Positions 1-64,000 of a DNA stretch of 64,000 nt are shown here, in pieces. The notes below the pieces were generated by a model. The model worked only from the letters and a program-made list of their open reading frames with translations, did not search any database and had not been told where the DNA came from. Source of the stretch: Dehalococcoidia bacterium. GTDB taxonomy: Bacteria > Chloroflexota > Dehalococcoidia > SpSt-223. Both the position numbers and the translations under genes were made by a program. Positions within the stretch are counted from its first letter, which is position 1, and the number at the start of each line of letters is the position of its first letter. The stretch lies in assembly GCA_025054935.1 (NCBI GenBank), contig JANWZD010000011.1:1-64000 (forward strand), read 5' to 3'.

Positions 1-601
1 CTTGGGGGGAAGTAAGGTGCCTCCGCAGTTGGAACTGAGCGACTGGCAATGAGGAGGAGGGCGGGGGCTCTCTTGGCGGAGAGGGAGGCGAAAGGCGGGG
101 TGACCTCGCGATGGCGGGAGAGGAAGGAGGCGCCTCTTGCGCGCCAGCACGAAATGAACGGCAGCGAGCGCGGCAGAGCGCAATGACGAGGCGGGAGGCG
201 GCGCTTGGCTGGAGAGCGGGGGAGGAAGGGGCGCCGGGCGTGCCATGGCGGGGGAGGGGCGCCTTCCGGCGTTCGGCGTATCAAGGGCGAACGAAGGCGA
301 AGGGGCGCGCAATGACGGCGCAGGCAGGACGCGCCCTCGGGCGGGAAGGGGCGGTCAGGGAGAGGAAAGGCGGTTCCGTCTTCGATAGCCCCGTCGCTGG
401 AGGAGGATGTTGTGTGGCGCTGTCCGCTGGTCATCGTATCGAAAGCGCTGAAGCGGCGCGGGGGCGCAGCAAGCTGAACCGACGATGTCGTGGAGCGGGC
501 AAATCCGCCCGGACGCGGACAAGCAGCGCGTCATGTCGCGAGGGGCTGAAGGAGGATGCTGCGGCGCAGACCGCCGCTCATGAGACTGGAGGGAGATGAC
601 C
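1..601. other. gene-free low-complexity spacer
   Basis: G/A-rich spacer before the first convincing gene. It contains no open frame with recognisable protein features; the open stretch at 111-599 is Arg/Ala/Gly-rich, has no ribosome binding site and resembles no family I know. Two short patches reading GCGCAATGACG (179-189 and 307-317) look like decayed ends of the GTCATTGCG-type interspersed repeat described further along at 9400-9880. Confidence 0.5.
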
Positions 602-850
602 ATGAACGCGCAAGAAGTGATCGGGTTGGCAGGCGTGCCGATCATCATCGGGCTGGTGCAGTTGATGAAGCCGTTTGTCACAGACTCGCGCTTCTACCCG
701 TTGATCGCGCTCGGCGTGGCGCTGGCGCTCAACTTGGGGGCAGCGTTCTTGCTCGACGGTGATCCGCGGCAGGCGGCGTTTGCTGGCGTTGTCGCGGGGC
801 TTGCCGCAGCCGGGCTGTACGACCACGGCAAGGCGCTCATCGCTCGCTGA
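602..850 (+). CDS. small holin-like two-helix membrane protein
   Basis: An 82-residue hydrophobic protein. Two or three membrane segments are visible: about residues 5-22 (GLAGVPIIIGLVQL), 34-52 (YPLIALGVALALNLGAAFL) and 62-76 (FAGVVAGLAAAGLY). A short charged C-terminus ends DHGKALIAR. The arrangement resembles small phage holins and holin-like bacterial proteins, but there is no endolysin or other phage gene beside it, so the role is not established. I chose the ATG at 602 because GGAGGGAG (588-595) sits 6 bases before it; the ATG at 596 would touch that site. It stands alone, 240 bases before the next gene. It could equally be an uncharacterised small membrane protein. Confidence 0.6.
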   Translation: MNAQEVIGLAGVPIIIGLVQLMKPFVTDSRFYPLIALGVALALNLGAAFLLDGDPRQAAFAGVVAGLAAAGLYDHGKALIAR

Positions 851-883
851 CGCGCATCCGAAAGAGCGCGAGGGGTGAGCCGG

Positions 884-969
884 CGTAGCTCAGGCGCATG
901 CGAGGGATGGTGCCCATGGTGCATTCCCCTATCCTCCAGCGTGACGTAGCTCAGGCGCATGCGAGGGAT
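884..969. repeat. pair of 25-bp direct repeats, 61-bp period
   Basis: The same 25 bases, beginning CGTAGCTCAGGCGCATG, occur at 884-908 and again at 945-969, without mismatch. The intervening 36 bases are unrelated. They lie between the holin-like gene and the promoter of the glycosyltransferase gene. The core TAGCTCAGG recalls a tRNA D-arm start, but no tRNA can be folded here. Confidence 0.75.
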
Positions 970-1079
970 AGGTGTCTGCAGAGGTAGGGTGGAGGACACG
1001 ACAGGGGGGAGGTGCGTGCAGGGACGGGATGCTTGCAGAAGGTAGCGTGGAGTGCCGGGAGATCGCCCGACCGCTCGGT

Positions 1080-1085
1080 TATACT
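1080..1085 (+). promoter_or_regulatory. -10 hexamer TATACT, likely leaderless start
   Basis: TATACT lies 7 bases before the ATG at 1093. No good -35 hexamer is seen at 16-18 bases upstream. If used, transcription would begin at the start codon or within a base or two of it, so the heptose operon mRNA would be leaderless. Confidence 0.45.
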
Positions 1086-1092
1086 GCCGGGC

Positions 1093-2325
1093 ATGAGCCC
1101 TCGGCCGCGCTCGCTCGCCAGCCGATTGCGCCTCACCCAGCGCCGTAAGCGGACGATCCTCGGCGCTGTCGAGCCCCTGTTAAAGCTCGGCTGGGCGGGG
1201 TGGGGCGTTCTCTCGGGCGACCGGAGGCGCCGCTGCCGGCGAGAGGACCTCCCGCACGACGGCCTGAAAATCCTCGTCGTGCGGCTCGATACGATCGGCG
1301 ATGTCCTGCTCTCCGAGCCTGCCCTGCGGGCGATCCGTGCGCGCTTTCCGCGAAGCGAGATCCATCTGATTACCAGCCCGGCCGGGGCGGCGGTTGTCGA
1401 AGGGACTGCCGCCGTGGACCGGATCATCGCGTTTCGCGCGCCTTGGCACGCTGCCTGGCGCGGGCAGCGCGTCGGCGTGCGCGACGTGCTGGCGACGGCG
1501 CAGATGATCCGAGCGCTGCGGGCGGAGCGCTACGACCTCGGGATCGAACTGCGCGCCGATTTCCGGGATATCGCCTTTCTTGCTGTTACCGGCGCCCGCG
1601 TCACGGTGGGCGATTCGTGGCGCGGCGGCGGCTGGCTGCTGACGGTGGACGCCCGCGCGCCGGTCGAGGCGCATCGCGTCGAGTTTGCGCTGGCGATCGC
1701 GGCAGCAGCGGGGGCCGACCCCACGCCGTCCCGTCCCCAGATCGTGCTCTCGGAGTCCGACCGCGCCGCCGCCGCGCGCGCCCTTGCGCCGCTCGCCGGC
1801 CGCCGCTTCGTCGCCTTCCATCTTGGCGCGGGGTTCGCAAGCAAATGTCTGCCGGTCGAACACTTCGCCAAAGTTGCGGGAAAACTGGGGCGCGAACGGG
1901 CGGTCGTCGTTATCGGAGGCGCCGACGAGCGGCCGCTGGTCGAGCAGTTTCGCCGCCTTGCGCCCGTGCCGGTGCTCGATCTCGTCGGGAGGCTGTCGCT
2001 GAAGGAGACGGCGGCGCTGCTCGAGCGGGCCGATCTTTTTGTCGGCAACGACTCAGGACCGATGCATCTGGCAGCGGCAGTCGGGCGGCCGATCGTCACC
2101 TTCTTCGGCCCGTCAGAGCCGCACAAATATCGGCCGTACGGCGTTGTCCAGCGGCTGCTCGAGATCGATCTGCCCTGCCGGCCATGCGACCACGTCCATT
2201 GCGTCCATGAGGAGTTTTTCTGCATGACCCGGATCGCCCCGAGCGAGATTGTCGAGGCGGCAGAGGAACTGCTTGCCGAGGCTGCCGATCGGTTTCCGCT
2301 ACGATCCGGTCCATCAGTACGCTAG
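1093..2325 (+). CDS. glycosyltransferase family 9 (heptosyltransferase-like)
   Basis: A 410-residue member of the ADP-heptose:LPS heptosyltransferase family (GT9), which transfers activated heptose to a glycan acceptor at the inner face of the membrane. The N-terminal nucleotide-fold motif RLDTIGD (residues 64-70) and the C-terminal GNDSGPMHLAAA motif (about 318-329), which binds the nucleotide-sugar, are both intact. The open frame continues upstream to a GTG at 1012, but the added residues look unstructured, and TATACT sits just before the ATG at 1093, so I start there. It heads an operon with gmhA, gmhB and hldA, which agrees with heptose transfer. The acceptor is unknown; Chloroflexota are generally held to lack LPS, so an S-layer or other surface glycan is possible. 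The basic N-terminus (residues 4-20) may help membrane binding. Confidence 0.85.
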   Translation: MSPRPRSLASRLRLTQRRKRTILGAVEPLLKLGWAGWGVLSGDRRRRCRREDLPHDGLKILVVRLDTIGDVLLSEPALRAIRARFPRSEIHLITSPAGAAVVEGTAAVDRIIAFRAPWHAAWRGQRVGVRDVLATAQMIRALRAERYDLGIELRADFRDIAFLAVTGARVTVGDSWRGGGWLLTVDARAPVEAHRVEFALAIAAAAGADPTPSRPQIVLSESDRAAAARALAPLAGRRFVAFHLGAGFASKCLPVEHFAKVAGKLGRERAVVVIGGADERPLVEQFRRLAPVPVLDLVGRLSLKETAALLERADLFVGNDSGPMHLAAAVGRPIVTFFGPSEPHKYRPYGVVQRLLEIDLPCRPCDHVHCVHEEFFCMTRIAPSEIVEAAEELLAEAADRFPLRSGPSVR

Positions 2326-2357
2326 CATCCGGCGAGCACGCAAGTGGCGAGGACGAC

Positions 2358-3017
2358 ATGAATGGGTCGATGCGCGAGTTAATCGCGAGCGAGCTAGTCG
2401 CAAGCGCGGAGGCGAAGCGTTGGGTGGCAGCGCACTTGGCGGATGCGATCGCCCAAGCCGCGGAGGCGGCTATCACCGCGCTCCGCGCCGGTAAGACGCT
2501 GCTTTTTGCCGGCAATGGTGGCTCCGCCGCCGACTCGCAGCACCTCGCGGCCGAGTTTGTTGGCCGCTTCATCGACGACCGGCCTCCGCTGCGCGCGCTC
2601 GCGCTCACCGTCGACACCTCGGCGCTGACCGCAATCGGCAACGACTACGGCTATCAGCACGTGTTTCAGCGGCAAGTGGAGGCGCTCGGCCAGCCTGGCG
2701 ACGTCCTCTTTCTGATCTCGACGAGCGGCAACAGCCCGAACCTGCTCTGCGCGGCCGAGGCGGCGCGCGCCCGCGGCATCACGACCGTCGGGCTGCTCGG
2801 CCGCGACGGCGGCAAGCTCGCGCCGCTTGTTGATATTCCGATTGTCGTGCGTCACGCCCACGGGCGGCGGGTGCAGGAATGTCACATCGCTATCGGCCAC
2901 GCCATCTGCCTCGCCGTGGAAGCAGCGCTTTTTGGAGAAGCCCGACGCTATGGCGGACCCTGCGCCTCGCTACCATCCGATCGATTTGACCGCGGTTCGG
3001 ACGCGCCCGCTCGCTGA
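2358..3017 (+). CDS. gmhA: sedoheptulose-7-phosphate isomerase (phosphoheptose isomerase)
   Basis: A 219-residue SIS-domain protein. GmhA converts sedoheptulose 7-phosphate to D-glycero-D-manno-heptose 7-phosphate, the first committed step of activated heptose synthesis. Family motifs are clear: GNGGSAADSQHLAAEF (about 53-68), the phosphate-binding STSGNSPN stretch (about 122-129), and the C-terminal helix with RVQECHIAIGHAIC. The family is usually about 190 residues; the extra C-terminal 25 or so residues here read through the beginning of the next gene, which starts at 2950, giving an unusually long 68-base overlap. The genes before and after are in the same pathway, so the assignment is firm. 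Confidence 0.93.
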   Translation: MNGSMRELIASELVASAEAKRWVAAHLADAIAQAAEAAITALRAGKTLLFAGNGGSAADSQHLAAEFVGRFIDDRPPLRALALTVDTSALTAIGNDYGYQHVFQRQVEALGQPGDVLFLISTSGNSPNLLCAAEAARARGITTVGLLGRDGGKLAPLVDIPIVVRHAHGRRVQECHIAIGHAICLAVEAALFGEARRYGGPCASLPSDRFDRGSDAPAR

Positions 3018-3903
3018 GCGGCCGAACAAAGTGGACCGCCAGCAGTTTGCTCGGCCGGGCCGGCCGGGGCGCACCGTCGCCGACCTGATCGATGGACTGC
3101 CCTACCAGCTTGGCGCGGTCGAATTGCGCGCGGTCGTCGCTGCCGTGGTCCGCGCCTACCGCCTTGGCAAGCCGGTCATTTGGGGCATGGGCGGCCATGT
3201 CATCAAGACCGGCATCAGCCCGCTGATCATCGACCTGATGGAGCGCGGCATCGTCCGGGCGCTCGCGCTCAACGGCGGCGCCTCGATCCATGATGTGGAG
3301 ATCGCGCTCATCGGCGGCACCTCGGAGGATGTCCAAGAGGGGCTGCGCGACGGCTCCTTCGGGATGTGGGAGGAGACGGGCCGCTTCTACAACCAAGCGG
3401 TGAATCAGCGCCGCGGCGGGCTTGGGAGGCGGCTGGGCGAAGCACTGGTCGCAAGCGGCGCCCCAAACTGCGACTTGTCGGTGCTGGCGCGCGCCTACGA
3501 GCTGGGCATTCCGGCGACGGTCCATCTCACCCTCGGCGCAGATATCGTCCATATGCATCCGGAAGCGGACGGCGCAGCCCTCGGCGCGGCGGCGTTCGAA
3601 GACTTCCGGCTGTTCTGCTCCGTCGTCGCCGACCTCGGCGGCGGCGGCGTCTACCTTAACGTGGGGTCGGCGGTGGTGCTGCCCGAGGTCTTCTTGAAGG
3701 CGCTCACGGTGGCGCGCAACCTCGGCCATCCGGTCGTCGACTTCACCACAGCAAACTTCGACATGATCCAGCAGTACCGGCCGCTCCAAAACGTTGTGCG
3801 GCGGCCGACTGAGGGCGTCGGGCGGGGGTATGCCCTGATCGGCCAGCATGAGGTGCTGCTGCCGCTCTTTTATCAAGCGATTATCGAGCAGGTGGGAGCG
3901 TGA
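2950..3903 (+). CDS. deoxyhypusine-synthase-like protein of heptose operon
   Basis: A 317-residue protein, starting at the ATG at 2950 inside the 3' end of gmhA; its stop overlaps the GTG of gmhB by 4 bases. Motifs GGHVIKTG, LALNGGASIHDVE, a LGADIVHMHP stretch and DFRLFCSVVADLGGGGVYL in this order match the layout of the deoxyhypusine synthase family (an NAD-binding Rossmann-like fold). The known deoxyhypusine synthase modifies eIF5A, which bacteria lack. Where that enzyme has the catalytic lysine (WGK), this protein has GRGYAL, so the same chemistry is unlikely. Its place between gmhA and gmhB suggests a role in heptose or nucleotide-sugar metabolism, but the reaction is unknown. Family-level call is from eye comparison only. 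Confidence 0.6.
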   Translation: MADPAPRYHPIDLTAVRTRPLAERPNKVDRQQFARPGRPGRTVADLIDGLPYQLGAVELRAVVAAVVRAYRLGKPVIWGMGGHVIKTGISPLIIDLMERGIVRALALNGGASIHDVEIALIGGTSEDVQEGLRDGSFGMWEETGRFYNQAVNQRRGGLGRRLGEALVASGAPNCDLSVLARAYELGIPATVHLTLGADIVHMHPEADGAALGAAAFEDFRLFCSVVADLGGGGVYLNVGSAVVLPEVFLKALTVARNLGHPVVDFTTANFDMIQQYRPLQNVVRRPTEGVGRGYALIGQHEVLLPLFYQAIIEQVGA

Positions 3904-4439
3904 GACGGGCGCTCTTTCTCGACCGAGACGGGACGCTGAATGTCGAGGTGAACTACCTCAGCCGTCCTGAGGACCTGGTGCTGATTGACGGCGCCGCGGA
4001 AGCGCTGGCGGAAGCGCGGCGGCAGGGCTGGGCAATGGTCGTGATCACGAATCAGGCGGGGGTCGGGCGCGGGTACTTCACGCTTGAGACGCTGGAACGG
4101 ATCCATGCCAAGCTGACCGACGAACTGGCCCGCTACGAGGTCGCGCTCGACGGGATCTACGCCTGCATTCATCATCCGGATGACGGCTGCCGCTGCCGCA
4201 AGCCGGAGCCCGGCATGATCCTGACCGCGGCCGCCGACCTGAACATCGACCCGACGCAATCGTGGATGATCGGCGACCGCGCGAGCGACCTTGAAGCAGG
4301 CCGGCGCGCCGGCTGCCGGACGGCGCTCGTCCTGACGGGCTACGGCGCGGTCACAGCCGCCGAAGGCTACTATGCCGATCTGGTCGCGCCGGACTTGCCG
4401 GCGGTGGTGCGGTGCATTCTCGAGCGGGAGGCGCGATGA
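3900..4439 (+). CDS. gmhB: D-glycero-D-manno-heptose 1,7-bisphosphate phosphatase
   Basis: A 179-residue HAD-superfamily (IIIA) phosphatase. GmhB removes the 7-phosphate from heptose 1,7-bisphosphate. The nucleophile motif DRDGTLN lies at residues 8-14, the second motif TNQAGVGRG near 50-58, the zinc-binding Cys/His loop CIHHPDDGCRCRKP near 93-106, and the third motif GDRASD near 122-127. Start is the GTG at 3900, overlapping the previous stop as GTGA; the end overlaps hldA as ATGA. These overlaps indicate translational coupling. The related histidinol-phosphatase family shares the fold, but the neighbours gmhA and hldA settle the choice. Confidence 0.92.
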   Translation: MRRALFLDRDGTLNVEVNYLSRPEDLVLIDGAAEALAEARRQGWAMVVITNQAGVGRGYFTLETLERIHAKLTDELARYEVALDGIYACIHHPDDGCRCRKPEPGMILTAAADLNIDPTQSWMIGDRASDLEAGRRAGCRTALVLTGYGAVTAAEGYYADLVAPDLPAVVRCILEREAR

Positions 4440-5419
4440 CGGCGCTGGCGACGCTGGTCGACCGGTTCGTCGGCAGGCGGGTGCTTGTGGTCGGCGATGT
4501 GATGCTCGACGAGTATCTGCGCGGCACAGTGCGCCGGATCTCGCCCGAGGCGCCGGTGCCCGTGGTGGAGGTGCGCGAGCGCTTCTGTCTCGCCGGCGGC
4601 GCCGGGAATGTTGCGATGAACTTGCGGGCGCTGGGCGCCGAGGTGGTGATCGCGGGCATTGTCGGCGCGGATGAGTTCGGGCGCGAACTGCGCCGGCTGC
4701 TCGATGAGGCGGGGGTCGACTGCTCGGGAATTGTCACCTCAGCCGAGCGGCCAACGACGATCAAGACGCGCATCGTGGCCGGCGCGCAGCAGGTGGTGCG
4801 GGTCGACCGCGAAATCGAAGACGACCTCACCGGGGCTGACCTCGAGACGCTCGCCGCAGTGGCGGTGGCGCAGCTGCGATCTGTCGAAGCGGTGATCCTG
4901 CAGGACTATGACAAGGGCGTCTTTGCGCCGGCGCTGCTGCAGCGGGTCCTTGCGGCGGCGCGCGCCGCGGGCGTGCTCATCGCTGTCGACCCGAAGCGGC
5001 GACACTTTTTCGACTTCGTCGGCACGACATTGTTCAAGCCGAACGTGCGCGAGGCGGCCGAGGCGCTGGGCTGGCTGATCCGCAGCGAGCGCGAAGAGGA
5101 TGCCGCCGGACGCGAACTGCTCCGCCGTCTCGCCTGCGAGCAGGTGCTGCTGACGCTCGGGGAGCGGGGCATGGCGCTCTATCTTGCTGATGGGTCGGCG
5201 GTGCGCGTGCCGGCACGCACTGCCCGCGAGGTGTTCGACGTGTCGGGCGCGGGCGATACCGTGATCAGCGCGGCAACACTGGCGCTCGCGGCGGGCGGCA
5301 GCGGAGTGGAAGCGGCGCAGCTTGCGGCAGTCGCTGCCGGGATCAAGGTCGGCAAGCTCGGCGCTGTGCCGGTTTACCGCGAAGAGGTGCTCCAAGCGCT
5401 GGCGGAGGGCGACTCGTGA
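4436..5419 (+). CDS. hldA: heptose-7-phosphate kinase (HldE N-terminal domain type)
   Basis: A 327-residue PfkB/ribokinase-family kinase, corresponding to the kinase half of HldE (RfaE domain I). It phosphorylates D-glycero-D-manno-heptose 7-phosphate at position 1. The RRISPEAPVP stretch (about 32-41) and GGAGNVAMNL (about 55-64) are typical of this subfamily, and the ATP-binding/catalytic motif DVSGAGDTV is at about 268-276. The adenylyltransferase domain present in fused HldE proteins is absent; the frame ends after the kinase. ATG 4436 overlaps the gmhB stop, and the GTG of the next gene overlaps its stop. The separate adenylyltransferase (HldC) and the epimerase (HldD) are not in this window. 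Confidence 0.9.
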   Translation: MTALATLVDRFVGRRVLVVGDVMLDEYLRGTVRRISPEAPVPVVEVRERFCLAGGAGNVAMNLRALGAEVVIAGIVGADEFGRELRRLLDEAGVDCSGIVTSAERPTTIKTRIVAGAQQVVRVDREIEDDLTGADLETLAAVAVAQLRSVEAVILQDYDKGVFAPALLQRVLAAARAAGVLIAVDPKRRHFFDFVGTTLFKPNVREAAEALGWLIRSEREEDAAGRELLRRLACEQVLLTLGERGMALYLADGSAVRVPARTAREVFDVSGAGDTVISAATLALAAGGSGVEAAQLAAVAAGIKVGKLGAVPVYREEVLQALAEGDS

Positions 5420-6837
5420 AGTCGGCGTGGCGCCGCGCGCTGGTGCCGGTGGGGCTGGCGCTCATCGACCTCGTGTTGGTGAACCTTGCCTTCATGGCGG
5501 CGTATTGGCTGCGCTACACCCTTGAAATCGGCCGGCAGGTTCCTGAGGAGAGCTTCGTCAGTCTCGAAGAGTACTTCCCGCTCCAGGTCTTGCTTTCGGT
5601 TGTCCTGACGACCTCGTTCATCGCCTTTGGGCTCTACCGCAAGCCGATCCAGCGCGGCTTCGTCGATGAGGTTGCGCTGCTTCTCTCCTCGAGCAGCGTC
5701 GGGATGATGATCGTCCTCGCCTCGATCTTTCTCTTCCAGGCCTGGAACTGGTCACGCCTGCTGTTCATCTATGTCTGGGCGCTCACTTTGCTGTTCCTCA
5801 GTCTCTGGCGGCTGATCAAGCGGCGGCTCGTCGTCGCGCTCTATCACCGCGGGCGGGGCGTTCGGCGGGCGATCGTGGTCGGCAATACGCCGATCAGCCT
5901 GATGGTGATGCACCTGATGGCGACCGATGTCGGGCTCGGCTATAAGCTGCTCGGCTTTGTCTCCGACGGCGACCTCCAGTCGGTCGGTCGCTTTCCCTGC
6001 CTCGGCAGCCTCGATCAGCTCGGACAATTGATTGAGGACTACCGCATCGATGAAGTGGTCATCGCCGTGCCCTCGTCATCGCACCGGCAGATCTTCGAGA
6101 TCGTTTCACGCTATCAGGAGAATGGCGTCGCGTTCAAAGTAGTGCCCGACCTCTATGAGCTGTCGCTGCGGCAGGTGAGCGTGGACGATCTTCGCGGCGT
6201 GCCGCTGATCGGACTGAAAGAGGCGAAGCTGTCGCCGACAAGCCAGTTTCTCAAGCGCACTCTCGATATCGTCGTCAGTTTGACGGTGCTTGTCGGGCTT
6301 GCGCCGCTCTGGCTGCTGCTTGCGCTGGCGATCAAGCTCGACTCGCCGGGCCCGGTGCTCTTCCGTCAGAAGCGCGTCGGTCGGGATGGCAAGGAGTTCG
6401 AAATCTTCAAGTTCCGCTCAATGCGGCAGGACGCCGAGCGTGAGCGCTCGACCCTGGAAGAGCTGAATGAAGCGGAGGGCCCGATCTTCAAAATCCGCGA
6501 GGATCCGCGCCGGACCCGCTCCGGCCGCTTCATGCGGCGCCTGTCGCTCGATGAAGTGCCGCAGTTCATCAATGTCCTGCGCGGTGAAATGAGCGTCGTC
6601 GGGCCGCGTCCGCTCATTCCCGAAGAAGTCGCGAAGCAGGACGACTGGCACCGCAAGCGGCTGCAAGTGCAGCCGGGGATGACGGGCCTCTGGCAAGTGA
6701 GCGGCCGCAGCGACCTGCCTTTCGATGAGATGGTGCTGCTCGACATCTACTACATCGAAAACTGGTCGCTCAGCCTAGACCTGAAGATCCTCATCCGCAC
6801 TATCCCCGCCGTCTTGACTGGCCGCGGCGCCTACTGA
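5416..6837 (+). CDS. polyprenyl-phosphate sugar-1-phosphate transferase
   Basis: A 473-residue membrane enzyme of the WbaP/WcaJ-like bacterial sugar transferase family. It moves a sugar 1-phosphate from a nucleotide sugar to undecaprenyl phosphate, starting glycan repeat-unit assembly. The N-terminal half has about four membrane segments (residues 8-30, 47-70, 83-105, 110-130), followed by a nucleotide-fold domain (about 150-270), another hydrophobic hairpin (DIVVSLTVLVGLAPLWLLLA, about 288-307), and the catalytic domain with FRQKRVG, KFRSMR, PQFINVLRGEMSVVGPRP and PGMTGLWQ. GTG 5416 overlaps the hldA stop. It closes the operon; its presence shows the activated heptose may be incorporated in a lipid-linked surface glycan. 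The sugar donor cannot be told from sequence. Confidence 0.9.
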   Translation: MKSAWRRALVPVGLALIDLVLVNLAFMAAYWLRYTLEIGRQVPEESFVSLEEYFPLQVLLSVVLTTSFIAFGLYRKPIQRGFVDEVALLLSSSSVGMMIVLASIFLFQAWNWSRLLFIYVWALTLLFLSLWRLIKRRLVVALYHRGRGVRRAIVVGNTPISLMVMHLMATDVGLGYKLLGFVSDGDLQSVGRFPCLGSLDQLGQLIEDYRIDEVVIAVPSSSHRQIFEIVSRYQENGVAFKVVPDLYELSLRQVSVDDLRGVPLIGLKEAKLSPTSQFLKRTLDIVVSLTVLVGLAPLWLLLALAIKLDSPGPVLFRQKRVGRDGKEFEIFKFRSMRQDAERERSTLEELNEAEGPIFKIREDPRRTRSGRFMRRLSLDEVPQFINVLRGEMSVVGPRPLIPEEVAKQDDWHRKRLQVQPGMTGLWQVSGRSDLPFDEMVLLDIYYIENWSLSLDLKILIRTIPAVLTGRGAY

Positions 6838-7653
6838 GTCTGCTCGCCCCGACAACGAACGGCCCCTTGCGACGCGCGTGGGACGTCCCGCATCGCTCTG
6901 CGAGAGAGGGCCGACATCAGCAAGGCAGGGCGCTCCTCATCGAGCGGGGAGGTATTCCGCGCTGATCCGGCTTCTCTGCGGTGGGACGAGGGCGGGCATC
7001 GGTGCCCTGCTGAGGGGGCGCTGCTGGCCCCCCTGCATTCGCTGAGGCGGGGAGCGGCAACGATGCGCGAGAGCAGCCTGCGCGGCGGTCCGTCTCCTCC
7101 CCGGGGCGGTAGTGCTGCCCTCCGCGCCCGGCCGAACGCAGCGGCGCGAGCCGGCGCCGCTGCGCGCGTTGACTGGGCGCAAGCCGGCGTTGATAGGCCT
7201 GGCAATGCCGGCCGTCTTGAGGCCGGCGGGAGCGGCGAAACGAGGAGCGACCGCAAGCGGCGCGGACGCCACGTCGCGTTTCGCGGAGAGGGGCTTGCTT
7301 GCGCCTCGCAAGTGACCGGCCCTCTGCGCAGCACCGCAAGGCCGAGCTGCCGGCACGCTCGCTTCGGCGGCCGGCAGTCGCGATGATACCGTCGGCGATA
7401 TTTCGGGCCGGACCCGGCGCTCCGCCGGGCGGGCGCCGGCGAGCGTGGCGCGCTCTCGCGCGGGGGCAGCGGACGCCGCGTAGGGCATGCCGCCACGAGC
7501 CCCTTCTGAGGGCGTCGCCGAGGCGGCTGCTCCGCACGGAGGATGGCGGGAGCGTCAGGCGGTCCGACGCGCGCAGGCCACGCCGCGATTGGATCTTTTC
7601 CTTGCGAGACGGGGCGCTACCTTTGGGCCGATGGCCGGCCGGAGGAGGAGGCG
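6838..7653. other. gene-free spacer
   Basis: About 800 bases between the sugar transferase and the ligase gene. Several frames are open by GC bias but give only Arg/Ala/Pro-rich text with no start signals. I see no terminator hairpin and no RNA gene. The last bases (7641-7650, GGAGGAGGAG) are the ribosome binding site of the next gene. Confidence 0.5.
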
Positions 7654-9072
7654 ATGGCTGAGGCGCGGGTGATGATCCCCCACGTGTCCATTCCGTATGC
7701 CTACCGCTCGCTCGATTGGGACACCCTCGTGCGCGAATACCCCCCCGCGCCCGGCTTCTTCGCCACCACCTATCTCAGGTCGCCGGAAGAGATCCGCGCG
7801 CTTCAGGAAGCGCGCCTTCCCCGCGCCCTCGCCCACGCCTACGCGACGCCGTTCTACCGCAAGCGCTGGGACGCCGCCGGGATCGACCCGCGGACGATCC
7901 GCACCCTCGAGGACCTGCAGTCGATCCCGACCTACGTCGTCGACGACATCCGCCAGAGCATCGAGGCGCACCCGCCCTTCGGCGATTACCAAGGGCTGAC
8001 CTTCGCCGACGCGGCGCGCGAGCCGCTGCGCATCTTCACCAGCGGCGGCACGACCGGCCGCCCGCGTCCGACGATCTACAGCCAGTGGGATCGCAATGTC
8101 GGCGCGATCTTGCGGGCGCGCGCCTTTTATCTGGCGGGCTTTCGTCCCGGCGACCCTGTCCAGAACACGATGCTCTATTCGACGCACAACGGCGCCTTCA
8201 TCGTCGACGAGGCGCTCTACAACTGGTGCGGCTGCATCCCCGTTACCACGAGCGCCGGGATCGTGACACGCTCGCGCCGCCAGATCGAAATCATGCGCGA
8301 CTGGGGTGTCCGCGGGCTCGTCAGCTTCCACGATTTCTTGATGCATCTTGCCGAGACCGCCAAGGAGATGGGGCTCGACCCCGCGAAGGACCTCCAGCTT
8401 CGCAACATCAGCACGATGGGCGGCAAGCCGCGCGACCTCGAAAAGGCGTGGGGCTGCAATGCCTCCGAAAGCTACGGGATGCACGAGGTCCAAGTGGTCG
8501 CTTCCGAATGCCCGGTCAAGGAAGGCATGCACCTCTGGCTGGACGCCTTTGTGGTGGAGATTGTCGACCTCGAGAGCGGCGCGCCCGTGCCGGACGGCGA
8601 GGTTGGGTCGATCGTTCTGACCGCGCTCTACAAAACCGGCGCGCCCGTGGTCCGCTATGACACGAAGGACACGGCGCGGCTGCTCTCGCGCGATCGCTGC
8701 GCCTGCGGCTCGAGCTTGCCGCGCATCTCCAGCATCCTCGGCCGCGCCGACACGATGGTCAAGCTGCGCGGCGTCAACATCTGGCCCGAGGCGTGCGGCG
8801 AGATCGCCCGGCGCGACCCGCGCGTCGCCGGCGAGTTCTTCTGCTACGTCGAGCGCCGCGGCACCCGCGACGAGATGGTGCTGCTCGTCGAGCGGAAAGC
8901 CGAGGTCGAAGACGAGGCTGCCCTGCAGCGCGACCTCGCTGCGCTGCTCCGCGCCGAGCTCGGCGTCGCCATCATTGTCGAGGTGCGTCCGCCCGGCGGC
9001 ACCCAAGAGTTGACCCGCTTCGGGATCGAAGCGAAGCCGCGCCGCTTCGAGGACCGTCGTCCGAAGGCGTAA
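7654..9072 (+). CDS. phenylacetate-CoA ligase-like AMP-forming ligase
   Basis: A 472-residue member of the PaaK-type adenylate-forming family, which activates an aryl or other carboxylic acid with ATP and joins it to CoA. The P-loop-like TSGGTTGRP motif is at about 129-137, the ASESYGMHE stretch at about 270-278, the YDTKD region with a following Cys-containing CACGSS loop near 330-352, and the C-terminal lid region LRGVNIWP at about 371-378. I start at ATG 7654 because a strong site, GGAGGAGGAG, precedes it; the open frame to 7543 is then untranslated. It stands alone between two long spacers, so the substrate is not indicated by context. True phenylacetate ligases are about 430-440 residues. 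Confidence 0.82.
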   Translation: MAEARVMIPHVSIPYAYRSLDWDTLVREYPPAPGFFATTYLRSPEEIRALQEARLPRALAHAYATPFYRKRWDAAGIDPRTIRTLEDLQSIPTYVVDDIRQSIEAHPPFGDYQGLTFADAAREPLRIFTSGGTTGRPRPTIYSQWDRNVGAILRARAFYLAGFRPGDPVQNTMLYSTHNGAFIVDEALYNWCGCIPVTTSAGIVTRSRRQIEIMRDWGVRGLVSFHDFLMHLAETAKEMGLDPAKDLQLRNISTMGGKPRDLEKAWGCNASESYGMHEVQVVASECPVKEGMHLWLDAFVVEIVDLESGAPVPDGEVGSIVLTALYKTGAPVVRYDTKDTARLLSRDRCACGSSLPRISSILGRADTMVKLRGVNIWPEACGEIARRDPRVAGEFFCYVERRGTRDEMVLLVERKAEVEDEAALQRDLAALLRAELGVAIIVEVRPPGGTQELTRFGIEAKPRRFEDRRPKA

Positions 9073-9399
9073 GCGGCGGCGCCGCTCCTCGCGCGTTCCT
9101 CTCCGCCTCTTCGCGAGGAGTGCGTCGAACTGGCGCAGAAGACACGGACCCGCGCTCGACCCGCTCCGCTCCGCCGATAACTGTGCTGCCCGACCGGCAG
9201 AGGCGGGGCAGCCAGAAGGGCGTCATTTCGCAGCGGCAGACACTCACGGTCCGTGTGCATGCACGCTGCCCCTGTTGCCTTCGGGACGCGCCTTCTCCCG
9301 GCAAGGAACGCGCTCATGCCGAGAATCGCAGTGCCGCCAGCGGGAGGCGTCAGATGAACGCAATAGCAAGGTGAAGGTCGCGCCCCTGCTGAGGAACGG

Positions 9400-9438
9400 G
9401 ATTGCCGCGCCAGCCTGCGGCTGGCTCGCAATGACGGT
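9400..9438 (-). repeat. interspersed repeat, inverted copy
   Basis: Reads GATTGCCGCG ... CTCGCAATGACGGT on the plus strand, i.e. the reverse of the ACCGTCATTGCGAG ... CGGCAATC form found at 9674-9708 and 9840-9876. The central part, CAGCCTGCGGCTG, is itself a near palindrome (CAGCC/GGCTG). It resembles a family of short hairpin-forming repeats with GTCATTGCGAG and GCAATC ends that is scattered in many bacterial genomes. Confidence 0.65.
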
Positions 9439-9526
9439 GCTGGCGGCCGGCTCGCCGGCGAAGGGAGGTGATGAAATGGGTCGTGGCGGCAGGGTCGGGC
9501 GTTCATGGTCAGTCTTTCTAGTTGGT

Positions 9527-9676
9527 CATTGCGCAGTGGCGCTTGGTGCGCGCGTAGAGCTTCCCCGCGGCCGGCATTGGGCGGGGTGGCGCTTGGTGGG
9601 CGCGTAGAGCCTCCCCGCGGCCGGCATTGGGCAGTGGAGGCGACAGGCGAGCGCGTGTAGAGCCTCCCAACCGCCG
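9527..9676 (+). repeat. three tandem ~50-bp units
   Basis: Units start with a GTCATTG/GCATTGG core and contain GCTTGGTG, GCGCGTAGAGC and CTCCC. Two of them (9541-9582 and 9591-9632) are nearly identical with a 50-base period; the third (to 9676) has a divergent middle but keeps GTAGAGCCTCCC. The array runs directly into an interspersed-repeat copy. Confidence 0.65.
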
Positions 9677-9708
9677 TCATTGCGAGCGAGCGAAGCGAGC
9701 GGGCAATC
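9674..9708 (+). repeat. interspersed repeat, direct copy 1
   Basis: Starts CCGTCATTGCGAG, has a centre rich in GCGAGCGAAGCGAGC that can pair with itself (GCTTCGC-like arms), and ends GGGCAATC. It directly follows the tandem 50-bp units. Confidence 0.65.
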
Positions 9709-9810
9709 TCGGCCGTCTTATTGCTGGGCGCAGCGGGTGAGGGCACGGTTGCTGCGATCCACGGCTCCGAGCGGCTCTTGTGACGTTGCAGAAGCATGCG
9801 AAGCAGTGAC

Positions 9811-9876
9811 GCTTGGTGCGCGTGTAGAGCCTCCCAACCGCCGTCATTGCGAGCGAGCGAAGCGAGCGCGGCAATC
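9811..9876 (+). repeat. tandem-unit fragment plus interspersed repeat, direct copy 2
   Basis: Bases 9811-9840 repeat the GCTTGGTGCGCG/GTAGAGCCTCCC part of the 50-bp unit, and 9840-9876 repeat the CCGTCATTGCGAG ... GGCAATC element. So the two elements moved or were duplicated as a joined unit. Confidence 0.65.
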
Positions 9877-10191
9877 CCGATCGTTTCGCCCCGAGGGGCA
9901 CAGGGTCGCCGACGGAGAACGTGCGCGGGATGGTTCGCCTCGCGTTGAGGTGCCGGAGCGGTATGGGGCGGGGGGGATCGTCAGGGAGCGCTGTACCGCT
10001 TGCGCGGCTGAGGGAGTGGCGGCGATGACTTGCTGGCCGGGGCGGCTGGACCGGCGCGCTGCGGATGATCGCCCTGAGCGCGCTGACTGGCGCAGGGCGT
10101 CGTCTTCGTCGGCGCGGTCGTTATGGCCGTCGGCGTGGCTGGCTCGCAGCCGGCAGTAGCGCACCCCCTGGAAAAGCGTCACAATACACTT

Positions 10192-11802
10192 ATGGCGCCC
10201 TGGGTAGGCAGCGCCGGCGCTGCGCTCGCACTCGGCATCCTCCTCGTCGCAAGCGGTCTGTTTGTCCTCTTCATTGCGCCGCGTCCGCCGCTCTGGATGC
10301 TGTTCGGTCTTGCGCTCGCGCTCGCGGGGTTTTTGATCGCCCGCCGCGCCGAGTCGCGGGCGGCGCGCCTTGCGGGCTTTCTGCTTCCGATCGCCGGGCT
10401 CGGGTTCGCTGGCCTGTCACTCGGCTGGCTGATAGGGCTGTATGACCTGCGAGTGTGGCGCGACTATCTGTTGCTCAATCCGGTCGGCTTTGCCCTCGCG
10501 GCGCTCGGCGTCCTTGGGGCGGCGGCATTCATCCGCGAGGGAGCGCAGCTCCTCCTCGACCGCCAGTGGCGCGCGGGAACGATCTCGCTCAGCATCGGCG
10601 TGCTCGGCTTGCTGCTGCTCGGCGGGGCGGTGGTAGGCGTACTGCTGCGCAGCGTGGCGCTGATGACGCTGCTGGTGGTGGGAGCCGCGATCGTGGCAGT
10701 GATCGTCACGAGTGCCGCGTCAATCTTTGTCCAGCCCAGCAGTGTCGCCGCTGCCGCGGGGCCGCGCCTCCCAGGCGAAGTGCCGCTGCCGAGCGGAGGA
10801 AGCGCCCGGTGGCGGCAAGGGGCATTGCCGACGCCTGCTGCTCCCTCCTCTTCCCACGCGGACCCGCTCGCCTCCGCGCTGCGTCGTCCCGACCACGTCA
10901 CCGAGCTCGACCTCGCCGGCCGCGGGCTCACCGCTCTCTCCCCGGAGATCGGTCGGCTGCGCCATCTTCGGTCGCTTGACCTCGGCGAGAAACTGGGCCC
11001 CGACGACACTGTTCTCAGCAATCACCTGCGCAGCCTTCCCGCGACCGTTGGCGCCTTGCGCCAGCTCGAAACGCTCAACCTTGCCGCCAATGCCCTTGAC
11101 TCGTTACCCGAGGAGTTCGCATGGCTGGAGCGCCTGAGGCGGCTCGATCTCAGCTTCAACCGCCTGCGCGAGCTTCCTCCCGCGCTGCGCTCCCTCCGCT
11201 CTCTCGAAACGCTCCGCCTCGAGCGCAACAGACTCGAGGCGCTCCCCCCATGGCTCGGCGAGCTGCGGGCGCTGCGCACGCTCGTGCTCGCCGACAATCG
11301 GATCGCGGCGCTGCCCGACACTATCGGCGCGCTTGGCGCGCTGCGCACGCTCGATCTCTCCCACAACCAGCTGACCGCGCTGCCAGAGACCCTCGGCGAA
11401 CTCGAACACCTCGAAAGCCTCTCGCTTTACGCCAACCAAATTCGTGAGCTGCCGCGCTCCTTCGGTGCCCTCCGCGCGCTGCGGATGGTGGCCCTCGGCG
11501 GAAATCCGCTCGACCTCGAGCGTGTCCTCGCGCTCTTGGCGCAGCTGCCGGCACTCGAAACGCTTGATTTGCGGTCGGTCGGGGCGAGCGTGCTGCCAGC
11601 GACAATCGGGCGCTTCCCCGCTCTCCGGACGCTGATCCTTCGCGGCAACGCCCTCCAAACGCTTCCCGACACACTCGCCAATCTGACCACGCTCGAGGGC
11701 CTCGACCTTGCTCACAATCAGTTTCGGGAGGTGCCGGCGGTCACGCGCCGGCTGCCGCTGCGTCGGCTCGACCTTGACGGCAACCCGCTCGTCGTTCACT
11801 AA
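10192..11802 (+). CDS. membrane-anchored leucine-rich-repeat protein
   Basis: A 536-residue protein with two halves. The first 190 or so residues hold six hydrophobic segments (for example AGAALALGILLVASGLFVLF near the start and ALMTLLVVGAAIVAVIVTS as the sixth). After a Pro/Ala-rich linker, about eleven leucine-rich repeats of 23 residues follow, of the L..L.L..N.L..LP type (examples LETLNLAANALDSLPEEF, LRTLDLSHNQLTALPETL, LESLSLYANQIRELPRSF). Such repeats form a curved protein-binding surface; here it would be tethered to the membrane, most likely on the cytoplasmic side if the six-helix count holds. I start at ATG 10192; the open frame from 10123 adds unlikely residues. It stands alone between the repeat-rich spacer and a phosphatase gene. 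No enzymatic domain is seen, and the partner is unknown. Confidence 0.8.
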   Translation: MAPWVGSAGAALALGILLVASGLFVLFIAPRPPLWMLFGLALALAGFLIARRAESRAARLAGFLLPIAGLGFAGLSLGWLIGLYDLRVWRDYLLLNPVGFALAALGVLGAAAFIREGAQLLLDRQWRAGTISLSIGVLGLLLLGGAVVGVLLRSVALMTLLVVGAAIVAVIVTSAASIFVQPSSVAAAAGPRLPGEVPLPSGGSARWRQGALPTPAAPSSSHADPLASALRRPDHVTELDLAGRGLTALSPEIGRLRHLRSLDLGEKLGPDDTVLSNHLRSLPATVGALRQLETLNLAANALDSLPEEFAWLERLRRLDLSFNRLRELPPALRSLRSLETLRLERNRLEALPPWLGELRALRTLVLADNRIAALPDTIGALGALRTLDLSHNQLTALPETLGELEHLESLSLYANQIRELPRSFGALRALRMVALGGNPLDLERVLALLAQLPALETLDLRSVGASVLPATIGRFPALRTLILRGNALQTLPDTLANLTTLEGLDLAHNQFREVPAVTRRLPLRRLDLDGNPLVVH

Positions 11803-12038
11803 AGGTTTACCTGCGCTTTCCCGTCCGTTTACGGAAAAACTGCGCTCGTTAATCTGGTCGCGCCGATACTCCCGTTGGCCGACCCGCCAAGGAGCATTCG
11901 AATGTCTGCCGCACTGATCCGGTGCCGACTGCGGAGCGGCAGCGGCTGTTGCGTTTGCGGGGTGCACCCTTCCTTCCCCGCTGCTCGCCCGCGCATCAGC
12001 AGGCGCGGCTGCGGCTTCCTGCTGAAGGGGAGGACGCA

Positions 12039-12806
12039 ATGGAGACCATGATGGAGCGGGTGCTCGATCGCCGGATTGCCGGCGCGGTCAATTTCCGCGA
12101 TATCGGGGGCTATCCCGCACGGGGTGGACGCGTCCGCTGGGGACGGGTCTACCGCTCCGGGCTGATGCACGCGATCACGCGTGACGGCTTGGCCATCCTC
12201 GCGAATGAGCTTGGGGTGCGCACCGTCATCGACCTTCGGACCCCCGCTGAGCTGCAGGCAGGATTGCTCCCGCTCGCTGAGTATGGGATCCGGCACGTCC
12301 ATGCTTCGCTGCTCGATGTCGCCGACGTGTCGGCGGCGATGCAGATCGAGCGGGTGATGGCGATGTTCGCGGGCACCTACGATTGGGCCGGCTCCTACCT
12401 CGCGATGGTGGAGTCGTCACCGGCGATGTTCCAGCGCGTGTTCGAGACGCTCGCGGAAGCTGGAACCTTGCCGGCGGTCGTGCAGTGCAGCGGCGGCCGC
12501 GACCGAACGGGCGTCACGATAGCGCTTCTGCTGGCAGTGCTCGGCGTCGCGCCGGAGACAATTGCGGCTGACTATGCCCTAACTGGCGATGCGCTTCTCC
12601 CCCATCTTCATCACTTCGCCAGTTTCGCTGCCGCTGCGGGGTATACCCTTGAGGACATGGCGCGGCTCGTGCGCACCACCCCCGACGCGATGCTCGCCTT
12701 CCTCGCCCGGATCGAGGAGCGCTACGGCTCAGCGGAAGGGGCGCTCCTCGCTGCCGGCGTCCGTCCTGCTACGATCGCGGCGCTGCGCGAGGCGCTGCTC
12801 GAGTAG
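12039..12806 (+). CDS. tyrosine/serine phosphatase family protein
   Basis: A 255-residue protein of the PF13350-type (Y_phosphatase3) family. The N-terminal NFRDIGGYP motif (about 14-22) and the CX5R catalytic loop CSGGRDRTG, with Cys near 150, are both present. The residue before the cysteine is Gln rather than the common His. A general-acid loop and the substrate are not evident. Members dephosphorylate proteins or phosphoinositide-like substrates. ATG 12039 follows AAGGGGAGG. The next gene is 130 bases on; no operon partner is obvious. Confidence 0.82.
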   Translation: METMMERVLDRRIAGAVNFRDIGGYPARGGRVRWGRVYRSGLMHAITRDGLAILANELGVRTVIDLRTPAELQAGLLPLAEYGIRHVHASLLDVADVSAAMQIERVMAMFAGTYDWAGSYLAMVESSPAMFQRVFETLAEAGTLPAVVQCSGGRDRTGVTIALLLAVLGVAPETIAADYALTGDALLPHLHHFASFAAAAGYTLEDMARLVRTTPDAMLAFLARIEERYGSAEGALLAAGVRPATIAALREALLE

Positions 12807-12937
12807 CCCGCCGCGTTGGACCGTTCAAGCCGCGAGCGTCCTGCTGCCGGCTGCAGCGCGGGGGGCCGCGCTCCCCTCACTAGCATGCGCGCTCGCTGCG
12901 GCGAGCTGCGCCACGCTGGCGGGCAGCAGGAGGTTTG

Positions 12938-13324
12938 ATGACAGTCTACGCCTATTCAGTCATCTTGCTCCGCGTCGCCGATGTCGCGCGGGAGGCGCGC
13001 TGGTATCGCGAGGCGTTCGGCCTTGCGCCGCGCCGCGAGGAGGAAGGGCGGCTAGTCACGTTTCGCGTCCCCGGCGGTCCGGATTTAGAGCTTGCTGCCG
13101 GGGGACGGCCCCTCCCGCTCGTCGCCGACCGGATCGAGGTGCCGTGCATCCCGATTTTCCATGTTGATGATGTCGCCGGCGTGCTCGCGGCGGCGGTCGC
13201 CGCAGGCGGCCGTCTTGTGAATGCGCCGTTCACGCTTGCCACCGGCTCCACGCTCGCCTACGTCGCCTCGCCGGAAGGCCATGTGATCGGGCTCTCCTCC
13301 CGCAACCAGAGCGCGGCGTCCTAA
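12938..13324 (+). CDS. VOC-superfamily (glyoxalase/bleomycin-resistance-like) protein
   Basis: A 128-residue single-unit vicinal-oxygen-chelate fold protein. The opening VILLRVADVAREARWYREAF and the later FHVDDVAGVLAAAVAAGG and SPEGHVIGL stretches are typical of the two beta-alpha-beta modules. Members include glyoxalase I, dioxygenases and drug-binding proteins; the substrate cannot be assigned. I start at ATG 12938 with AGGAGG at 12928-12933. It lies between the phosphatase and the ABM-like gene with no overlap. Confidence 0.8.
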   Translation: MTVYAYSVILLRVADVAREARWYREAFGLAPRREEEGRLVTFRVPGGPDLELAAGGRPLPLVADRIEVPCIPIFHVDDVAGVLAAAVAAGGRLVNAPFTLATGSTLAYVASPEGHVIGLSSRNQSAAS

Positions 13325-13693
13325 GGCGCTGCCGGGCAATGCGGCGCGGGCCGATGCCCGACCAGCGCGCTGCGGCCGCAGCGGTCGGCAGGAGCGTTGC
13401 TCCGCGCGCCGGCGCGGACGGGAGCCGCGCTTTCAAGGCCGTCTCAGCCGCCCGCCACGCACCGTCAGGAGAGAAGGGAGAAGCTGGCGGCGCGCGTCTC
13501 CGCCTTAGTCCGGCCGGCGCGCTGCCCGCGGGCATATGCCGGCCGCGGTCGTAGCGCGTCTTTGCTTCTCCTCGCGCTCGCGGCCGTGGTAGCATGGAGG
13601 TGCCATGCGCAGGGCAATGGTGCGTCCGCTCGGCCGACCTGCCTGTCGCTCGCTCCGGTCGCCGCTCGAGGGGCTCTGCGGCGGGAGGGAACG
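13325..13693. other. gene-free spacer
   Basis: About 370 bases, Arg/Ala-coding in every frame, with no RBS-led gene, terminator or repeat that I can see. The reading frame of the next gene is open through most of it, which could mislead start prediction. Confidence 0.5.
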
Positions 13694-14320
13694 ATGAGCA
13701 TCTATGTGCTCACGGAGCGGCGCGTCGCCGCGGAGGACCTGCCGGCCTATCTCGACCTGATCCGCCAGACGCGGGAGCGATGGGTGGCAGGAGGCGGCCT
13801 GCTGTTCAATCGCTTAGCGATCTCGGTCGACGATCCCACCCACGTTCTCGGCATCACGCGCTGGCGCACTGCCGAAGCCTTCACGACCTCATTGCGCGAG
13901 ACGCCGCCAGAACTGCTGGCGGCCTTCGCAGCGGTCGTCGAAAAGGGATATGGCGATTGGCAGTTCTACCGGCCGGTGCGGGAAATCGAAAACTTCGCCT
14001 TGCGTGCCCAGTTTCTTCTCGTCGAACTGCTGACAGTGCCGTCGGACGAGGTCGAGCGCTTCCTCGCCACGTGCCAGGCGGCGCAGGAACGCGCCATCCA
14101 GCTGCCCGGGATCGCGGCGTCGCGGCTCCTGCAGGCGGTGGACGATCGAACGCGCATCCTCGGCATTTGCGAACTGGCAGAGGAGGAGGCGGCCTCCCGC
14201 CGCCAGGCGCTGCTCGAGGAGGTATTCGGCGCGTTTCCGCACGTCGCAACCCGCTCCTTCAGCGGCCGGATCGGCGCGCAATGGGAGCTGCCGCCGATCT
14301 CGGCGCGTCCTCCGCTGTGA
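13694..14320 (+). CDS. tandem ABM-like (dimeric alpha/beta barrel) protein
   Basis: A 208-residue protein made of two similar halves. Residues 1-100 start MSIYVLTERRVAAEDL and carry an HVLGITRWRTAEAF strand; residues 110-200 start FLLVELLTVPSDEVERF and carry RILGICELAEEEAA. Both look like the ferredoxin-like fold of antibiotic-biosynthesis-monooxygenase (ABM) domains, in which two units make a small barrel that can bind an aromatic or a haem. The function is not indicated. ATG 13694 follows GGGAGGGA. The neighbouring genes are not obviously linked. Confidence 0.6.
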   Translation: MSIYVLTERRVAAEDLPAYLDLIRQTRERWVAGGGLLFNRLAISVDDPTHVLGITRWRTAEAFTTSLRETPPELLAAFAAVVEKGYGDWQFYRPVREIENFALRAQFLLVELLTVPSDEVERFLATCQAAQERAIQLPGIAASRLLQAVDDRTRILGICELAEEEAASRRQALLEEVFGAFPHVATRSFSGRIGAQWELPPISARPPL

Positions 14321-14457
14321 GCCTTTAGCCGCATCCGCGATCGTCCGAAACATCTCTCGAGAGACCGAGTGCGCGCCGGCGTGTCAGGGGGGTCCGGCGC
14401 GCTTCGCGGGAGCGGCGCTGGCCGTATCAGCAGGGTGCGGTCAGGGCACGGAGCGAG

Positions 14458-15141
14458 ATGAAGACGATCGCGGTTCTCCTTCTCGTTACGCTCGGCGCTG
14501 GCTTCGCGAGCTTCGGCGTGACAGCCGTGCTCATCAGCGCGAGCGTCAAACCGGCGAGCGCGGACAGCGTTCCCGATCCTGCGGCGGTGCGGCCGGTTGC
14601 CGTCGCCGCGACCCCCGCCGCGCTGCCGACCAGCGCGGGAGGGCCAGCGGCTGGGCGGCTGCCTGCGGGCGCTGCAGTCTGGCGGCCGGAAGCGGAGGGC
14701 GTGCCGCGGCCGCTCTCGCCGCTCGAGGTGCCGGCGTACCTCGAGCGCACGGCGGTCATTCAGCTCGGCATCCGTGAAGGTCTGCTCGACCGGAAGCTCG
14801 TCATCGCCTACCGGGCTGAAAGCGGCACGCTCGTCGCTGAGCTGCGGCTGCGGCCCGACCCCCGCCAGCGGGAGTTTGCGCAAGTGCTCGTTCAGAGCCT
14901 AGTCTCAAGCGTCCAAGCGCTTGAGCTTCCGATCCGCGCTGTCCACGTGTCGGTCGCCGACGCGGCGGGCCGGCTGCGCCTCGTCGCGGAGGTCGGGGGG
15001 GAGACGGCGCGCGCTCGGCCGGCCCTCTCGTGGGAGCAGTCGGCGGCGGGCACCCGGGCGTTTCTCGCGTGGGCGGCCGCCGGGCACGGGGGGACGACCC
15101 CTGAGACGCGAGTGACGCTCTCGGGGGAGTGGGCGCAATGA
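14458..15141 (+). CDS. exported protein of unknown function
   Basis: A 227-residue protein with an N-terminal hydrophobic segment (residues 3-27, IAVLLLVTLGAGFASFGVTAV) that could be a signal anchor, then a low-complexity Ala/Pro linker (30-75) and a folded-looking domain (80-225). I recognise no family. Its stop overlaps the start of the carbonic anhydrase gene as ATGA, so the two are translated together, and both are predicted to act outside the cytoplasm. The domain has no conserved cysteine or metal-like motif. Confidence 0.65.
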   Translation: MKTIAVLLLVTLGAGFASFGVTAVLISASVKPASADSVPDPAAVRPVAVAATPAALPTSAGGPAAGRLPAGAAVWRPEAEGVPRPLSPLEVPAYLERTAVIQLGIREGLLDRKLVIAYRAESGTLVAELRLRPDPRQREFAQVLVQSLVSSVQALELPIRAVHVSVADAAGRLRLVAEVGGETARARPALSWEQSAAGTRAFLAWAAAGHGGTTPETRVTLSGEWAQ

Positions 15142-15875
15142 GCCGTCGTCTTGTCACGCGCCGGCGCTTCCTCGCCGCGGCAGGGGGCGGGGTGCTCGGG
15201 AGCATCGCCGGGCAGCGGGCCGTGCCGGCTGCAGCGGCCGAGGACCGCGCGACCACGCCCGCCGAGGCGTTTCGCCTGCTGATTGAGGGCAACAACCGCT
15301 TTGTCGCCGGCCAGCCGACGGTCGCGGCGCGCGCATCGGCACACCGCGTGGACCTTGCCCGCGGCGCGCGGCCGTTCGCGGCGGTGCTCACCTGCGCCGA
15401 CTCGCGCCTTGCGCCGGAGATCGTGTTCGACCAAGGGCTCGGCGCGCTCGTTGTCGTGCGGACGGCTGGCAACGTCGCTGACGCGGCGGCGGTCGGCTCG
15501 CTGGAATTTGCGGTCGAAACGTTCCACCTCCCGCTTATCATCGTCCTCGGCCACGAAGGGTGCGACGCCATCCAGTGGGCCATCGATATGCTGCGCGCGG
15601 GGACTGCCCCGCCCGGCCAGCTCGGCGCCGTTCTCGATGCTCTTCGTCCCGCAGTGCAGCTTGCTCGGCTGCGCGCGCAGCTGGCGGCGCTGCGGATCCC
15701 TCCCGACCCCGAAGGCGACCTTCTCGAAGAGACGATGCGGGCTCATGTCGGGATGGTCGTCGAGCGGCTCCGTCGCGCCGAGCCGGTGTTCGCGCCTCGT
15801 CTCCAGCGCGACCGGCTGCGCATTGTCGGCCTCCGTTACGCGCTGGCGACCGGCGGCGTTGAGATCGTCGCCTAA
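15138..15875 (+). CDS. exported beta-class carbonic anhydrase
   Basis: A 245-residue beta-carbonic anhydrase, which interconverts CO2 and bicarbonate at a zinc site. Ligands are C86 (in CADSR), H139 and C142 (in GHEGCDA), and the Asp-Arg pair of CADSR is intact. The N-terminus has a twin-arginine signal: RRRFLAAAGGGVLG followed by an Ala-rich cleavage region (about 10-40), so the folded enzyme is probably exported. ATG 15138 overlaps the previous stop. A secreted beta-type enzyme preceded by a coupled exported protein is less usual than the cytoplasmic form. Confidence 0.9.
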   Translation: MSRRLVTRRRFLAAAGGGVLGSIAGQRAVPAAAAEDRATTPAEAFRLLIEGNNRFVAGQPTVAARASAHRVDLARGARPFAAVLTCADSRLAPEIVFDQGLGALVVVRTAGNVADAAAVGSLEFAVETFHLPLIIVLGHEGCDAIQWAIDMLRAGTAPPGQLGAVLDALRPAVQLARLRAQLAALRIPPDPEGDLLEETMRAHVGMVVERLRRAEPVFAPRLQRDRLRIVGLRYALATGGVEIVA

Positions 15876-15898
15876 GCCGGCCGCCCACCCGCTGCATA

Positions 15899-15947
15899 TT
15901 GACACTCGTCGATGAATTGGCTACGCTGCTTATCGACGCGTGTCGAT
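15899..15947 (+). promoter_or_regulatory. arsM promoter with palindromic operator
   Basis: TTGACA (15899-15904), a 17-base spacer and TACGCT (15922-15927) make a good sigma-70-type promoter. Just downstream, 15932-15947 is a perfect inverted repeat, ATCGAC-GCGT-GTCGAT. A matching half-site, CGTCGATG, lies in the spacer (15907-15914). A repressor bound to both would block the promoter. The likely binder is the ArsR protein encoded after arsM. Confidence 0.7.
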
Positions 15948-15974
15948 GTAGTTGCACGACGCAAAGGAGGGGCG

Positions 15975-16748
15975 ATGACGAAGGAAGACCAAGTGCGCGC
16001 GGCAGTCCGCGAGAAGTACGCCGCAGCGGCGCTCGCAGTGCTTGAGGCGGGGAGCGCGGCATGCTGCAGCAGCTCCTGCGGCGCTGAAGCAGGCACCGCG
16101 CTCTACCGGGCGGAGGATCTGCGCGATCTTCCCGCCGGGGCGGTGAACGCCTCGCTTGGCTGCGGCAACCCGACCGCTCTGATCGACCTCCGGCCGGGAG
16201 AGATTGTGCTCGACCTTGGCTCGGGCGGCGGGCTCGATGTCCTGCTGTCGGCGCGTCGGGTCGGCCCGACGGGCAAGGTGTACGGCGTTGACATGACCGA
16301 GGAGATGCTCGACCTGGCGCGGCGCAACGCGCGCGAGGCGGGCGCCGAGAATGTCGAGTTCCTGCGAGGAACGATCGAAGCGGTGCCGCTGCCGGACGCG
16401 AGCGTCGACGTCGTCATCTCGAATTGCGTGATCAACCTCTCGACGGACAAAGCGGCAGTCCTGCGCGAGGCGTTTCGGGTGCTTCGCCCGGGCGGCCGCT
16501 TCGCGGTGACCGACGTGGTGGTGCAGGGCCGCGCCTTCGGGCCGGCGACGGCCGAGGCGCTTGCGCTCTGGGCGGGCTGCATCGCCGGCGCTCTGCTCGA
16601 GGAGGAGTATCACCGCCTGCTGGCGGAGGCGGGCTTTGTCGACGTTGCGATCGAGGAGCTTGCCGAATATGGCAGAGGAAGCAGCCTTCAACTGGAGCCC
16701 GGGCAGCGCATCATCTCGGCCTTTGTTCGGGCGCGCAAGCCCCTTTGA
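15975..16748 (+). CDS. arsM: arsenite S-adenosylmethionine methyltransferase
   Basis: A 257-residue ArsM. It methylates arsenite using S-adenosylmethionine, giving methylated arsenicals that can be volatile. The SAM motif DLGSGGGLD is at 80-88. Conserved arsenic-binding cysteines correspond to C63 (LGCGNP), C151 (SNCVINL) and C202 (AGCIAG); further cysteines C30, C31 and C35 form an N-terminal ACCSSSCG cluster. ATG 15975 follows AAAGGAGG. It is followed at once by an arsR gene with its own promoter. The upstream operator suggests arsenic-induced expression. Confidence 0.92.
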
Positions 16749-16773
16749 CATGGGCGCGGCGGCGTCCTATGCT
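16745..16773 (+). promoter_or_regulatory. arsR promoter, TTGACA-17-TATGCT
   Basis: Consensus -35 TTGACA (16745-16750), exactly 17 bases, then TATGCT (16768-16773). The predicted transcription start falls at about 16780, which is the GTG of the arsR frame, so this transcript would be leaderless. It starts inside the last codons of arsM. Confidence 0.75.
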
Positions 16774-16779
16774 GAGCAA

Positions 16780-17160
16780 GTGAAGGAGCGGTCGCGCCGC
16801 CGAGCCTCGTCCGTCCGCCGCGCGCCGCACTGCTCACCGGCTCCGCCGGTTGCTGTGCCGACGGCGCTGATGCGTCTGCTCAAGGTGCTTGCCGACGAGA
16901 CGCGCCTGCAGCTGCTCGGCCAGATCGCGGCGGCCGGCGCGCCGATCTGCGTGTGCGATCTCACTGCCGGCGCGGCGGTCCATCAGCCGACTGTCTCCCA
17001 TCACCTGCGGCTGCTGCGCGAGGCCGGGCTCGTTGATGCGGTCCGGCGTGGTCAGTGGGCGTATTACTTTTTGCGCCCGGATCTCCCGCCGCTCGCGCGC
17101 GCCGTCATCGACGAGCTCCGCGCCGCTCACTCGCTTGGCTGCGACGCTCCCGGCACGTAG
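16780..17160 (+). CDS. arsR: ArsR-family metalloregulator
   Basis: A 126-residue winged-helix repressor that should release DNA on binding arsenite. The ICVCDL motif with C57 and C59 is the classical ArsR metal site at the start of the DNA-recognition region; the helix AVHQPTVSHHLRLLREAGLV follows. An ATG at 16750 is in frame but lies inside the -35 element, so I prefer the GTG at 16780, at the predicted transcription start. The N-terminal 25 residues are basic. The 3' end overlaps by 34 bases the end of a gene on the opposite strand. Likely targets are the operator before arsM and its own promoter. Confidence 0.88.
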   Translation: MKERSRRRASSVRRAPHCSPAPPVAVPTALMRLLKVLADETRLQLLGQIAAAGAPICVCDLTAGAAVHQPTVSHHLRLLREAGLVDAVRRGQWAYYFLRPDLPPLARAVIDELRAAHSLGCDAPGT

Positions 17161-17330
17161 CCGCCCTCGGTCAGCAGGCGCTCGACCGAGCGCGCGGAGA
17201 CGCGATAGGCTGTCTTTTTCTCGTCAATCGGCTCACCGTCGAGCCGGCCGGACCAAATCATCCGCCGCAGGTTCTCGCGCGTCACCATCAGGCGCTGGGC
17301 GGCTTCTTCCTCGGTCAGGTAGTCGCTCAT
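17127..17330 (-). CDS. small excisionase-like helix-turn-helix protein
   Basis: A 67-residue protein, MSDYLTEEEAAQRLMVT..., of the helix-turn-helix type found in excisionase/MerR-like small DNA-binding proteins; ending YRVSARSVERLLTEGG. ATG at 17330 has AGGAG six bases upstream. Its first 98 bases overlap the 3' end of the aquaporin gene in another frame, an unusually long overlap. Being last in the arsC-aquaporin operon, it may be a regulator of this island. Nothing else suggests an integrated element nearby. The role is inferred only from fold and place. Confidence 0.7.
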   Translation of the reverse strand: MSDYLTEEEAAQRLMVTRENLRRMIWSGRLDGEPIDEKKTAYRVSARSVERLLTEGGYVPGASQPSE

Positions 17331-18012
17331 GGGTCGCTCCTGTCTCATGTGGCGAGTATCGCCCGCGCAGGGCTTGATAGGCCAAGGCGCCGAGCGCGGC
17401 GCCGAGCACCGGGCCAAGGACGTAGATCCAGCCGTCGCTCCACACCCCGCCCACGATCGCCGGGCCGAGCGAGCGGGCGGGGTTCATCGAGGCGCCCGAG
17501 ACCGGACCGCCGAACAGCGCGGCGAGCGCCACGGTTCCCCCAATGGCGATCGCGGCTGCGTGGCCGACGGCGCGCGTGTCCGTCGCCACGGCCATGATGA
17601 CAAACATCAAGAGAAACGTGAGCACCACCTCCAGCGCGAGCGACTGGACTGCTGGCCCGCGTGGGGTCGTCGCGCCGAGGCCGGCGATGTCGCCGAGGAT
17701 CAGCCGAAGCAGCGTCGCCGCGAGCGTCGCGCCGGCGAGCTGAGCAAGCCAGTAGGCTGGGACGAGCCGGGGCGGGAAGTGCCGTGCGAGTGCGAAGGCG
17801 AGCGTCACCGCTGGATTGAGGTGCGCGCCCGACAGGTGGCCGGTCGCGTAGATCATCGCCATCACGATCAAGCCGAAGACGAGTGCCACGCCAAGGTGGG
17901 AGAGCGCGCCGCCGCTCGCAGCGTTCACCATGATCGCGCCGCAGCCGGCAAAGACGAGCAACGCCGTGCCGAGCAGCTCGGCGCCGCAGCGCCGCCAGTC
18001 GTCGCCCGTCAT
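17233..18012 (-). CDS. aquaporin/glycerol facilitator, probably arsenite channel
   Basis: A 259-residue MIP-family channel with six membrane segments and the two selectivity loops HLNPAVT (NPA at 66-68) and SMNPARS (NPA at 177-179). Beside arsC it resembles AqpS of rhizobial ars operons, which lets arsenite produced by the reductase leave the cell by diffusion. The membrane core ends near residue 218 (QALRGRY); the last 40 residues are Arg/Asp/Pro-rich and run through the start of the downstream HTH gene. A single-base shift there would give an early stop, so this tail may be the product of a frameshift. Its ATG overlaps the arsC stop by 4 bases. Confidence 0.88.
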   Translation of the reverse strand: MTGDDWRRCGAELLGTALLVFAGCGAIMVNAASGGALSHLGVALVFGLIVMAMIYATGHLSGAHLNPAVTLAFALARHFPPRLVPAYWLAQLAGATLAATLLRLILGDIAGLGATTPRGPAVQSLALEVVLTFLLMFVIMAVATDTRAVGHAAAIAIGGTVALAALFGGPVSGASMNPARSLGPAIVGGVWSDGWIYVLGPVLGAALGALAYQALRGRYSPHETGATHERLPDRGRSRPAPDGDAREPAADDLVRPARR

Positions 18013-18443
18013 GCTCGAACCGGACGATTCACGTTCACAAAGAGGCTGACCCGCTGCCGGATCTCCTCGCGCACGCGCCGAAACGTCCGCAGCCGCTCTT
18101 CTTCCGTGAGGGCGGGGTCGGCGGGGTCATCGAAGCTCCAATGAATGCGCTTCGTATCACTCGGGAAGACCGGACAGCTCTCCTTGGCGCGGTCACAGAC
18201 CGTGATGACGAAATCCCACGGCTCGTTGAGGAACTGGCTGAGATGTTTCGACTCTTGGCGCGAGACGTCGATCCCCGCTTCGCGCATCACGACGACGGTG
18301 AGAGGGTGCAGCCCTTTCGGCTCGGTGCCGGCAGAGTAGGCGGCAAAGTCGTCGCCGCCCAGCTCCCGCAGCCACGCCTCCGCCATTTGGCTGCGCGCAG
18401 AGTTGCCGGTGCAGAGAAAGAGAACCTTCTTTGGTGTGGGCAT
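18009..18443 (-). CDS. arsC: thioredoxin-type arsenate reductase
   Basis: A 144-residue reductase with the low-molecular-weight phosphatase fold. Arsenate binds the P-loop CTGNSARS (C11, R17), and the redox cysteines C83 and C90 (CDRAKESC) complete the three-cysteine relay regenerated by thioredoxin. The product, arsenite, would leave by the coupled aquaporin. It is transcribed away from the ArsR-ArsC fusion gene; the 73-base gap between them has an ArsR-type operator. The start codon at 18443 is preceded by AGGAAAGGGGG on its own strand. Confidence 0.93.
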   Translation of the reverse strand: MPTPKKVLFLCTGNSARSQMAEAWLRELGGDDFAAYSAGTEPKGLHPLTVVVMREAGIDVSRQESKHLSQFLNEPWDFVITVCDRAKESCPVFPSDTKRIHWSFDDPADPALTEEERLRTFRRVREEIRQRVSLFVNVNRPVRA

Positions 18444-18472
18444 CGGCTGCCCCCTTTCCTAGGAGATGACGC

Positions 18473-18496
18473 TAGAATGTATCAAATCAGATTGAT
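18473..18496. promoter_or_regulatory. divergent ArsR-type operator with -10 box
   Basis: ATCAA-ATCAGA-TTGAT (18481-18496) is an inverted repeat of the kind bound by ArsR/SmtB proteins. A TAGAAT hexamer (18473-18478) just before it could be the -10 element for the rightward fusion gene. The site lies midway between arsC and the fusion gene, so one operator may control both directions. It differs in sequence from the ATCGAC operator before arsM. Confidence 0.65.
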
Positions 18497-18516
18497 GGAG
18501 TGAGGATCAAGAGGGC

Positions 18517-19209
18517 ATGACCCCAGCGGGCGCGCCGGCAGTGCTCAAGCTGCTGGCTGATGACCTGCGCTGGCGTATTGCCGGCGAACTGCGCTGGACA
18601 GACCGCACCGTCCGCGAGCTGGTGGAGCAGCTTGGCGTGCCTCAGAACCTCGTCTCGTACCATCTTGGGCTGCTGCGCGCCGGCGGGCTGGTGCGCGCCC
18701 ATCGCTCGGATGCTGATGGCCGCGCGACCTACTATGCGCTTGACGCGGCGGCGCTGGATGCTGCGCTCGCTGGCCTCACGCGTCAACTGAGTGCGCCGCC
18801 CCCGCTGTCGAACGTCGCCTTTGTCTGCACGCACAATCAGGCGCGTTCCCAGATGGCCGAAGGATGGTTTCGCCATTTGGTCGGTGCCGCAGCGCGCGTG
18901 CGGAGCGCAGGTGTCGACCCCCGACCGCTGCACCCGCTTGCGATCCGCGTCATGGCTGAGGCGGGCATCGACATCAGCGGCCAGCGGTCGAACGGGCTGG
19001 ATGCCCTGCTTGACGACCCGCCGGAGCTGGTTATCACTGTTTGCGACCGCGCTCGCGAAGCGTGTCCGCCAGCGCTCGGCGTCCGCCAGCTCCACTGGAG
19101 CATCCCCTCGCCTGTCGACGCGCCGGCCGAGGAGCGTCTCGCCGCCTTTCGCCGGGCGCGCGAGGAGATCCGCGAGCGAGTGGCCCGCCTCGTCGCGCTA
19201 GTATCCTGA
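18517..19209 (+). CDS. ArsR regulator fused to ArsC-like reductase domain
   Basis: A 230-residue two-domain protein. Residues 5-90 are a winged-helix DNA-binding domain of ArsR type (VSYHLGLLRAGGLVRAHR helix-wing region), without the CVC motif of the other ArsR. Residues 98-230 form a complete LMW-phosphatase/arsenate reductase domain: P-loop CTHNQARS with C104, and CDRAREAC with C176 and C183. All residues of the catalytic relay are therefore kept. Such fusions are known in some bacteria; the reductase part may act as sensor, enzyme or both. It is divergent from arsC across an ATCAA/TTGAT operator. ATG 18517 follows AAGAGGG. Confidence 0.87.
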   Translation: MTPAGAPAVLKLLADDLRWRIAGELRWTDRTVRELVEQLGVPQNLVSYHLGLLRAGGLVRAHRSDADGRATYYALDAAALDAALAGLTRQLSAPPPLSNVAFVCTHNQARSQMAEGWFRHLVGAAARVRSAGVDPRPLHPLAIRVMAEAGIDISGQRSNGLDALLDDPPELVITVCDRAREACPPALGVRQLHWSIPSPVDAPAEERLAAFRRAREEIRERVARLVALVS

Positions 19210-19223
19210 CGAGGGAGGTGCCA

Positions 19224-19625
19224 ATGGGAACGCAGCGGCTGATCTGGCGCGATGGCGTCCGCTTTACCGGCATCGACTCTTGGGGGCACACGGTCGAGAT
19301 CGGCGGCGACGAACAGGGAAGCGGCCTGAAGCCCTCTGACCTTGTGCCGCTGGCACTTGCCGCTTGCACTGCCTACGACGTCGTCACCATCTTGACCAAA
19401 CAGCGGCAACAGTTGCGCGGCTTCGAGGCGCAGATCGAGACGACGCAGGACGACCAGCCGCCGTGGGCGTTCCGCCGCATCGCCGTTCACTTCACGCTCC
19501 GCGGCGCGGTCGACCCGAAGAAGGCCGCCAAGGCGATTGCCCTCGCCGAGCGCTCCTACTGCTCGGTCGCCGCTACCCTCCGCCCGACGGTCGAGCTCGC
19601 TTTCACCTTCGAGGTGACCGCCTAG
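19224..19625 (+). CDS. OsmC-family thiol peroxidase-like protein
   Basis: A 133-residue OsmC/Ohr-family protein; the two reactive cysteines are C48 (LAACTAYD) and C113 (SYCSVAAT), matching the family's peroxidatic and resolving positions. Members reduce organic hydroperoxides or act in stress responses. ATG 19224 follows GAGGGAGG, 14 bases after the stop of the ArsR-ArsC fusion, so it is probably in the same transcript and may relieve arsenic-induced oxidative stress (inference). Confidence 0.82.
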   Translation: MGTQRLIWRDGVRFTGIDSWGHTVEIGGDEQGSGLKPSDLVPLALAACTAYDVVTILTKQRQQLRGFEAQIETTQDDQPPWAFRRIAVHFTLRGAVDPKKAAKAIALAERSYCSVAATLRPTVELAFTFEVTA

Positions 19626-19711
19626 CCTCCTGCTGATGCCTGCTCTTCCGGCGAGAAAAAGACGCTACGATTCGTGCGTTCAGCAAAGCGAGCGGCTAGC
19701 GGAGGAAAGCG

Positions 19712-20872
19712 GTGACCATCCTCATCATCGGCGCCGGGATCGGCGGGCTGAGCGCGGCGCTTGCCCTCCTGCAGCGCGGGATCGCTGCCGAGGTGTATGA
19801 GGAGGCGTCCGAACTCGGCGATGTCGGCGCCGGGCTGTCGATCCAGCCGAACGCGCGCCGCGTCCTCGCCAGTCTCGGCCTGATCGAGGACCTGGCCGAC
19901 GATGTCGTCGCCGCTAACGGCGCCGCTCGCCGCGATTACTGGACCGGCGAGATCCTCAGTCTCAACCGCTACGAGCAGGCCGACTGGCGGACGAGCGAGA
20001 ACGGCGTCTGGTTCGTGCACCGCGCTGACCTCCATCGCGCTCTCGTTACCGGCATCCGCCGGCTCGCGCCCGGAGCGATCCATCTCGATCACCAGCTGGT
20101 CGGGCTGACGCAGGATGACACCGGCGTGGAGGCGCACTTCGCGAACGGCCGGACGGTGCGCGGGACGGCGCTGGTCGGCGCGGACGGACTGCGCTCCGCA
20201 ACTCGCGCTGCGCTCTTCGGCCCCGAGCGCCCGCGTTTCAGCGGCATTGTCGCTTGGCGCGGTCTCGTGCCGATGGAGCGCCTCCCGCCCGGCTTGATCT
20301 CGCCGGACAGCTGTCGCTGGATTGGGCCGACGACCCGCATCCTCTGTTATCCCGTGCGGCGCCGGACGCTCCTCAACTTTGTCGCTGCTGCCGCCAACCA
20401 GACGTGGCAGGTCGAAAGCTGGAAAGTCCATTCCGAGCTGAGCGAATTGCTCGCTGCTTTTGAGGGAGCCGACCCGACGATCCATGAGATCGTCAGCCAG
20501 ACCCCTCCCGAACTGCTCTACAAGTGGGCGCTCTTCGACCGTGACCCGCTGCCGACTTGGACCGTCGGGCGGGTGACGTTGCTCGGCGACGCTGCGCACC
20601 CGATGCTGCCGTTCCTCGGCCAAGGCGCGGGGATCGCGATGGAAGATGCCATCGTCCTTGCCCGCTGCCTCGAAGCGGAGCAGGATGTTGCCGCCGCCCT
20701 TGCCCGCTACGAACGGGTCCGCAAGCCGCGCGCTACGACAGTCCAGCTCGAATCCCGAGCGAATGCCCAGGTTCCGTTCGACCGCGCCGATGAGACCAGC
20801 CTCTACGGCCGCATTTCGCAGCGCCAGCGCGCTGCACTCGAGGCGTACGATGCCACTACCGTCCCGATTTGA
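19712..20872 (+). CDS. FAD-dependent aromatic monooxygenase
   Basis: A 386-residue group A flavoprotein monooxygenase of the salicylate hydroxylase-like type. The dinucleotide-binding GAGIGGLSAA is at 7-16, a RADLHRAL motif (the DG/GD region partner) near 107-114, the GADGLRSATR motif at about 157-166, and the second FAD motif GDAAHPMLPFLGQGAG near 292-307. It would use NAD(P)H and O2 to hydroxylate an aromatic substrate, not identifiable here. GTG 19712 follows GGAGGAAAG. It stands alone after the arsenic island. Confidence 0.87.
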   Translation: MTILIIGAGIGGLSAALALLQRGIAAEVYEEASELGDVGAGLSIQPNARRVLASLGLIEDLADDVVAANGAARRDYWTGEILSLNRYEQADWRTSENGVWFVHRADLHRALVTGIRRLAPGAIHLDHQLVGLTQDDTGVEAHFANGRTVRGTALVGADGLRSATRAALFGPERPRFSGIVAWRGLVPMERLPPGLISPDSCRWIGPTTRILCYPVRRRTLLNFVAAAANQTWQVESWKVHSELSELLAAFEGADPTIHEIVSQTPPELLYKWALFDRDPLPTWTVGRVTLLGDAAHPMLPFLGQGAGIAMEDAIVLARCLEAEQDVAAALARYERVRKPRATTVQLESRANAQVPFDRADETSLYGRISQRQRAALEAYDATTVPI

Positions 20873-21395
20873 GCTGGCGGCGCCCCGGCCGGGACCTTAG
20901 CAGCCGCATGCCCATGCCGCGTCCAAGAAGGCGCGGCGCAGCCGGCGGGAAAGCGGCTGTGTCGCCTCGGTCAGGCGAGGCGGCGGACGCGAGGGACGAA
21001 GAGGAACATCAGCAGCCTGTGCCGGCTGAGGACAGCGTGTTCCGTGTCGCCGTTTGGGTGAACTGTGGCGCAAGCATGCCTCCCGGCCGCCGCGGCGCCA
21101 GCAGCGGTCTAGTCTGGCCGCGCAGCATTCGCCGACGCGGGGGAGCGGGGATCGCCCATCCGCTGCAAGCGTGGGGCTGCTGCCAGCGCACCATCCCTTC
21201 CTAGGAACCCCGTGAAAGCGACGTGCTGTTCTCGCTGGCGCTCTGGGTCTGCGCCGCTCGTCCGGCGAACCGCGGCCGCATCCCAGCACCTAGTATTCTT
21301 TGGCTGAACGAGCGTGGCGGCGCGATCTCCTCTTGGGGCCCGACCATGTCAGGCAGAGAGGCGAGCAAAGCCGCCCCGTTGCACGAGGAGTCCAC
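20873..21395. other. gene-free spacer
   Basis: About 520 bases between the monooxygenase and the CARF gene, with only low-quality open frames. TAGTAT/TATTCT (21291-21299) is a possible -10 region but no -35 partner fits. No CRISPR-like repeat is present in it. Confidence 0.45.
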
Positions 21396-22520
21396 ATGCT
21401 GCCTCGCGATACCGTGATCTGCACTGTTGGCACCAGTCTCTTCTTCAATCTGCGGACAGCGCCTGAAGTGCCGCCCCGCATCCAGTCCGCTTTCCAAGGA
21501 ACGGAGTGGGAACGTCTCGGGCAAGAACTTGCCAAGCTCGAGCCGCGCGATCGGCTTTGCGGCGCCGAGATCAACACTCTCGAGGAACTCCGCACCAAGT
21601 CGTGGATCAGCCTAGAGCGGATCATCTTCCTCGTCTCAGACACTGAAGAAGGCCGGGCGATGGGACGGGTTTTGACGGCGTACTTCAAGGCGCGGCGGGA
21701 CATCGGCATCCGGGCTGACGCTCTCATTTATCGCGTAATCGAAGGGCTGCAGGATGAGCGTCCGCGCGAATTCAAGGCGCAAGGTCTCCGCAACCTCGTG
21801 CGGGAGATCGGCGCTCAAGTCCAGAAGTTCGGCCACGACCGCGTTGTTGTCGACGCCACAGGGGGCTACAAAGCGCAAATCGCGATCGCGGTCATCATGG
21901 GCCAAGTGCTCAACATTCCGGTCCTCTACAAGCATGAGCGGTTTTCGGAGATCATCGACTTTCCGCCGCTGCCGGTCGCATTCGACTACGACTTTCTCGG
22001 CAGTCAGGCTGACCTGCTGGTCGCGTTCGAACGTGGCGCGCTGCTGACGGCGACGGAGCTCGGCGAAGTCGATGAGAAGCTGCGCGTTCTTCTGAATGAG
22101 GTCGACATCGACGGTGAGACTGCGTTCGATCTCAGCCCAGTCGGCCAGATCTATCTCATGGGCTATCGGCTCCGCCTGCCGAAGCAGGCGCCGACCCTGA
22201 CACCAGCCAGCAGCCGAACGCCGCCGTCGTTCGGCTCCCACCACTATCCGCGCGGCTTCGAGGACTTCGTCAAGAAGGTCTGGACAGAGAACGGCTGGAT
22301 CCAGACAATCCATTCCTTGCCCTATGAGGGGCAGGCGCAAATTCGCAAGGGCATCAGCTTCCGCGTCCAGCAGGTCAACGGCGAGCCGGCGCTCGTTGGC
22401 TCGTTCAAGCCCGATGACTTTGGCGCTCGCTTCCGGGTTCGGCTGGAGAACGAACAGCCGGCGGTGCTCAGCGCGGCCGCTGTCGCTCTGAACGATCGCT
22501 ACCAGCCCGCGCCGCGCTGA
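21396..22520 (+). CDS. orphan CARF-domain protein (APE2256/Csm6-like superfamily)
   Basis: A 374-residue protein. The N-terminal half has the CARF-type layout of the APE2256-like CRISPR-associated family: a first strand ending TVGTSLFFNLR (about 10-20) and, after a long helical insertion, DATGGYKAQIAIAVIMG (about 153-169), which resembles the cyclic-oligoadenylate-binding loop. Helix-rich middle regions follow (about 190-265). The C-terminal 90 residues (from YPRGFEDFVKKVW, near 284) end in a GARFRVRLENEQPAVLSAAAV strand pair and NDRY, which by eye recalls the RelE/ParE toxin fold; no HEPN R-X4-6-H motif is present. No cas gene or array lies in the window. ATG 21396 follows CGAGGAG. The effector assignment is tentative. 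Confidence 0.7.
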   Translation: MLPRDTVICTVGTSLFFNLRTAPEVPPRIQSAFQGTEWERLGQELAKLEPRDRLCGAEINTLEELRTKSWISLERIIFLVSDTEEGRAMGRVLTAYFKARRDIGIRADALIYRVIEGLQDERPREFKAQGLRNLVREIGAQVQKFGHDRVVVDATGGYKAQIAIAVIMGQVLNIPVLYKHERFSEIIDFPPLPVAFDYDFLGSQADLLVAFERGALLTATELGEVDEKLRVLLNEVDIDGETAFDLSPVGQIYLMGYRLRLPKQAPTLTPASSRTPPSFGSHHYPRGFEDFVKKVWTENGWIQTIHSLPYEGQAQIRKGISFRVQQVNGEPALVGSFKPDDFGARFRVRLENEQPAVLSAAAVALNDRYQPAPR

Positions 22521-22616
22521 GCAGGCACGACAGCGGGCATCGGCGGAAGCGCGCGGCAAGAGGGCGATGGCTGGCAGGAAGGTCGCAAGCCTCGTGCCGT
22601 CCCGTTATCGCTCGCG

Positions 22617-23810
22617 TCAGCTGGGCATCTCTTCGCGGCCGGGCGGCTCGAGTTCACCGCCGAGGATCGTTTCGAGGGCGGAGCCGAGGTCGGCGCGCAC
22701 TTCGGCCTCGTCGTCCTGCGAGGTGTCGATCTCGATCGGGCGGATGCGCTGCCCCCAGCGGTCGGTGAGCAGCCGGACCACCGGGCGGCTCGGATGCGCA
22801 TCCTCGATGCGGACCACCACCCCCTTATGGCCGTGATAGGCGCCGCCGACAATGCGCACGGGCGTGCCGAGCGGGAACGACGGCACCAGGGCGAGCAGCG
22901 CCTCGACAATCTGGCGGTTGAGATGCGGACCGGCCCGCTCGCGCAGGATCGGCACCGCGAGCCGAAGGTCGAGCGCCGGCCGGTACGGCTGGTCGGAGAT
23001 GAGCGCCACATAGACCGACGCGACCGCCACCACCTCTGCCGCAAGGTGGATCCGGGACGGATCGAAATGCGCCTCCGCCTCGCGGTAGATGCGGTTGGTG
23101 CCGCGCCGACCGTGCGGGTAGCCGAAGCCGCTCTGCTGCTCGTGATGCTGCAAGGCGACGGTCGCCGGCACGCCGTCGTCCAGTTCCCAGGCGCGCACGA
23201 TCTCGGCTCCCCAAATGGGGTGTTGGCGCATCACCGCCCACTCTTCTTCGTTTAGCGGGCCGGGCTTGTTGAGGATCTCGACGGGAACGCGGGTCTTGCC
23301 GATATCATGGACGAGCGCGCCCAGCACCAGCGAGCGCGTTGCCGACAGGTCAAAGTACAGCTTGCGCGCGATCACCGCGGAGACGACGGCGACATCGACC
23401 GAATGATTGAAGGTGTGTTCGTGGTGGCGGCCGAGGGCGCCGAGCCGTTCAGCAACTTGGCCGCTCGCGACGTCCGCGATGATCGCCTCAACATCCTCAT
23501 GCAGCCGCTCGATCAAGCGCTCTGCCTCGCTGAGGCGGCGCGGGTCGCCCGGGTTGGCGAGACGGCTGACCTGAAACAGCCGGTCGAGATGCTGGCGCGC
23601 AGTGCGGGTGACCCGCTCGGTGATGGGGCTAGGCCTGCTTTCGGCGACCGTGCTGATCCAGATCGAGCCGAGGCGGCGCGCCCGCACAATCTCGATCAGC
23701 CGCTCATCCAACCGGACCCCGCGCGCCAAGAGAACGCGGTTGTCGGCGCTCCGAATCGTTCGGCCGACGATCATGCCCGGTTGCAACTCGGATGTCGCAA
23801 CCTCGCGCAC
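22617..23810 (-). CDS. HD-GYP domain phosphodiesterase with KOW-like tail
   Basis: A 397-residue protein. An N-terminal region (1-60, LQPGMIVGRTI) of the kind common before HD-GYP domains is followed by the domain itself: HDIGK (HD at 168-169), HHEQ (222-225) and GYP (230-232), all metal-binding or signature residues present. HD-GYP enzymes hydrolyse cyclic di-GMP or related cyclic dinucleotides. The C-terminal part (about 300-345, GTPVRIVGGAYHGHKGVVV) resembles a KOW/SH3-like module, not usual in the family. I start at GTG 23810, after GGGGGAC; no ATG is near. No GGDEF partner is in view. Confidence 0.85.
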   Translation of the reverse strand: MREVATSELQPGMIVGRTIRSADNRVLLARGVRLDERLIEIVRARRLGSIWISTVAESRPSPITERVTRTARQHLDRLFQVSRLANPGDPRRLSEAERLIERLHEDVEAIIADVASGQVAERLGALGRHHEHTFNHSVDVAVVSAVIARKLYFDLSATRSLVLGALVHDIGKTRVPVEILNKPGPLNEEEWAVMRQHPIWGAEIVRAWELDDGVPATVALQHHEQQSGFGYPHGRRGTNRIYREAEAHFDPSRIHLAAEVVAVASVYVALISDQPYRPALDLRLAVPILRERAGPHLNRQIVEALLALVPSFPLGTPVRIVGGAYHGHKGVVVRIEDAHPSRPVVRLLTDRWGQRIRPIEIDTSQDDEAEVRADLGSALETILGGELEPPGREEMPS

Positions 23811-23914
23811 AGGTCCCCCACCAGCCCACAGGGCTCTTTTGATCCTATCGACGCCTCCGGCGCATCGGCGCAGGCGCGATCGTCCTAGCCCATCTCGCGG
23901 AACCGCGCTGCCTT

Positions 23915-24739
23915 CTACGTCATGGGGTGGCGTTTGAAGAAGTCGATCACCCGCTCCGCCGTCTCCTGCGGCCGCTCCACGATGTGCAGGTGGCGGCAGT
24001 TCGGAATGATATGCAGCTCGGCGTTCGGGATCGTCTGGCTGGCGCGGCGCATCCCGAACCCGCTCGGGCCGGCATCGAGCGGCGTCATGTCGTCCTGTTC
24101 GCCGACTTGGAGGAGTGTCGGCGCTTTGATGCGCGGCAGGTACGGCTCGAGATCGGCTGCCAGCATCGCGCCGAACCCGGCAGCGAACTGCTCGGGGGTG
24201 TTGTCGAGCCAGTAGCGCGTGCACCACTCCAAGTCTTTCTTCCCCTCCTCCGACTCGAGATACGACCGAGTGAAGGCGTAGAGCGCGATCGCCTCGGCGA
24301 GTTCTTTCACCATCCCGGCAGAGAGCGCCAGCCGCTGGAAGATCCGCACTCGCATCCGGGCAGCCTCGTCGTAGCGCGTCATGAAGCAGCCGGCAACGAG
24401 CGAATGGGTCTTTTCAGGGTATTTGGCAGCGAAGATGACCCCGATCATCGCGCCGAACGAGGTGGAATGGATGTGCGCTTTCTCAAGGCCGAGGGCGTCC
24501 ATCATCGCCGCCAAATCGTCCGCCCACCATTCGAGCGTGAACTTGACATCGGTCGGCTTCTCGCTGTTGTGGTAGCCGATCATGTCGTAGTCGTACACCT
24601 TGAAGTGCTGGCTGATGATCGGCGTCACCTTCATGAAGTTGTAGTGCCCGAGCGCCGCGCCGTGGACCTGAACAACCGGCTCGCCCTCGCCATGGATCTC
24701 GTACCAGTGCCGGTAGCCGTTGGCCATCACGTAGGGCAT
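23915..24739 (-). CDS. alpha/beta hydrolase
   Basis: A 274-residue alpha/beta-hydrolase-fold protein. The oxyanion loop HGAALGHYNF is near 26-35, the nucleophile elbow is HSTSFGAM with S94 (Ser in place of the usual first Gly of GxSxG), an acid in GEQDD, and a catalytic His in CRHLHIVERP near the end. The substrate is unknown. ATG 24739 follows GAGGA. It is divergent from uvrB. Confidence 0.82.
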   Translation of the reverse strand: MPYVMANGYRHWYEIHGEGEPVVQVHGAALGHYNFMKVTPIISQHFKVYDYDMIGYHNSEKPTDVKFTLEWWADDLAAMMDALGLEKAHIHSTSFGAMIGVIFAAKYPEKTHSLVAGCFMTRYDEAARMRVRIFQRLALSAGMVKELAEAIALYAFTRSYLESEEGKKDLEWCTRYWLDNTPEQFAAGFGAMLAADLEPYLPRIKAPTLLQVGEQDDMTPLDAGPSGFGMRRASQTIPNAELHIIPNCRHLHIVERPQETAERVIDFFKRHPMT

Positions 24740-24865
24740 GGTTTCCTCCGAGGGGTAGGTCGAACGATTCTTCATGAGCAGAGGGCATGCCGTCAAAGCG
24801 GATGCCGTCTCCGTGCGCTGTCCGCCTTCCCGCGCAGACAGCGGGAGCCCCCGCGGGGGGAGCGG

Positions 24866-24896
24866 TATACTTGACTGGTTCGTCCGCTCAAGGGAG
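24866..24896 (+). promoter_or_regulatory. uvrB -10 element and ribosome binding site
   Basis: TATACT (24866-24871) is a strong -10 hexamer; a -35 match is weak. AAGGGAG (24890-24896) is 4 bases before the ATG at 24901. Confidence 0.55.
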
Positions 24897-24900
24897 CGCC

Positions 24901-26901
24901 ATGCCCGAGTTCAAGATCGTCTCTGAGTTCCGGCCGACCGGTGACCAGCCGCAGGCGATCGAGAAGCTTGTCGAAGGGCTCCAGCGCGGCTATCGCGCCC
25001 AGACGCTCCTTGGGGTCACCGGCTCAGGCAAGACGTTCACGATGGCGAGCGTCATCGAGCGGGTGCAGCGGCCGGCGCTCGTCCTCGCCCATAACAAAAC
25101 GCTTGCCGCCCAGCTTTACAGCGAGTTCAAAGAATTCTTCCCCAACAACGCCGTCGAATATTTCGTCTCCTATTACGACTACTACCAGCCGGAAGCCTAC
25201 GTTCCCCGCACGGATACCTACATCGAGAAAGACGCCTCAATCAACGACGAGATCGACAAGCTGCGCAATGCCGCAACGCGCTCACTGCTCACGCGGCGCG
25301 ATGTCATCATTGTCGCCTCAGTCTCCTGCATCTATGGCCTTGGCGCGCCGGAGGAGTATTCCCAGTTTGTTGAACGCATCGCGGTCGGTGAGCGCCGCAA
25401 GCGCGAGAAGATCCTCCATCGCCTCGTCGACATGCAGTATGTGCGGAACGACTACAACTTCGCTCGCGGAACCTTTCGCGTCCGCGGCGATACGCTCGAG
25501 ATCTTCCCGGCCTATGATGAAACGGTGCTTCGGATCGAGTTTTGGGGCGATGAGGTCGAGCGCATCGTCGAACTTGACCCCCTAACCGGCGAGATCCTGT
25601 CGCAGCGGAGCGCGATCGAGATTTTCCCGGCGAAGCACTTCGTCGCCACCGAAGATACGTTGAAGGCGGCGATCGCCTCGATCGAGGAGGAGCTGGCGGA
25701 GCGCGTTGCGGAGCTCGAACGCCAAGGCAAGCTGCTGGAAGCGGCGCGGCTTCGGCAGCGGACGACCTACGACCTCGAGATGCTGCGCGAAGCGGGCTAC
25801 TGCAACGGCATCGAGAACTATGCGCGCCACCTTGCGCGCCGGCCGCCGGGCAGCACGCCCTCGTGCTTGCTCGACTACTTCCCGGACGACTTCATCATGT
25901 TCATCGACGAATCGCACATGACGCTGCCGCAGGTCCGGGGCATGTATCACGGCGACCGGTCGCGGAAAGAAGTGCTCGTCGAGTATGGCTTCCGCCTGCC
26001 CTCCGCGCTGGATAATCGCCCGCTCAACTTCGAGGAGTTCAATGCCCACATCAATCAAGTTATCTACGTCTCAGCGACGCCGTCCGCCTATGAGCTGGAG
26101 ACCAGCGACCAAGTTGTCGAGCAGCTGATCCGGCCGACCGGCCTGCTCGACCCCACGATCGAGGTAAAACCGACCCGCGGCCAGATCGACGACTTGCTCA
26201 GCGAGATCCGCGCCCGTGTCCAGCGCAAGGAGCGCGCTCTCGTCACGACCCTCACCAAACGCATGGCGGAAGACCTCGCCGAGTATCTGCAGGAGATGGG
26301 GATCAAGACCCACTACCTCCACTCCGAGATCGAGACGCTCGAGCGGGTCGAGATCCTGCGCGACCTCCGGCTTGGCGTCTACGATGTCGTCGTCGGCATT
26401 AACCTCCTGCGCGAGGGGCTGGACCTCCCTGAGGTCAGCCTCGTCGCTATCCTCGACGCCGATAAGGAAGGCTACCTCCGTTCTGAGACTGCGCTCATTC
26501 AGACGATCGGCCGCGCCGCGCGCCATGTCGACGGTCACGTCATCATGTACGCCGATACGGTCACCGGGTCGATGCAGCGGGCGATCGACGAGACCTACCG
26601 CCGTCGGCGCATCCAGCTCGCGTACAACGAACAGCATGGAATCACGCCGCAAGGGATCCGCAAAGCCATCCGCGATCTCACCGAGCGTGTCCGCGCGGTC
26701 GCGGAGGAGCGGCCGCCCTATGGCGCTGCGAACTCGGCACAGCTCGCGAAAGACGACCTCGCGAAGCTGATCCGCGAACTTGAGAAGCAGATGAAAGAAG
26801 CGGCCAAGGCGCTCGAGTTCGAGCGCGCCGCGCTCCTGCGCGATCAGATCGCCGAACTGCGGGGACTGCTCGCTCAGAACGAGCTTGTGCCGGTCCGGTA
26901 A
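24901..26901 (+). CDS. uvrB: excinuclease ABC subunit UvrB
   Basis: A 666-residue DNA-repair helicase-like protein, full length for the family. It accepts damaged DNA from UvrA and recruits UvrC for incision. Walker A GVTGSGKT is at 38-45, the beta-hairpin with [12 protein letters not shown] near 92-103, DESHM in the Walker B region near 338-342, and helicase motifs [26 protein letters not shown] and QTIGRAAR follow. The C-terminal UVR domain with [13 protein letters not shown] is complete. I start at ATG 24901 with AAGGGAG before it; upstream in-frame codons are not protein-like. Single gene, convergent with the flgM-like gene. Confidence 0.97.
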
Positions 26902-27012
26902 GCGAGCGGCGCGGACCGTCTCTCATTCAGTGTCCGCTGGGCCCAGACCCCGGGACGCGCATCGCGCGCGCTCGGCAAGCGCAGCGAAGAGGAGCGCTTT
27001 GCGGAAGAACAG

Positions 27013-27285
27013 TCAGCTGCCCAGCAGCTTGCGGGCAATCTCTTCTGCCGAGGGGTGATACTGCCCCGCCGCGATCTTCGCTTTCAGCTGGGCGACGAGG
27101 TCTTCGCGAACCTCTGGCGCTTCCTGCGCTGCCCGCTGGTAGGCGCGCAGCTCTTGGGCGGCGCTCGAGAGGGAGATGCCGTCCGCCGGCGTAGTGAGGG
27201 CGGGCGCAGCGGGAACAGCGTTGCTGTCAGGAGCGGTCGTCGGCGGAACGCTCACCCGCTCCGTGCTGTTCAGCTCGATCCGCAT
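27013..27285 (-). CDS. flgM: FlgM-like anti-sigma factor
   Basis: A 90-residue protein whose C-terminal half (ISLSSAAQELRAYQ ... EDLVAQLKAKIAAGQYHPSAEEIARKLL) matches the FlgM family, which binds and inhibits the flagellar sigma factor (sigma-28). The N-terminal 40 residues are Pro/Thr/Ala-rich and probably unfolded, as in FlgM. No flagellar gene lies in the window, so the target may be a non-flagellar sigma factor. GGAGG is five bases before the ATG at 27285; an ATG at 27288 is an alternative. It follows rsmI on the same strand by about 50 bases. Confidence 0.75.
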   Translation of the reverse strand: MRIELNSTERVSVPPTTAPDSNAVPAAPALTTPADGISLSSAAQELRAYQRAAQEAPEVREDLVAQLKAKIAAGQYHPSAEEIARKLLGS

Positions 27286-27339
27286 CATTGCCTCCATTTG
27301 GGGGAGCCCGATTGTGGCTGCGCCCCCCACCACACTATC

Positions 27340-28209
27340 CTATCGGATCGAACGGCGATTTTCCGTAGGGTCTGCCGCTTCCGTTTTGTGCTGGCTTCCC
27401 GTCCCGGGACTCTGGGCGAGGATGGCCCGATAGACCTCTTGCCGGCGCGCGCCGCTGGCGGCCGCGAGCGCGGCCGCGAGGCGAGCGGGCGGGATTCCGG
27501 CGGCGAGGCCGGCGGCGATCTGGTCGTCCAGCGGTATGTCGGGCGCTGCCGAGGACGCCCCGGCGAGGACGAGGACGAATTCGCCGCGCGGGGCGGTGAA
27601 ATGCGCCAGCGCCCCCGCGACATCGCCCCGGTAGATCTCTTCGTGGAGCTTGGTCAGCTCACGGCAGACCGCAATCGGCCGATTTCCCAGCTCAGCCAAG
27701 AGGTCGGTCAGACTGTCGCGCAGGCGGTGCGGCGCTTCAAGGAGGACGATCGTCCGGCGTTCGCGCGCGAGCGCCCGAAGCGCCTGCCGGCGCTCCCCGG
27801 CTTTCCGCGGCAGGAACCCTTCGTAGACAAACCGGTCGCTGGGCAGGCCGGAGACGGCGAGCGCGGCGATCGGGGCCGATGGTCCCGGGATCGGCACCAC
27901 GGGAATGCCGGCGGCCGCGGCCGCCGCCACCAGTTCATATCCGGGGTCGTTGATCGCCGGCATGCCGGCCTCGCTGATCAGCGCGAGATCGCCTTCACGG
28001 AGCTTGGCGAGCAGCGCCGGCAGCTTGCTCCGCTTGTTGACATCGTGGTAGCTCGTCACCGGCGTCGGAATGCCGTAGTGCTGCAGCAGCACCCGCGCGC
28101 GGCGCGTATCTTCGGCGGCGATCAGCGGCACCTCGCGCAGGATCCGCAGCGCCCGCAGCGTGATGTCCTCGAGATTGCCGATCGGGGTCGCGACGAGATA
28201 GAGGGTCAT
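27340..28209 (-). CDS. rsmI: 16S rRNA 2'-O-methyltransferase RsmI
   Basis: A 289-residue tetrapyrrole-methylase-fold enzyme that methylates C1402 of 16S rRNA, using SAM. The opening YLVATPIGNLEDIT, then EDTRRARVLL, SEAGMPAINDPGYELV, PGPSAPIAALAVSGL and YEGFLPRK are all RsmI family signatures. The C-terminal Ala/Pro tail is variable. Start ATG 28209; the sequence before it (TGATACC) has a weak -10 look and no clear RBS. The flgM-like gene follows. Confidence 0.94.
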   Translation of the reverse strand: MTLYLVATPIGNLEDITLRALRILREVPLIAAEDTRRARVLLQHYGIPTPVTSYHDVNKRSKLPALLAKLREGDLALISEAGMPAINDPGYELVAAAAAAGIPVVPIPGPSAPIAALAVSGLPSDRFVYEGFLPRKAGERRQALRALARERRTIVLLEAPHRLRDSLTDLLAELGNRPIAVCRELTKLHEEIYRGDVAGALAHFTAPRGEFVLVLAGASSAAPDIPLDDQIAAGLAAGIPPARLAAALAAASGARRQEVYRAILAQSPGTGSQHKTEAADPTENRRSIR

Positions 28210-28616
28210 ATCCCGAGGGTATCACGCTGCTCTCAGCGCAGCATCCGCCTCGCGTCAGGTGCGCCCTGCCAGCCGCGGTTGCCCTCTCAGCGAGGCGCGC
28301 CTACGCTCGCGCTGGAGACGGGCGATGCCGCGACAGACAAGCGTCCCGGTCATTGACTCGGGCTCGCCCATCGGCCTCGGCCCGGCGGTGTGGGAGCGCT
28401 CCCTCGACCTCGCATTTCGCTCCCACTCCGGGCGCCTGCGCTTGCCCAAGCTCGACCGCGCCGACCTGACCGAGAGGCAGCAATGCCAGGCGCTGAGCGA
28501 CGACGCGCTCGGACACTGCTCTCAACCGGAAGCCGGCTGCCTCCGCCGAACTGCGCTGACTGGCCCTCGCCTTCGCCGCCGATCTGCTGGCAGCAGCCCC
28601 CTCGCGCAGCAGACAA
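28210..28616. other. gene-free divergent spacer
   Basis: About 400 bases between rsmI and rarA, which point away from each other. It must contain the promoters of both, but I see no clear hexamer pair. Open frames here are compositional. Confidence 0.45.
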
Positions 28617-30026
28617 TTGACAAAAAGGAGCGCAGCCATTCCCCGAACGCATCCTGCCGCGCAGAGCAGCTTCTTGCCGCCGGAGCCGCCCGCCGCCCTC
28701 GCTCCGGAGGAGGAGCCGAGCGCGCCGCTCGCTGCCCGGATGCGGCCGCGGACGCTCGAGGAATTCGAGGGCCAGCAGGCGCTTGTCGGCGCGGGCGCCG
28801 TGCTCCGCCGCGCCATCGAGGCAGACCGCTTGCCCTCGCTCATTCTCTGGGGCCCGCCAGGCAGCGGCAAGACCACGCTGGCCCGCATTATCGCCACGAT
28901 GAGCCGCGCCGCCTTCGTCCCGCTGTCGGCTGTCACCGCTGGGGTTGCGGACCTGCGCGCTGCCGTTGCTGACGCGCGCGCGCGCCGCCGCCACGGTCAG
29001 CGCACGATGCTGTTCATCGACGAGATCCACCGCTTCAACAAGGCGCAGCAGGACGCCATCTTGCCGCATGTCGAGAGCGGGCTGATCTGCCTTGTCGGCG
29101 CCACGACTGAAAATCCGGCTTTTGAAGTGAATGCCGCGCTCCTCTCGCGCTGCCGCGTCTTTCGCTTGGAAGCGCTCGACGACGCCGCAATCGGGCGGAT
29201 CATCGACCGGGCACTGGCCGACCGCGAGCGCGGGCTCGGCGCAGAGCCGACCGAGCTCGCGCCCGAGGCGCGGCGCTTCCTCATCGCCCAAGCGAGCGGC
29301 GATGCTCGGATTGCGCTGACGGCGCTCGAACTCGCTGTCGCGGCCACCCCGCCCGATGCGGATGGCGTCCGCCGTGTCACGCTCGCCGCCATGGAAGGGG
29401 CGCTCCAGCACCGGGCGCTCCGCCACGACAAGCAGGGCGACCAGCACTACGACCTCATCTCGGCCCTGATCAAGAGCGTCCGCGCCTCTGACCCTGACGC
29501 GGCGGTCTATTGGCTTGCGCGGCTGCTGGAGGCGGGAGAAGACCCGATGTTCATCGCACGGCGACTGGTTATCCTCGCCGCCGAGGACGTCGGCCTTGCC
29601 GACCCTCAGGCACTGCCGCTCGCCGTCGCGGCGCAACAGGCGGCGCATTTCGTCGGAATGCCCGAAGGCTATCTGCCGCTCACGGAGGCGGTGCTCTATC
29701 TCGCCTCGGCACCGAAGAGCAATTCGACCATCCGCGCCTATAGCGCCGCGCGTGCCGACGTGCTCGCCACGCTCGACCAGCCAGTGCCGCTCCATCTGCG
29801 CAACGCGCCGACCGCCCTCGCCCGGGCGTTCGGCCACGGGGAAGGCTACCGCTACGCCCACGACGAGGCTGCGCCAAATCCGAATGACCCGGCGCGTCCG
29901 CCCGACGCGCTGCTCCAAGGCAACCTGCCGGAAGGGCTTGCCGGACGCCGCTACTTCGAGCCGAGCGCGATCGGCGCCGAAGAGAGCATCCGCCGCTGGC
30001 TCGAGCGCCGCCGTTCCGGAGCGTGA
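28617..30026 (+). CDS. rarA: replication-associated recombination ATPase RarA (MgsA)
   Basis: A 469-residue AAA+ ATPase of the RarA/MgsA/WRNIP1 family, active at stalled replication forks. Walker A GPPGSGKTT is near 79-87, Walker B MLFIDEIHRFNKAQQD near 129-144, sensor 1 in GATTENPAF, and the C-terminal tetramer region YPLT-like LPLTEAVLYLA is present. The start is uncertain: TTG 28617 has no RBS, while AAAAGGAG (28623-28630) is ideally placed, 7 bases before an ATT at 28638. Either would leave the AAA+ core intact. It is followed, after 90 bases, by a thiolase operon. Confidence 0.92.
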   Translation: MTKRSAAIPRTHPAAQSSFLPPEPPAALAPEEEPSAPLAARMRPRTLEEFEGQQALVGAGAVLRRAIEADRLPSLILWGPPGSGKTTLARIIATMSRAAFVPLSAVTAGVADLRAAVADARARRRHGQRTMLFIDEIHRFNKAQQDAILPHVESGLICLVGATTENPAFEVNAALLSRCRVFRLEALDDAAIGRIIDRALADRERGLGAEPTELAPEARRFLIAQASGDARIALTALELAVAATPPDADGVRRVTLAAMEGALQHRALRHDKQGDQHYDLISALIKSVRASDPDAAVYWLARLLEAGEDPMFIARRLVILAAEDVGLADPQALPLAVAAQQAAHFVGMPEGYLPLTEAVLYLASAPKSNSTIRAYSAARADVLATLDQPVPLHLRNAPTALARAFGHGEGYRYAHDEAAPNPNDPARPPDALLQGNLPEGLAGRRYFEPSAIGAEESIRRWLERRRSGA

Positions 30027-30048
30027 CTCCGGCCCCCAACGAGCAGGC

Positions 30049-30089
30049 TTGCTAGTCCCATGATCATCGTCATATGATGATGATCATGG
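30049..30089 (+). promoter_or_regulatory. thiolase promoter overlapped by 32-bp palindrome
   Basis: TTGCTA (30049-30054), 18 bases and TATGAT (30073-30078) form a promoter. Over it lies a near-perfect 32-base inverted repeat, 30058-30089, with outer arms CCATGATCATC and GATGATCATGG; only central positions mismatch. It is the size and shape of a TetR-family operator, and a tetR gene is second in this operon. Confidence 0.75.
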
Positions 30090-30113
30090 GATGATGAGCA
30101 GCGGGAGGCGCGG

Positions 30114-31346
30114 ATGGAGGCAGTCATTCTCGAAGCGGTGCGCACGCCGCGGGCGCGAGCGAAGCCGGGCAGCGGCGCGCTTGCCGGCGTCCACCCCCAA
30201 GTTTTGCTCGCCCAGGTGCTGAACGCGGCAGTTGAGCGCGCGGGCGTAGCGGCAGAAGAGGTCGACGACGTCATCGTCGGCTGCGTCACGCAAGCGGGGG
30301 AGCAAGGCGCGAACATCGCCCGCCTTGCCGTTCTTACCGCGGGCTGGCCGGTTGCAGTGACGGGCACGACCGTGGCGCGCGCCTGCGGCTCTGGCCTCCA
30401 AGCGGTCAACTTCGCGGCAACGGCTGTTGCTGCTGGGACGGCCGACCTCATTGTCGCTGGCGGCGTGGAGAGCATGTCGCGCGCGCCGATGCGCTCCGAT
30501 GGAGCCTGGCAGGATGGCCACAATGCGTTGCTGCGCGCCCGCTTTCACTTTATCCCCCAAGGCATCAGCGCCGACCTGATCGCCACGCTCGAGGGCATCG
30601 AGCGCGACGAACTGGACCGGTTCGCTCTGCGCTCTCAGCAGCGGGCGGCCGCTGCGATCGCGGAGGGCCGCTTTCGGCGCAGTCTCATCCCCGTGCGCGA
30701 CCCTGCAACGGGCGCCGTGATCCTCGCCGCGGATAATCACCCGCGGCCCGAAACCACGCTGGCGGCGCTTGCCGCCTTGCCCCCCGCCTTCGCGGCGATG
30801 GGGAAGGAATCGCTGACGCCGGATGGCCCGACGTTCGACGAAATCGCGCTCCGGGCGTATCCCCACGCCCATCCGCTCCGGCATGTCCACACCGCCGGCA
30901 ACTCCTCGGGCATCGTCGATGGCGCGGCGGCGGTCGTTGTCGCCAGCCCCGCCTACGCCCGCGCCCGCGGCCTGCGACCACGGGCGCGCATCCGGGCGAT
31001 GGCGACCCTCGGCGCTGACCCGATCACGATGCTGACCGCCCCGGCGGACACCTGTCGACGCGCGCTCGTCAAAGCCGGGATGACAGCGCGCGACATCGAC
31101 CTGTGGGAGATCAACGAGGCGTTTGCGGTGGTGCCGATCCAGACGATGCGCCGCCTCGAGATCGACCCGGAGCGGGTGAATGTCAACGGCGGCGCGATCG
31201 CGCTGGGGCATCCGCTCGGCGCGACGGGCGCTATCCTAGTCGGCACGGCGCTTGATGAACTCGAGCGGCAAGGACTGGCGACTGCCTGTATCACGCTCTG
31301 TACAGCAGGCGGCATGGGCATCGCCACCATCATCGAGCGGGTCTAG
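30114..31346 (+). CDS. acetyl-CoA C-acyltransferase (thiolase)
   Basis: A 410-residue thiolase, which condenses or splits acyl-CoA with acetyl-CoA. The catalytic cysteine is C91 in [19 protein letters not shown] holds the active-site Asn, the His is in GHPLGATGA (about 366-374), and the second Cys is in CTAGGMG near the end. The loop before C91 reads ARACGSG rather than the common NxxCSSG. Start ATG 30114 follows GGGAGG. The product pairs with the TetR gene 4 bases on, so the substrate acid or its CoA ester may be the inducer. Whether degradative or biosynthetic is unclear. Confidence 0.9.
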
Positions 31347-31349
31347 CAA

Positions 31350-32009
31350 ATGTCGAAGAAGCAGGCGCAGAAGGCGATGACCCGCCGCCGGATCCTCGAG
31401 CAGACAGCGCGCGCAATCCGGGCGACGGGGATCGAGCGGGTCGGCATCAGCGCGCTGATGGGCGCGCTCGGTCTGACCCACGGCGGCTTCTACGCCCACT
31501 TTCCGAGCAAGGACGCGCTCGCTGCCGAGGCGCTCGCCGCCGCGCTTGCGGAGCAGTGCGACCGGCTGCTCGCGGCGGGCGAGGACGGGCCGGCGGCGAT
31601 GGTTGACGCCTACTTGTCGCCCGCGCACCGCGACCATCCCGAAGACGGCTGCCCGCTCCCCGCTGTTGCGGCCGAGGTCGCGCGCGGCTCTCCGGCCGTC
31701 CGCCGCGCCTTCACGGCTGCGTTCGCCAACACGGTCGCCCGCCTCGCAACGCGCCTGCCGGGCGACCGCGCGGCGGCGCGGGAGGACGCCGCGCTTGCGC
31801 TGATTGCGGGGATGTGCGGCGCGCTGCTGCTCTCGCGGGCAGTAGACGACCCGCGGCTTGCCGACCGCATCCTGCTGGCGGCGCGCGCGGCGTGGCAGCG
31901 CCTCCTCGATCAGGCGGCAGGCGCCCCGGCGGCGCGAGCAGACCCAGCCGAGGCCGAGAAGAGCGAAACGCCGAGGCCGCAGCCGGGCGAGAGGGCGCCG
32001 CTGCCTTGA
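31350..32009 (+). CDS. TetR-family transcriptional regulator
   Basis: A 219-residue TetR-type repressor. The HTH is in residues 8-50 with the GFYAHFPSKDALAAEAL recognition segment typical of the family; the C-terminal domain (about 60-195) binds an unknown ligand and resembles the regulators of acyl-CoA and fatty-acid genes. It follows the thiolase with 3 bases between and probably binds the 32-bp palindrome before that gene. The last 25 residues are Pro/Glu-rich. Its last codons contain the -35 of hrcA. Confidence 0.88.
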   Translation: MSKKQAQKAMTRRRILEQTARAIRATGIERVGISALMGALGLTHGGFYAHFPSKDALAAEALAAALAEQCDRLLAAGEDGPAAMVDAYLSPAHRDHPEDGCPLPAVAAEVARGSPAVRRAFTAAFANTVARLATRLPGDRAAAREDAALALIAGMCGALLLSRAVDDPRLADRILLAARAAWQRLLDQAAGAPAARADPAEAEKSETPRPQPGERAPLP

Positions 32010-32034
32010 CGCTCTCCCTGGCCGATGGTACAGT
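32006..32034 (+). promoter_or_regulatory. hrcA promoter TTGACG-17-TACAGT
   Basis: TTGACG (32006-32011) and TACAGT (32029-32034), 17 bases apart, start inside the tetR stop. Transcription from about 32041 puts the CIRCE element at the beginning of the mRNA, where HrcA can block it. Confidence 0.7.
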
Positions 32035-32045
32035 TGAAACAAAGA

Positions 32046-32072
32046 TTAGCACTCTCAGCGCTCGAGTGCTAA
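32046..32072 (+). promoter_or_regulatory. CIRCE operator
   Basis: TTAGCACTC, nine bases, GAGTGCTAA: a perfect match to the CIRCE inverted repeat bound by HrcA. It sits 16 bases before hrcA, so the gene is autoregulated and heat-inducible. Confidence 0.97.
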
Positions 32073-32087
32073 GCAGTTCGGACCTCG

Positions 32088-33143
32088 ATGCTGAGCGAAC
32101 GGCAAGCCGCCCTGCTGAAAATCATCGTCGGGGAGTACGTCGCCTCCGCTGCGCCAGTCGGGTCGTCGTCGTTGGTCAAGAAGTATCGATTGCCGGTCAG
32201 TTCGGCGACGGTGCGCAACGAGATGGCGGAGCTCGAGGAGAACGGGTTTGTCACTCATCCGCATACGTCGGCGGGGCGGGTGCCTTCGGACCGCGGCTAC
32301 CGCTACTACGTTGAGTCGCTGCCCGAGCCCTTGCCGCTCCCCGAGCCGATCCGGCGGGCGATCCGGCGGGAGTTTCGCCAGGCAGAGCTGGACGTCGAAG
32401 AATGGAGCCGGCTTGCGGCGACAGTGCTGGCGCGGCTGGTCCAGAACGCGGCGCTTGTCACGGCGCCGAAGGCGTCGGACGTTCGCCTGCGCCATCTCGA
32501 ATTAGTCGAGCTGCACGCCACGCTCGCGATGCTGATCCTCGTGCTGCGCGAAGCACGGGTGAAGCCTCAGATGGTCACCCTCGCTCGGCCGACCGATCAG
32601 GAAGAGCTGCATGCAGTGAGCGCGCGGCTGAACCAGCTCCTTGCGGGAGCGGGACCGAAAGAGATCGATCGCGTCGGCCGCGAAGCGCCGCTCTCGCCGC
32701 TCGAGCAGCAGATCCTCGCGGCGACCAAGCGCAGCCTCGAGGCGCTCGCCAGTGCGGCGGCGGGAGAGGTGACCTTGGCAGGCTTGGCGGATGTCCTCAG
32801 CCAGCCGGAATTCAGCGAGGGGCGCCGGGCTCAGCAGATTGTCGAGGTGCTGAATCACCCTGAAGCCTTAGTGGCGGTGCTTGCCGACCTTGTGCGTGAC
32901 GCGCAATTTCAGGTGATTATCGGGACTGAGAACCCTGAGGAATCGCTGCGCGACTACTCCTTCGTCATCGCCCAATATGGCGTTCCCGGCGAGATGTCGG
33001 GATTGATCGGGGTGATGGGTCCGACGCGTATGCCGTACGAGCGCACTATTCCAACCGTCCAATATGTGGCATCCTTGATGACTGAACTGGTGCGGGAGGT
33101 CAGCGGCGTGGGGTCGGCCCGCCGCGCTCCTGCGGGAGAGTGA
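32088..33143 (+). CDS. hrcA: heat-inducible repressor HrcA
   Basis: A 351-residue HrcA, full length. Its winged-helix N-terminus (AALLKIIVGEYVASAAPVGS, then SSATVRNEMAELEENGFV) binds the CIRCE element directly upstream; the rest is the GAF-like regulatory domain (about 90-330), with the ENPEESLRDYSFV and MGPTRMPYERTIP stretches typical of the family. GroEL keeps HrcA active in known systems. The downstream partner is grpE, but no dnaK or dnaJ follows in this window. Confidence 0.96.
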   Translation: MLSERQAALLKIIVGEYVASAAPVGSSSLVKKYRLPVSSATVRNEMAELEENGFVTHPHTSAGRVPSDRGYRYYVESLPEPLPLPEPIRRAIRREFRQAELDVEEWSRLAATVLARLVQNAALVTAPKASDVRLRHLELVELHATLAMLILVLREARVKPQMVTLARPTDQEELHAVSARLNQLLAGAGPKEIDRVGREAPLSPLEQQILAATKRSLEALASAAAGEVTLAGLADVLSQPEFSEGRRAQQIVEVLNHPEALVAVLADLVRDAQFQVIIGTENPEESLRDYSFVIAQYGVPGEMSGLIGVMGPTRMPYERTIPTVQYVASLMTELVREVSGVGSARRAPAGE

Positions 33144-33144
33144 C

Positions 33145-33717
33145 ATGACCCAGGAATCCGAGGCGCGTCCCGCAACCGATACCGCGGCGGCCCTCGAAGA
33201 AGCGCTCAAGACGGAGCGCGACAAAGCAGATAGCTACTTGAATAACTGGCGGCGTGCTGAAGCGGATCTCCAGAACTACAAGCGGCGCACGGACCAAGAG
33301 AAGGGAGAGCTGATCCGGTACGGGAGCGCTCCTCTCATCAAAGAGCTCCTCGGCGTTCTCGATGATCTTGAGCGCGCGCTCGCCAGCGCCGGCGACCAAG
33401 ACAGCCCGATCGTTCAGGGGGTCGAGCTGACGCGCCGCAACTTTGTCGCTGCGCTCGAGCGCTACGGCGTGAGCGAAATCCCGGCGCTCGGGGAGACGTT
33501 CGACCCGAACCTGCACGAGGCCGTGATGCAGGCGCCCGGCGCCGAAAATAAGGTCATCACGGTGATCAAGAAAGGCTATCGCCTGCACGACCGGATCTTG
33601 CGTCCGGCGATGGTGGCTGTCGGGACGGGCGAGCCCGCAGCAGCCGAGCAGCCCGCCGCGCCGGCCACTGATGCCGATCACCCTGCTACGCTAGCCACCA
33701 ACGAAGAGGCGAACTAG
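33145..33717 (+). CDS. grpE: nucleotide exchange factor GrpE
   Basis: A 190-residue DnaK co-chaperone that speeds ADP release. An N-terminal coiled coil (residues 15-65, ALEEALKTERDKADSYLNNWRRAEAD) is followed by the beta-sheet head with NPNLHEAVMQAPG and GYRLHDRILRPAMVAVG, both family signatures. The C-terminal 25 residues are Ala/Pro-rich. It begins 1 base after the hrcA stop, so HrcA/CIRCE controls it. The usual dnaK/dnaJ neighbours are missing; the convergent ThDP gene follows. Confidence 0.95.
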   Translation: MTQESEARPATDTAAALEEALKTERDKADSYLNNWRRAEADLQNYKRRTDQEKGELIRYGSAPLIKELLGVLDDLERALASAGDQDSPIVQGVELTRRNFVAALERYGVSEIPALGETFDPNLHEAVMQAPGAENKVITVIKKGYRLHDRILRPAMVAVGTGEPAAAEQPAAPATDADHPATLATNEEAN

Positions 33718-33777
33718 GTCGCACGCCGCTCCCCGGTCTGCTGCGCAGTTGGCGCGGCTGCCTCGGGAGGAAGGCGG

Positions 33778-35541
33778 TCACCCCACGAGGTGGGTGGTGC
33801 GGACGTCGACCACCGCCGCCTGCCCGCCGCGGACAGCGGCGACGGCGCGCTCGAGCGCCGGCTTGAGGTCCTCGATCCGGTCGACTGTCTCGCCGTGAGC
33901 GCGGCAAGCGCGAGCCAGCGCCGCGTAGTCGGGCGGCGGATCGATGAGAATACCGGGCCAGCTGCCCGTTCGCTCGGCGTAGCTCTCCGGATAGCCGATG
34001 CGCAGCGCGTTGCGGGTGGCGGCGTGCTGGCGGTTGTTGTTGATCACGGTCAGGAAGGGGGTCTTCTGCACGTCGGCGGCCCAGAGCGAGGCGGTCGGGC
34101 AGCCATAAACGAACGTGCCGTCGCCGACGACGGCGACAACCTCGCGTCTCGGGTCGGCGAGCTTGACGCCGAGCGCGGCGCCGAGCGCCCAGCCGAGCGA
34201 TGACCCGCCGCTCTTGAACAGCGTTCCGGGAAGCGTCCGCGGCACGAGGCGCGTCAGCCACGGCGAGGCCCCCACCGACTCGTCGAGCACGGTCCAGCGG
34301 TCGTCGATCACCTCGGCGAGGGTGGCGAAGAGCGCGAGGGGAGAGATCGGCGCGCGGGTCAGCTGCTCCTGCGCCAGAGCCCGGTAGCGGCGGTGGCGCG
34401 CCGCGTTGGCGGCTTCTACTGCTGCCCGCCGCGCGGCGATCGCTTCTTCACGGCCCCGGAGCCGGTCGCGCACCGCCGCCGTCAGCGCGTCGAGGGCGAG
34501 CAGCGGGTCGGCGGAGATGGCGATGTCCACCGGAAAGCCGAGAAGCGGCACTGACGGATTGATTGGGTCGAGCCCCAGCGTGATGTGCTTCCCGTCGGCG
34601 GGCGGCTGTGCTCGGGCGGGGATATAGGGCACCTCGATATCGACGCTCAGGAGAACATCCGCGTCGGCGACAAAAGGCGTGGCGTCGCCGCTGTCGGCCC
34701 AGAGCGGGTGGGTCGTTGGGAAGCAGAGCCGCTGACCATCGGTGACGACCGGCGCGCCGAGCGTCTCGGCCAGCGCTACAAGCGCCGGGACTGTCGCCGG
34801 GTTGCTGCCTGCCATCCCTGCGACGATCAGCGGCGAGGTCGCAGCGGCGAGCAGGCCGGCAGCGCGGTCGATCAGCTCAGGGCGCGGTGCGGGACCAGCA
34901 ACGGGGGCGAACCGCTCCGGCGGCGTGATTGCGTGGGGCGCAGGGTCGAGCAGCGCCTCGAGCGGCAGCACGAGGTAGACGGGGCCTGCCGGCGCGCTCG
35001 CTGCCACTTGGAGCGCGCGCTGCACCACCTCGCCGGCTTGCCGGCTGCTTCGGAGTTCGTAGTCCCACTTGGTGTAGTTGCGGACAATCCCGTGCTGGTC
35101 CAGCTGCTCTTGAATCCAGTGAATATGGGACTTCCGCGCTTTGCGGAACTCCCCGCCGCCGTCGATCGCGGACGGGGCGCGGCCGGCGCAGATCAGCATC
35201 CCGATCCGGCTGCGCTGAGCATTATGGAGCGCGCCGCCGAGCTGCTGCGTGCCGACATCGACATGAACGAGGACGGCTTGGGGCCGCTGGCTGATCATGA
35301 AGTGCCCATGGGCGGCTGCCCCGGCGACCATCTCATCGAGGCAGAGAACGACGCGGGGCGCGGGCAGCCCGAGGGCATGGCGCTTCGCGATCGCCTCTTG
35401 TACCGGGAAGGTGTCGGTCCCGCTGTTGATGAACACGGTCTCAACGCCAGCGGCAACGAGCTGCGCCACCACGGCGTCGGCGCCGTCCATCGCTATCTCC
35501 GCCGGCAGCACCGTTGTCCGCGCGGGATCGTACAACGTCAT
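33778..35541 (-). CDS. thiamine-diphosphate-dependent enzyme (acetolactate-synthase-like)
   Basis: A 587-residue three-domain ThDP enzyme. The N-terminal Pyr domain has INSGTD and the catalytic-looking CLDEMVAGAAAHG (Glu of the ThDP activation site near 70). The middle domain ends near 350. The C-terminal PP domain has the metal/pyrophosphate motif GDGTFVYGCPTASLWAADVQ followed by NNN. Family members include acetolactate synthase, benzoylformate decarboxylase and benzaldehyde lyase, and this one cannot be placed further. The Pyr domain has HGHFMISQRPQAVLVHVDVG. I start at ATG 35541, six bases after AGGAGG; the ATG at 35547 touches that site. Confidence 0.85.
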   Translation of the reverse strand: MTLYDPARTTVLPAEIAMDGADAVVAQLVAAGVETVFINSGTDTFPVQEAIAKRHALGLPAPRVVLCLDEMVAGAAAHGHFMISQRPQAVLVHVDVGTQQLGGALHNAQRSRIGMLICAGRAPSAIDGGGEFRKARKSHIHWIQEQLDQHGIVRNYTKWDYELRSSRQAGEVVQRALQVAASAPAGPVYLVLPLEALLDPAPHAITPPERFAPVAGPAPRPELIDRAAGLLAAATSPLIVAGMAGSNPATVPALVALAETLGAPVVTDGQRLCFPTTHPLWADSGDATPFVADADVLLSVDIEVPYIPARAQPPADGKHITLGLDPINPSVPLLGFPVDIAISADPLLALDALTAAVRDRLRGREEAIAARRAAVEAANAARHRRYRALAQEQLTRAPISPLALFATLAEVIDDRWTVLDESVGASPWLTRLVPRTLPGTLFKSGGSSLGWALGAALGVKLADPRREVVAVVGDGTFVYGCPTASLWAADVQKTPFLTVINNNRQHAATRNALRIGYPESYAERTGSWPGILIDPPPDYAALARACRAHGETVDRIEDLKPALERAVAAVRGGQAAVVDVRTTHLVG

Positions 35542-35906
35542 CTTCATCCTCCTTCGTTTCGTGCTCGGACCGGCGCGCCAGTTGCGGTGACGAGCGTATG
35601 AGAGCGCTCGCGGCCGCGCCGGAGCGCGGGAACGCGGCGGCGCGCCTGCTCGGAACCTCGAGCGGGGCTTCGCCGCTGCGCCCTCCCGCCGCGCCTCCTG
35701 CCCCAACCGCTCGCGCGCGCGGGGTATCGTGACGCAGTTCCGATGGGGCGGCGCATGCTGCGCTCTCGAACGCTCGCGCGGATAGGAGCGCGCCCGCTCG
35801 GCAGTAGAACGCTGCTTCGAGCCTGCGACGGAAAGGCGCGCGGCGCGGTGCGCAGCCGCTCGTCGGCAGGCGCTGCGAGGCGGGTCGGGGCATCGCGTGC
35901 TGCGCC
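35542..35906. other. gene-free spacer
   Basis: About 365 bases between the ThDP gene and the LLM gene, on the 5' side of the former. Only its RBS (AGGAGG on the minus strand) and no clear promoter hexamers are seen. Confidence 0.45.
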
Positions 35907-36923
35907 TTAGCGGCCGAACACCTCGAGGAGGAGGCGGTAGCCGGCGTCGGCGTTCGCGCCGCGCCATTCGGCGGTATTGACACTCGCTTCGTCCATCACG
36001 TCGCTATAGGAGGCGACGACCTGCCGACAGTAGTCGCCGTCGCCGCAGACGGCGAACAGCTCGACCACCTCATCCGTGATCGCGTTCAGAAAGTCTTCCC
36101 GCGTTCCCTGCGTTGCTGCCCAGTCGAGACGCTCGCGCTGCTCCTCGAGGCCATACCAGCTGAGGAGCGCCCGGTTATAGGGAAGGCTCAGATTGTACGT
36201 GAGCGCGTGCCGCGCTTTCTCGATCGCCCGTTCGCGGTCGCTGTCGATCGAAAGGAGAAACCCGCCGCCGATCCGCACCTCATCCTCCGCCCGCCCGGCA
36301 CGGCGCGCTGCCTCCCGGATGCGTGGCGCCGCTTCTTCCCGAAGATAGCGACCGCCATGCATGTTGTTCAGAAGGACCCGGTCGGCGATGGTAGCGGCGA
36401 GTGTGAGCATCTGGGGACCGTTTGCGGCAAGGTCGATGCCCAGCCGCTTGGTCGGCGGCGTGCGGAAGAGGGCGAAGTTCTTGAAGCGGTAGTAGCGGCC
36501 TTCATACGAGACGGGATGACCGGGCACGCCAGTCCAAGCGGTCCGGATCGCCGTGACATACTCCTTGAAGCGGCCGACGACCTTGTCGTAGGGCACATCG
36601 TGCCACTCTTCGCTGCGCTGTTTTGGTCCTGGACCGAGGCCGAGCCGAAAGCGGCCGTTGGACAGTTCGTCCATAGTAGCGGCGGCAAAGACGGTCTGCA
36701 CCGGCGTCCGGCCCCAGAGAGCGACGCCGGTGCGGATGGTGACCCGCTCGGTCGCGGTGGCGATCGCGGCACAGGTGACAAAGGAGTCGAAGGTGGAGTC
36801 GCCCGCGCCGACAATGGCGAAGCCGGCGTGCTCGAACTCTTTGGCCAGCCGCATGATATCGTGCGGCGAATTGCCGACCCCGCTCAGGCCGACGGCGAGG
36901 TTCTTGAGCAGATCGCGCGCCAT
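35907..36923 (-). CDS. LLM-class (luciferase-like) oxidoreductase
   Basis: A 338-residue TIM-barrel flavin/F420-dependent oxidoreductase of the bacterial luciferase-like family. The N-terminal strand AVGLSGVGNSPHDIM, the later RTGVALWGRTPVQTVFAAATMDELSNGRFRLGLGPG and ENGPQ-like LAANGPQMLTLAA stretches are family hallmarks. Whether F420 or FMN is used is not decided by sequence alone. Its ATG follows the stop of the upstream GYD gene with no gap (TGAATG), indicating an operon. Confidence 0.87.
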   Translation of the reverse strand: MARDLLKNLAVGLSGVGNSPHDIMRLAKEFEHAGFAIVGAGDSTFDSFVTCAAIATATERVTIRTGVALWGRTPVQTVFAAATMDELSNGRFRLGLGPGPKQRSEEWHDVPYDKVVGRFKEYVTAIRTAWTGVPGHPVSYEGRYYRFKNFALFRTPPTKRLGIDLAANGPQMLTLAATIADRVLLNNMHGGRYLREEAAPRIREAARRAGRAEDEVRIGGGFLLSIDSDRERAIEKARHALTYNLSLPYNRALLSWYGLEEQRERLDWAATQGTREDFLNAITDEVVELFAVCGDGDYCRQVVASYSDVMDEASVNTAEWRGANADAGYRLLLEVFGR

Positions 36924-37262
36924 TCACACTCCTTCTACTTCGTGCGGCGGGATGTAGTCGCTCCGGCCGGCAATATGCATCGCTTGGATGCCCTCGTCCC
37001 ACGTCATCAGCGGCGTGGTCTTGACGCTCTTGGTTGCGCCGCCGGCGGCGAAGGTCATCGCGACGGCGGCGGCCGCGGCGTTATCTGGCAGGTCGAGGAT
37101 CATGACGAGGTCGTATTCGCCGAAGGAGAGCCACGAGCCGATAATGCGCCCTTCCATCCGATCGATCGGCGCGTAAAGCCGCTCCATCCGGTTATGGGGA
37201 TGCTTGATCAGCGCTGCCCACGCCTCTTTCGAATACGCCACTTGAATCATGTAGTAGGCCAT
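36924..37262 (-). CDS. GYD-domain protein
   Basis: A 112-residue protein of the GYD family (ferredoxin-like dimeric fold); the signature lies in GSWLSFGEYDLVMILDLPDN. Members are often encoded beside oxidoreductases and have no defined function. The start at 37262 has AAAGGCGG close before it on its own strand, and TACAAT about 25 bases further up could be a -10. It is translated together with the LLM gene that follows. Confidence 0.8.
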   Translation of the reverse strand: MAYYMIQVAYSKEAWAALIKHPHNRMERLYAPIDRMEGRIIGSWLSFGEYDLVMILDLPDNAAAAAVAMTFAAGGATKSVKTTPLMTWDEGIQAMHIAGRSDYIPPHEVEGV

Positions 37263-38038
37263 CCGCCTTTGCCCTCCGCTGTCCTGCCATTGTAGGCGAA
37301 GCTGCGCGCGCTGGCCGAATAGCGGGCAGTATGGGGGAACCGACCAGTGCCTGCTGCCGACCGTGCCAGCTGCGCCCTCCGTCACGGCGTTGCGGTTGCG
37401 TGCTGGGGAGAAGTCTATGCTGGGCGTTGCAAACCCGGCGCGCGGCGGCAGGCGCGGCACTCCTGATCGAACCGGAGTGCGGTGCCTCCCTAGCGGCAGC
37501 AGCGCGATTGCTGCTGCGGACGAGATTGCCCCGACGGCTTCGCCGCCTCGCAATGCCATGACAAGGGACGCGACGGAAGGGCGGCTGCCTGCTCCGTCAT
37601 TGCTTCGCTGACCTCTCTCGAATGAGGTGGTGCCGGGAGGGCGAGAGGGCTGTGTGGACGAAGGGCGGCCGCGTTCTGGCTTGGGGTGAAGTGCCGGAAA
37701 GGAGGGGGCTGCGGTGCGCTGCGGAGGTGCCGTGGGACAGCTGGAGCTCTCCTTGGGCGGGCCAGCACGGGCGTGCGTTAGAGGAGGAGGCTGGCCGGCG
37801 GTATTTCGCGCGCTCCGGCGCGAGCGCGCTGCGGCCACGTAGGCTGCGCGCCGCCTCTCTCCCGAAGCGGCACGAAACGACCACCGCGCTTCCCGGCTCC
37901 CGCGCTGGTTGCAATGTTGGCGGGGTCGGCTTTGCGCCCCCGCGCCCCAGCCGGCGACAGCGGACCCCTTGAGAGTGATGCGCTGGCGCGCAGGCGTTCG
38001 GCGCCGCGGGCGTGACGGGCTGCAGCGGAAGAGGCGGG
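37263..38038. other. gene-free spacer with one interspersed repeat
   Basis: About 775 bases between minus-strand genes. It holds an inverted copy of the GTCATTGCG-type repeat at 37524-37562. Open frames are Arg/Ala-rich. No terminator is evident for the ABC transporter. Confidence 0.5.
37524..37562 (-). repeat. interspersed repeat, distant inverted copy
   Basis: Starts GATTGCC on the plus strand and ends CAATGCCATGAC, with GACGGCTTCGCCGCC in the centre; the same architecture as the copy at 9400-9438 but 28 kb away and more diverged. Confidence 0.55.
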
Positions 38039-39847
38039 TCAGCCGACGGCGGCGTAGGTCATGGTGTAGAGGCGGTGATATGCCCCGCCGCGCTGGAGCA
38101 GCTCGTCGTGACGGCCGGTTTCGACTACCTGCCCGTGTTCGAGGACGACGACAAGGTCAGCATTCTTCACCGTCGAGAGCCGATGCGCGATGACGATCGA
38201 GGTGCGCCCTTGGAGCAGCTGCGCCAGTCCCCGCTGGATGAGCGCCTCGGTGGCAGTGTCGATAGTTGCTGTCGCTTCGTCAAGGATGAGAATGCGCGGG
38301 TTGGCAAGGAGGGCGCGGACAAAGGAGATCAGCTGTTTCTGGCCTGCGGAAAGCAGGTTTCCTCGCTCTCGGATGTTCGTGTCGTACCCGTCGGGCAGGC
38401 GCAGGATCATCTCGTGCGCCCCGATCACGCGCGCTGCCGCTTCAATCTCCGCATCGCTCGCGTCCAGTTTGCCGAAGCGCAGATTGTCGCGGATCGTTCC
38501 CGAGAAGAGGAAAGGATCCTGCGGCACCCAGCCGATCTGGGAGCGCAGGGTCGCGAGGTCGATCTCGCGCACATCCACGCCGTCGATGCGGATACTGCCG
38601 CCCGTTACGTCGTAGAAGCGGGCAACGAGATTGACAATCGTGCTCTTCCCTGCTCCCGTGTGGCCGACGAGCGCCACTGTCTGGCCGGCAGGGATGTGCA
38701 AAGTCAGCCCTCGGAGCACGGGCACGCCTGGCACATAGGAAAATTCCACGCGATCGAAGACGATATCGCCGCGGATCGGCCGGAGCATCACCGGGCGCGC
38801 GGCGTTGACGATCGTCACGGGCGTGTCGATCACCTCGAGAATGCGCTCGCCGGAGGCCATCGCCTGCTGCATCGTTGTAATGCGCAGCGTGAGATCGCGG
38901 ATCGGCTCGAAGAAGCGATTGACATAAAGAGCGAACGCCACGAGCGCGCCCGCTGTCAGCTCTCCGCCGATGACGAGCGCGCCGCCGTAGGCGATGACGA
39001 GCGCGAGCGCCACTGCGCTGATCAGTTCGACGACCGGCTGGGCAAGCGCCGAGAGCCGCGTCGCCCGCAAGTTGGCTTCCAGATGACGCGCGTTGAGCTG
39101 GTCGAAGCGCCGGCGGTTGCTCGTTTCGCGGCTCAGGCTCTGGATGACGCGCACGCCCGAGATGTTTTCCTGCAGACCGGCGTTCACTACCGAGATCGTG
39201 GCGCGGACCGCGCGGTAGGCGTCGCGGGCACGGCCCTGCCATACCCAAGTGACGCCAATCAGCACCGGGATGACGACGAAGCTGACCATCGTTAGTTTGG
39301 CGCTCATCGTGATCATCACAATGAGGATGCCGAGAAGGGTCAGCACGTCCGAAAGCAGTTGGAGCATACCGCTCGTCAGCAGCTCTTGAAGCGTGCTGAC
39401 GTCGTTCATGACGCGGCTCATGAGGCGGCCGACTTCATTCCGGTCGTAGAACGACTGCTCGACGGCCATCAGCTTGTCGAACATCTCGCTGCGGAGCGTC
39501 ACCAGCACGCGCTGCGCGGCGACTGACATCGCAGCGACCTGGAGATAGCTGGCGCCCCAGCTGATCAGGCTTGCCGCGAGGTAGGCCATCGCGACGAGGC
39601 CGACGCCGCCGAGATCGCCGTGGGCGATCGGCCCGTCGATCGCGACCTTGACCAGATACGGCATCGCAAGGGTGCTCAGCGCGACGACGATCATCATCAG
39701 TGTGCCGAACGCAAGGCGGTGTCCGTGCGGCTTCAGGTACGCTCCAAGCCGCTTGACCACCTTGGCGTTGTAGATCGCGCCAAGGGTGTCGTCCATTGCG
39801 GCGCCGCGCAGTCCTCCATGCCAGCCGCCGCCTCCCATCATGGCCAT
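38039..39847 (-). CDS. ABC exporter half-transporter, catalytic-site subunit
   Basis: A 602-residue permease-ATPase fusion. Six membrane segments occupy about 30-330. The ATPase has Walker A GHTGAGKST, a Q-loop (WVPQDPFLFSG), signature LSAGQKQ and Walker B ILILDEATATID, with the catalytic Glu in place. The signature is altered (LSAGQ rather than LSGGQ). Together with the partner gene just upstream, which has a normal signature but lacks the Glu, it would form a heterodimer with one active and one degenerate nucleotide site. The start overlaps the partner by 10 bases. The substrate is unknown; drugs, lipids or peptides are typical. Confidence 0.9.
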   Translation of the reverse strand: MAMMGGGGWHGGLRGAAMDDTLGAIYNAKVVKRLGAYLKPHGHRLAFGTLMMIVVALSTLAMPYLVKVAIDGPIAHGDLGGVGLVAMAYLAASLISWGASYLQVAAMSVAAQRVLVTLRSEMFDKLMAVEQSFYDRNEVGRLMSRVMNDVSTLQELLTSGMLQLLSDVLTLLGILIVMITMSAKLTMVSFVVIPVLIGVTWVWQGRARDAYRAVRATISVVNAGLQENISGVRVIQSLSRETSNRRRFDQLNARHLEANLRATRLSALAQPVVELISAVALALVIAYGGALVIGGELTAGALVAFALYVNRFFEPIRDLTLRITTMQQAMASGERILEVIDTPVTIVNAARPVMLRPIRGDIVFDRVEFSYVPGVPVLRGLTLHIPAGQTVALVGHTGAGKSTIVNLVARFYDVTGGSIRIDGVDVREIDLATLRSQIGWVPQDPFLFSGTIRDNLRFGKLDASDAEIEAAARVIGAHEMILRLPDGYDTNIRERGNLLSAGQKQLISFVRALLANPRILILDEATATIDTATEALIQRGLAQLLQGRTSIVIAHRLSTVKNADLVVVLEHGQVVETGRHDELLQRGGAYHRLYTMTYAAVG

Positions 39848-41631
39848 GCTCCCGCTCGGCTTTCGAGGCGCCGCGCCTCGCCGCGTCCCGCCATCGCCTG
39901 CATCTCCTCTTGATCGCGCAACTGCAGGTCGTAGATCCGGCGGTAGAACCCGTCGTTTCGCACTAAGTCCTCGTGCGTTCCCCGCTCGACGATGCGGCCG
40001 TGCTCGAGGACGAGGATCTGATCCGCATTCTGGATAGTCCGCAGCCGGTGGGCGATCACGAACGTGGTCCGCCCCTTCATCAGTTCATAGAGCGCGCGCT
40101 GGATCTGATGCTCGGTCTGGGTGTCGACCGAGGAGGTCGAGTCATCGAGAATCAAGATGCGGGGGTTGAGCAGCAGCGTCCGGGCGATGGCGATGCGCTG
40201 CTTCTGGCCGCCGGAGAGGGTAACGCCGCGCTCGCCGACCCACGTGTCATAGCCGTGGGGAAAGCTCATGATGAAGTCGTGCGCTCCGGCGAGCTTCGCT
40301 GCCTCGACGATCTTCTCGAACGGCGCGTCCTCCCTGCCGTAGGCGATGTTGTCGCGGATCGTTGCTGAGAAGAGAAACGGTTCTTGGAGGACGATCCCGA
40401 TCTGGCGGCGGAGCGAGTGGATCGTCACGTCGCGGATGTCATATCCATCGATAGTGATCCGTCCTGCGGTCACGTCGTAGAAGCGGGGCAGCAACAGCGT
40501 GATGGTGCTCTTGCCGGAGCCCGTCGCGCCGAGCAGTGCCACCACCTCTCCCGGCCGCGCCTCGATCGTGATGTCCTTCAGGACGGTCGTGCGCTCGTCA
40601 TACCCAAAGCTGACGTGCTCAAAGCGCACGTGTCCCACAACAGGCGGCAGCTCAATCGCGCCGGGCCTGTCCTGCACCTCGCTTGTAGTGTCGAGGAGAT
40701 CGAAAATCCGCTGGCCGGCGGCGTGCGCTCGGGCGACGGTGTTGATCAGAAAGCCGAGCCGCCGCACCGGCAGCGCCAGCAAGGTGAGGTAGCCGAGGTA
40801 GGCGGCCAGCTCTCCGACCGAAAGGGTCCCCGCAAGAACATCCTGACCGCCGACCCACAGACTGACCGCTGTCGCCAGCGAGAGGATGAGGGTCATCAGC
40901 GGCATGTTGAACGCCTGCAGTCGCGCTTGGCGCACCTGCAGATGGTGAAGCGTTTCATTCTCGGCGCGAAAGCCGGCGACCCGCTCCGGCTCGCGGCCGA
41001 AGGCGCGCACGATCCGGATACCGGCGAGCGATTCTTGGAGATAGGTCGTCATCGTTCCCATCTGCTCTTGGATGCGCGCCCACGACGGCCGAAGAACGCT
41101 GCCAACGCGTGCCGCGGCGAGGACGGCAAGCGGCACGAAGGCGAGCGTCACCAACGCCAGTTTCGGGGCAACGTGGAAGAGGATGACGACGATGCCGGCC
41201 ACCAGCAGCACGATCTGGGCCAGCCCGGTCACGGCAAAGGCGAAGAACCAGCGGACCGCCTCGACGTCGGCGGTCGCCCGCGACATCAACTCGCCGGTCT
41301 GCGCGCGGTCGTGGAAGCGGAAGGAGAGGTTCTGAACGTGGTCGTAGATCGCGTTCCGCAAGTCGTAAGCGACGCGCTGCGCGAGCCATTCACCGAAATA
41401 GGTCTGGCCGAAGGCGCTCAGCCCGCGCAGCAGGGTGCTCGCCACCACCGCGCCGGCAAACACAGGGAGCAGCCCCGGCTGGGCGGCGGCAATCCCGACG
41501 TCGATCGCTTGCCCTGTCAGCCAGGGGACGATCAGGCTGAAGCCGGTCGTGCCGATCATCGCCCCGACGGCGAGCAGCACTTGCCGCCAGTACGGTCGAA
41601 GATAGCCAAAAAGCCGAAGGACAGCTGGCAT
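39838..41631 (-). CDS. ABC exporter half-transporter, degenerate-site subunit
   Basis: A 597-residue permease-ATPase fusion, first of the pair. Six membrane segments lie in about 15-310. Walker A GATGSGKST and signature LSGGQKQ are canonical, but Walker B reads ILILDDSTSSVD: Asp replaces the catalytic Glu. This is the usual mark of the degenerate partner in heterodimeric exporters such as TM287/TM288 and LmrCD. Start assigned to the ATG at 41631; the frame is open to 41718, where another ATG sits right at the promoter. The RBS is weak at either, so the N-terminus is uncertain. Confidence 0.88.
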   Translation of the reverse strand: MPAVLRLFGYLRPYWRQVLLAVGAMIGTTGFSLIVPWLTGQAIDVGIAAAQPGLLPVFAGAVVASTLLRGLSAFGQTYFGEWLAQRVAYDLRNAIYDHVQNLSFRFHDRAQTGELMSRATADVEAVRWFFAFAVTGLAQIVLLVAGIVVILFHVAPKLALVTLAFVPLAVLAAARVGSVLRPSWARIQEQMGTMTTYLQESLAGIRIVRAFGREPERVAGFRAENETLHHLQVRQARLQAFNMPLMTLILSLATAVSLWVGGQDVLAGTLSVGELAAYLGYLTLLALPVRRLGFLINTVARAHAAGQRIFDLLDTTSEVQDRPGAIELPPVVGHVRFEHVSFGYDERTTVLKDITIEARPGEVVALLGATGSGKSTITLLLPRFYDVTAGRITIDGYDIRDVTIHSLRRQIGIVLQEPFLFSATIRDNIAYGREDAPFEKIVEAAKLAGAHDFIMSFPHGYDTWVGERGVTLSGGQKQRIAIARTLLLNPRILILDDSTSSVDTQTEHQIQRALYELMKGRTTFVIAHRLRTIQNADQILVLEHGRIVERGTHEDLVRNDGFYRRIYDLQLRDQEEMQAMAGRGEARRLESRAGAWP

Positions 41632-41720
41632 GCGCGCTCTTTCTTCGTCGGGCGCCAGGTTGGGAGTGTCTCGGCAGGGCGGCGCGGGGGGACGCCAGCG
41701 CATGCAACGCAGATGCATCA

Positions 41721-41749
41721 AGTATATGCGCGGATGCTTCGGTTTTCAA
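41721..41749 (-). promoter_or_regulatory. ABC exporter promoter TTGAAA-17-TATACT
   Basis: On the minus strand, TTGAAA (41749-41744), 17 bases, TATACT (41726-41721). Transcription would begin near 41714, leaving a leader of about 80 bases before ATG 41631. It lies just beyond the stop of the small membrane-protein gene, so the exporter pair is its own transcription unit. Confidence 0.75.
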
Positions 41750-41755
41750 AGCAAT

Positions 41756-42052
41756 TCAGCGCTCGCGCATCGTCCGACTGGCTGCCCGCCAGAATGAGAG
41801 GGCGAGGAGGACCATGCCCGTCACTAGCACCGCGAGGAGCGCGGCCTCGTGGGGCTCGAGATTCGGCTGGCGGAAGCCGCTTATCCCCCAGAGGGCGACA
41901 GCGCCACAGTAGATCGCGAGGGTGAGATTGCCGACCCGGCCGAACCAGCGGAAGAAAGCGCGCAGCGGCCGCGGCAACCGGGGCATCGCGCCGAGACGGC
42001 TCAGCACGAGAAAGACGAGCGCTGGAAGCACCAGCCAGCCGATGATGCGCAT
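41756..42052 (-). CDS. small three-helix membrane protein
   Basis: A 98-residue hydrophobic protein; membrane segments near 3-21 (IIGWLVLPALVFLVLSRLG), 40-60 (VGNLTLAIYCGAVALWGIS) and 68-90. No family recognised. ATG 42052 has a run of G ending GGGAG close before it. It follows the kinase gene by about 40 bases on the same strand, so co-transcription with it is likely. Confidence 0.7.
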   Translation of the reverse strand: MRIIGWLVLPALVFLVLSRLGAMPRLPRPLRAFFRWFGRVGNLTLAIYCGAVALWGISGFRQPNLEPHEAALLAVLVTGMVLLALSFWRAASRTMRER

Positions 42053-42094
42053 TGTCTCCCCCCCCTCTCAGCACCTCACGACTGCGTGCCGCAG

Positions 42095-43132
42095 TCAGCG
42101 CCGCTGCCGCAGCCCGGCGGCAATCCAGCAGGCGCTTCCTCCGAGGAGCACCGCCAGCGCCAGCAGCCCGCTGCCGACGCGACGGCAGCCCGCCAGGGGG
42201 GCGGCGCCACTCTTCGGCGCGCTGCGCGCCGCGGCCGCTGGCATCCCCGTGGCAAGGCGCGCTGGACCAGTGCGGAGACCAACGGCGGCCGCCAGCGCCG
42301 CCGCGAAGGCACCGGCGCTCGGATAGCGGTCCTCCGGGCGCTTGGCGCAGGCGGTGAGGATCACCGCCTCGACGGCAGGGGGGAGGGCAGGGTTGACCGT
42401 CCGGGGCGGGGGCAGCGGCGTGCGCACATGCTGCAGCGCCACCTGAACCGGCGACTTGCCGCGAAACGGGATCTGCCCGGTCAGCATCTCGTAGAGAACG
42501 ATGCCGAGCGAATAGATGTCGCTCCGGCCATCCACCCGCTGGCCCGTTGCCTGCTCTGGGCTCATGTACTCGGGCGTGCCGAGCCCGACGCCCGCTTGGG
42601 TGAGCGACTGCTCAGCGGCCACCCGCGCAATCCCGAAATCGGCCAGCATCACCCACGGCGGCCGCGCTGGCCCGCCGGACGGGTCGAACAGCGAGCCGCG
42701 ATCGTGGAAGAGGATATTCGCCGGCTTGACATCGCGGTGAACGATGCCGTGCTCGTGCGCGGCATCGAGAGCGGCGGCGACCTGAACCACGATCTGGGCG
42801 GCGTAGTCAAGCGGCAGAACCATCCCCGCGAAGTCGCGCAGCGACCCCGCCGGCACGAGCTCCATCGCAAGATAGGTCAGCTGCGGCAGCTCTCCGAAGT
42901 CAATGACGCTGACGATATTCGGGTGACGCAGGCGAGCGATCGCCGCCGCCTCGCGCCGGAACCGCTCGGCAAACTCCGGGTCGAGCGCCGCTTGCTCCTT
43001 GGTCATCACTTTGAGGGCGATCTCGCGCTCAAGCCCCGGCTGGATCGCCCGGTAGACGCTTGCCATCCCGCCGTGCCCCAGCAGACCGATCACCCGATAC
43101 GGGCCAATTTGCTGTCCGACAAGGTCTTGCAC
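42095..43132 (-). CDS. Ser/Thr protein kinase, membrane-anchored
   Basis: A 345-residue Hanks-type kinase. Gly-rich loop LGHGGMASVY, ATP lysine in ALKV (about 41), catalytic HRDVKPANIL (about 131), metal motif DFGIA and GTPEYMSPEQ are all present, so it should be active. After the kinase domain a linker of about 40 residues leads to a single C-terminal membrane segment (LLALAVLLGGSACWIAAGL) with only a few residues outside. There is thus no extracellular sensor domain (PASTA or similar). I start at GTG 43132, GGAG upstream; GTG 43147 is an alternative. It is divergent from the amidase gene. Confidence 0.88.
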   Translation of the reverse strand: MQDLVGQQIGPYRVIGLLGHGGMASVYRAIQPGLEREIALKVMTKEQAALDPEFAERFRREAAAIARLRHPNIVSVIDFGELPQLTYLAMELVPAGSLRDFAGMVLPLDYAAQIVVQVAAALDAAHEHGIVHRDVKPANILFHDRGSLFDPSGGPARPPWVMLADFGIARVAAEQSLTQAGVGLGTPEYMSPEQATGQRVDGRSDIYSLGIVLYEMLTGQIPFRGKSPVQVALQHVRTPLPPPRTVNPALPPAVEAVILTACAKRPEDRYPSAGAFAAALAAAVGLRTGPARLATGMPAAAARSAPKSGAAPLAGCRRVGSGLLALAVLLGGSACWIAAGLRQRR

Positions 43133-43213
43133 GGCGACGCGCTCCACGGCATCATCGGGCTGCCGCGCAAATGATACTCGGCTCTCCACTCCAGCAATCT
43201 GATCGCGAGGTCG

Positions 43214-43242
43214 TTGCTCTCCGCTAACTTGCTTGCTACTAT
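43214..43242 (+). promoter_or_regulatory. amidase promoter TTGCTC-17-TACTAT, leaderless
   Basis: TTGCTC (43214-43219), 17 bases, TACTAT (43237-43242); the ATG at 43250 lies 7 bases past the -10, so the mRNA likely begins at or beside the start codon. Confidence 0.65.
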
Positions 43243-43249
43243 CGCGCCG

Positions 43250-44905
43250 ATGCGCGCGCTCATTCGCCTCCTTGTTCTGCTGGCCGCCACGCTCCCGCTC
43301 CCTCCGCCGGCCGCCGCCCAAGCGGCCGATTACCCCATCAGGAACGGCTGGTTCTTCACGCAGACTGCCGGGGGCCAGCCGGGCGGCTACAGCGTCACCG
43401 ACGACGGCGCCCCGTTCTGGACGTCGTTTCGCCAGCTCGGCGGTGTCGATGCGCTCGGCTACCCGGTCAGCCGGCGCATGCTCTGGGACGGTCAGCCCGC
43501 TCAAGCGTTCCAGAAGGGGGTCCTGCACTGGCGGCCGGACCTGAACCGGATGGTACTCGTCAACGTCTTCGATGAGCTGACCAAAGCGGGCAAAGACCCG
43601 TGGCTGCGCGAGGTTCGGCTTGTCCCGCGTCCTCAGCCGATCCCCGATGAGGACAAGCTCGATTTCGGGACGATCACTGTCCGCCGCCTCGCGCTCCTAG
43701 AGGCGAACCCGGCGATCAGCGCCCGCTACTGGGCGGCGGACGACCCCCTCACCTTCTACGGCCTGCCAGTCTCGCCGATCGAAGACTACGGCAGCGTCGC
43801 AGTGGTGCGCCTTCAGCGGGCAGTCCTCCAGCAGTGGAAGACCAATCGGCCGTGGGCGCGGGCGGGCGATGTCGTTGTCGCCAACGGCGGGGATGTCGCG
43901 AAGGAGGCTGGCCTGTTCCCTGCGGCAGCAACTGCGCCGGAGCCGCCCGGCGGCGCGCCCCCCGGTCCGCTGCCCGTCGTGAGCGCGGCCTCCCCCGCTC
44001 CTGTGGTCACCCCCTATGCCGCCACTGCGCCGCTGCCCACCTCCACGCCGCGAAGCGCGGCCCCTGCCGGGCCGGCCGGCAGCCCGCTGCCGACGGTCAC
44101 GCCGACTGCGACCCCTGCTCCCTCAAGCGCGTCAGCGGGGCTGCCCGCGGCGCCTAGTCAGCGCGCTGCCGACCTCACCTTCCCGCTCGCAATCCCCACT
44201 GCCCCGCCGCCGCCGCCGGAGCCGCCGGGGGGGTACATCATCGCTCTCGACCCCGGCCACGGCGGTCCCGACTCGGGCGCGACAGTCCGGTTCGACGATG
44301 GGTTCATCTTGCGGGAGAAGGATGTCAACCTGACGGTCTCGAGGAAGCTGGCGCAGTTCCTGCGCGAGGCGGGCTTCGCTGTCGTCATGACGCGGGACAG
44401 CGACGTTGCGGTCAATCGGGAGCGCCGCGACCTCAACGGCGACGGCGCGATCGATATGCGGGACGAACTGCAAGCGCGCATCGACATCGCGAACGCTGCG
44501 AAAGCGCACCTCTTCCTCTCCATCCACCACAATGGCCACGAGCGGACCGAACTGAACGGGCTCGAGATCTACTCCTGCGGGAACCGCGAGTTTGCGGCCC
44601 AGAACCGTCGTCTTGCCGCACTCGCCGAGGATTCGATCCTCAGGGCCGTGCGGGCCGCGGGCTACCCCCTCGCGAGCCGCGGCCAGAAAGACTGCTACAA
44701 CAGCGCGGTCGACAAGTCGTACTTTGTTATCGGCCCCGTTGACCTCGCCGCCGGCCGCCCGCGTGCCACCGCGATGCCGGGCATTATCGGTGAAGCGATG
44801 TTCATCACCAATCCGGCCGATGCCGCCGCTCTCCGCAGCGACGCCATCCTCACCGCGCAAGCGCGCGGCTATCTCGAGGCAGTCAGGCGCTACTTCGGCA
44901 AGTGA
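43250..44905 (+). CDS. secreted N-acetylmuramoyl-L-alanine amidase
   Basis: A 551-residue cell-wall hydrolase. A signal peptide (LIRLLVLLAATLPLPPPAAAQA, about 4-25) is followed by a domain containing LGYPVSRRM and AFQKGVLHWRPD, like one common in exported Chloroflexota proteins; then a Pro/Thr/Ala-rich linker (about 220-325) and the Amidase_3 catalytic domain from DPGHGGPDSGA (about 334). Zinc ligands appear to be that His, the Glu of REKDVNL and the His of SIHHNG; the catalytic Glu is in GEAMFITNP. It cleaves the amide between muramic acid and the stem peptide. The N-terminal domain probably targets the wall. Its 3' end overlaps the convergent transporter by about 23 bases. Confidence 0.9.
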   Translation: MRALIRLLVLLAATLPLPPPAAAQAADYPIRNGWFFTQTAGGQPGGYSVTDDGAPFWTSFRQLGGVDALGYPVSRRMLWDGQPAQAFQKGVLHWRPDLNRMVLVNVFDELTKAGKDPWLREVRLVPRPQPIPDEDKLDFGTITVRRLALLEANPAISARYWAADDPLTFYGLPVSPIEDYGSVAVVRLQRAVLQQWKTNRPWARAGDVVVANGGDVAKEAGLFPAAATAPEPPGGAPPGPLPVVSAASPAPVVTPYAATAPLPTSTPRSAAPAGPAGSPLPTVTPTATPAPSSASAGLPAAPSQRAADLTFPLAIPTAPPPPPEPPGGYIIALDPGHGGPDSGATVRFDDGFILREKDVNLTVSRKLAQFLREAGFAVVMTRDSDVAVNRERRDLNGDGAIDMRDELQARIDIANAAKAHLFLSIHHNGHERTELNGLEIYSCGNREFAAQNRRLAALAEDSILRAVRAAGYPLASRGQKDCYNSAVDKSYFVIGPVDLAAGRPRATAMPGIIGEAMFITNPADAAALRSDAILTAQARGYLEAVRRYFGK

Positions 44906-45875
44906 CGGTTGCCGAGGATGCCGCGTCATGAGGCGGCGCCGGCCGCTGCCGAGAAGGGAGGTTGGCGATCACGAGCCCGGCGATGACGAGCGCGGCGCCG
45001 GCCGCTTGAAGAGGCGTGAACCACTCCCCAAACAGGACGGCCGCAATGACAACCGCCACGACGGGGTTCAGGTTGGTAAACAGCGATGCGCGGGCAGGCC
45101 CAATCCGCCGCACGCTCTCGTTCCACCAGAGGTAGGCCAGCACCGAAGAGACAAGCCCCGCGTAGAGCACCGCCGCCAGCACGTCGGGCCCGAGCGCCTG
45201 CCACACGATCGGGCGCGGCTCAAACGGCAGCGCGAGCGCCATCAGCGCGACGCCGATGATCATGCTCCAGGTGGTCATCGCGAGCAGTTCGACGCCCCGC
45301 TGCTGGATCAGCCGCACGAGGACCGAATACACCCCCCAGTTGACCGCGGCGATCAAGACGAGCAGGTCGCCGAGCACCCGGTTCGGGCTGATCGCGGTCG
45401 CGGGCGGCCCGCCGCTCACCAGCACGGCCACGCCGCCAAGCGAGATGCCGCCCGCAACCAGCCGCCGCGCTGTCAGCCGATCGCCAAGGAGCCACGCCGC
45501 GAAGAGAAACGAGACGAACGGACTGATGGCGGTCAGCACCGACCCCTCGCCCGCGCCGGTGAATTGGAGCCCGGCGTTGAACGGCACAGCAAAGCCGAAC
45601 ACTCCCGTCAGTCCGAGCAGGAAGAGCAGCGGCAGGTCGTCGCGCCGAGGCCAACGCCGGCGCGTCAGCGCGAGCAGGGCTGCAAGAATGGCTACGGCGA
45701 TGAGGTAGCGCGCGAACGCCATCGCCACGGGGGGCAGTGCTAGGACCGCGTATTTGACGGCAATCGCGCCGCCGCCCCAGGCGAGCGAGGCGCCCAGCAA
45801 ACGCAGATAGGCGCCCGCCGCGCCCGGCTCGCGCGGCAGGGAAGGCCGCCAGCGGCGAGGCGAGCGCACTGTCAT
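44883..45875 (-). CDS. EamA/DMT-family transporter
   Basis: A 330-residue membrane protein with ten predicted helices in two EamA repeats (first about 22-155, second about 165-300). Helix 1 LLGASLAWGGGAIAVKYAV and the GLVSSVLAYLWWNESVRRIGPARASLFTNLNPVVAVV region are typical. Members export amino acids or metabolites, substrate not predictable. The C-terminal tail is basic and overlaps the convergent amidase gene. Confidence 0.88.
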   Translation of the reverse strand: MTVRSPRRWRPSLPREPGAAGAYLRLLGASLAWGGGAIAVKYAVLALPPVAMAFARYLIAVAILAALLALTRRRWPRRDDLPLLFLLGLTGVFGFAVPFNAGLQFTGAGEGSVLTAISPFVSFLFAAWLLGDRLTARRLVAGGISLGGVAVLVSGGPPATAISPNRVLGDLLVLIAAVNWGVYSVLVRLIQQRGVELLAMTTWSMIIGVALMALALPFEPRPIVWQALGPDVLAAVLYAGLVSSVLAYLWWNESVRRIGPARASLFTNLNPVVAVVIAAVLFGEWFTPLQAAGAALVIAGLVIANLPSRQRPAPPHDAASSATVTCRSSA

Positions 45876-45948
45876 CAGGGCGCCGCTTCGGCGCGGCCTG
45901 CGCCGTCCTGTGCGCTCTGCCTAGGCGTGTCTCGTGAAGAAGCGCTGC

Positions 45949-46911
45949 TCATTCGCCGAGGTCGACGCGCTCCCGCACTTGGCGGACGTCGTCGTGCATC
46001 TGGGTGATCAGCGCGTCGACACTGGCAAAGCGCGTTTCGGCGCGCACGCGGTGGATAAACTCGAGCGTGAGGAGGCGGCCGTAGAGATCGCCTTCGAAGT
46101 CGAGCAGAAACGCCTCGATCAGCCGCTGCAAGCTCTCGCCGAATGTCGGGCGCACGCCGATATTGACCGCCGCGCGGTAGGTCATGCCGTCGACCGTCGC
46201 GCGGCAGCCGTAGATGCCGTCGCCCGGCAAGATGAGGTGCGGAGGCGGCAAGAGGTTCGCGGTGGGAAAGCCGAGCTCGCGTCCGCGCCGGTCGCCGGGC
46301 ACAACCGTGCCAGACAGACGGTAGGGCCGACCGAGCGCGCGCGCCGCGCGCTCGACCGCTCCATCCCACAGAAAATGGCGCACCAGCGAACTGTTGACGA
46401 CGACGCCATCGAGAAGAACGGGCGGCACCTCGACGAAGGTGAAGCCGAGCTCGCGGCTGAGAGCGCGCAGCCGTTCTCCTGAGCCCTCGCGGTCGCGCCC
46501 GATCGCGGCATCAGGGCCGCCGACGAACTCAACCATCCCGAGCGTCTGGACGAGCGCCTCGAGGAACTCGCGGGCGGACAGCCGCGAAAGCGCGAGCGAG
46601 AACGTAATCGTGGCGACGAAGTCTGCTCCGAGGGCGCGGAGCCGTTCGAGCCGCTCTTCCACCGTGCAGAGGTAGTGATAGGGCTTGCCCGGGTTGAAGA
46701 CGACGTAGGGAAGCGGGTCGAAGGTCAGAACGCCGGCGGCAGCGCCGCGCGCGCGCGCGCGGGCAACGACTGTCCGGACGATCTCGGCGTGCGCGATGTG
46801 GACCCCATCGAACTTGCCCACCGTGACAACGCTTGGGCCGCCGGGCGCGACTGCTGCCAACTCAGCCCGCAGCCGTTCGAGCGCCACTTCGGCGCCAGCC
46901 TGCACGCTCAT
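45949..46911 (-). CDS. ribF: bifunctional riboflavin kinase/FAD synthetase
   Basis: A 320-residue RibF. The N-terminal FMN adenylyltransferase domain has VGKFDGVHIAHAEIV (about 30-44; the family's GH becomes AH), and the C-terminal riboflavin kinase has RGRELGFPTANL near 215-226 and NIGVRPTF. It makes FMN then FAD. ATG 46911 overlaps the truB stop. It is last in the nusA operon, a common arrangement with truB. Confidence 0.93.
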   Translation of the reverse strand: MSVQAGAEVALERLRAELAAVAPGGPSVVTVGKFDGVHIAHAEIVRTVVARARARGAAAGVLTFDPLPYVVFNPGKPYHYLCTVEERLERLRALGADFVATITFSLALSRLSAREFLEALVQTLGMVEFVGGPDAAIGRDREGSGERLRALSRELGFTFVEVPPVLLDGVVVNSSLVRHFLWDGAVERAARALGRPYRLSGTVVPGDRRGRELGFPTANLLPPPHLILPGDGIYGCRATVDGMTYRAAVNIGVRPTFGESLQRLIEAFLLDFEGDLYGRLLTLEFIHRVRAETRFASVDALITQMHDDVRQVRERVDLGE

Positions 46912-47795
46912 CTGTCTCCTTCTTGCGGCAAGACCTTCACCGGCTGCCAACGCCCATTCGCTGACTCAAGGATAGCAACCACGCGCCCTGCAGCGTCGAC
47001 AGCGGCAGCGCGCGGCGCTCGCGTCTCGCGCTGGGGGATAGCGTGGCCGTGCCGAACGCGCGCGATCTCGGCGGGGCTGAGCGTGACCACGGGCCAGCCT
47101 GCGAGCGCCCGGAGCGGCGGGAGCAGCAGGTCGTCCAGCCGGCCGGCGGCCGCCGCTGCCGCAACCTGCTCGAGGGTTGCCGCCTCGTCAACGCGAAACC
47201 CATCGACCGCAAGTCGGCGCAAGCGGGCAACATGGGCGCCAACGCCGAGCCGCGCGCCAAGGTCACGGGCGATCGAGCGGATATAAACGCCGCTGCCGCA
47301 GTGGATGCGCACCGTAAGACGCGGGATCTCGATCGCCTGCACCGTGATCGAGTGCACAACCACCGTTCGGGCGGGAAGCTGCACCTTCTGACCGGCGCGC
47401 GCGACCGCATAAGCGCGTTTCCCCCCGATGTGGACGGCGCTCACGTGGGGCGGCGTCTGGGTGATCGTCCCGACAAACTCCGCGAGCGCCGCGCGCACCT
47501 GCGCCGGCGTCACTGAGGAGGCATCAGCGACGCGGATGACCTGCCCCTCGGCATCGTCGGTGTCGGTCGAGACGCCGAGCACGATCTCGCACTCGTACAC
47601 CTTCTCCGCTTCGCGGAGGTATTCGAGGAGGCGAGTGGCGCGCCCGAGGCAGAGGACCAAGACCCCCGTCGCCCCCGGGTCGAGCGTGCCGGCATGGCCG
47701 ATGCGCCGTTCCCCTGTCAGCCGGCGCAGTTTGGCGACAACGTCGTGCGAGGTCCAGCCGGCAGGTTTGTCGATGATGAGCAGCCCGTCGGTCAC
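46908..47795 (-). CDS. truB: tRNA pseudouridine-55 synthase
   Basis: A 295-residue pseudouridine synthase that modifies U55 of tRNAs. LLIIDKPAGWTSHD opens the domain, and the catalytic Asp is D39 in HAGTLDPGATGVL. The C-terminal part may contain a PUA-like module. GTG 47795 overlaps the rbfA stop; the ribF start overlaps its own stop. The three genes rbfA-truB-ribF are therefore translationally coupled. Confidence 0.95.
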   Translation of the reverse strand: MTDGLLIIDKPAGWTSHDVVAKLRRLTGERRIGHAGTLDPGATGVLVLCLGRATRLLEYLREAEKVYECEIVLGVSTDTDDAEGQVIRVADASSVTPAQVRAALAEFVGTITQTPPHVSAVHIGGKRAYAVARAGQKVQLPARTVVVHSITVQAIEIPRLTVRIHCGSGVYIRSIARDLGARLGVGAHVARLRRLAVDGFRVDEAATLEQVAAAAAAGRLDDLLLPPLRALAGWPVVTLSPAEIARVRHGHAIPQRETRAPRAAAVDAAGRVVAILESANGRWQPVKVLPQEGDR

Positions 47796-48184
47796 GCGGG
47801 GTCCTCTGGCATCGGCAGAGGCTGCGGCGGCCGGCCGGCGGGCAGCGCGCCGATCTCTGCCAGCAGTTCGTCGATCCGCGCCCCGGCTTCCACCGCCGGG
47901 TCGAACCGGAAGTCCAATTCCGGGATGACCCGGAGAGCGACCTTCCCGCTCAGCCGGCGGCGAAGGAAGCCCGCAGCTTGCCGGAGAGCAGTTAGCGCCC
48001 CGGCACGCGCGGCGTCGTCGCCCAAGATCGAGACATAGACTGTCGCGTGGCGCAGGTCAGGCGACGTTGCTACTCCGGTGACACTGATCAGCCTGCTGAC
48101 GCGGGGGTCGCGCAGTTCGAGGAGGATCAGGCGTCCAAGTTCTTCGCGCAACAACTCGTTGACGCGCTCAATTCGTCGGGTCAT
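47792..48184 (-). CDS. rbfA: ribosome-binding factor A
   Basis: A 130-residue KH-like fold protein that binds the 30S precursor in late 16S rRNA maturation. Family features: the N-terminal RRIERVNELLREELGRLI, the DPRVSRLISVTGV strand and the LRRRLSGKVALRVIPELDFRFD stretch. It lies 150 bases after infB, with no hairpin visible in the gap, in the usual infB-rbfA-truB order. Confidence 0.94.
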   Translation of the reverse strand: MTRRIERVNELLREELGRLILLELRDPRVSRLISVTGVATSPDLRHATVYVSILGDDAARAGALTALRQAAGFLRRRLSGKVALRVIPELDFRFDPAVEAGARIDELLAEIGALPAGRPPQPLPMPEDPA

Positions 48185-48335
48185 GGTGTGGCTCCGAGCG
48201 CAGGAGACGGCGGCATGCTATCGGCAAGGAAAAGAGCGCTTGCCGCCCCCAAGCAGCCTGCGCGCCTGCTGGGAAGGGCGCCAGCGGCTGACGGCGCCGG
48301 CGACGCCGCAGGCCGGCTGCGGCCCCGCAAGCGCG

Positions 48336-50243
48336 CTAGTTCACGCGGACCGGCGGAGCGACACGCTCCATCACATAAAACTCGATGATGTCGCCGACTT
48401 CGAAGCTGCTGAAGTCTTCAAGGGTGAGGCCGCACTCGTAGCCCTCTTGCACCTCGCGGACATCGTCCCTGAAGCGCTTCAGCGACGCGACTTTGCCCTC
48501 ATAGACCAGTTCTTTGCCGCGCCGAATGCGCGCAAGGCTGTTGCGGGTCACCACGCCATCGCGGATGTAGCAGCCCGCGATCGCGTCGCGCCGGCCGAGG
48601 CGGAAGAGCTGGCGCACTTCGGCATGGCCTTGGACCCGTTCGACATACCGCTCTTCTTGGAGGCCGGCCAGCGCCTTCGAGATGTCCTCCGCCACGTCGT
48701 AGATCACTTGGTAGTAGCGGATATCCACTCCCTGAAGCGCGGCCAAGTTGCGCGCGCCGGCATCGGGGCGGACATTGAAGCCGACGATGATCCCTTTCGA
48801 TGCGACGGCGAGGTTCACGTCCGACTCGGTAATCGCGCCCGTCGCCGCGTGAATGACGCGCACGCGGACGTTGTCTCCTTGGATCCGTTCCAACACCTGC
48901 CGCACCGGCTCGATTGAGCCCTGCACATCGGTCTTCAGGATGACATTCAGCTCGCGCGCTTGGCCGCTGCCGAGGTTGGCGAGGAGTTCTTCGAGCGAAA
49001 CGGCCTTGCTGACCGCTACCGCCTCGCGCTGCCGCTCGCGCGCGCGGCTCTCAGCGATCGCGCGCGCCGTCTTCTCATCGGGGACAACCTCAAAGAAGTC
49101 GCCCGCCCCGGGCGCGGCCGAGAGGCCGAGGACTTGCACCGGGCAGGCTGGGCCGGCAGCCTCGACCTTGTCGCCCCGGTCGTCGAGCATGGCGCGGATC
49201 CGGCCGAACGCCTCGCCGGCGACGACCACATCGCCGGTCCGGAGGGTTCCTCGCTTGACAAGCAAGGTCGCCATCGGGCCGCGGGTCCGGTCGATCCGCG
49301 CTTCGAGCACGGTGCCTGAGGCGGGGGCGTTGGGGTTCGCTTTCAAGTCCATCAGGTCGGCGACGAGCAGAACGGTCTCAAGCAAATCGGCGATCCCCTG
49401 CCCGGTGCGCGCTGAGATCGGCACCGCCGGTACGTCGCCGCCGTACTCTTCGACGATCACGCCTGCTTCGGCCAGCTGCTGCTTGACGCGCTCCGGGTTG
49501 GCGTCGGGGCGGTCCATCTTGTTGATCGCGACGACCATGCCGACGCCCGCCGCTTTGGCATGGCTGATCGCTTCGCGCGTCTGCGGCATCACGCCGTCGT
49601 CGGCGGCCACCACGATGATCGCGACGTCTGTCGTCTGCGCTCCGCGGGCGCGCATTGCGGTAAACGCTTCGTGGCCGGGTGTGTCGATAAAGGTGACCTT
49701 CCGCCCGCCGACATCGACCTGATAGGCGCCGATGTGCTGGGTGATGCCGCCAGCCTCGCCGGCGGCGACATTCGTCTTGCGGATCGCGTCGAGCAGCGAG
49801 GTCTTGCCGTGGTCGACGTGGCCCATCACGGTCACGACGGGCGGCCGCGGCTTGAGTGAAGCGGGGTCGTCTTCGAAGGTCGGCTTGGCCGGGTGGGCGA
49901 CGGGCTCCTCTTTCTTCGCCGGCGCTTCGACCACGTCGAAGCCGAGGTCGAGGGCGACTGTCGCCGCAGCGTCATAGTCGAGGACGGCGTTCAGGTTCGC
50001 CATCGTCCCGTTCTTCATCAACTGTTTGATGACCTCGATCCCGCTGACGCCCAGCAGCTCGGCAAGCTCGGCAACCGTCAGCGCGTGCGGGATCGCGATT
50101 GGGCCCCGCGAGGTCGTTCGTGCGGCGGCCCCGGGCGCTGAGCGCGGGCCGGCAGAGGGCGCGCCGCCGCGCCCGCGTTCGGCCACGCCGCGGTTCTGGG
50201 GCGCTCGTCCGCCTCGCTGGCCATTAGGGCGGGAATTCGCCAT
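48336..50243 (-). CDS. infB: translation initiation factor IF-2
   Basis: A 635-residue IF-2, the short type. The N-terminal 130 residues are basic, Pro/Gly/Arg-rich, with one IF2_N helical domain ([27 protein letters not shown]). The GTPase domain starts at GHVDHGKT (141-148), then DTPGHEAF and NKMDRPD, followed by the beta-barrel domains and the C-terminal fMet-tRNA binding domain ([18 protein letters not shown]). ATG 50243 follows GGAGGAGG. It follows ylxR in the nusA operon with a gap of about 110 bases. Confidence 0.96.
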
Positions 50244-50357
50244 GCAGCACCTCCTCCGGCGCCACGCGGGGCGCCTCATGCGTCATGTCATCGGGGAAAG
50301 GGCGGGGCGCACCGCCCCGCACTCAGATTGCGCCGAGCGGCCGCGCGCCGGACGCGG

Positions 50358-50660
50358 CTACGGCTCGGGCAGCGCTTCCGGCAGGGAGGCGCCGTACGCG
50401 GCGAGCCGCTCCCGGTCGGCAGTGCTGAGCGTTGTCTTGAGCGCGTGCTCGAGCGCGCCGCGGCGCAGCGCCTGCTCCCAACAGCGTCGGACGGGACAGA
50501 GATAGGCGCCCCGGCCGTTGCGCTTGCCGGTCGGGTCGACTTCGACCGCGCCCGACGGATCCCGAACCAGGCGGATGAGCGAGCGCTTGGCAGATGTCTG
50601 CCGGCAGGCAACGCACATCCGGAGAGGGATGTGCTTTGGACGCCCGCCACCACGTGCCAT
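50358..50660 (-). CDS. ylxR: YlxR-family (DUF448) nucleic-acid-binding protein
   Basis: A 100-residue protein of the YlxR family: MCVACRQTSAKRSLIRLVR, then DPTGKRNGRGAYLCPVRRCWEQAL. The family is thought to bind RNA and is nearly always placed between nusA and infB. Cysteines in CVAC and LCPVRRC could bind a metal. The ATG at 50660 touches its AGGAG-like site, so initiation may depend on coupling to nusA, whose stop is 3 bases before. Confidence 0.92.
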   Translation of the reverse strand: MARGGGRPKHIPLRMCVACRQTSAKRSLIRLVRDPSGAVEVDPTGKRNGRGAYLCPVRRCWEQALRRGALEHALKTTLSTADRERLAAYGASLPEALPEP

Positions 50661-50663
50661 CTC

Positions 50664-52154
<1,491 letters not shown>

Positions 52155-52203
52155 GCCCGCCCGTTCTCACTCTCGCCTAGCGCACAACGATGTGCCGCGG
52201 TAT

Positions 52204-52230
52204 GAAAAAGAGTGGGGGACACCCACTCCT
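52204..52230 (-). terminator. intrinsic-terminator-like hairpin in nusA leader
   Basis: On the minus strand: GAGTGGG (52228-52222), loop TGTCC, CCCACTC (52216-52210), then TTTTT. Seven perfect pairs plus a U-tract are classical. It lies between the promoter (52289-52261) and ATG 52154, so it can attenuate the whole operon. A short frame, MKTRRRLC then stop, runs from 52256 to 52230 and ends just before the hairpin. Confidence 0.75.
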
Positions 52231-52260
52231 CAACACAGACGCCGGCGAGTTTTCATCGGA

Positions 52261-52289
52261 AGTATACCAACGCTCTTTCCTGCTGTCAA
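52261..52289 (-). promoter_or_regulatory. consensus nusA operon promoter TTGACA-17-TATACT
   Basis: On the minus strand TTGACA (52289-52284), exactly 17 bases and TATACT (52266-52261). It is the best promoter in the window. Transcription would begin near 52254, about 100 bases before nusA. Confidence 0.85.
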
Positions 52290-52369
52290 TCGCCTTCTGG
52301 AGAAGAGAATGTGCAAAAGAGTTGTCACCAGCTCTTTACTTCTGCAAGATGATGTTCGCGTTGGTTGAC

Positions 52370-52398
52370 TTGCCCGGCGGTCTGGCGTCGTGTAGTAT
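52370..52398 (+). promoter_or_regulatory. promoter of desulforedoxin-like genes
   Basis: TTGCCC (52370-52375), 17 bases, TAGTAT (52393-52398) with TG directly before it. Diverges from the nusA promoter. The RBS GGGAGG (52415-52420) follows, six bases before the GTG. Confidence 0.55.
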
Positions 52399-52426
52399 CG
52401 GCCTAACGCGGAGTGGGAGGAACAGA

Positions 52427-52546
52427 GTGCCGACGGAGCTCGGGAAGCGGTACATTTGTACCGTCTGCAACACGGAGGTCATCGTTACGAGAAAAGGGAC
52501 GGGCGACCTGACGTGCTGCGGAAAGCCGATGGAGCTGAAGAGATGA
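52427..52546 (+). CDS. desulforedoxin-like mini-protein 1
   Basis: A 39-residue protein, too short for routine gene calling. It has CxxC (ICTVC) and a CC pair (LTCCGKPM) separated by 15 residues, the pattern of desulforedoxin and the N-terminal domain of desulfoferrodoxin, which bind iron through four cysteines. GTG 52427 follows GGGAGG. Its last codon overlaps the ATG of a second copy (ATGA). It could be a redox or iron-binding mini-protein; partners unknown. Confidence 0.78.
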   Translation: MPTELGKRYICTVCNTEVIVTRKGTGDLTCCGKPMELKR

Positions 52547-52704
52547 CGCAGGAAGCCGAGGTTCGCAACGAGCTGGGCAAGCGGTTCCACTGCAATGAGT
52601 GCAATGCCGAGGTGTTAGTCACCAAAGCGGGCTCCGGGCGTGTCCATTGTTGCAACAAGCCGATGGAAGTGCTGAAGCCGCGGGCGTTGCCCTCATCCGA
52701 CTGA
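52543..52704 (+). CDS. desulforedoxin-like mini-protein 2
   Basis: A 53-residue paralogue of the preceding gene: ELGKRFHCNECNAEVLV and HCCNKPMEVLK repeat the ELGKRY-C-x2-C and CCGKPM pattern, with an extended N-terminus (MTQEAEVRN) and C-terminus (RALPSSD). ATG 52543 overlaps the previous stop, so both are made from one message and may assemble together. A strong hairpin terminator follows at 52729. Confidence 0.78.
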   Translation: MTQEAEVRNELGKRFHCNECNAEVLVTKAGSGRVHCCNKPMEVLKPRALPSSD

Positions 52705-52728
52705 CCTCGCCCCTCACTCGGCAGCCAG

Positions 52729-52756
52729 AACGCCCTCGCTCATTGGCGAGGGCGTT
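52729..52756 (+). terminator. hairpin terminator after desulforedoxin-like genes
   Basis: AACGCCCTCGC (52729-52739) and GCGAGGGCGTT (52746-52756) pair fully over 11 bp around a 6-base loop. The following bases (GTTC) are not a long U-tract. It may serve both the plus-strand pair and the convergent minus gene ending at 52778. Confidence 0.7.
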
Positions 52757-52777
52757 GTTCATCCGCGGAGGGCAGGC

Positions 52778-53410
52778 TTAGCGGTCTGGCCGGCGCTCAA
52801 TCCAGCCGCTATAGCCCCAGCCGGTCTCTCCTGTGGCGGCTACCCGAATGCGATACCACTTAGCCGGCTCGGCGGCATTGGGGTCGAGCACTTCGCCGGC
52901 GCGGCTGTCGAGCAATTCGAGGGTGGTCCCTACCAGCACGATCGACTTCTTGAGCGCGTTGGAGCGGGCGTCGTCGCGGATCCAGAAGTCGACTTTGGCG
53001 ATACCCGCAGGCTGAGTTTTGGTCTGCTGTGCCGCCACGGTCGCGCGCGTCGTCTGCATCGAGAAGAGGGTTGCCGCGCCGAAGGCGATGAGCGTCACAA
53101 CGAGCGCGTAGACGACCGGAGCGGGGATAGTCGTAGGCCGCACCTGCCGCAGCACCCGCGCTGCCCGCGCGCTCGCCGGGGGCGGCGCCTGACGGGCGCG
53201 CTGGGCGGCGGGCGAGGGCTGCCAGTGGTCGGTCAGCATCTTCTTGCAGCGATGCTCATCGTCCGCGACTAGGGCGCGCTCGTGGGGGGCGTGCAGCATC
53301 GGATTGCGGCACCATCCCATCCGCTTGAGGGGCGCTGCTTCAAAAAAGGCGCAGTTCCCGCAGCGTCGCGCTTTGCCGTAGTCCGGTTCGAAGGACGAAG
53401 TCATCGTCAT
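52778..53410 (-). CDS. single-pass membrane protein, Cys-rich inside and SH3-like outside
   Basis: A 210-residue protein. The N-terminal 60 residues hold four cysteines (C17, C20, C34, C55; RCGNCAFF, GWCRNP, HRCKKM), likely a small metal-binding cluster. One membrane segment follows near 97-118 (PAPVVYALVVTLIAFGAATLF). The C-terminal part (about 130-210) ends with ATGETGWGYSGWIERRPDR, the usual ending of bacterial SH3-like domains that bind cell-wall material. Function unknown. Start is ATG 53410 or 53404. TATAAT (53501-53496 minus) is its promoter. Confidence 0.72.
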   Translation of the reverse strand: MTMTSSFEPDYGKARRCGNCAFFEAAPLKRMGWCRNPMLHAPHERALVADDEHRCKKMLTDHWQPSPAAQRARQAPPPASARAARVLRQVRPTTIPAPVVYALVVTLIAFGAATLFSMQTTRATVAAQQTKTQPAGIAKVDFWIRDDARSNALKKSIVLVGTTLELLDSRAGEVLDPNAAEPAKWYRIRVAATGETGWGYSGWIERRPDR

Positions 53411-53495
53411 GGCCTCGTCACCACCTCTCCGGCATTCGCATCAGAGCGGCCACCCGAGCAGACGACCGCTTGACTGAACTGGTGAAAACGAGGCG

Positions 53496-53523
53496 ATTAT
53501 ACCCACCATTGACGCTGGCGCAA
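53496..53523 (-). promoter_or_regulatory. promoter TTGCGC-16-TATAAT
   Basis: On the minus strand TTGCGC (53523-53518), 16 bases and a perfect TATAAT (53501-53496). It gives a leader of about 80 bases to the SH3-like membrane protein gene. It lies in the 312-base gap 53411-53722, which shows nothing else. Confidence 0.65.
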
Positions 53524-53722
53524 TCACATCGGAAAGAATTTTGCGCATCGCGCCGCTCGTCACGCGCCACGATCCGGGTCGTCCTCCAGCGAGGTTTCAC
53601 TCCCGCGGTCGGCCGAGAACCTCGTTGTTCGCGAAGCGCAACCGCCCTTCAACCGAGTGTTCGGTCGTCTGCTCGGCCTGAGTGTACCAGTCGCGATCAT
53701 GGCCGTCAACCGGCGCTCCGCC

Positions 53723-55975
53723 TCAAGGGAGGCGCACCTCGCCGGCGGTCGCGACGTCGCCGCTGCCGACCGGAAGCGGCCGCCCTCCTCCCGCCGGATA
53801 GACGACAAGCTGGAGACGGTACATGCCGGGCGTGAAATCGGCGGGCAGCGGCAGCCCGAGCCGTTCGCGCACGGTATCGCCGCGGCGCCACTGGTCGGTC
53901 GGACGTGCTCCGTCAGTCGGCTCCCGGTCGTGCTGAAGGCGCGTTTCGCCGTCGGTCAGCCGGACCGAGACGACATACCGCGCGTTGGGCGCGCGGAGCG
54001 CGAGCCAGTCAAGGTCAAGGAGGAGCGTCGCGTCGGCGACGCGCGCGGCCCAGCCCGTCAGGCGCAGCCGGTCGCCGAAATCGATCGCTGCCGGCGTCAG
54101 CACGGTCGGCGGCGCCACGATGTAGCGTGTCAGGTCGACCGTGCCGGTTGTCTGCGTGTCGCGCTTGTAGGCTAGCTGGTCGAGCCGCGCTTCGATGCCG
54201 TTGTCTTCCCCGGGCGGCTGGGGAGTGCGTTGGAGCAGCCAGATGCGCTTCCCCGATGCCGCGCGCGCGAGCCGCGCTTCCGCGTGCGGTGAAAGCGGCT
54301 CCGCCTCCGGCAGGATCTGGACCGCGGGCAGCCACGGCGGCAGGCGGTTGAGCAGCGCCTCGGCCTCGCCTACTCCCACCACGACAAGACGATCACCCGG
54401 CCGCGCCTCGGCGCGGATCCGCTCGACCGCGGCGGCGATCTCGCGTCCTGCCGGCGACAGGCGGCCGACCGCGTAGGCGACATGGGTCCCAGCGCCGGCG
54501 AGCGCGGCGATCGCGATCGCTGAAAAGAGGGCGAGCACCGGCCATGCCGGCGCTCCAGACCAGCCGGCCGCCACGAGCCGCAAGGTGAGCAGCACCGTCA
54601 GCGCACCGACGATGGCGAGCGGCCAGGCGATCCCCCCGCTCAGCCAGACGAGGTCGGGTGCAACCGACGGCAGCAGCGCAAGATGCGCCGCAATCGGCGA
54701 GGCGCCCCAATCGGCGAGCGTGAGGAAAAGCACCCCTGCGCCGAGCTCAGGATGAGCGGCGAGCAGCGCGAGCAGCGGCTGGTTGAAATCGACGAGCACG
54801 CCGAGCGCGCTGACGGCAACGCCGAGAAAGAAGAGCGCGCCGACGGCGAGCCGCGCTGCCCAGCCGAGTCTCCCGCCGCCGGCGACTGCGCGCGCGAAGA
54901 CGGGCAGCGCCAGCACCAGCAGAAACGGCACAATCGGCACCAGCAGCCGCGGCCCCCAGCCCCAGCCGCCGTGCCAGGCGTGCCACTTCGCATACAGCAG
55001 CAGGTTCGTCACCACGAGCAGCAACGCCGTCGCCGCTGCTGCGGGCTGCCGGCGCAGCAGCAACGGGGCGCCCACGAGCGCGAGCAGCACTGGCGGGGCA
55101 TACCAGACGATCCCCCGCCCGGGCGAGAGCAGCAGTCCCCACAACCCTTCACCGAGCGGGGCGGTGAAACTTTCAACCGGGTTGTAGCCGGAATCCAGCG
55201 GGGAGCCGAAGCGCGTTGCGTTGTACAGCCCGACTGCCGCCAGCGCCAGCGCGTTCGGCAGCAGGAACAGGAGCAGATCGTGCCGCTTCCGGCCGGCGAG
55301 AACGAGAGGCAGGAACAGCGGCGCGCTCATCGCGCTGGCCGTGCGGACGAGGATCGCCCAGCCGCTCGCGAGCCCCGCGCCGACCGCTCCAGCTGCAGAC
55401 TGGCCGAGCAGGAGCCAAAACGCGAGCATCCAGCTGAAGGCGACAATCGGCTCGCCGAAGAGATAGCGGGCGTACACCCAGGCGAGGGTCGCCAGCCCGA
55501 AGGTGAGCGCGGCGAGCGCGCTTGCGGTCGCGCTGATGCCAAGCCGCCGCCCGGTCAGGTAAAGGAGCGCCGCCGTCGCCGCCGTCAGCGGCCCGTTCAG
55601 CAGCGTCGCCATCCCGACGGCGCCCGCCCAGGGGAGAGTCTGGGCCAGTGCCACGAGGGGGGCGATCGCCAGCGCGCCGCCGAGACCGTATTTGGAATAG
55701 ACCCGGCCGTCCTCCAGCGTCCGGCCGACACCGCCGCCGAGGTCTTGATTCCACGCGATCTGGTCGATCGTCACGTCGCCGCGGCCGACAAGGCTGGCGG
55801 CGACGGCGAAAACGCTCATCTCGTCGTCGGAGTGGAAGCGGGCGCTCGCGGTAAAGACATAGATCGCCCAGAGGATCAGGAACAGCACGAGCGCGCGCCG
55901 TCCATCGGCGCGGTCGTTCGCTGGCGGGTTCGGCGCCTGCTGCGGCGCGGGCGCGCGCGCATTCTCGGTGATCAT
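53723..55975 (-). CDS. GT-C-like polytopic membrane glycosyltransferase
   Basis: A 750-residue protein. About 13 membrane segments occupy residues 27-500. The first periplasmic loop has HSDDEMSVFAVAASL, an acidic motif like that of GT-C enzymes (ArnT/PMT), which use lipid-linked sugars. The C-terminal 230 residues are soluble, starting AVERIRAEARPGDRLVVVGVGEAEALL and ending in a beta-rich domain with MYRLQLVVYP. It overlaps the upstream gene by 4 bases (ATGA). It could glycosylate lipids or proteins at the outer face. Exact family not established. Confidence 0.7.
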   Translation of the reverse strand: MITENARAPAPQQAPNPPANDRADGRRALVLFLILWAIYVFTASARFHSDDEMSVFAVAASLVGRGDVTIDQIAWNQDLGGGVGRTLEDGRVYSKYGLGGALAIAPLVALAQTLPWAGAVGMATLLNGPLTAATAALLYLTGRRLGISATASALAALTFGLATLAWVYARYLFGEPIVAFSWMLAFWLLLGQSAAGAVGAGLASGWAILVRTASAMSAPLFLPLVLAGRKRHDLLLFLLPNALALAAVGLYNATRFGSPLDSGYNPVESFTAPLGEGLWGLLLSPGRGIVWYAPPVLLALVGAPLLLRRQPAAAATALLLVVTNLLLYAKWHAWHGGWGWGPRLLVPIVPFLLVLALPVFARAVAGGGRLGWAARLAVGALFFLGVAVSALGVLVDFNQPLLALLAAHPELGAGVLFLTLADWGASPIAAHLALLPSVAPDLVWLSGGIAWPLAIVGALTVLLTLRLVAAGWSGAPAWPVLALFSAIAIAALAGAGTHVAYAVGRLSPAGREIAAAVERIRAEARPGDRLVVVGVGEAEALLNRLPPWLPAVQILPEAEPLSPHAEARLARAASGKRIWLLQRTPQPPGEDNGIEARLDQLAYKRDTQTTGTVDLTRYIVAPPTVLTPAAIDFGDRLRLTGWAARVADATLLLDLDWLALRAPNARYVVSVRLTDGETRLQHDREPTDGARPTDQWRRGDTVRERLGLPLPADFTPGMYRLQLVVYPAGGGRPLPVGSGDVATAGEVRLP

Positions 55976-58164
55976 CGCGGCACGATCTCGACCCAGTCGA
56001 GGGCGGCAGCGAGCGAGCGCCGGTCGGGCGTGCCAAGGACGCGGGCCGGCGACTCAACGGCGGCGAACTCGAACGTCAAGCGGTTCGCTCCGCGGCGCCA
56101 CGCCTCCGCGGGAGCGTCGAATTCGATCTCGGCCCAGTCGGGCGCGAGCGCCTGCTCGCCGAGGTCGCGGCCGTTGAGACGCAGGCGCAGCCGCTGCTCG
56201 GGCATCCCAGGATAGACGAACGGGGTAAGGCGGAGCCGGATCGTCGCTGCGCCTGGAGGGCAGGGGATCCAGAGCTCAGCCCGGCGCGCTGTCGCCCAGA
56301 CAAGGTCGATCTCGCCCGCGCCGCGCTCGTCCTCGCCCCACCCCTCGCCGACCGCGCCGGCGCTCAGCGGCGTGCCGAGGTCGACCCGGCGCGGCAGCGG
56401 CGCGGGCGGGATGCGGTAGATCGTCAGCTCGCCTTCCGCGAGCAGTTCTGCGCCGAGCGCGCTCCGAACGTACTCCTCGACCCCGGGCGGCGTGAGCGGT
56501 CGGTAGACGGCGAGATAGCGGAGGTCATACAGCGCTGTCAGATAAGCCGCGCCGGCGCGGTCGCGGCTGGCGGCCTCGGGCGCGAGCGGTTTGCCCTCCT
56601 CGAGCCGGATGATCGACTCGAAGAGCGGCACGCGCCGGAAGTAGGCGAAGGTGCTCTCTGGGGTGCGCGAGGTGTTCCCGCCGAACAGGCGCTTCTGGTG
56701 CGCCCACTGGTATGACTGGACGATCGTGCGCTCGAGCCCTTGGGTGCCGTAGCTGTTGCGCCAGCCGAGCGGCAGCTGGAGGATGGCGAAGTCGCCCGGC
56801 TCGTCGCGGATGCGCTCGTAGCCTGCCGGCGGCGTGGCGGCCCGCAGCGGCAGCGGCGCGGAGAGGTGCTCGAGGAAGATGAGCGCGGCCGCGGCGAGGG
56901 CCAGTGCGGCGAAGGCGGCGGGCGGCAGCCGGCGCGCCAGCCAGTGCAGCGCGAAGCCGACGAGCACTGCGAGCGCGAGCATCAGGACAACGCTGAACCG
57001 GTTCGGCACCCGATTCGCTCCCACCAAGGGAACATAATGCAGAGCGAGGAAAGGCAGCGGAACGCTGACGATCAGCCCATCGAGGTCGAACCGCGTCTGC
57101 CCATTGATCGTGAGGAGGGGACCGAGGGCAAGCAGGGCGAACAGCGCCGCCGCCGCCGCCCAAACGCGCGCCTGTCGCCAGCGTGCGGCTGCGCCGATGA
57201 TGCCCAGGAGAAGCGTCGTCCAGCCGAGGAAGGCGATGGGGATGTCGCGGAAGTCCTCTGACCACTCGCGGGCGAGGCGGCCGAGCCAAGGATGGAGGCG
57301 CGTCGGCACCACAAACGACAGCAGGTCGGCCGAGAAGCGCTGCGCCTCGCTTAGGCTCGGCGGCGCGACCGCGCTGTCGGCGAGATAGCGCGGCACGACG
57401 ATAAGAAGCGGCAGCGCTGCGGCGGCGGCACAGAATGCCAGTCCGCTGCCGAGTGCGAGCGGCAGCGCGCGCTTCGCCCACCACCAGCGCGCTTCTCCGA
57501 CAAGGAAGGGCAGGACGAAAAGGGCGAGAAAGACCGCGTACGTCAGTTCTGTCAGCGCTGCGGCCGCGAACGACAGTCCGGCGAGCACGGCCGTGCCAAG
57601 AGGCAGCCGGCCCTGACGGGCGCCGCGCAGGAGCCGGAGAAAGAAGAGCAGAAAGAACGGCAGCGGCGCCGTGCTGGCAAAGTTCATCTGGCCGAGCGCG
57701 GCGTAGACGAAGCGCGAAGCAGGAAAGGCGAAGACGATCCCGGCGGCGATGCTCGCGCCCTCGGTCGCGGCGGAGGAGCGGCCGCCCTCGGTCAGCACCT
57801 CGCGGACGAGCAGGTAGGCGCCGAGGCCGGAGAGGGTGAGCGAGAGCAGAAAGAGCACGTTGCCGGCGACAATCGGTCCGGCAGCCCGTTCGAGGGGGAT
57901 GGCGAGCAGCCCGTTCAGGAAGGTCAGCGTATAGGTGGCGAGGTTTACGCCGACCGGATAGAAGATGTAATCGGTCCAGAACGGCGACTGACGAAGGTCA
58001 AGGAGCGCGAAGCGCACCCACCACAGGTTCCAGAGAAACGCGCCTTCGTCGACGTTGCTTCCCGGCACGTGGGTGGCGAGGCGGGTCGCGAGCGGCCAGG
58101 TCGCGACCAGCGCGAGCGCCAAGTAGCCGGCAGCAGCCGCAGCGGGCGCGAAACGGACAATCAC
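55972..58164 (-). CDS. YfhO/GT-C-like polytopic membrane protein
   Basis: A 730-residue protein with about 12 membrane segments (first from GYLALALVATWPLATRL, last near 425). It has a PGSNVDEGAFLWNLWW motif in the first external loop and NRFSVVLMLALAVLVGF later, features of a family of large membrane proteins common in Chloroflexota and related to YfhO/GT-C enzymes. Residues 430-730 are extracytoplasmic and beta-rich. GTG 58164 has TAGCAT 6 bases before it. It is translationally coupled to the next GT-C-like gene; together they may glycosylate surface material. Confidence 0.68.
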   Translation of the reverse strand: MIVRFAPAAAAAGYLALALVATWPLATRLATHVPGSNVDEGAFLWNLWWVRFALLDLRQSPFWTDYIFYPVGVNLATYTLTFLNGLLAIPLERAAGPIVAGNVLFLLSLTLSGLGAYLLVREVLTEGGRSSAATEGASIAAGIVFAFPASRFVYAALGQMNFASTAPLPFFLLFFLRLLRGARQGRLPLGTAVLAGLSFAAAALTELTYAVFLALFVLPFLVGEARWWWAKRALPLALGSGLAFCAAAAALPLLIVVPRYLADSAVAPPSLSEAQRFSADLLSFVVPTRLHPWLGRLAREWSEDFRDIPIAFLGWTTLLLGIIGAAARWRQARVWAAAAALFALLALGPLLTINGQTRFDLDGLIVSVPLPFLALHYVPLVGANRVPNRFSVVLMLALAVLVGFALHWLARRLPPAAFAALALAAAALIFLEHLSAPLPLRAATPPAGYERIRDEPGDFAILQLPLGWRNSYGTQGLERTIVQSYQWAHQKRLFGGNTSRTPESTFAYFRRVPLFESIIRLEEGKPLAPEAASRDRAGAAYLTALYDLRYLAVYRPLTPPGVEEYVRSALGAELLAEGELTIYRIPPAPLPRRVDLGTPLSAGAVGEGWGEDERGAGEIDLVWATARRAELWIPCPPGAATIRLRLTPFVYPGMPEQRLRLRLNGRDLGEQALAPDWAEIEFDAPAEAWRRGANRLTFEFAAVESPARVLGTPDRRSLAAALDWVEIVPR

Positions 58165-58821
58165 GCCGGAATGCTAGCGGTCCGTCCGCGGTCGAACCGC
58201 ATTCGGACCGCGGCCGCCAGCCTGACCCCCCGCGAGGTCGGTCCAGGGCGCTGCGAAATCCTCGGCGGCGAGCTGGCGGTCGGCGACCGCTGCCGCTGGG
58301 ACAATGGCGGGCAGCTCTCCTTGCAGGGAGAGCACCCTGCTCGTTCCGGTCGGCGCACCGGCGGATGACCGAGACGGCAAGCGGGGAAGCCGCGTTCTGC
58401 GCTCTCCGCGGCAACCGGCGGAGACGCCGCCTGGCCCAGTGACGAGCGCCTGCTGCGCCGAACGGCGGAGCGGGGAGCGCTGGCTCGGACGGCCGGCGCA
58501 TCACCGGCAGCGGGGGAGCGACAAGGGCATGTCTGTCCGCGAGAAGAGGTGGCGGCAGTCACGGCGGTGCACCGCCGGCAGGGCGGGGAGGACAGTGCGG
58601 GCTGGCGCGCTCTCCTCTGCAGCGTCTTCTCCGCGCAGCCTGCGAATGGCGGGCGCGCTGCGGTCGCGGTGTGCCGATTCGGCTGGTCCGCCTCGGAGCG
58701 CAGGCGTGGCAGGCGTTGTGCTCTCGCGAGCTGCGCCGCTCGACGCTCGCCCGGTCGCGCGCTGCATCGCGAGACACAACCGTCAACCCGACGGGGGGCG
58801 GCGCGCCGCCGCGCGAGGAGG
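58165..58821. other. gene-free spacer
   Basis: About 655 bases between minus-strand genes. It contains the -10 element TAGCAT (58176-58171, minus) of the gene starting at 58164; nothing else is recognised. Confidence 0.5.
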
Positions 58822-60084
58822 TCAGGGGAGATACTGGAGCGGGTTCAGCCGCCGCTCGTCCTTGTGGATCTCGAAATGGAGGTGGGGGCCGGTCGAGCGG
58901 CCGGTCATGCCGACTTCGCCGATCACTTGGCCTTTTTTGACCGTGGCGCCGGCCTCGACGCTCAGCTTGCCGAGGTGCTGGTACTGCGTGACCCAGCCGT
59001 TGCCATGGGCGATCTCGATATACCAGCCGCGAGCATCGCTCCCCTTGACGGCAGCGGTGACAGTGCCGTCGAAGGCGGCGCGCACTGGCGATCCGAGTGG
59101 TCGCTCGATGTCGAGCCCGCCGTGGCCGGCCTCGCCGAAGTACTGCGAGATCGGCCCTTGAGCGGGCCAGTCGAAGGCGGGCGCGTTCGGCAGCTTCTGC
59201 CCGGTCGGGGCGGGCGTGCTCGTCGGCGTGCCGGTGCGGTGCGCTGTCGCTGATGCCGGCGCGGCGGTGCGGGTCGTCGTCGGGGAAGGCGGCGCGGCAG
59301 TGCGCGTCGCACTGGAGGTCGGGGTCGGCGTCGCGGGCGCGGGCGTGCGGGTGGCGGTCGGGGCGGCCGGCGCAGTGGCGGTGACGTGGGCGCTCAGCGT
59401 CTCGGCGGCGCGCGCCGGAACGACGATCGGTTGGCCGGCCGCAAGACGGTTGGGGTCGTCGAGTGCGTTCAGTTCGATCAGCCGCTCGACCGGGACATTC
59501 AGTTTGCGCGCAATCGCCAGCAGGGTGTCGCCGGGCTGGACAACGTAGGTTGCAGTCGGCTCTCTCAGCGCGGCGTTCGGCGCGAGAGCGGTGGCAGTCG
59601 CCGTCGGCGGGACGGGCGTTGCCGTTGGCGGAACGGCGGTCGGGGTCGGCGGCGCTGGGGTGGGTGTCAGCGGCGGCGGAGTGGCGGTCGGCGGAACCGG
59701 CGTCGGCGTGGGAGGGGCGGGCGTCGCGGTCGGCGGCACGGGAGCGGGGGATGCGGTGCGGGTGGCTGTCGGGCTGGGAGAGGCGGTTGGCGTTGCGGTG
59801 ACGGGCGAACGGTCGCTCAGCGCGGCAGCCGGCTCGTTTATCGGCTCGACGACAAGCTCTTGCCCAATCCGAATGAATGAGGGGTCATCGAGGCCGTTCA
59901 GTTCGACGAGGCGGGCGACCGGGATGCCAAGCTTGGTGGAGATGCTGTAAAGCGTGTCGTCACGCTGGACCACGTAGCGAGCCGTGGCCGCCGTGACGGC
60001 CGGCGGGTGCGGCGCGCTGAGAGCGAAAAGGGTCGCTCCCAGCGCGCCGACACTGGTCAGCCAGAACAGACGCGCGTGCTTCAG
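58822..60084 (-). CDS. secreted LysM-M23 peptidoglycan endopeptidase, probable CTG start
   Basis: A 420-residue wall hydrolase. From CTG 60084 the protein opens with a good signal peptide (KHARLFWLTSVGALGATLF), then a LysM domain (about 37-80), a long Thr/Pro-rich linker, a second LysM (about 180-225), another linker, and an M23 zinc metallopeptidase with GHGGLDIERP (His and Asp ligands) and HLHFEIH (HxH). AGGAG (60097-60093, minus) is 8 bases before the CTG. The first ATG/GTG-type start in frame is GTG 59973, which would drop the signal peptide. An extended -10, TGCTATAAC, lies upstream at 60159-60151. LysM binds glycan; M23 cuts peptide crosslinks. Confidence 0.83.
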   Translation of the reverse strand: MKHARLFWLTSVGALGATLFALSAPHPPAVTAATARYVVQRDDTLYSISTKLGIPVARLVELNGLDDPSFIRIGQELVVEPINEPAAALSDRSPVTATPTASPSPTATRTASPAPVPPTATPAPPTPTPVPPTATPPPLTPTPAPPTPTAVPPTATPVPPTATATALAPNAALREPTATYVVQPGDTLLAIARKLNVPVERLIELNALDDPNRLAAGQPIVVPARAAETLSAHVTATAPAAPTATRTPAPATPTPTSSATRTAAPPSPTTTRTAAPASATAHRTGTPTSTPAPTGQKLPNAPAFDWPAQGPISQYFGEAGHGGLDIERPLGSPVRAAFDGTVTAAVKGSDARGWYIEIAHGNGWVTQYQHLGKLSVEAGATVKKGQVIGEVGMTGRSTGPHLHFEIHKDERRLNPLQYLP

Positions 60085-60150
60085 GGCCGGTGCTCCTGAC
60101 CTCCCGGCCGACGGTGCCGCCGCCGGTCGCTCTCGTCAACTTGCTTGCTG

Positions 60151-60159
60151 GTTATAGCA
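60151..60159 (-). promoter_or_regulatory. extended -10 element of the M23 gene
   Basis: On the minus strand TGCTATAAC, i.e. TG, one base, TATAAC. No clear -35 is needed for an extended -10. It gives a leader of about 60 bases to the CTG at 60084. Confidence 0.6.
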
Positions 60160-60246
60160 TGCCTGCCTGCCGAGATCTAGGGGCTTCTTGGCTGGCGAGC
60201 ATACCACTGCTGGCGCGGCGGGAGAAGCAGTTTGGCGCCCAAATGC

Positions 60247-60275
60247 AGAACGCGGGCCGCTCTGGCCCGCGTTCT
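60247..60275 (-). terminator. terminator of the sigma-factor gene
   Basis: AGAACGCGGGCC (60247-60258) and GGCCCGCGTTCT (60264-60275) pair fully over 12 bp around GCTCT. It starts about 20 bases after the sigma-factor stop, in the right place to end that transcript. A U-tract is absent (GCATTT follows). Confidence 0.78.
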
Positions 60276-60295
60276 TAGGCGCTGGGCGGATGCGG

Positions 60296-61420
60296 TCAGC
60301 AGCTGCCGCGCAGCCGGGCGGTCGCCTGCAGCTGGCGGAGCTTTTCGATCGCCTTGGCCTCGATCTGGCGGACGCGCTCGCGGCTCAGGCCGAGCTCTTC
60401 GGAGAGGGCGAGCAGGGTCTTGGCTTTCTGCCCGCCGAGGCCGAAGCGGCCGGCAAGCACGCGCTGCTCGCGAACGTCAAGGTGAGAGAGGAGCTGAGCG
60501 ACGTCGTCGCGAACGCTGCTGCGCACTGCCTCATCGGCTGGGGCGACCGCGATGCGGTCCTCGACGAGGTCGGCAAGGGCAGCATCCCCGTCCTCGAACA
60601 CCGGCTTGTCGAGCGACATTGTCCGCCGGCTGGCGGCCAGCAGGTCGCGCACTTGGTTCGGCGAAACGCCGATCTCGGCGGCGACCTCTTCGCTGGTTGG
60701 CTCGCGCCCCAGCTCGTGGACGAGACGGTTCTTGGCGCGGTTGATGATCCGCAGCGCCTCATAGACGTGGACGGGAAGGCGGATGGTGCGCGACTGGTCG
60801 GCGATGGCGCGCACGATCGACTGGCGGATCCACCACGTCGCATAGGTCGAGAACTTATAGCCGAGGGTGTAGTCGAATTTCTCGACGGCCCGCAGCAGGC
60901 CGAGATTGCCTTCTTGGATCAGGTCTTCGAAGGCGACGCCGCGATCGCGGTGGCGCTTTGCCTCGCTCACCACCAGCCGGAGATTGGCGGTGGTGAGCGC
61001 CTCGCGGGCGCGCTCGCCCTCTTCGACGGCGCGCTGCAAGGCCGGGATCTCTTCTGGCGCTACGTCGTTGGAGGCCAACTTGGCGCGGGCTTCCATGCCC
61101 AGCCGGATCAGCCGTCCGTAATGCCATTCCTGCTCGCGGTTGAGCAGTTCAATGGGCCGGACGTCGTTCAGATACGCTTCGATGACGTCGACAGCGCCGC
61201 CGAGCTCTTCGTACTCCTCGACTTGGGTCTCCGAGGCCGCGCGCCGTTCGATTTCGGCGACGGCCCAGTGGACGAGCTCATCCTCCTCGCTTTCGGTCGG
61301 AGCGCCACTCGCCACGGTGCGTGCAGCCCACTCGACGAGTTCGATTGCCTGCTCATCCCGCTCCGGTGCGGCGGCGGCGGTCGACGGTTCGTGCGTGTCT
61401 TGATACGTGCTCTCCAACAT
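60296..61420 (-). CDS. RpoD/SigA-type RNA polymerase sigma factor
   Basis: A 374-residue sigma-70 of group 1 or 2. After an acidic N-terminus it has region 1.2 (VDVIEAYLNDV), region 2 with ANLRLVVSEAKRHRDRGVAFEDLIQEGNLGLLRAVEKFDYTLGYKFSTYATWWIRQS in several pieces, region 3 and region 4.2 with LSRERVRQIEAKAIEKL. It is shorter than a typical primary sigma factor and lacks a large region 1.1. ATG 61420 has TATATT, then six G, before it; an ATG at 61435 is an alternative. It could be the housekeeping factor or an accessory one. A hairpin terminator follows. Confidence 0.93.
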   Translation of the reverse strand: MLESTYQDTHEPSTAAAAPERDEQAIELVEWAARTVASGAPTESEEDELVHWAVAEIERRAASETQVEEYEELGGAVDVIEAYLNDVRPIELLNREQEWHYGRLIRLGMEARAKLASNDVAPEEIPALQRAVEEGERAREALTTANLRLVVSEAKRHRDRGVAFEDLIQEGNLGLLRAVEKFDYTLGYKFSTYATWWIRQSIVRAIADQSRTIRLPVHVYEALRIINRAKNRLVHELGREPTSEEVAAEIGVSPNQVRDLLAASRRTMSLDKPVFEDGDAALADLVEDRIAVAPADEAVRSSVRDDVAQLLSHLDVREQRVLAGRFGLGGQKAKTLLALSEELGLSRERVRQIEAKAIEKLRQLQATARLRGSC

Positions 61421-61705
61421 CCCCCCAATATACATGTGGCGCCTTCGCGCGTGGTGTGATTGCGGTTTTCCCGCAGCCGTTGATCAGTCTAGCCCGGGGT
61501 CCCCCTCTCGCTATGCACCAAAAGTACTAGCCAATCTAGGAAAGGTTTCCTATTCCGCCTCCCGATCAGCTCGGAGGGCTACGCGCCAGCGGTCATGACA
61601 CCCGGCTGCTCCCGCCCGATCAAGGTGAGAGCGTCAAGCGGCTGCGAAGTCTCCGCTCATTCCATTGCAAGAACGAATGAGACGCCGCCCCGTTGCGCGG
61701 GTGCG

Positions 61706-62437
61706 CTAGGCAGCGCCGTTCAGTGCGAGGCGGTCGACGGTGACGCCGTGGCGGGGGGTGAGGCGAACGAGGAGGGCGGCGGTCAGCCCCGCGCCGGTGT
61801 AGGGCGCGCCGGAATAGTGGGCGACGACCCCGCCGTGCGAGACATCGGCCATTCGGTCCCAGTGGCCAAGCGCGAGGTAGTCGCAATCGGTGGCGGCGAT
61901 CTCCTCCGGCCAGATCGGCGACGAGCGGAAGCTCTGGGCGCTCGCCGGCTCGACGTGGCCGTGGGCGAGGACAATCCGCCACCGCGCCTGAACGCGCGGC
62001 GGGGCGGCGCGGAGCGGCCGGAAGCCGGGATGGTGGTCGATGACCGGCCGACCCCACAGCTCGACATTCAACGCCTCAAGGACGAGCGCCGGGTTCTCGT
62101 CGCGAGCGATGAGGTGCACGTTCGCCGGCCGCCGGAGGAAGTGCGGCCGGCGGTAGACCGAGTGCGCGTCGTAGCAGTCGTGGTTGCCCGGCAGAATGAC
62201 GGCCGGTCCGGGGAACTGCGCCAGTTCGTCGAGGAGAAGCTGGACCGTCGCGTCGCTGACGCGGTTGTGATCGAAGACATCGCCGACGAGCAGCAGCGCA
62301 TCTGCCCGGGCGCGTCGCGCCGCGGCGACGACAGCGCGCAGCGCGTGAGCTGCGAGGTCGGGCGCGTAGTCGTTGCCGAGATGGAGGTCGGAGGTGTGGA
62401 GAACGCGCAGCGAGCGCGCATCGCGGGCAGAAGGCAT
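61706..62437 (-). CDS. calcineurin-like metallophosphoesterase
   Basis: A 243-residue metallophosphoesterase. The five metal motifs are in order: DLHLG (about 16-20), GDVFDHN (about 52-58), GNHDCYD (about 84-90), AHGHV (about 159-163) and GHWD. It resembles the SbcD/YkuE branch but has no nuclease partner gene nearby (no sbcC). The substrate is unknown. TACACT lies 7 bases before ATG 62437, so a leaderless start is likely. Confidence 0.83.
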   Translation of the reverse strand: MPSARDARSLRVLHTSDLHLGNDYAPDLAAHALRAVVAAARRARADALLLVGDVFDHNRVSDATVQLLLDELAQFPGPAVILPGNHDCYDAHSVYRRPHFLRRPANVHLIARDENPALVLEALNVELWGRPVIDHHPGFRPLRAAPPRVQARWRIVLAHGHVEPASAQSFRSSPIWPEEIAATDCDYLALGHWDRMADVSHGGVVAHYSGAPYTGAGLTAALLVRLTPRHGVTVDRLALNGAA

Positions 62438-63280
62438 CGGGCCAAGTGTAGCAGATGGGCGCGGCGGGTGAAGACTGTATCCGAATTGGCGAGAGCGAAA
62501 TTATCGCGCTGGCGTGGGGGCGGCCGGCAGCAGCGGTGCGCGCCCGGTGGGCTGCGCGCCAGGAGAGGGCGGCGCCGCTGGCCGCTTGAGCAGCCGACAG
62601 CCGGCTCGAGGGAGAGGCCGGGCCAGAGCGCGCTTCCTGTTGAGGCCGTGCCCATCGTGGGGCGCCGCTCTCGGCCGGCGTCTGCGCAGGGCTGGGGCGG
62701 TGTTCTTCGCGTCTTCCCAGCGGTCGCGCTGCTGCCGTTCGCTGCTCTCGCGACCTGCGGCCCGAGGCGGCTCTCCGCGCCCGCACCGCCTCGTCGCCGA
62801 CGTGGAAATGCCTGCGGCTCCTTCGGACGGGAGTGGCGTCGTCGGCCGAGCGCTCGTGACGCCCTTTCCCATCCCGAAGTCAGCGCATCCGCGCCCGCTG
62901 AGGCGACGGCCGCGCGGGCAGAGTATGCGCCGTCAGGGGGCGATCTGCTGTGCTTGAGGAGGCTCCCAGCGCCGGAGAGTAGCGCCCTTCAGAGCGACTG
63001 CAGGGGAGAACCTTCTGTCTCTGCTCGTTCTCCTGCCAAGAGGCGCCGTTTTCACGGTCAGCCGCGCCCGCGCTCTCATCAGTCAAATGCGACCAGCAAT
63101 GCTTCGATCAAAGTGTTCCAGTGCAGCGATCTGGTGCTCCTATCGTCAAGCATCTCAACGGTGCTGCTCGGGACCGTAGTGCTGGTCTGGCGCGGCTGAA
63201 GCGAAAAACTGTGAGGCAGCAGTCAAGCCATGGTGTACACTGTCCTCCAAAGACGCAGGCAACGTGAGGGAACGCGACGC
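62438..63280. other. gene-free spacer
   Basis: About 840 bases before the Mrr_N gene. TACACT (63236-63241) may be its -10, with TG two bases before. The plus-strand frame that is open here continues from a long shadow frame and shows no protein signature. Confidence 0.5.
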
Positions 63281-63853
63281 ATGGGCCATGGCGATGTAAG
63301 CGCAGCGTTCGAACTGCTGCTGAGCGAGCTCGACAATGCATTGAGCAGCGCACGAGAGGAAGCTGCGCGTGCCTCGCGGGCGGGCCGCTACAGCGAAGTC
63401 AACGCCAGTATCGCAGTCGCGCAACAGATCGAAACGATCGTCGATCAAATCAAAGCGAGCTATCGCCAATGGCAGGAGATCTCCAGCCAGCCGCGGGCCT
63501 CTCGCCAAGATCGGCCATCCCCTCCCCAACATGGACGCAGGACCCCAGTTAAGGTGTTTCGGCTGCCGATCCTGCGCGCCCTCGTCGCGCTTGGAGGGAG
63601 CGCTCCGCTCCATACGGTCCTGGAGCGAGTTTTTGACGAAGTGAAAGGCTCGTTGACTGAGGCCGATTTCGACCTGGTGCCCTCTCAGCCGAACACGCCG
63701 TATTGGCGGAATTACGCGCAATGGGCTCGGAAAGAGCTCGTTCTCGAGGGACTGATGTGCAGCGACAGTCCGCGCGGCATCTGGGCGATCTCAGAGCACG
63801 GGGTCGCCTATCTCGAACGCCATCAGGCGGCGGCGAAAGAAAAGAACCCGTAG
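63281..63853 (+). CDS. Mrr_N winged-helix domain protein
   Basis: A 190-residue protein. Residues 1-65 are a probable coiled coil (AAFELLLSELDNALSSAREEA). After a Pro/Arg-rich linker, residues 92-180 match the Mrr_N DNA-binding winged-helix domain: LPILRALVALGGSAPLHTVLERVF, then NYAQWARKELVLEGLM and GIWAISEHGVAYL. In Mrr restriction proteins this domain recognises modified DNA before a nuclease domain; here the nuclease is missing. ATG 63281 has AGGGA upstream. It may regulate transcription or act with an unseen partner. Confidence 0.65.
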   Translation: MGHGDVSAAFELLLSELDNALSSAREEAARASRAGRYSEVNASIAVAQQIETIVDQIKASYRQWQEISSQPRASRQDRPSPPQHGRRTPVKVFRLPILRALVALGGSAPLHTVLERVFDEVKGSLTEADFDLVPSQPNTPYWRNYAQWARKELVLEGLMCSDSPRGIWAISEHGVAYLERHQAAAKEKNP

Positions 63854-64000
63854 GCAGCGCTGGCGCTGCTTGAACAGCGCTGAGCAACCGCCTAGCCTCG
63901 TTCTCGGCTGGACAGCGGGTGCCGCTGCATTTCAGGAGGCGGGCGGCGCTTGCGGGCAGAGCGCCGGTTCGCGACGCCGCTCTGCCGAGAAACAGCATCT

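Follow-up and report, generated by a model that had tools for sequence, protein, structure and literature searches.

Among CARF7 proteins, SyCsm6 of Synechocystis was found to elute as a dimer and to possess ring-nuclease but no RNase activity in vitro; a K167A variant was also tested and treated as a putatively inactive form (PMC9676260). Menshen, another antiphage system that bears on the present work, is described in a review as having a DUF262 gene and an OLD nuclease, the latter predicted (PMC10952713), and polymorphism of its domains is the subject of a 2025 paper cited in PMC12704722. By sequence, the closest relatives of solved structure to the protein described here are Cami1 and the Sis0811/SSO1393 ring nucleases, the resemblance lying over the CARF part.

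The window, that is, the whole 64-kb stretch of DNA analyzed, carries on its forward strand an ORF of 374 amino acids that begins with an ATG at 21396, preceded at a distance of 5 nt by the sequence GAGGAG (Table 1). Nearly the entire protein aligns with the PADLOC model PDLC01930, "CARF7--CARF_DUF2103", over positions 2-353 of the 353 in the profile. The class is already catalogued under this name; the window protein is a new member of it. Searches by tblastn returned no viral relative of the protein from phage records or IMG/VR, and a viral origin was rejected on these grounds.

Table 1. Positions, in the window, of the CARF7 gene and of the features assigned to it.
Feature	Position	Strand	Basis
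CARF7 effector gene, stop included	21396..22520	+	PADLOC PDLC01930, 2.9e-97, residues 4-370
Likely ribosome-binding site, GAGGAG	21385..21390	+	Direct sequence reading
CARF domain, residues 1-192	21396..21971	+	Pfam; profile match to PDB Cami1/Sis0811; AlphaFold model
Ser14 codon, GTSL motif	21435..21437	+	34/34 aligned sequences; alignment to 7pq2 and S12A entry 7pq6
Lys159 codon, DATGGYKA	21870..21872	+	34/34 aligned sequences; alignment to 7pq2
Linker, residues 193-269, short helices and beta hairpin	21972..22202	+	AlphaFold secondary structure
C-terminal effector domain (predicted), residues 270-374, alpha-beta4-alpha	22203..22517	+	Predicted models, conservation

The preliminary description of this DNA had read a CARF-type N-terminus from the motifs TVGTSL and DATGGYKA. 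This reading was confirmed by Pfam, NCBIfam, the predicted structure and the conserved ligand-site residues, all of which agree. Residues 54-192 matched the Pfam family Cas_APE2256 (3.8e-30; 105 bits, the cut-off being 24.8), the sole Pfam match of the protein, and NCBIfam TIGR02619 was matched at 1.3e-15. The profile match to the PDB sequences of Cami1 and Sis0811 starts at the first strand of the CARF domain, and the linker region is still common to Cami1. An AlphaFold2 model of the full protein, built on an alignment of 34 sequences (mean pLDDT 91.5), supports a CARF fold in the N-terminal part. Both motifs of the CARF7 ligand site, GTS and ATGGxK, are present, and residues G12, S14, E58, T155, G156, G157 and K159 are identical in 34 of the 34 aligned sequences. 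In the alignment with Sis0811, S14 and K159 fall opposite S12 and K169, which are mutated in PDB entries 7pq6 and 7pqa; as judged from this alignment, Ser14 is the equivalent of the ring-nuclease residue Ser12, and Lys159 that of Lys169. The protein gave no match to any HEPN family, in keeping with the earlier remark that a HEPN signature is missing.

When the C-terminal domain was modelled alone, AlphaFold predicted the order alpha-beta-beta-beta-beta-alpha with a mean pLDDT of 89.9. A PDB fold search with this model yielded no match at E < 0.1, and the best match among viral models had an E value of 0.01. In a PADLOC scan, the C-terminus alone (22086-22517) was recognized only by two CARF_DUF2103 models, PDLC01930 scoring 1.2e-11. 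The domain is widespread, occurring in Chloroflexota, Cyanobacteriota, Spirochaetota, Planctomycetota and proteobacterial lineages, and residues H283 (part of an HHYP motif), P285, W296, T304, F322, R345 and F346 are invariant in all ten members of the subclade to which the window protein belongs. We know of no biochemical work on a CARF7 member with an alpha-beta4-alpha tail. The DUF2103 label of the PADLOC models could not be reproduced: Pfam returned no match on the domain, PF09876 (DUF2103) included; a PF09876 search of the genome gave no match at the CARF7 gene; and hhalign comparisons with four PF09876 proteins gave non-significant probabilities of 0.1-1.6%. By eye, the two families are alike in having a histidine before a helix and a beta sheet thereafter.

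The C-terminal domain had initially been likened to RelE toxins on account of a strand pair and a terminal tyrosine. Were this correct, the window protein would be a Cami1-type CARF-RelE mRNA interferase, an idea to which several observations lend some credit. The CARF domain is nearest to Cami1 in the PDB, the CARF part scores 1.4e-51 with the PADLOC CARF_RelE models, and a Foldseek alignment of the full model to Cami1 spans about 400 columns. However, the rmsd of this superposition is 12.7, and the match to the CARF_RelE model PDLC01033 stops at residue 278, position 209 of the 294 in the profile, whereas the matches of true Cami1 and of homologue L054 run to positions 292 and 284, respectively. 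For some members of the family, both cyanobacterial and other (L030, L031), the PDLC01033 match does continue into the tail. Scanned alone, the C-terminus of the window protein matched no RelE model at E values up to 10, nor any Pfam family, and RelE was absent from the 50 best PDB matches of the predicted domain, in a fold search run without a RelE positive control. Profile-profile comparison of the window tail family with RelE-type CARF7 tails gave a probability of about 0.1%. This comparison has little power, for a control pairing of Cami1 with L054-type tails likewise gave a low value (1.8%); it is chiefly the profile scans and the fold that lead us to reject RelE. The RelE fold begins with a beta-alpha-alpha element that is absent from the four-stranded alpha-beta4-alpha domain predicted here. 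As for the tyrosine, Tyr369 lies at the end of the last helix and is not a conserved residue: of the 34 sequences, 17 have Y at this position, 10 F, 5 L and 2 I. A CARF-RelE interferase thus appears quite unlikely, and the RelE assignment had to be abandoned.

When 84,980 species genomes were scanned, 39 homologues came up. Seven of these stand closest, being 43-70% identical over nearly the whole length; they come from assemblies labelled Dehalococcoidia, Competibacteraceae, Spirochaetales, Deltaproteobacteria, Anaerolineae, Brachyspira and Symbiobacterium. In a tree, the window protein groups with L020, L021 and L024, well apart from Cami1 and the other RelE-type members. A Cas10 palm was found in 36 of the 39 homologue genomes and RAMPs in 38, the three genomes without a Cas10 palm match all having a RAMP match. 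At a threshold of 1e-5, the palm was detected in 35 of 39 genomes versus 110 of 400 sampled Chloroflexota genomes (Fisher p 1.6e-14), a comparison across different phyla that serves as a guide only. Type III genes lie within 10 kb of 24 of the 37 homologues that could be mapped. Such adjacency is rarer in the subclade of the window protein than in the whole family: most close members are on contigs without a type III gene, several of these contigs being short or carrying the CARF7 gene near an end. Within the subclade, L021 lies directly after a Cmr operon with Cas10, and the Anaerolineae relative L024 is part of a cassette at a contig end (109-2430) comprising a Cas_NE0113/CARF3 gene, the CARF7 effector and csx15. 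Two members of the spirochaete clade share a gene of about 170 amino acids directly upstream of the CARF gene (L022:9412-9915 and L025:492-1007), for which no Pfam or PADLOC match was found, as well as the order of the downstream genes.

The gene had been described as solitary and as an orphan. Within the window the first point stands: a profile search detected no Cas10 or RAMP match on the contig of the gene, and a repeat search, like Rfam, revealed no CRISPR-like array in the 64 kb. A 25-nt repeat, CGTAGCTCAGGCGCATGCGAGGGAT, occurs in two perfect copies with a spacing of 61 nt (884-969), just after the frame of a short holin-like membrane protein near the contig start. The pair looked CRISPR-like and was rejected as an array, two copies being too few. 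Elsewhere in the window, positions 15900-19600 hold what looks by eye like an arsenic-resistance cluster, with an ArsM-like methyltransferase, ArsR-like regulators, an aquaporin-like channel, two ArsC-like phosphatases and an OsmC-like protein.

At the level of the genome the orphan status had to be rejected. What was expected to overturn it was the discovery of a type III locus immediately beyond the window; a genome-wide search uncovered two type III loci in the same assembly, but both on another contig, C1. The type III-B locus (C1 2189-10224) encodes Cmr1, Cas10, Cmr3, a RAMP protein, Cmr6 and a CARF-HEPN protein of the Csx1 type. Its Cas10 (C1 3571-5355) reads LIYSGGDDVLAILP, with GGDD present, indicating that the cyclase motif is intact. 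The type III-A locus (C1, about 422.9-428.9 kb) has the order Csm3-Csm4-Csm5-Cas10; its Cas10 (L010:12659-14890, about 427 kb on C1) has an HD motif and, by eye, the palm sequence HWSADGITCL in place of GGDD. Lacking GGDD, this second Cas10 probably makes no cyclic oligoadenylate, which would leave the III-B enzyme as the sole maker. A small gene adjoining the III-A locus (L010:15911-16150) contains four 60-bp in-frame repeats of the glycine-rich KGG type, and a lone weak RAMP-family match (31 bits) was seen away from other cas genes at C5:150947-151588.

The CARF7 gene and a Cas10 palm also occur together in a second genome of the genus, Dehalococcoidia bacterium KatS3mg060, whereas a third genome has neither and keeps two RAMP matches. 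The usual type III adjacency is absent from both genomes that have the gene, the CARF7 gene and Cas10 being on different contigs. In KatS3mg060 the gene is about 500 kb from either contig end, with the Cas10 genes on other contigs, and has kept as neighbours the genes of the FAD-binding monooxygenase and the HD-GYP protein (89-90% identity). Since the gene of this sister genome is truly far from Cas10, the window protein would act in trans.

We therefore favour the view, with a probability of about 0.72, that the window protein serves type III CRISPR signalling as a stand-alone effector, activated by cyclic oligoadenylate, acting in trans and self-limiting. Several of its features are inferred, namely its ligand, its dimerisation, its action in trans, the self-limiting cleavage and the toxicity; they would fit together as follows. 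On sensing foreign RNA, the type III-B complex would make cyclic oligoadenylate through its Cas10, the one with the intact GGDD. A dimer of the protein would bind this molecule, most likely cA4 by analogy with Cami1 and Sis0811, in the pocket that its CARF domain forms around GTSL and ATGGYK. The bound ligand would activate the C-terminal alpha-beta4-alpha domain, which would then harm the cell or the phage, and Ser14 and Lys159 would slowly cut the ring, turning the response off. Within this effector explanation, our preferred guess for the domain, held at about even odds, is a toxin directed at RNA or translation, because RelE holds the same position in Cami1-type proteins and an NsnC model appears to carry the domain (see below). 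Counting against a type III effector are the lack of any adjoining cas gene in the genus and the neighbouring HD-GYP gene, which leaves room for another nucleotide signal.

Two other explanations retain the CARF sensor and differ in what follows from it. The protein could be chiefly a ring nuclease, or cyclic oligoadenylate buffer, clearing the product of the III-B Cas10, with the C-terminal domain playing a structural part. The invariance of Ser14 and Lys159 in all 34 sequences and their match to Ser12 and Lys169 of Sis0811 speak for this possibility, as does the in vitro behaviour of SyCsm6 described above. Yet the C-terminal domain is conserved across phyla, H283, W296, T304 and R345 being among the residues found in 10 of 10 subclade members, and sister proteins carry RelE at the corresponding place; an effector fits these facts better than a structural element does, and we consider a mere ring nuclease unlikely. 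It had further been suggested that an orphan CARF protein might answer a signal nucleotide of non-CRISPR origin, one not made by Cas10. The solitary, syntenic, housekeeping-like location kept between two members of the genus would suit such a role, and so would the HD-GYP neighbour. With a Cas10 of intact GGDD in the genome and a family strongly associated with type III systems, however, a non-CRISPR signal is not needed, and we regard this explanation as very improbable. The type III effector thus remains our preferred reading.

A further lead on the C-terminal domain came from Menshen. In the cyanobacterial member L030, the C-terminal part (10691-11110) corresponds to positions 169-280 of the NsnC model PDLC03895 (1.3e-33), and the same stretch also matches PDLC01930, the model that recognizes the window tail. 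By way of these cyanobacterial relatives, the window protein and one Menshen NsnC model appear, from sequence comparison, to have the same C-terminal domain. In other NsnC proteins the match to PDLC03895 covers positions 1-182 only, and a different tail follows, which looks RelE/HigB-like by eye only. In samples from three phyla, no natural full-length protein was found to unite the two halves of PDLC03895, so that the fusion rests on the model itself. The NsnC N-terminal part is absent from the window protein, and NsnA and NsnB are absent from its neighbourhood, where the genes are unrelated. Nevertheless, the effector position of CARF7 proteins appears to be filled by either RelE or the alpha-beta4-alpha domain, and that of NsnC by the alpha-beta4-alpha domain or another tail. 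Such a pattern of exchange does not prove that the functions are equivalent. We tentatively raise the possibility, which we hold to be somewhat doubtful, that the domain is a non-RelE effector module plugged into two unrelated antiphage systems, CARF7 and Menshen NsnC, each with alternative tails. If true, the module would be a toxin interchangeable with RelE, one that may reach the same kind of target by different chemistry, and the activity of the shared domain would explain effectors of two defence systems at once. The present case also illustrates that a CARF gene with an orphan look in 64 kb can share its genome with a type III system that is cyclase-competent and encoded elsewhere, and it corrects a plausible RelE call as unsupported.

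Compared with known systems, the window protein resembles Menshen NsnC (PDLC03895) in that positions 169-280 of the latter match the C-terminal domain of cyanobacterial family members; NsnC differs in its N-terminal part and works with NsnA and NsnB, and the window protein is linked to it only through its relatives. Sis0811 and SSO1393 have the CARF fold and the catalytic Ser and Lys in common with it, but are shorter (chains of 275-324 amino acids) and are described as ring nucleases without the effector domain seen here. SyCsm6 (Sll7062), compared by description only, shares the CARF7 sensor, a non-HEPN tail and the ring-nuclease lysine; unlike the window gene, its gene is encoded in the CRISPR2 (III-D) operon, and the protein is described as RelE-like (PMC9676260). 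Cami1 of Allochromatium vinosum (8phb, 8phj) is alike in its CARF7 sensor, linker and ligand-site motifs (GTS and TGGFK), whereas the window C-terminal domain is without RelE similarity and the Cami1 gene lies directly before cmr1. Finally, members of the PDLC01930/01931/01932 class elsewhere are mostly found inside type III loci, whereas the window gene stands separate from them; with this class the window protein shares a whole-length match, the same order of domains and the association with type III systems.
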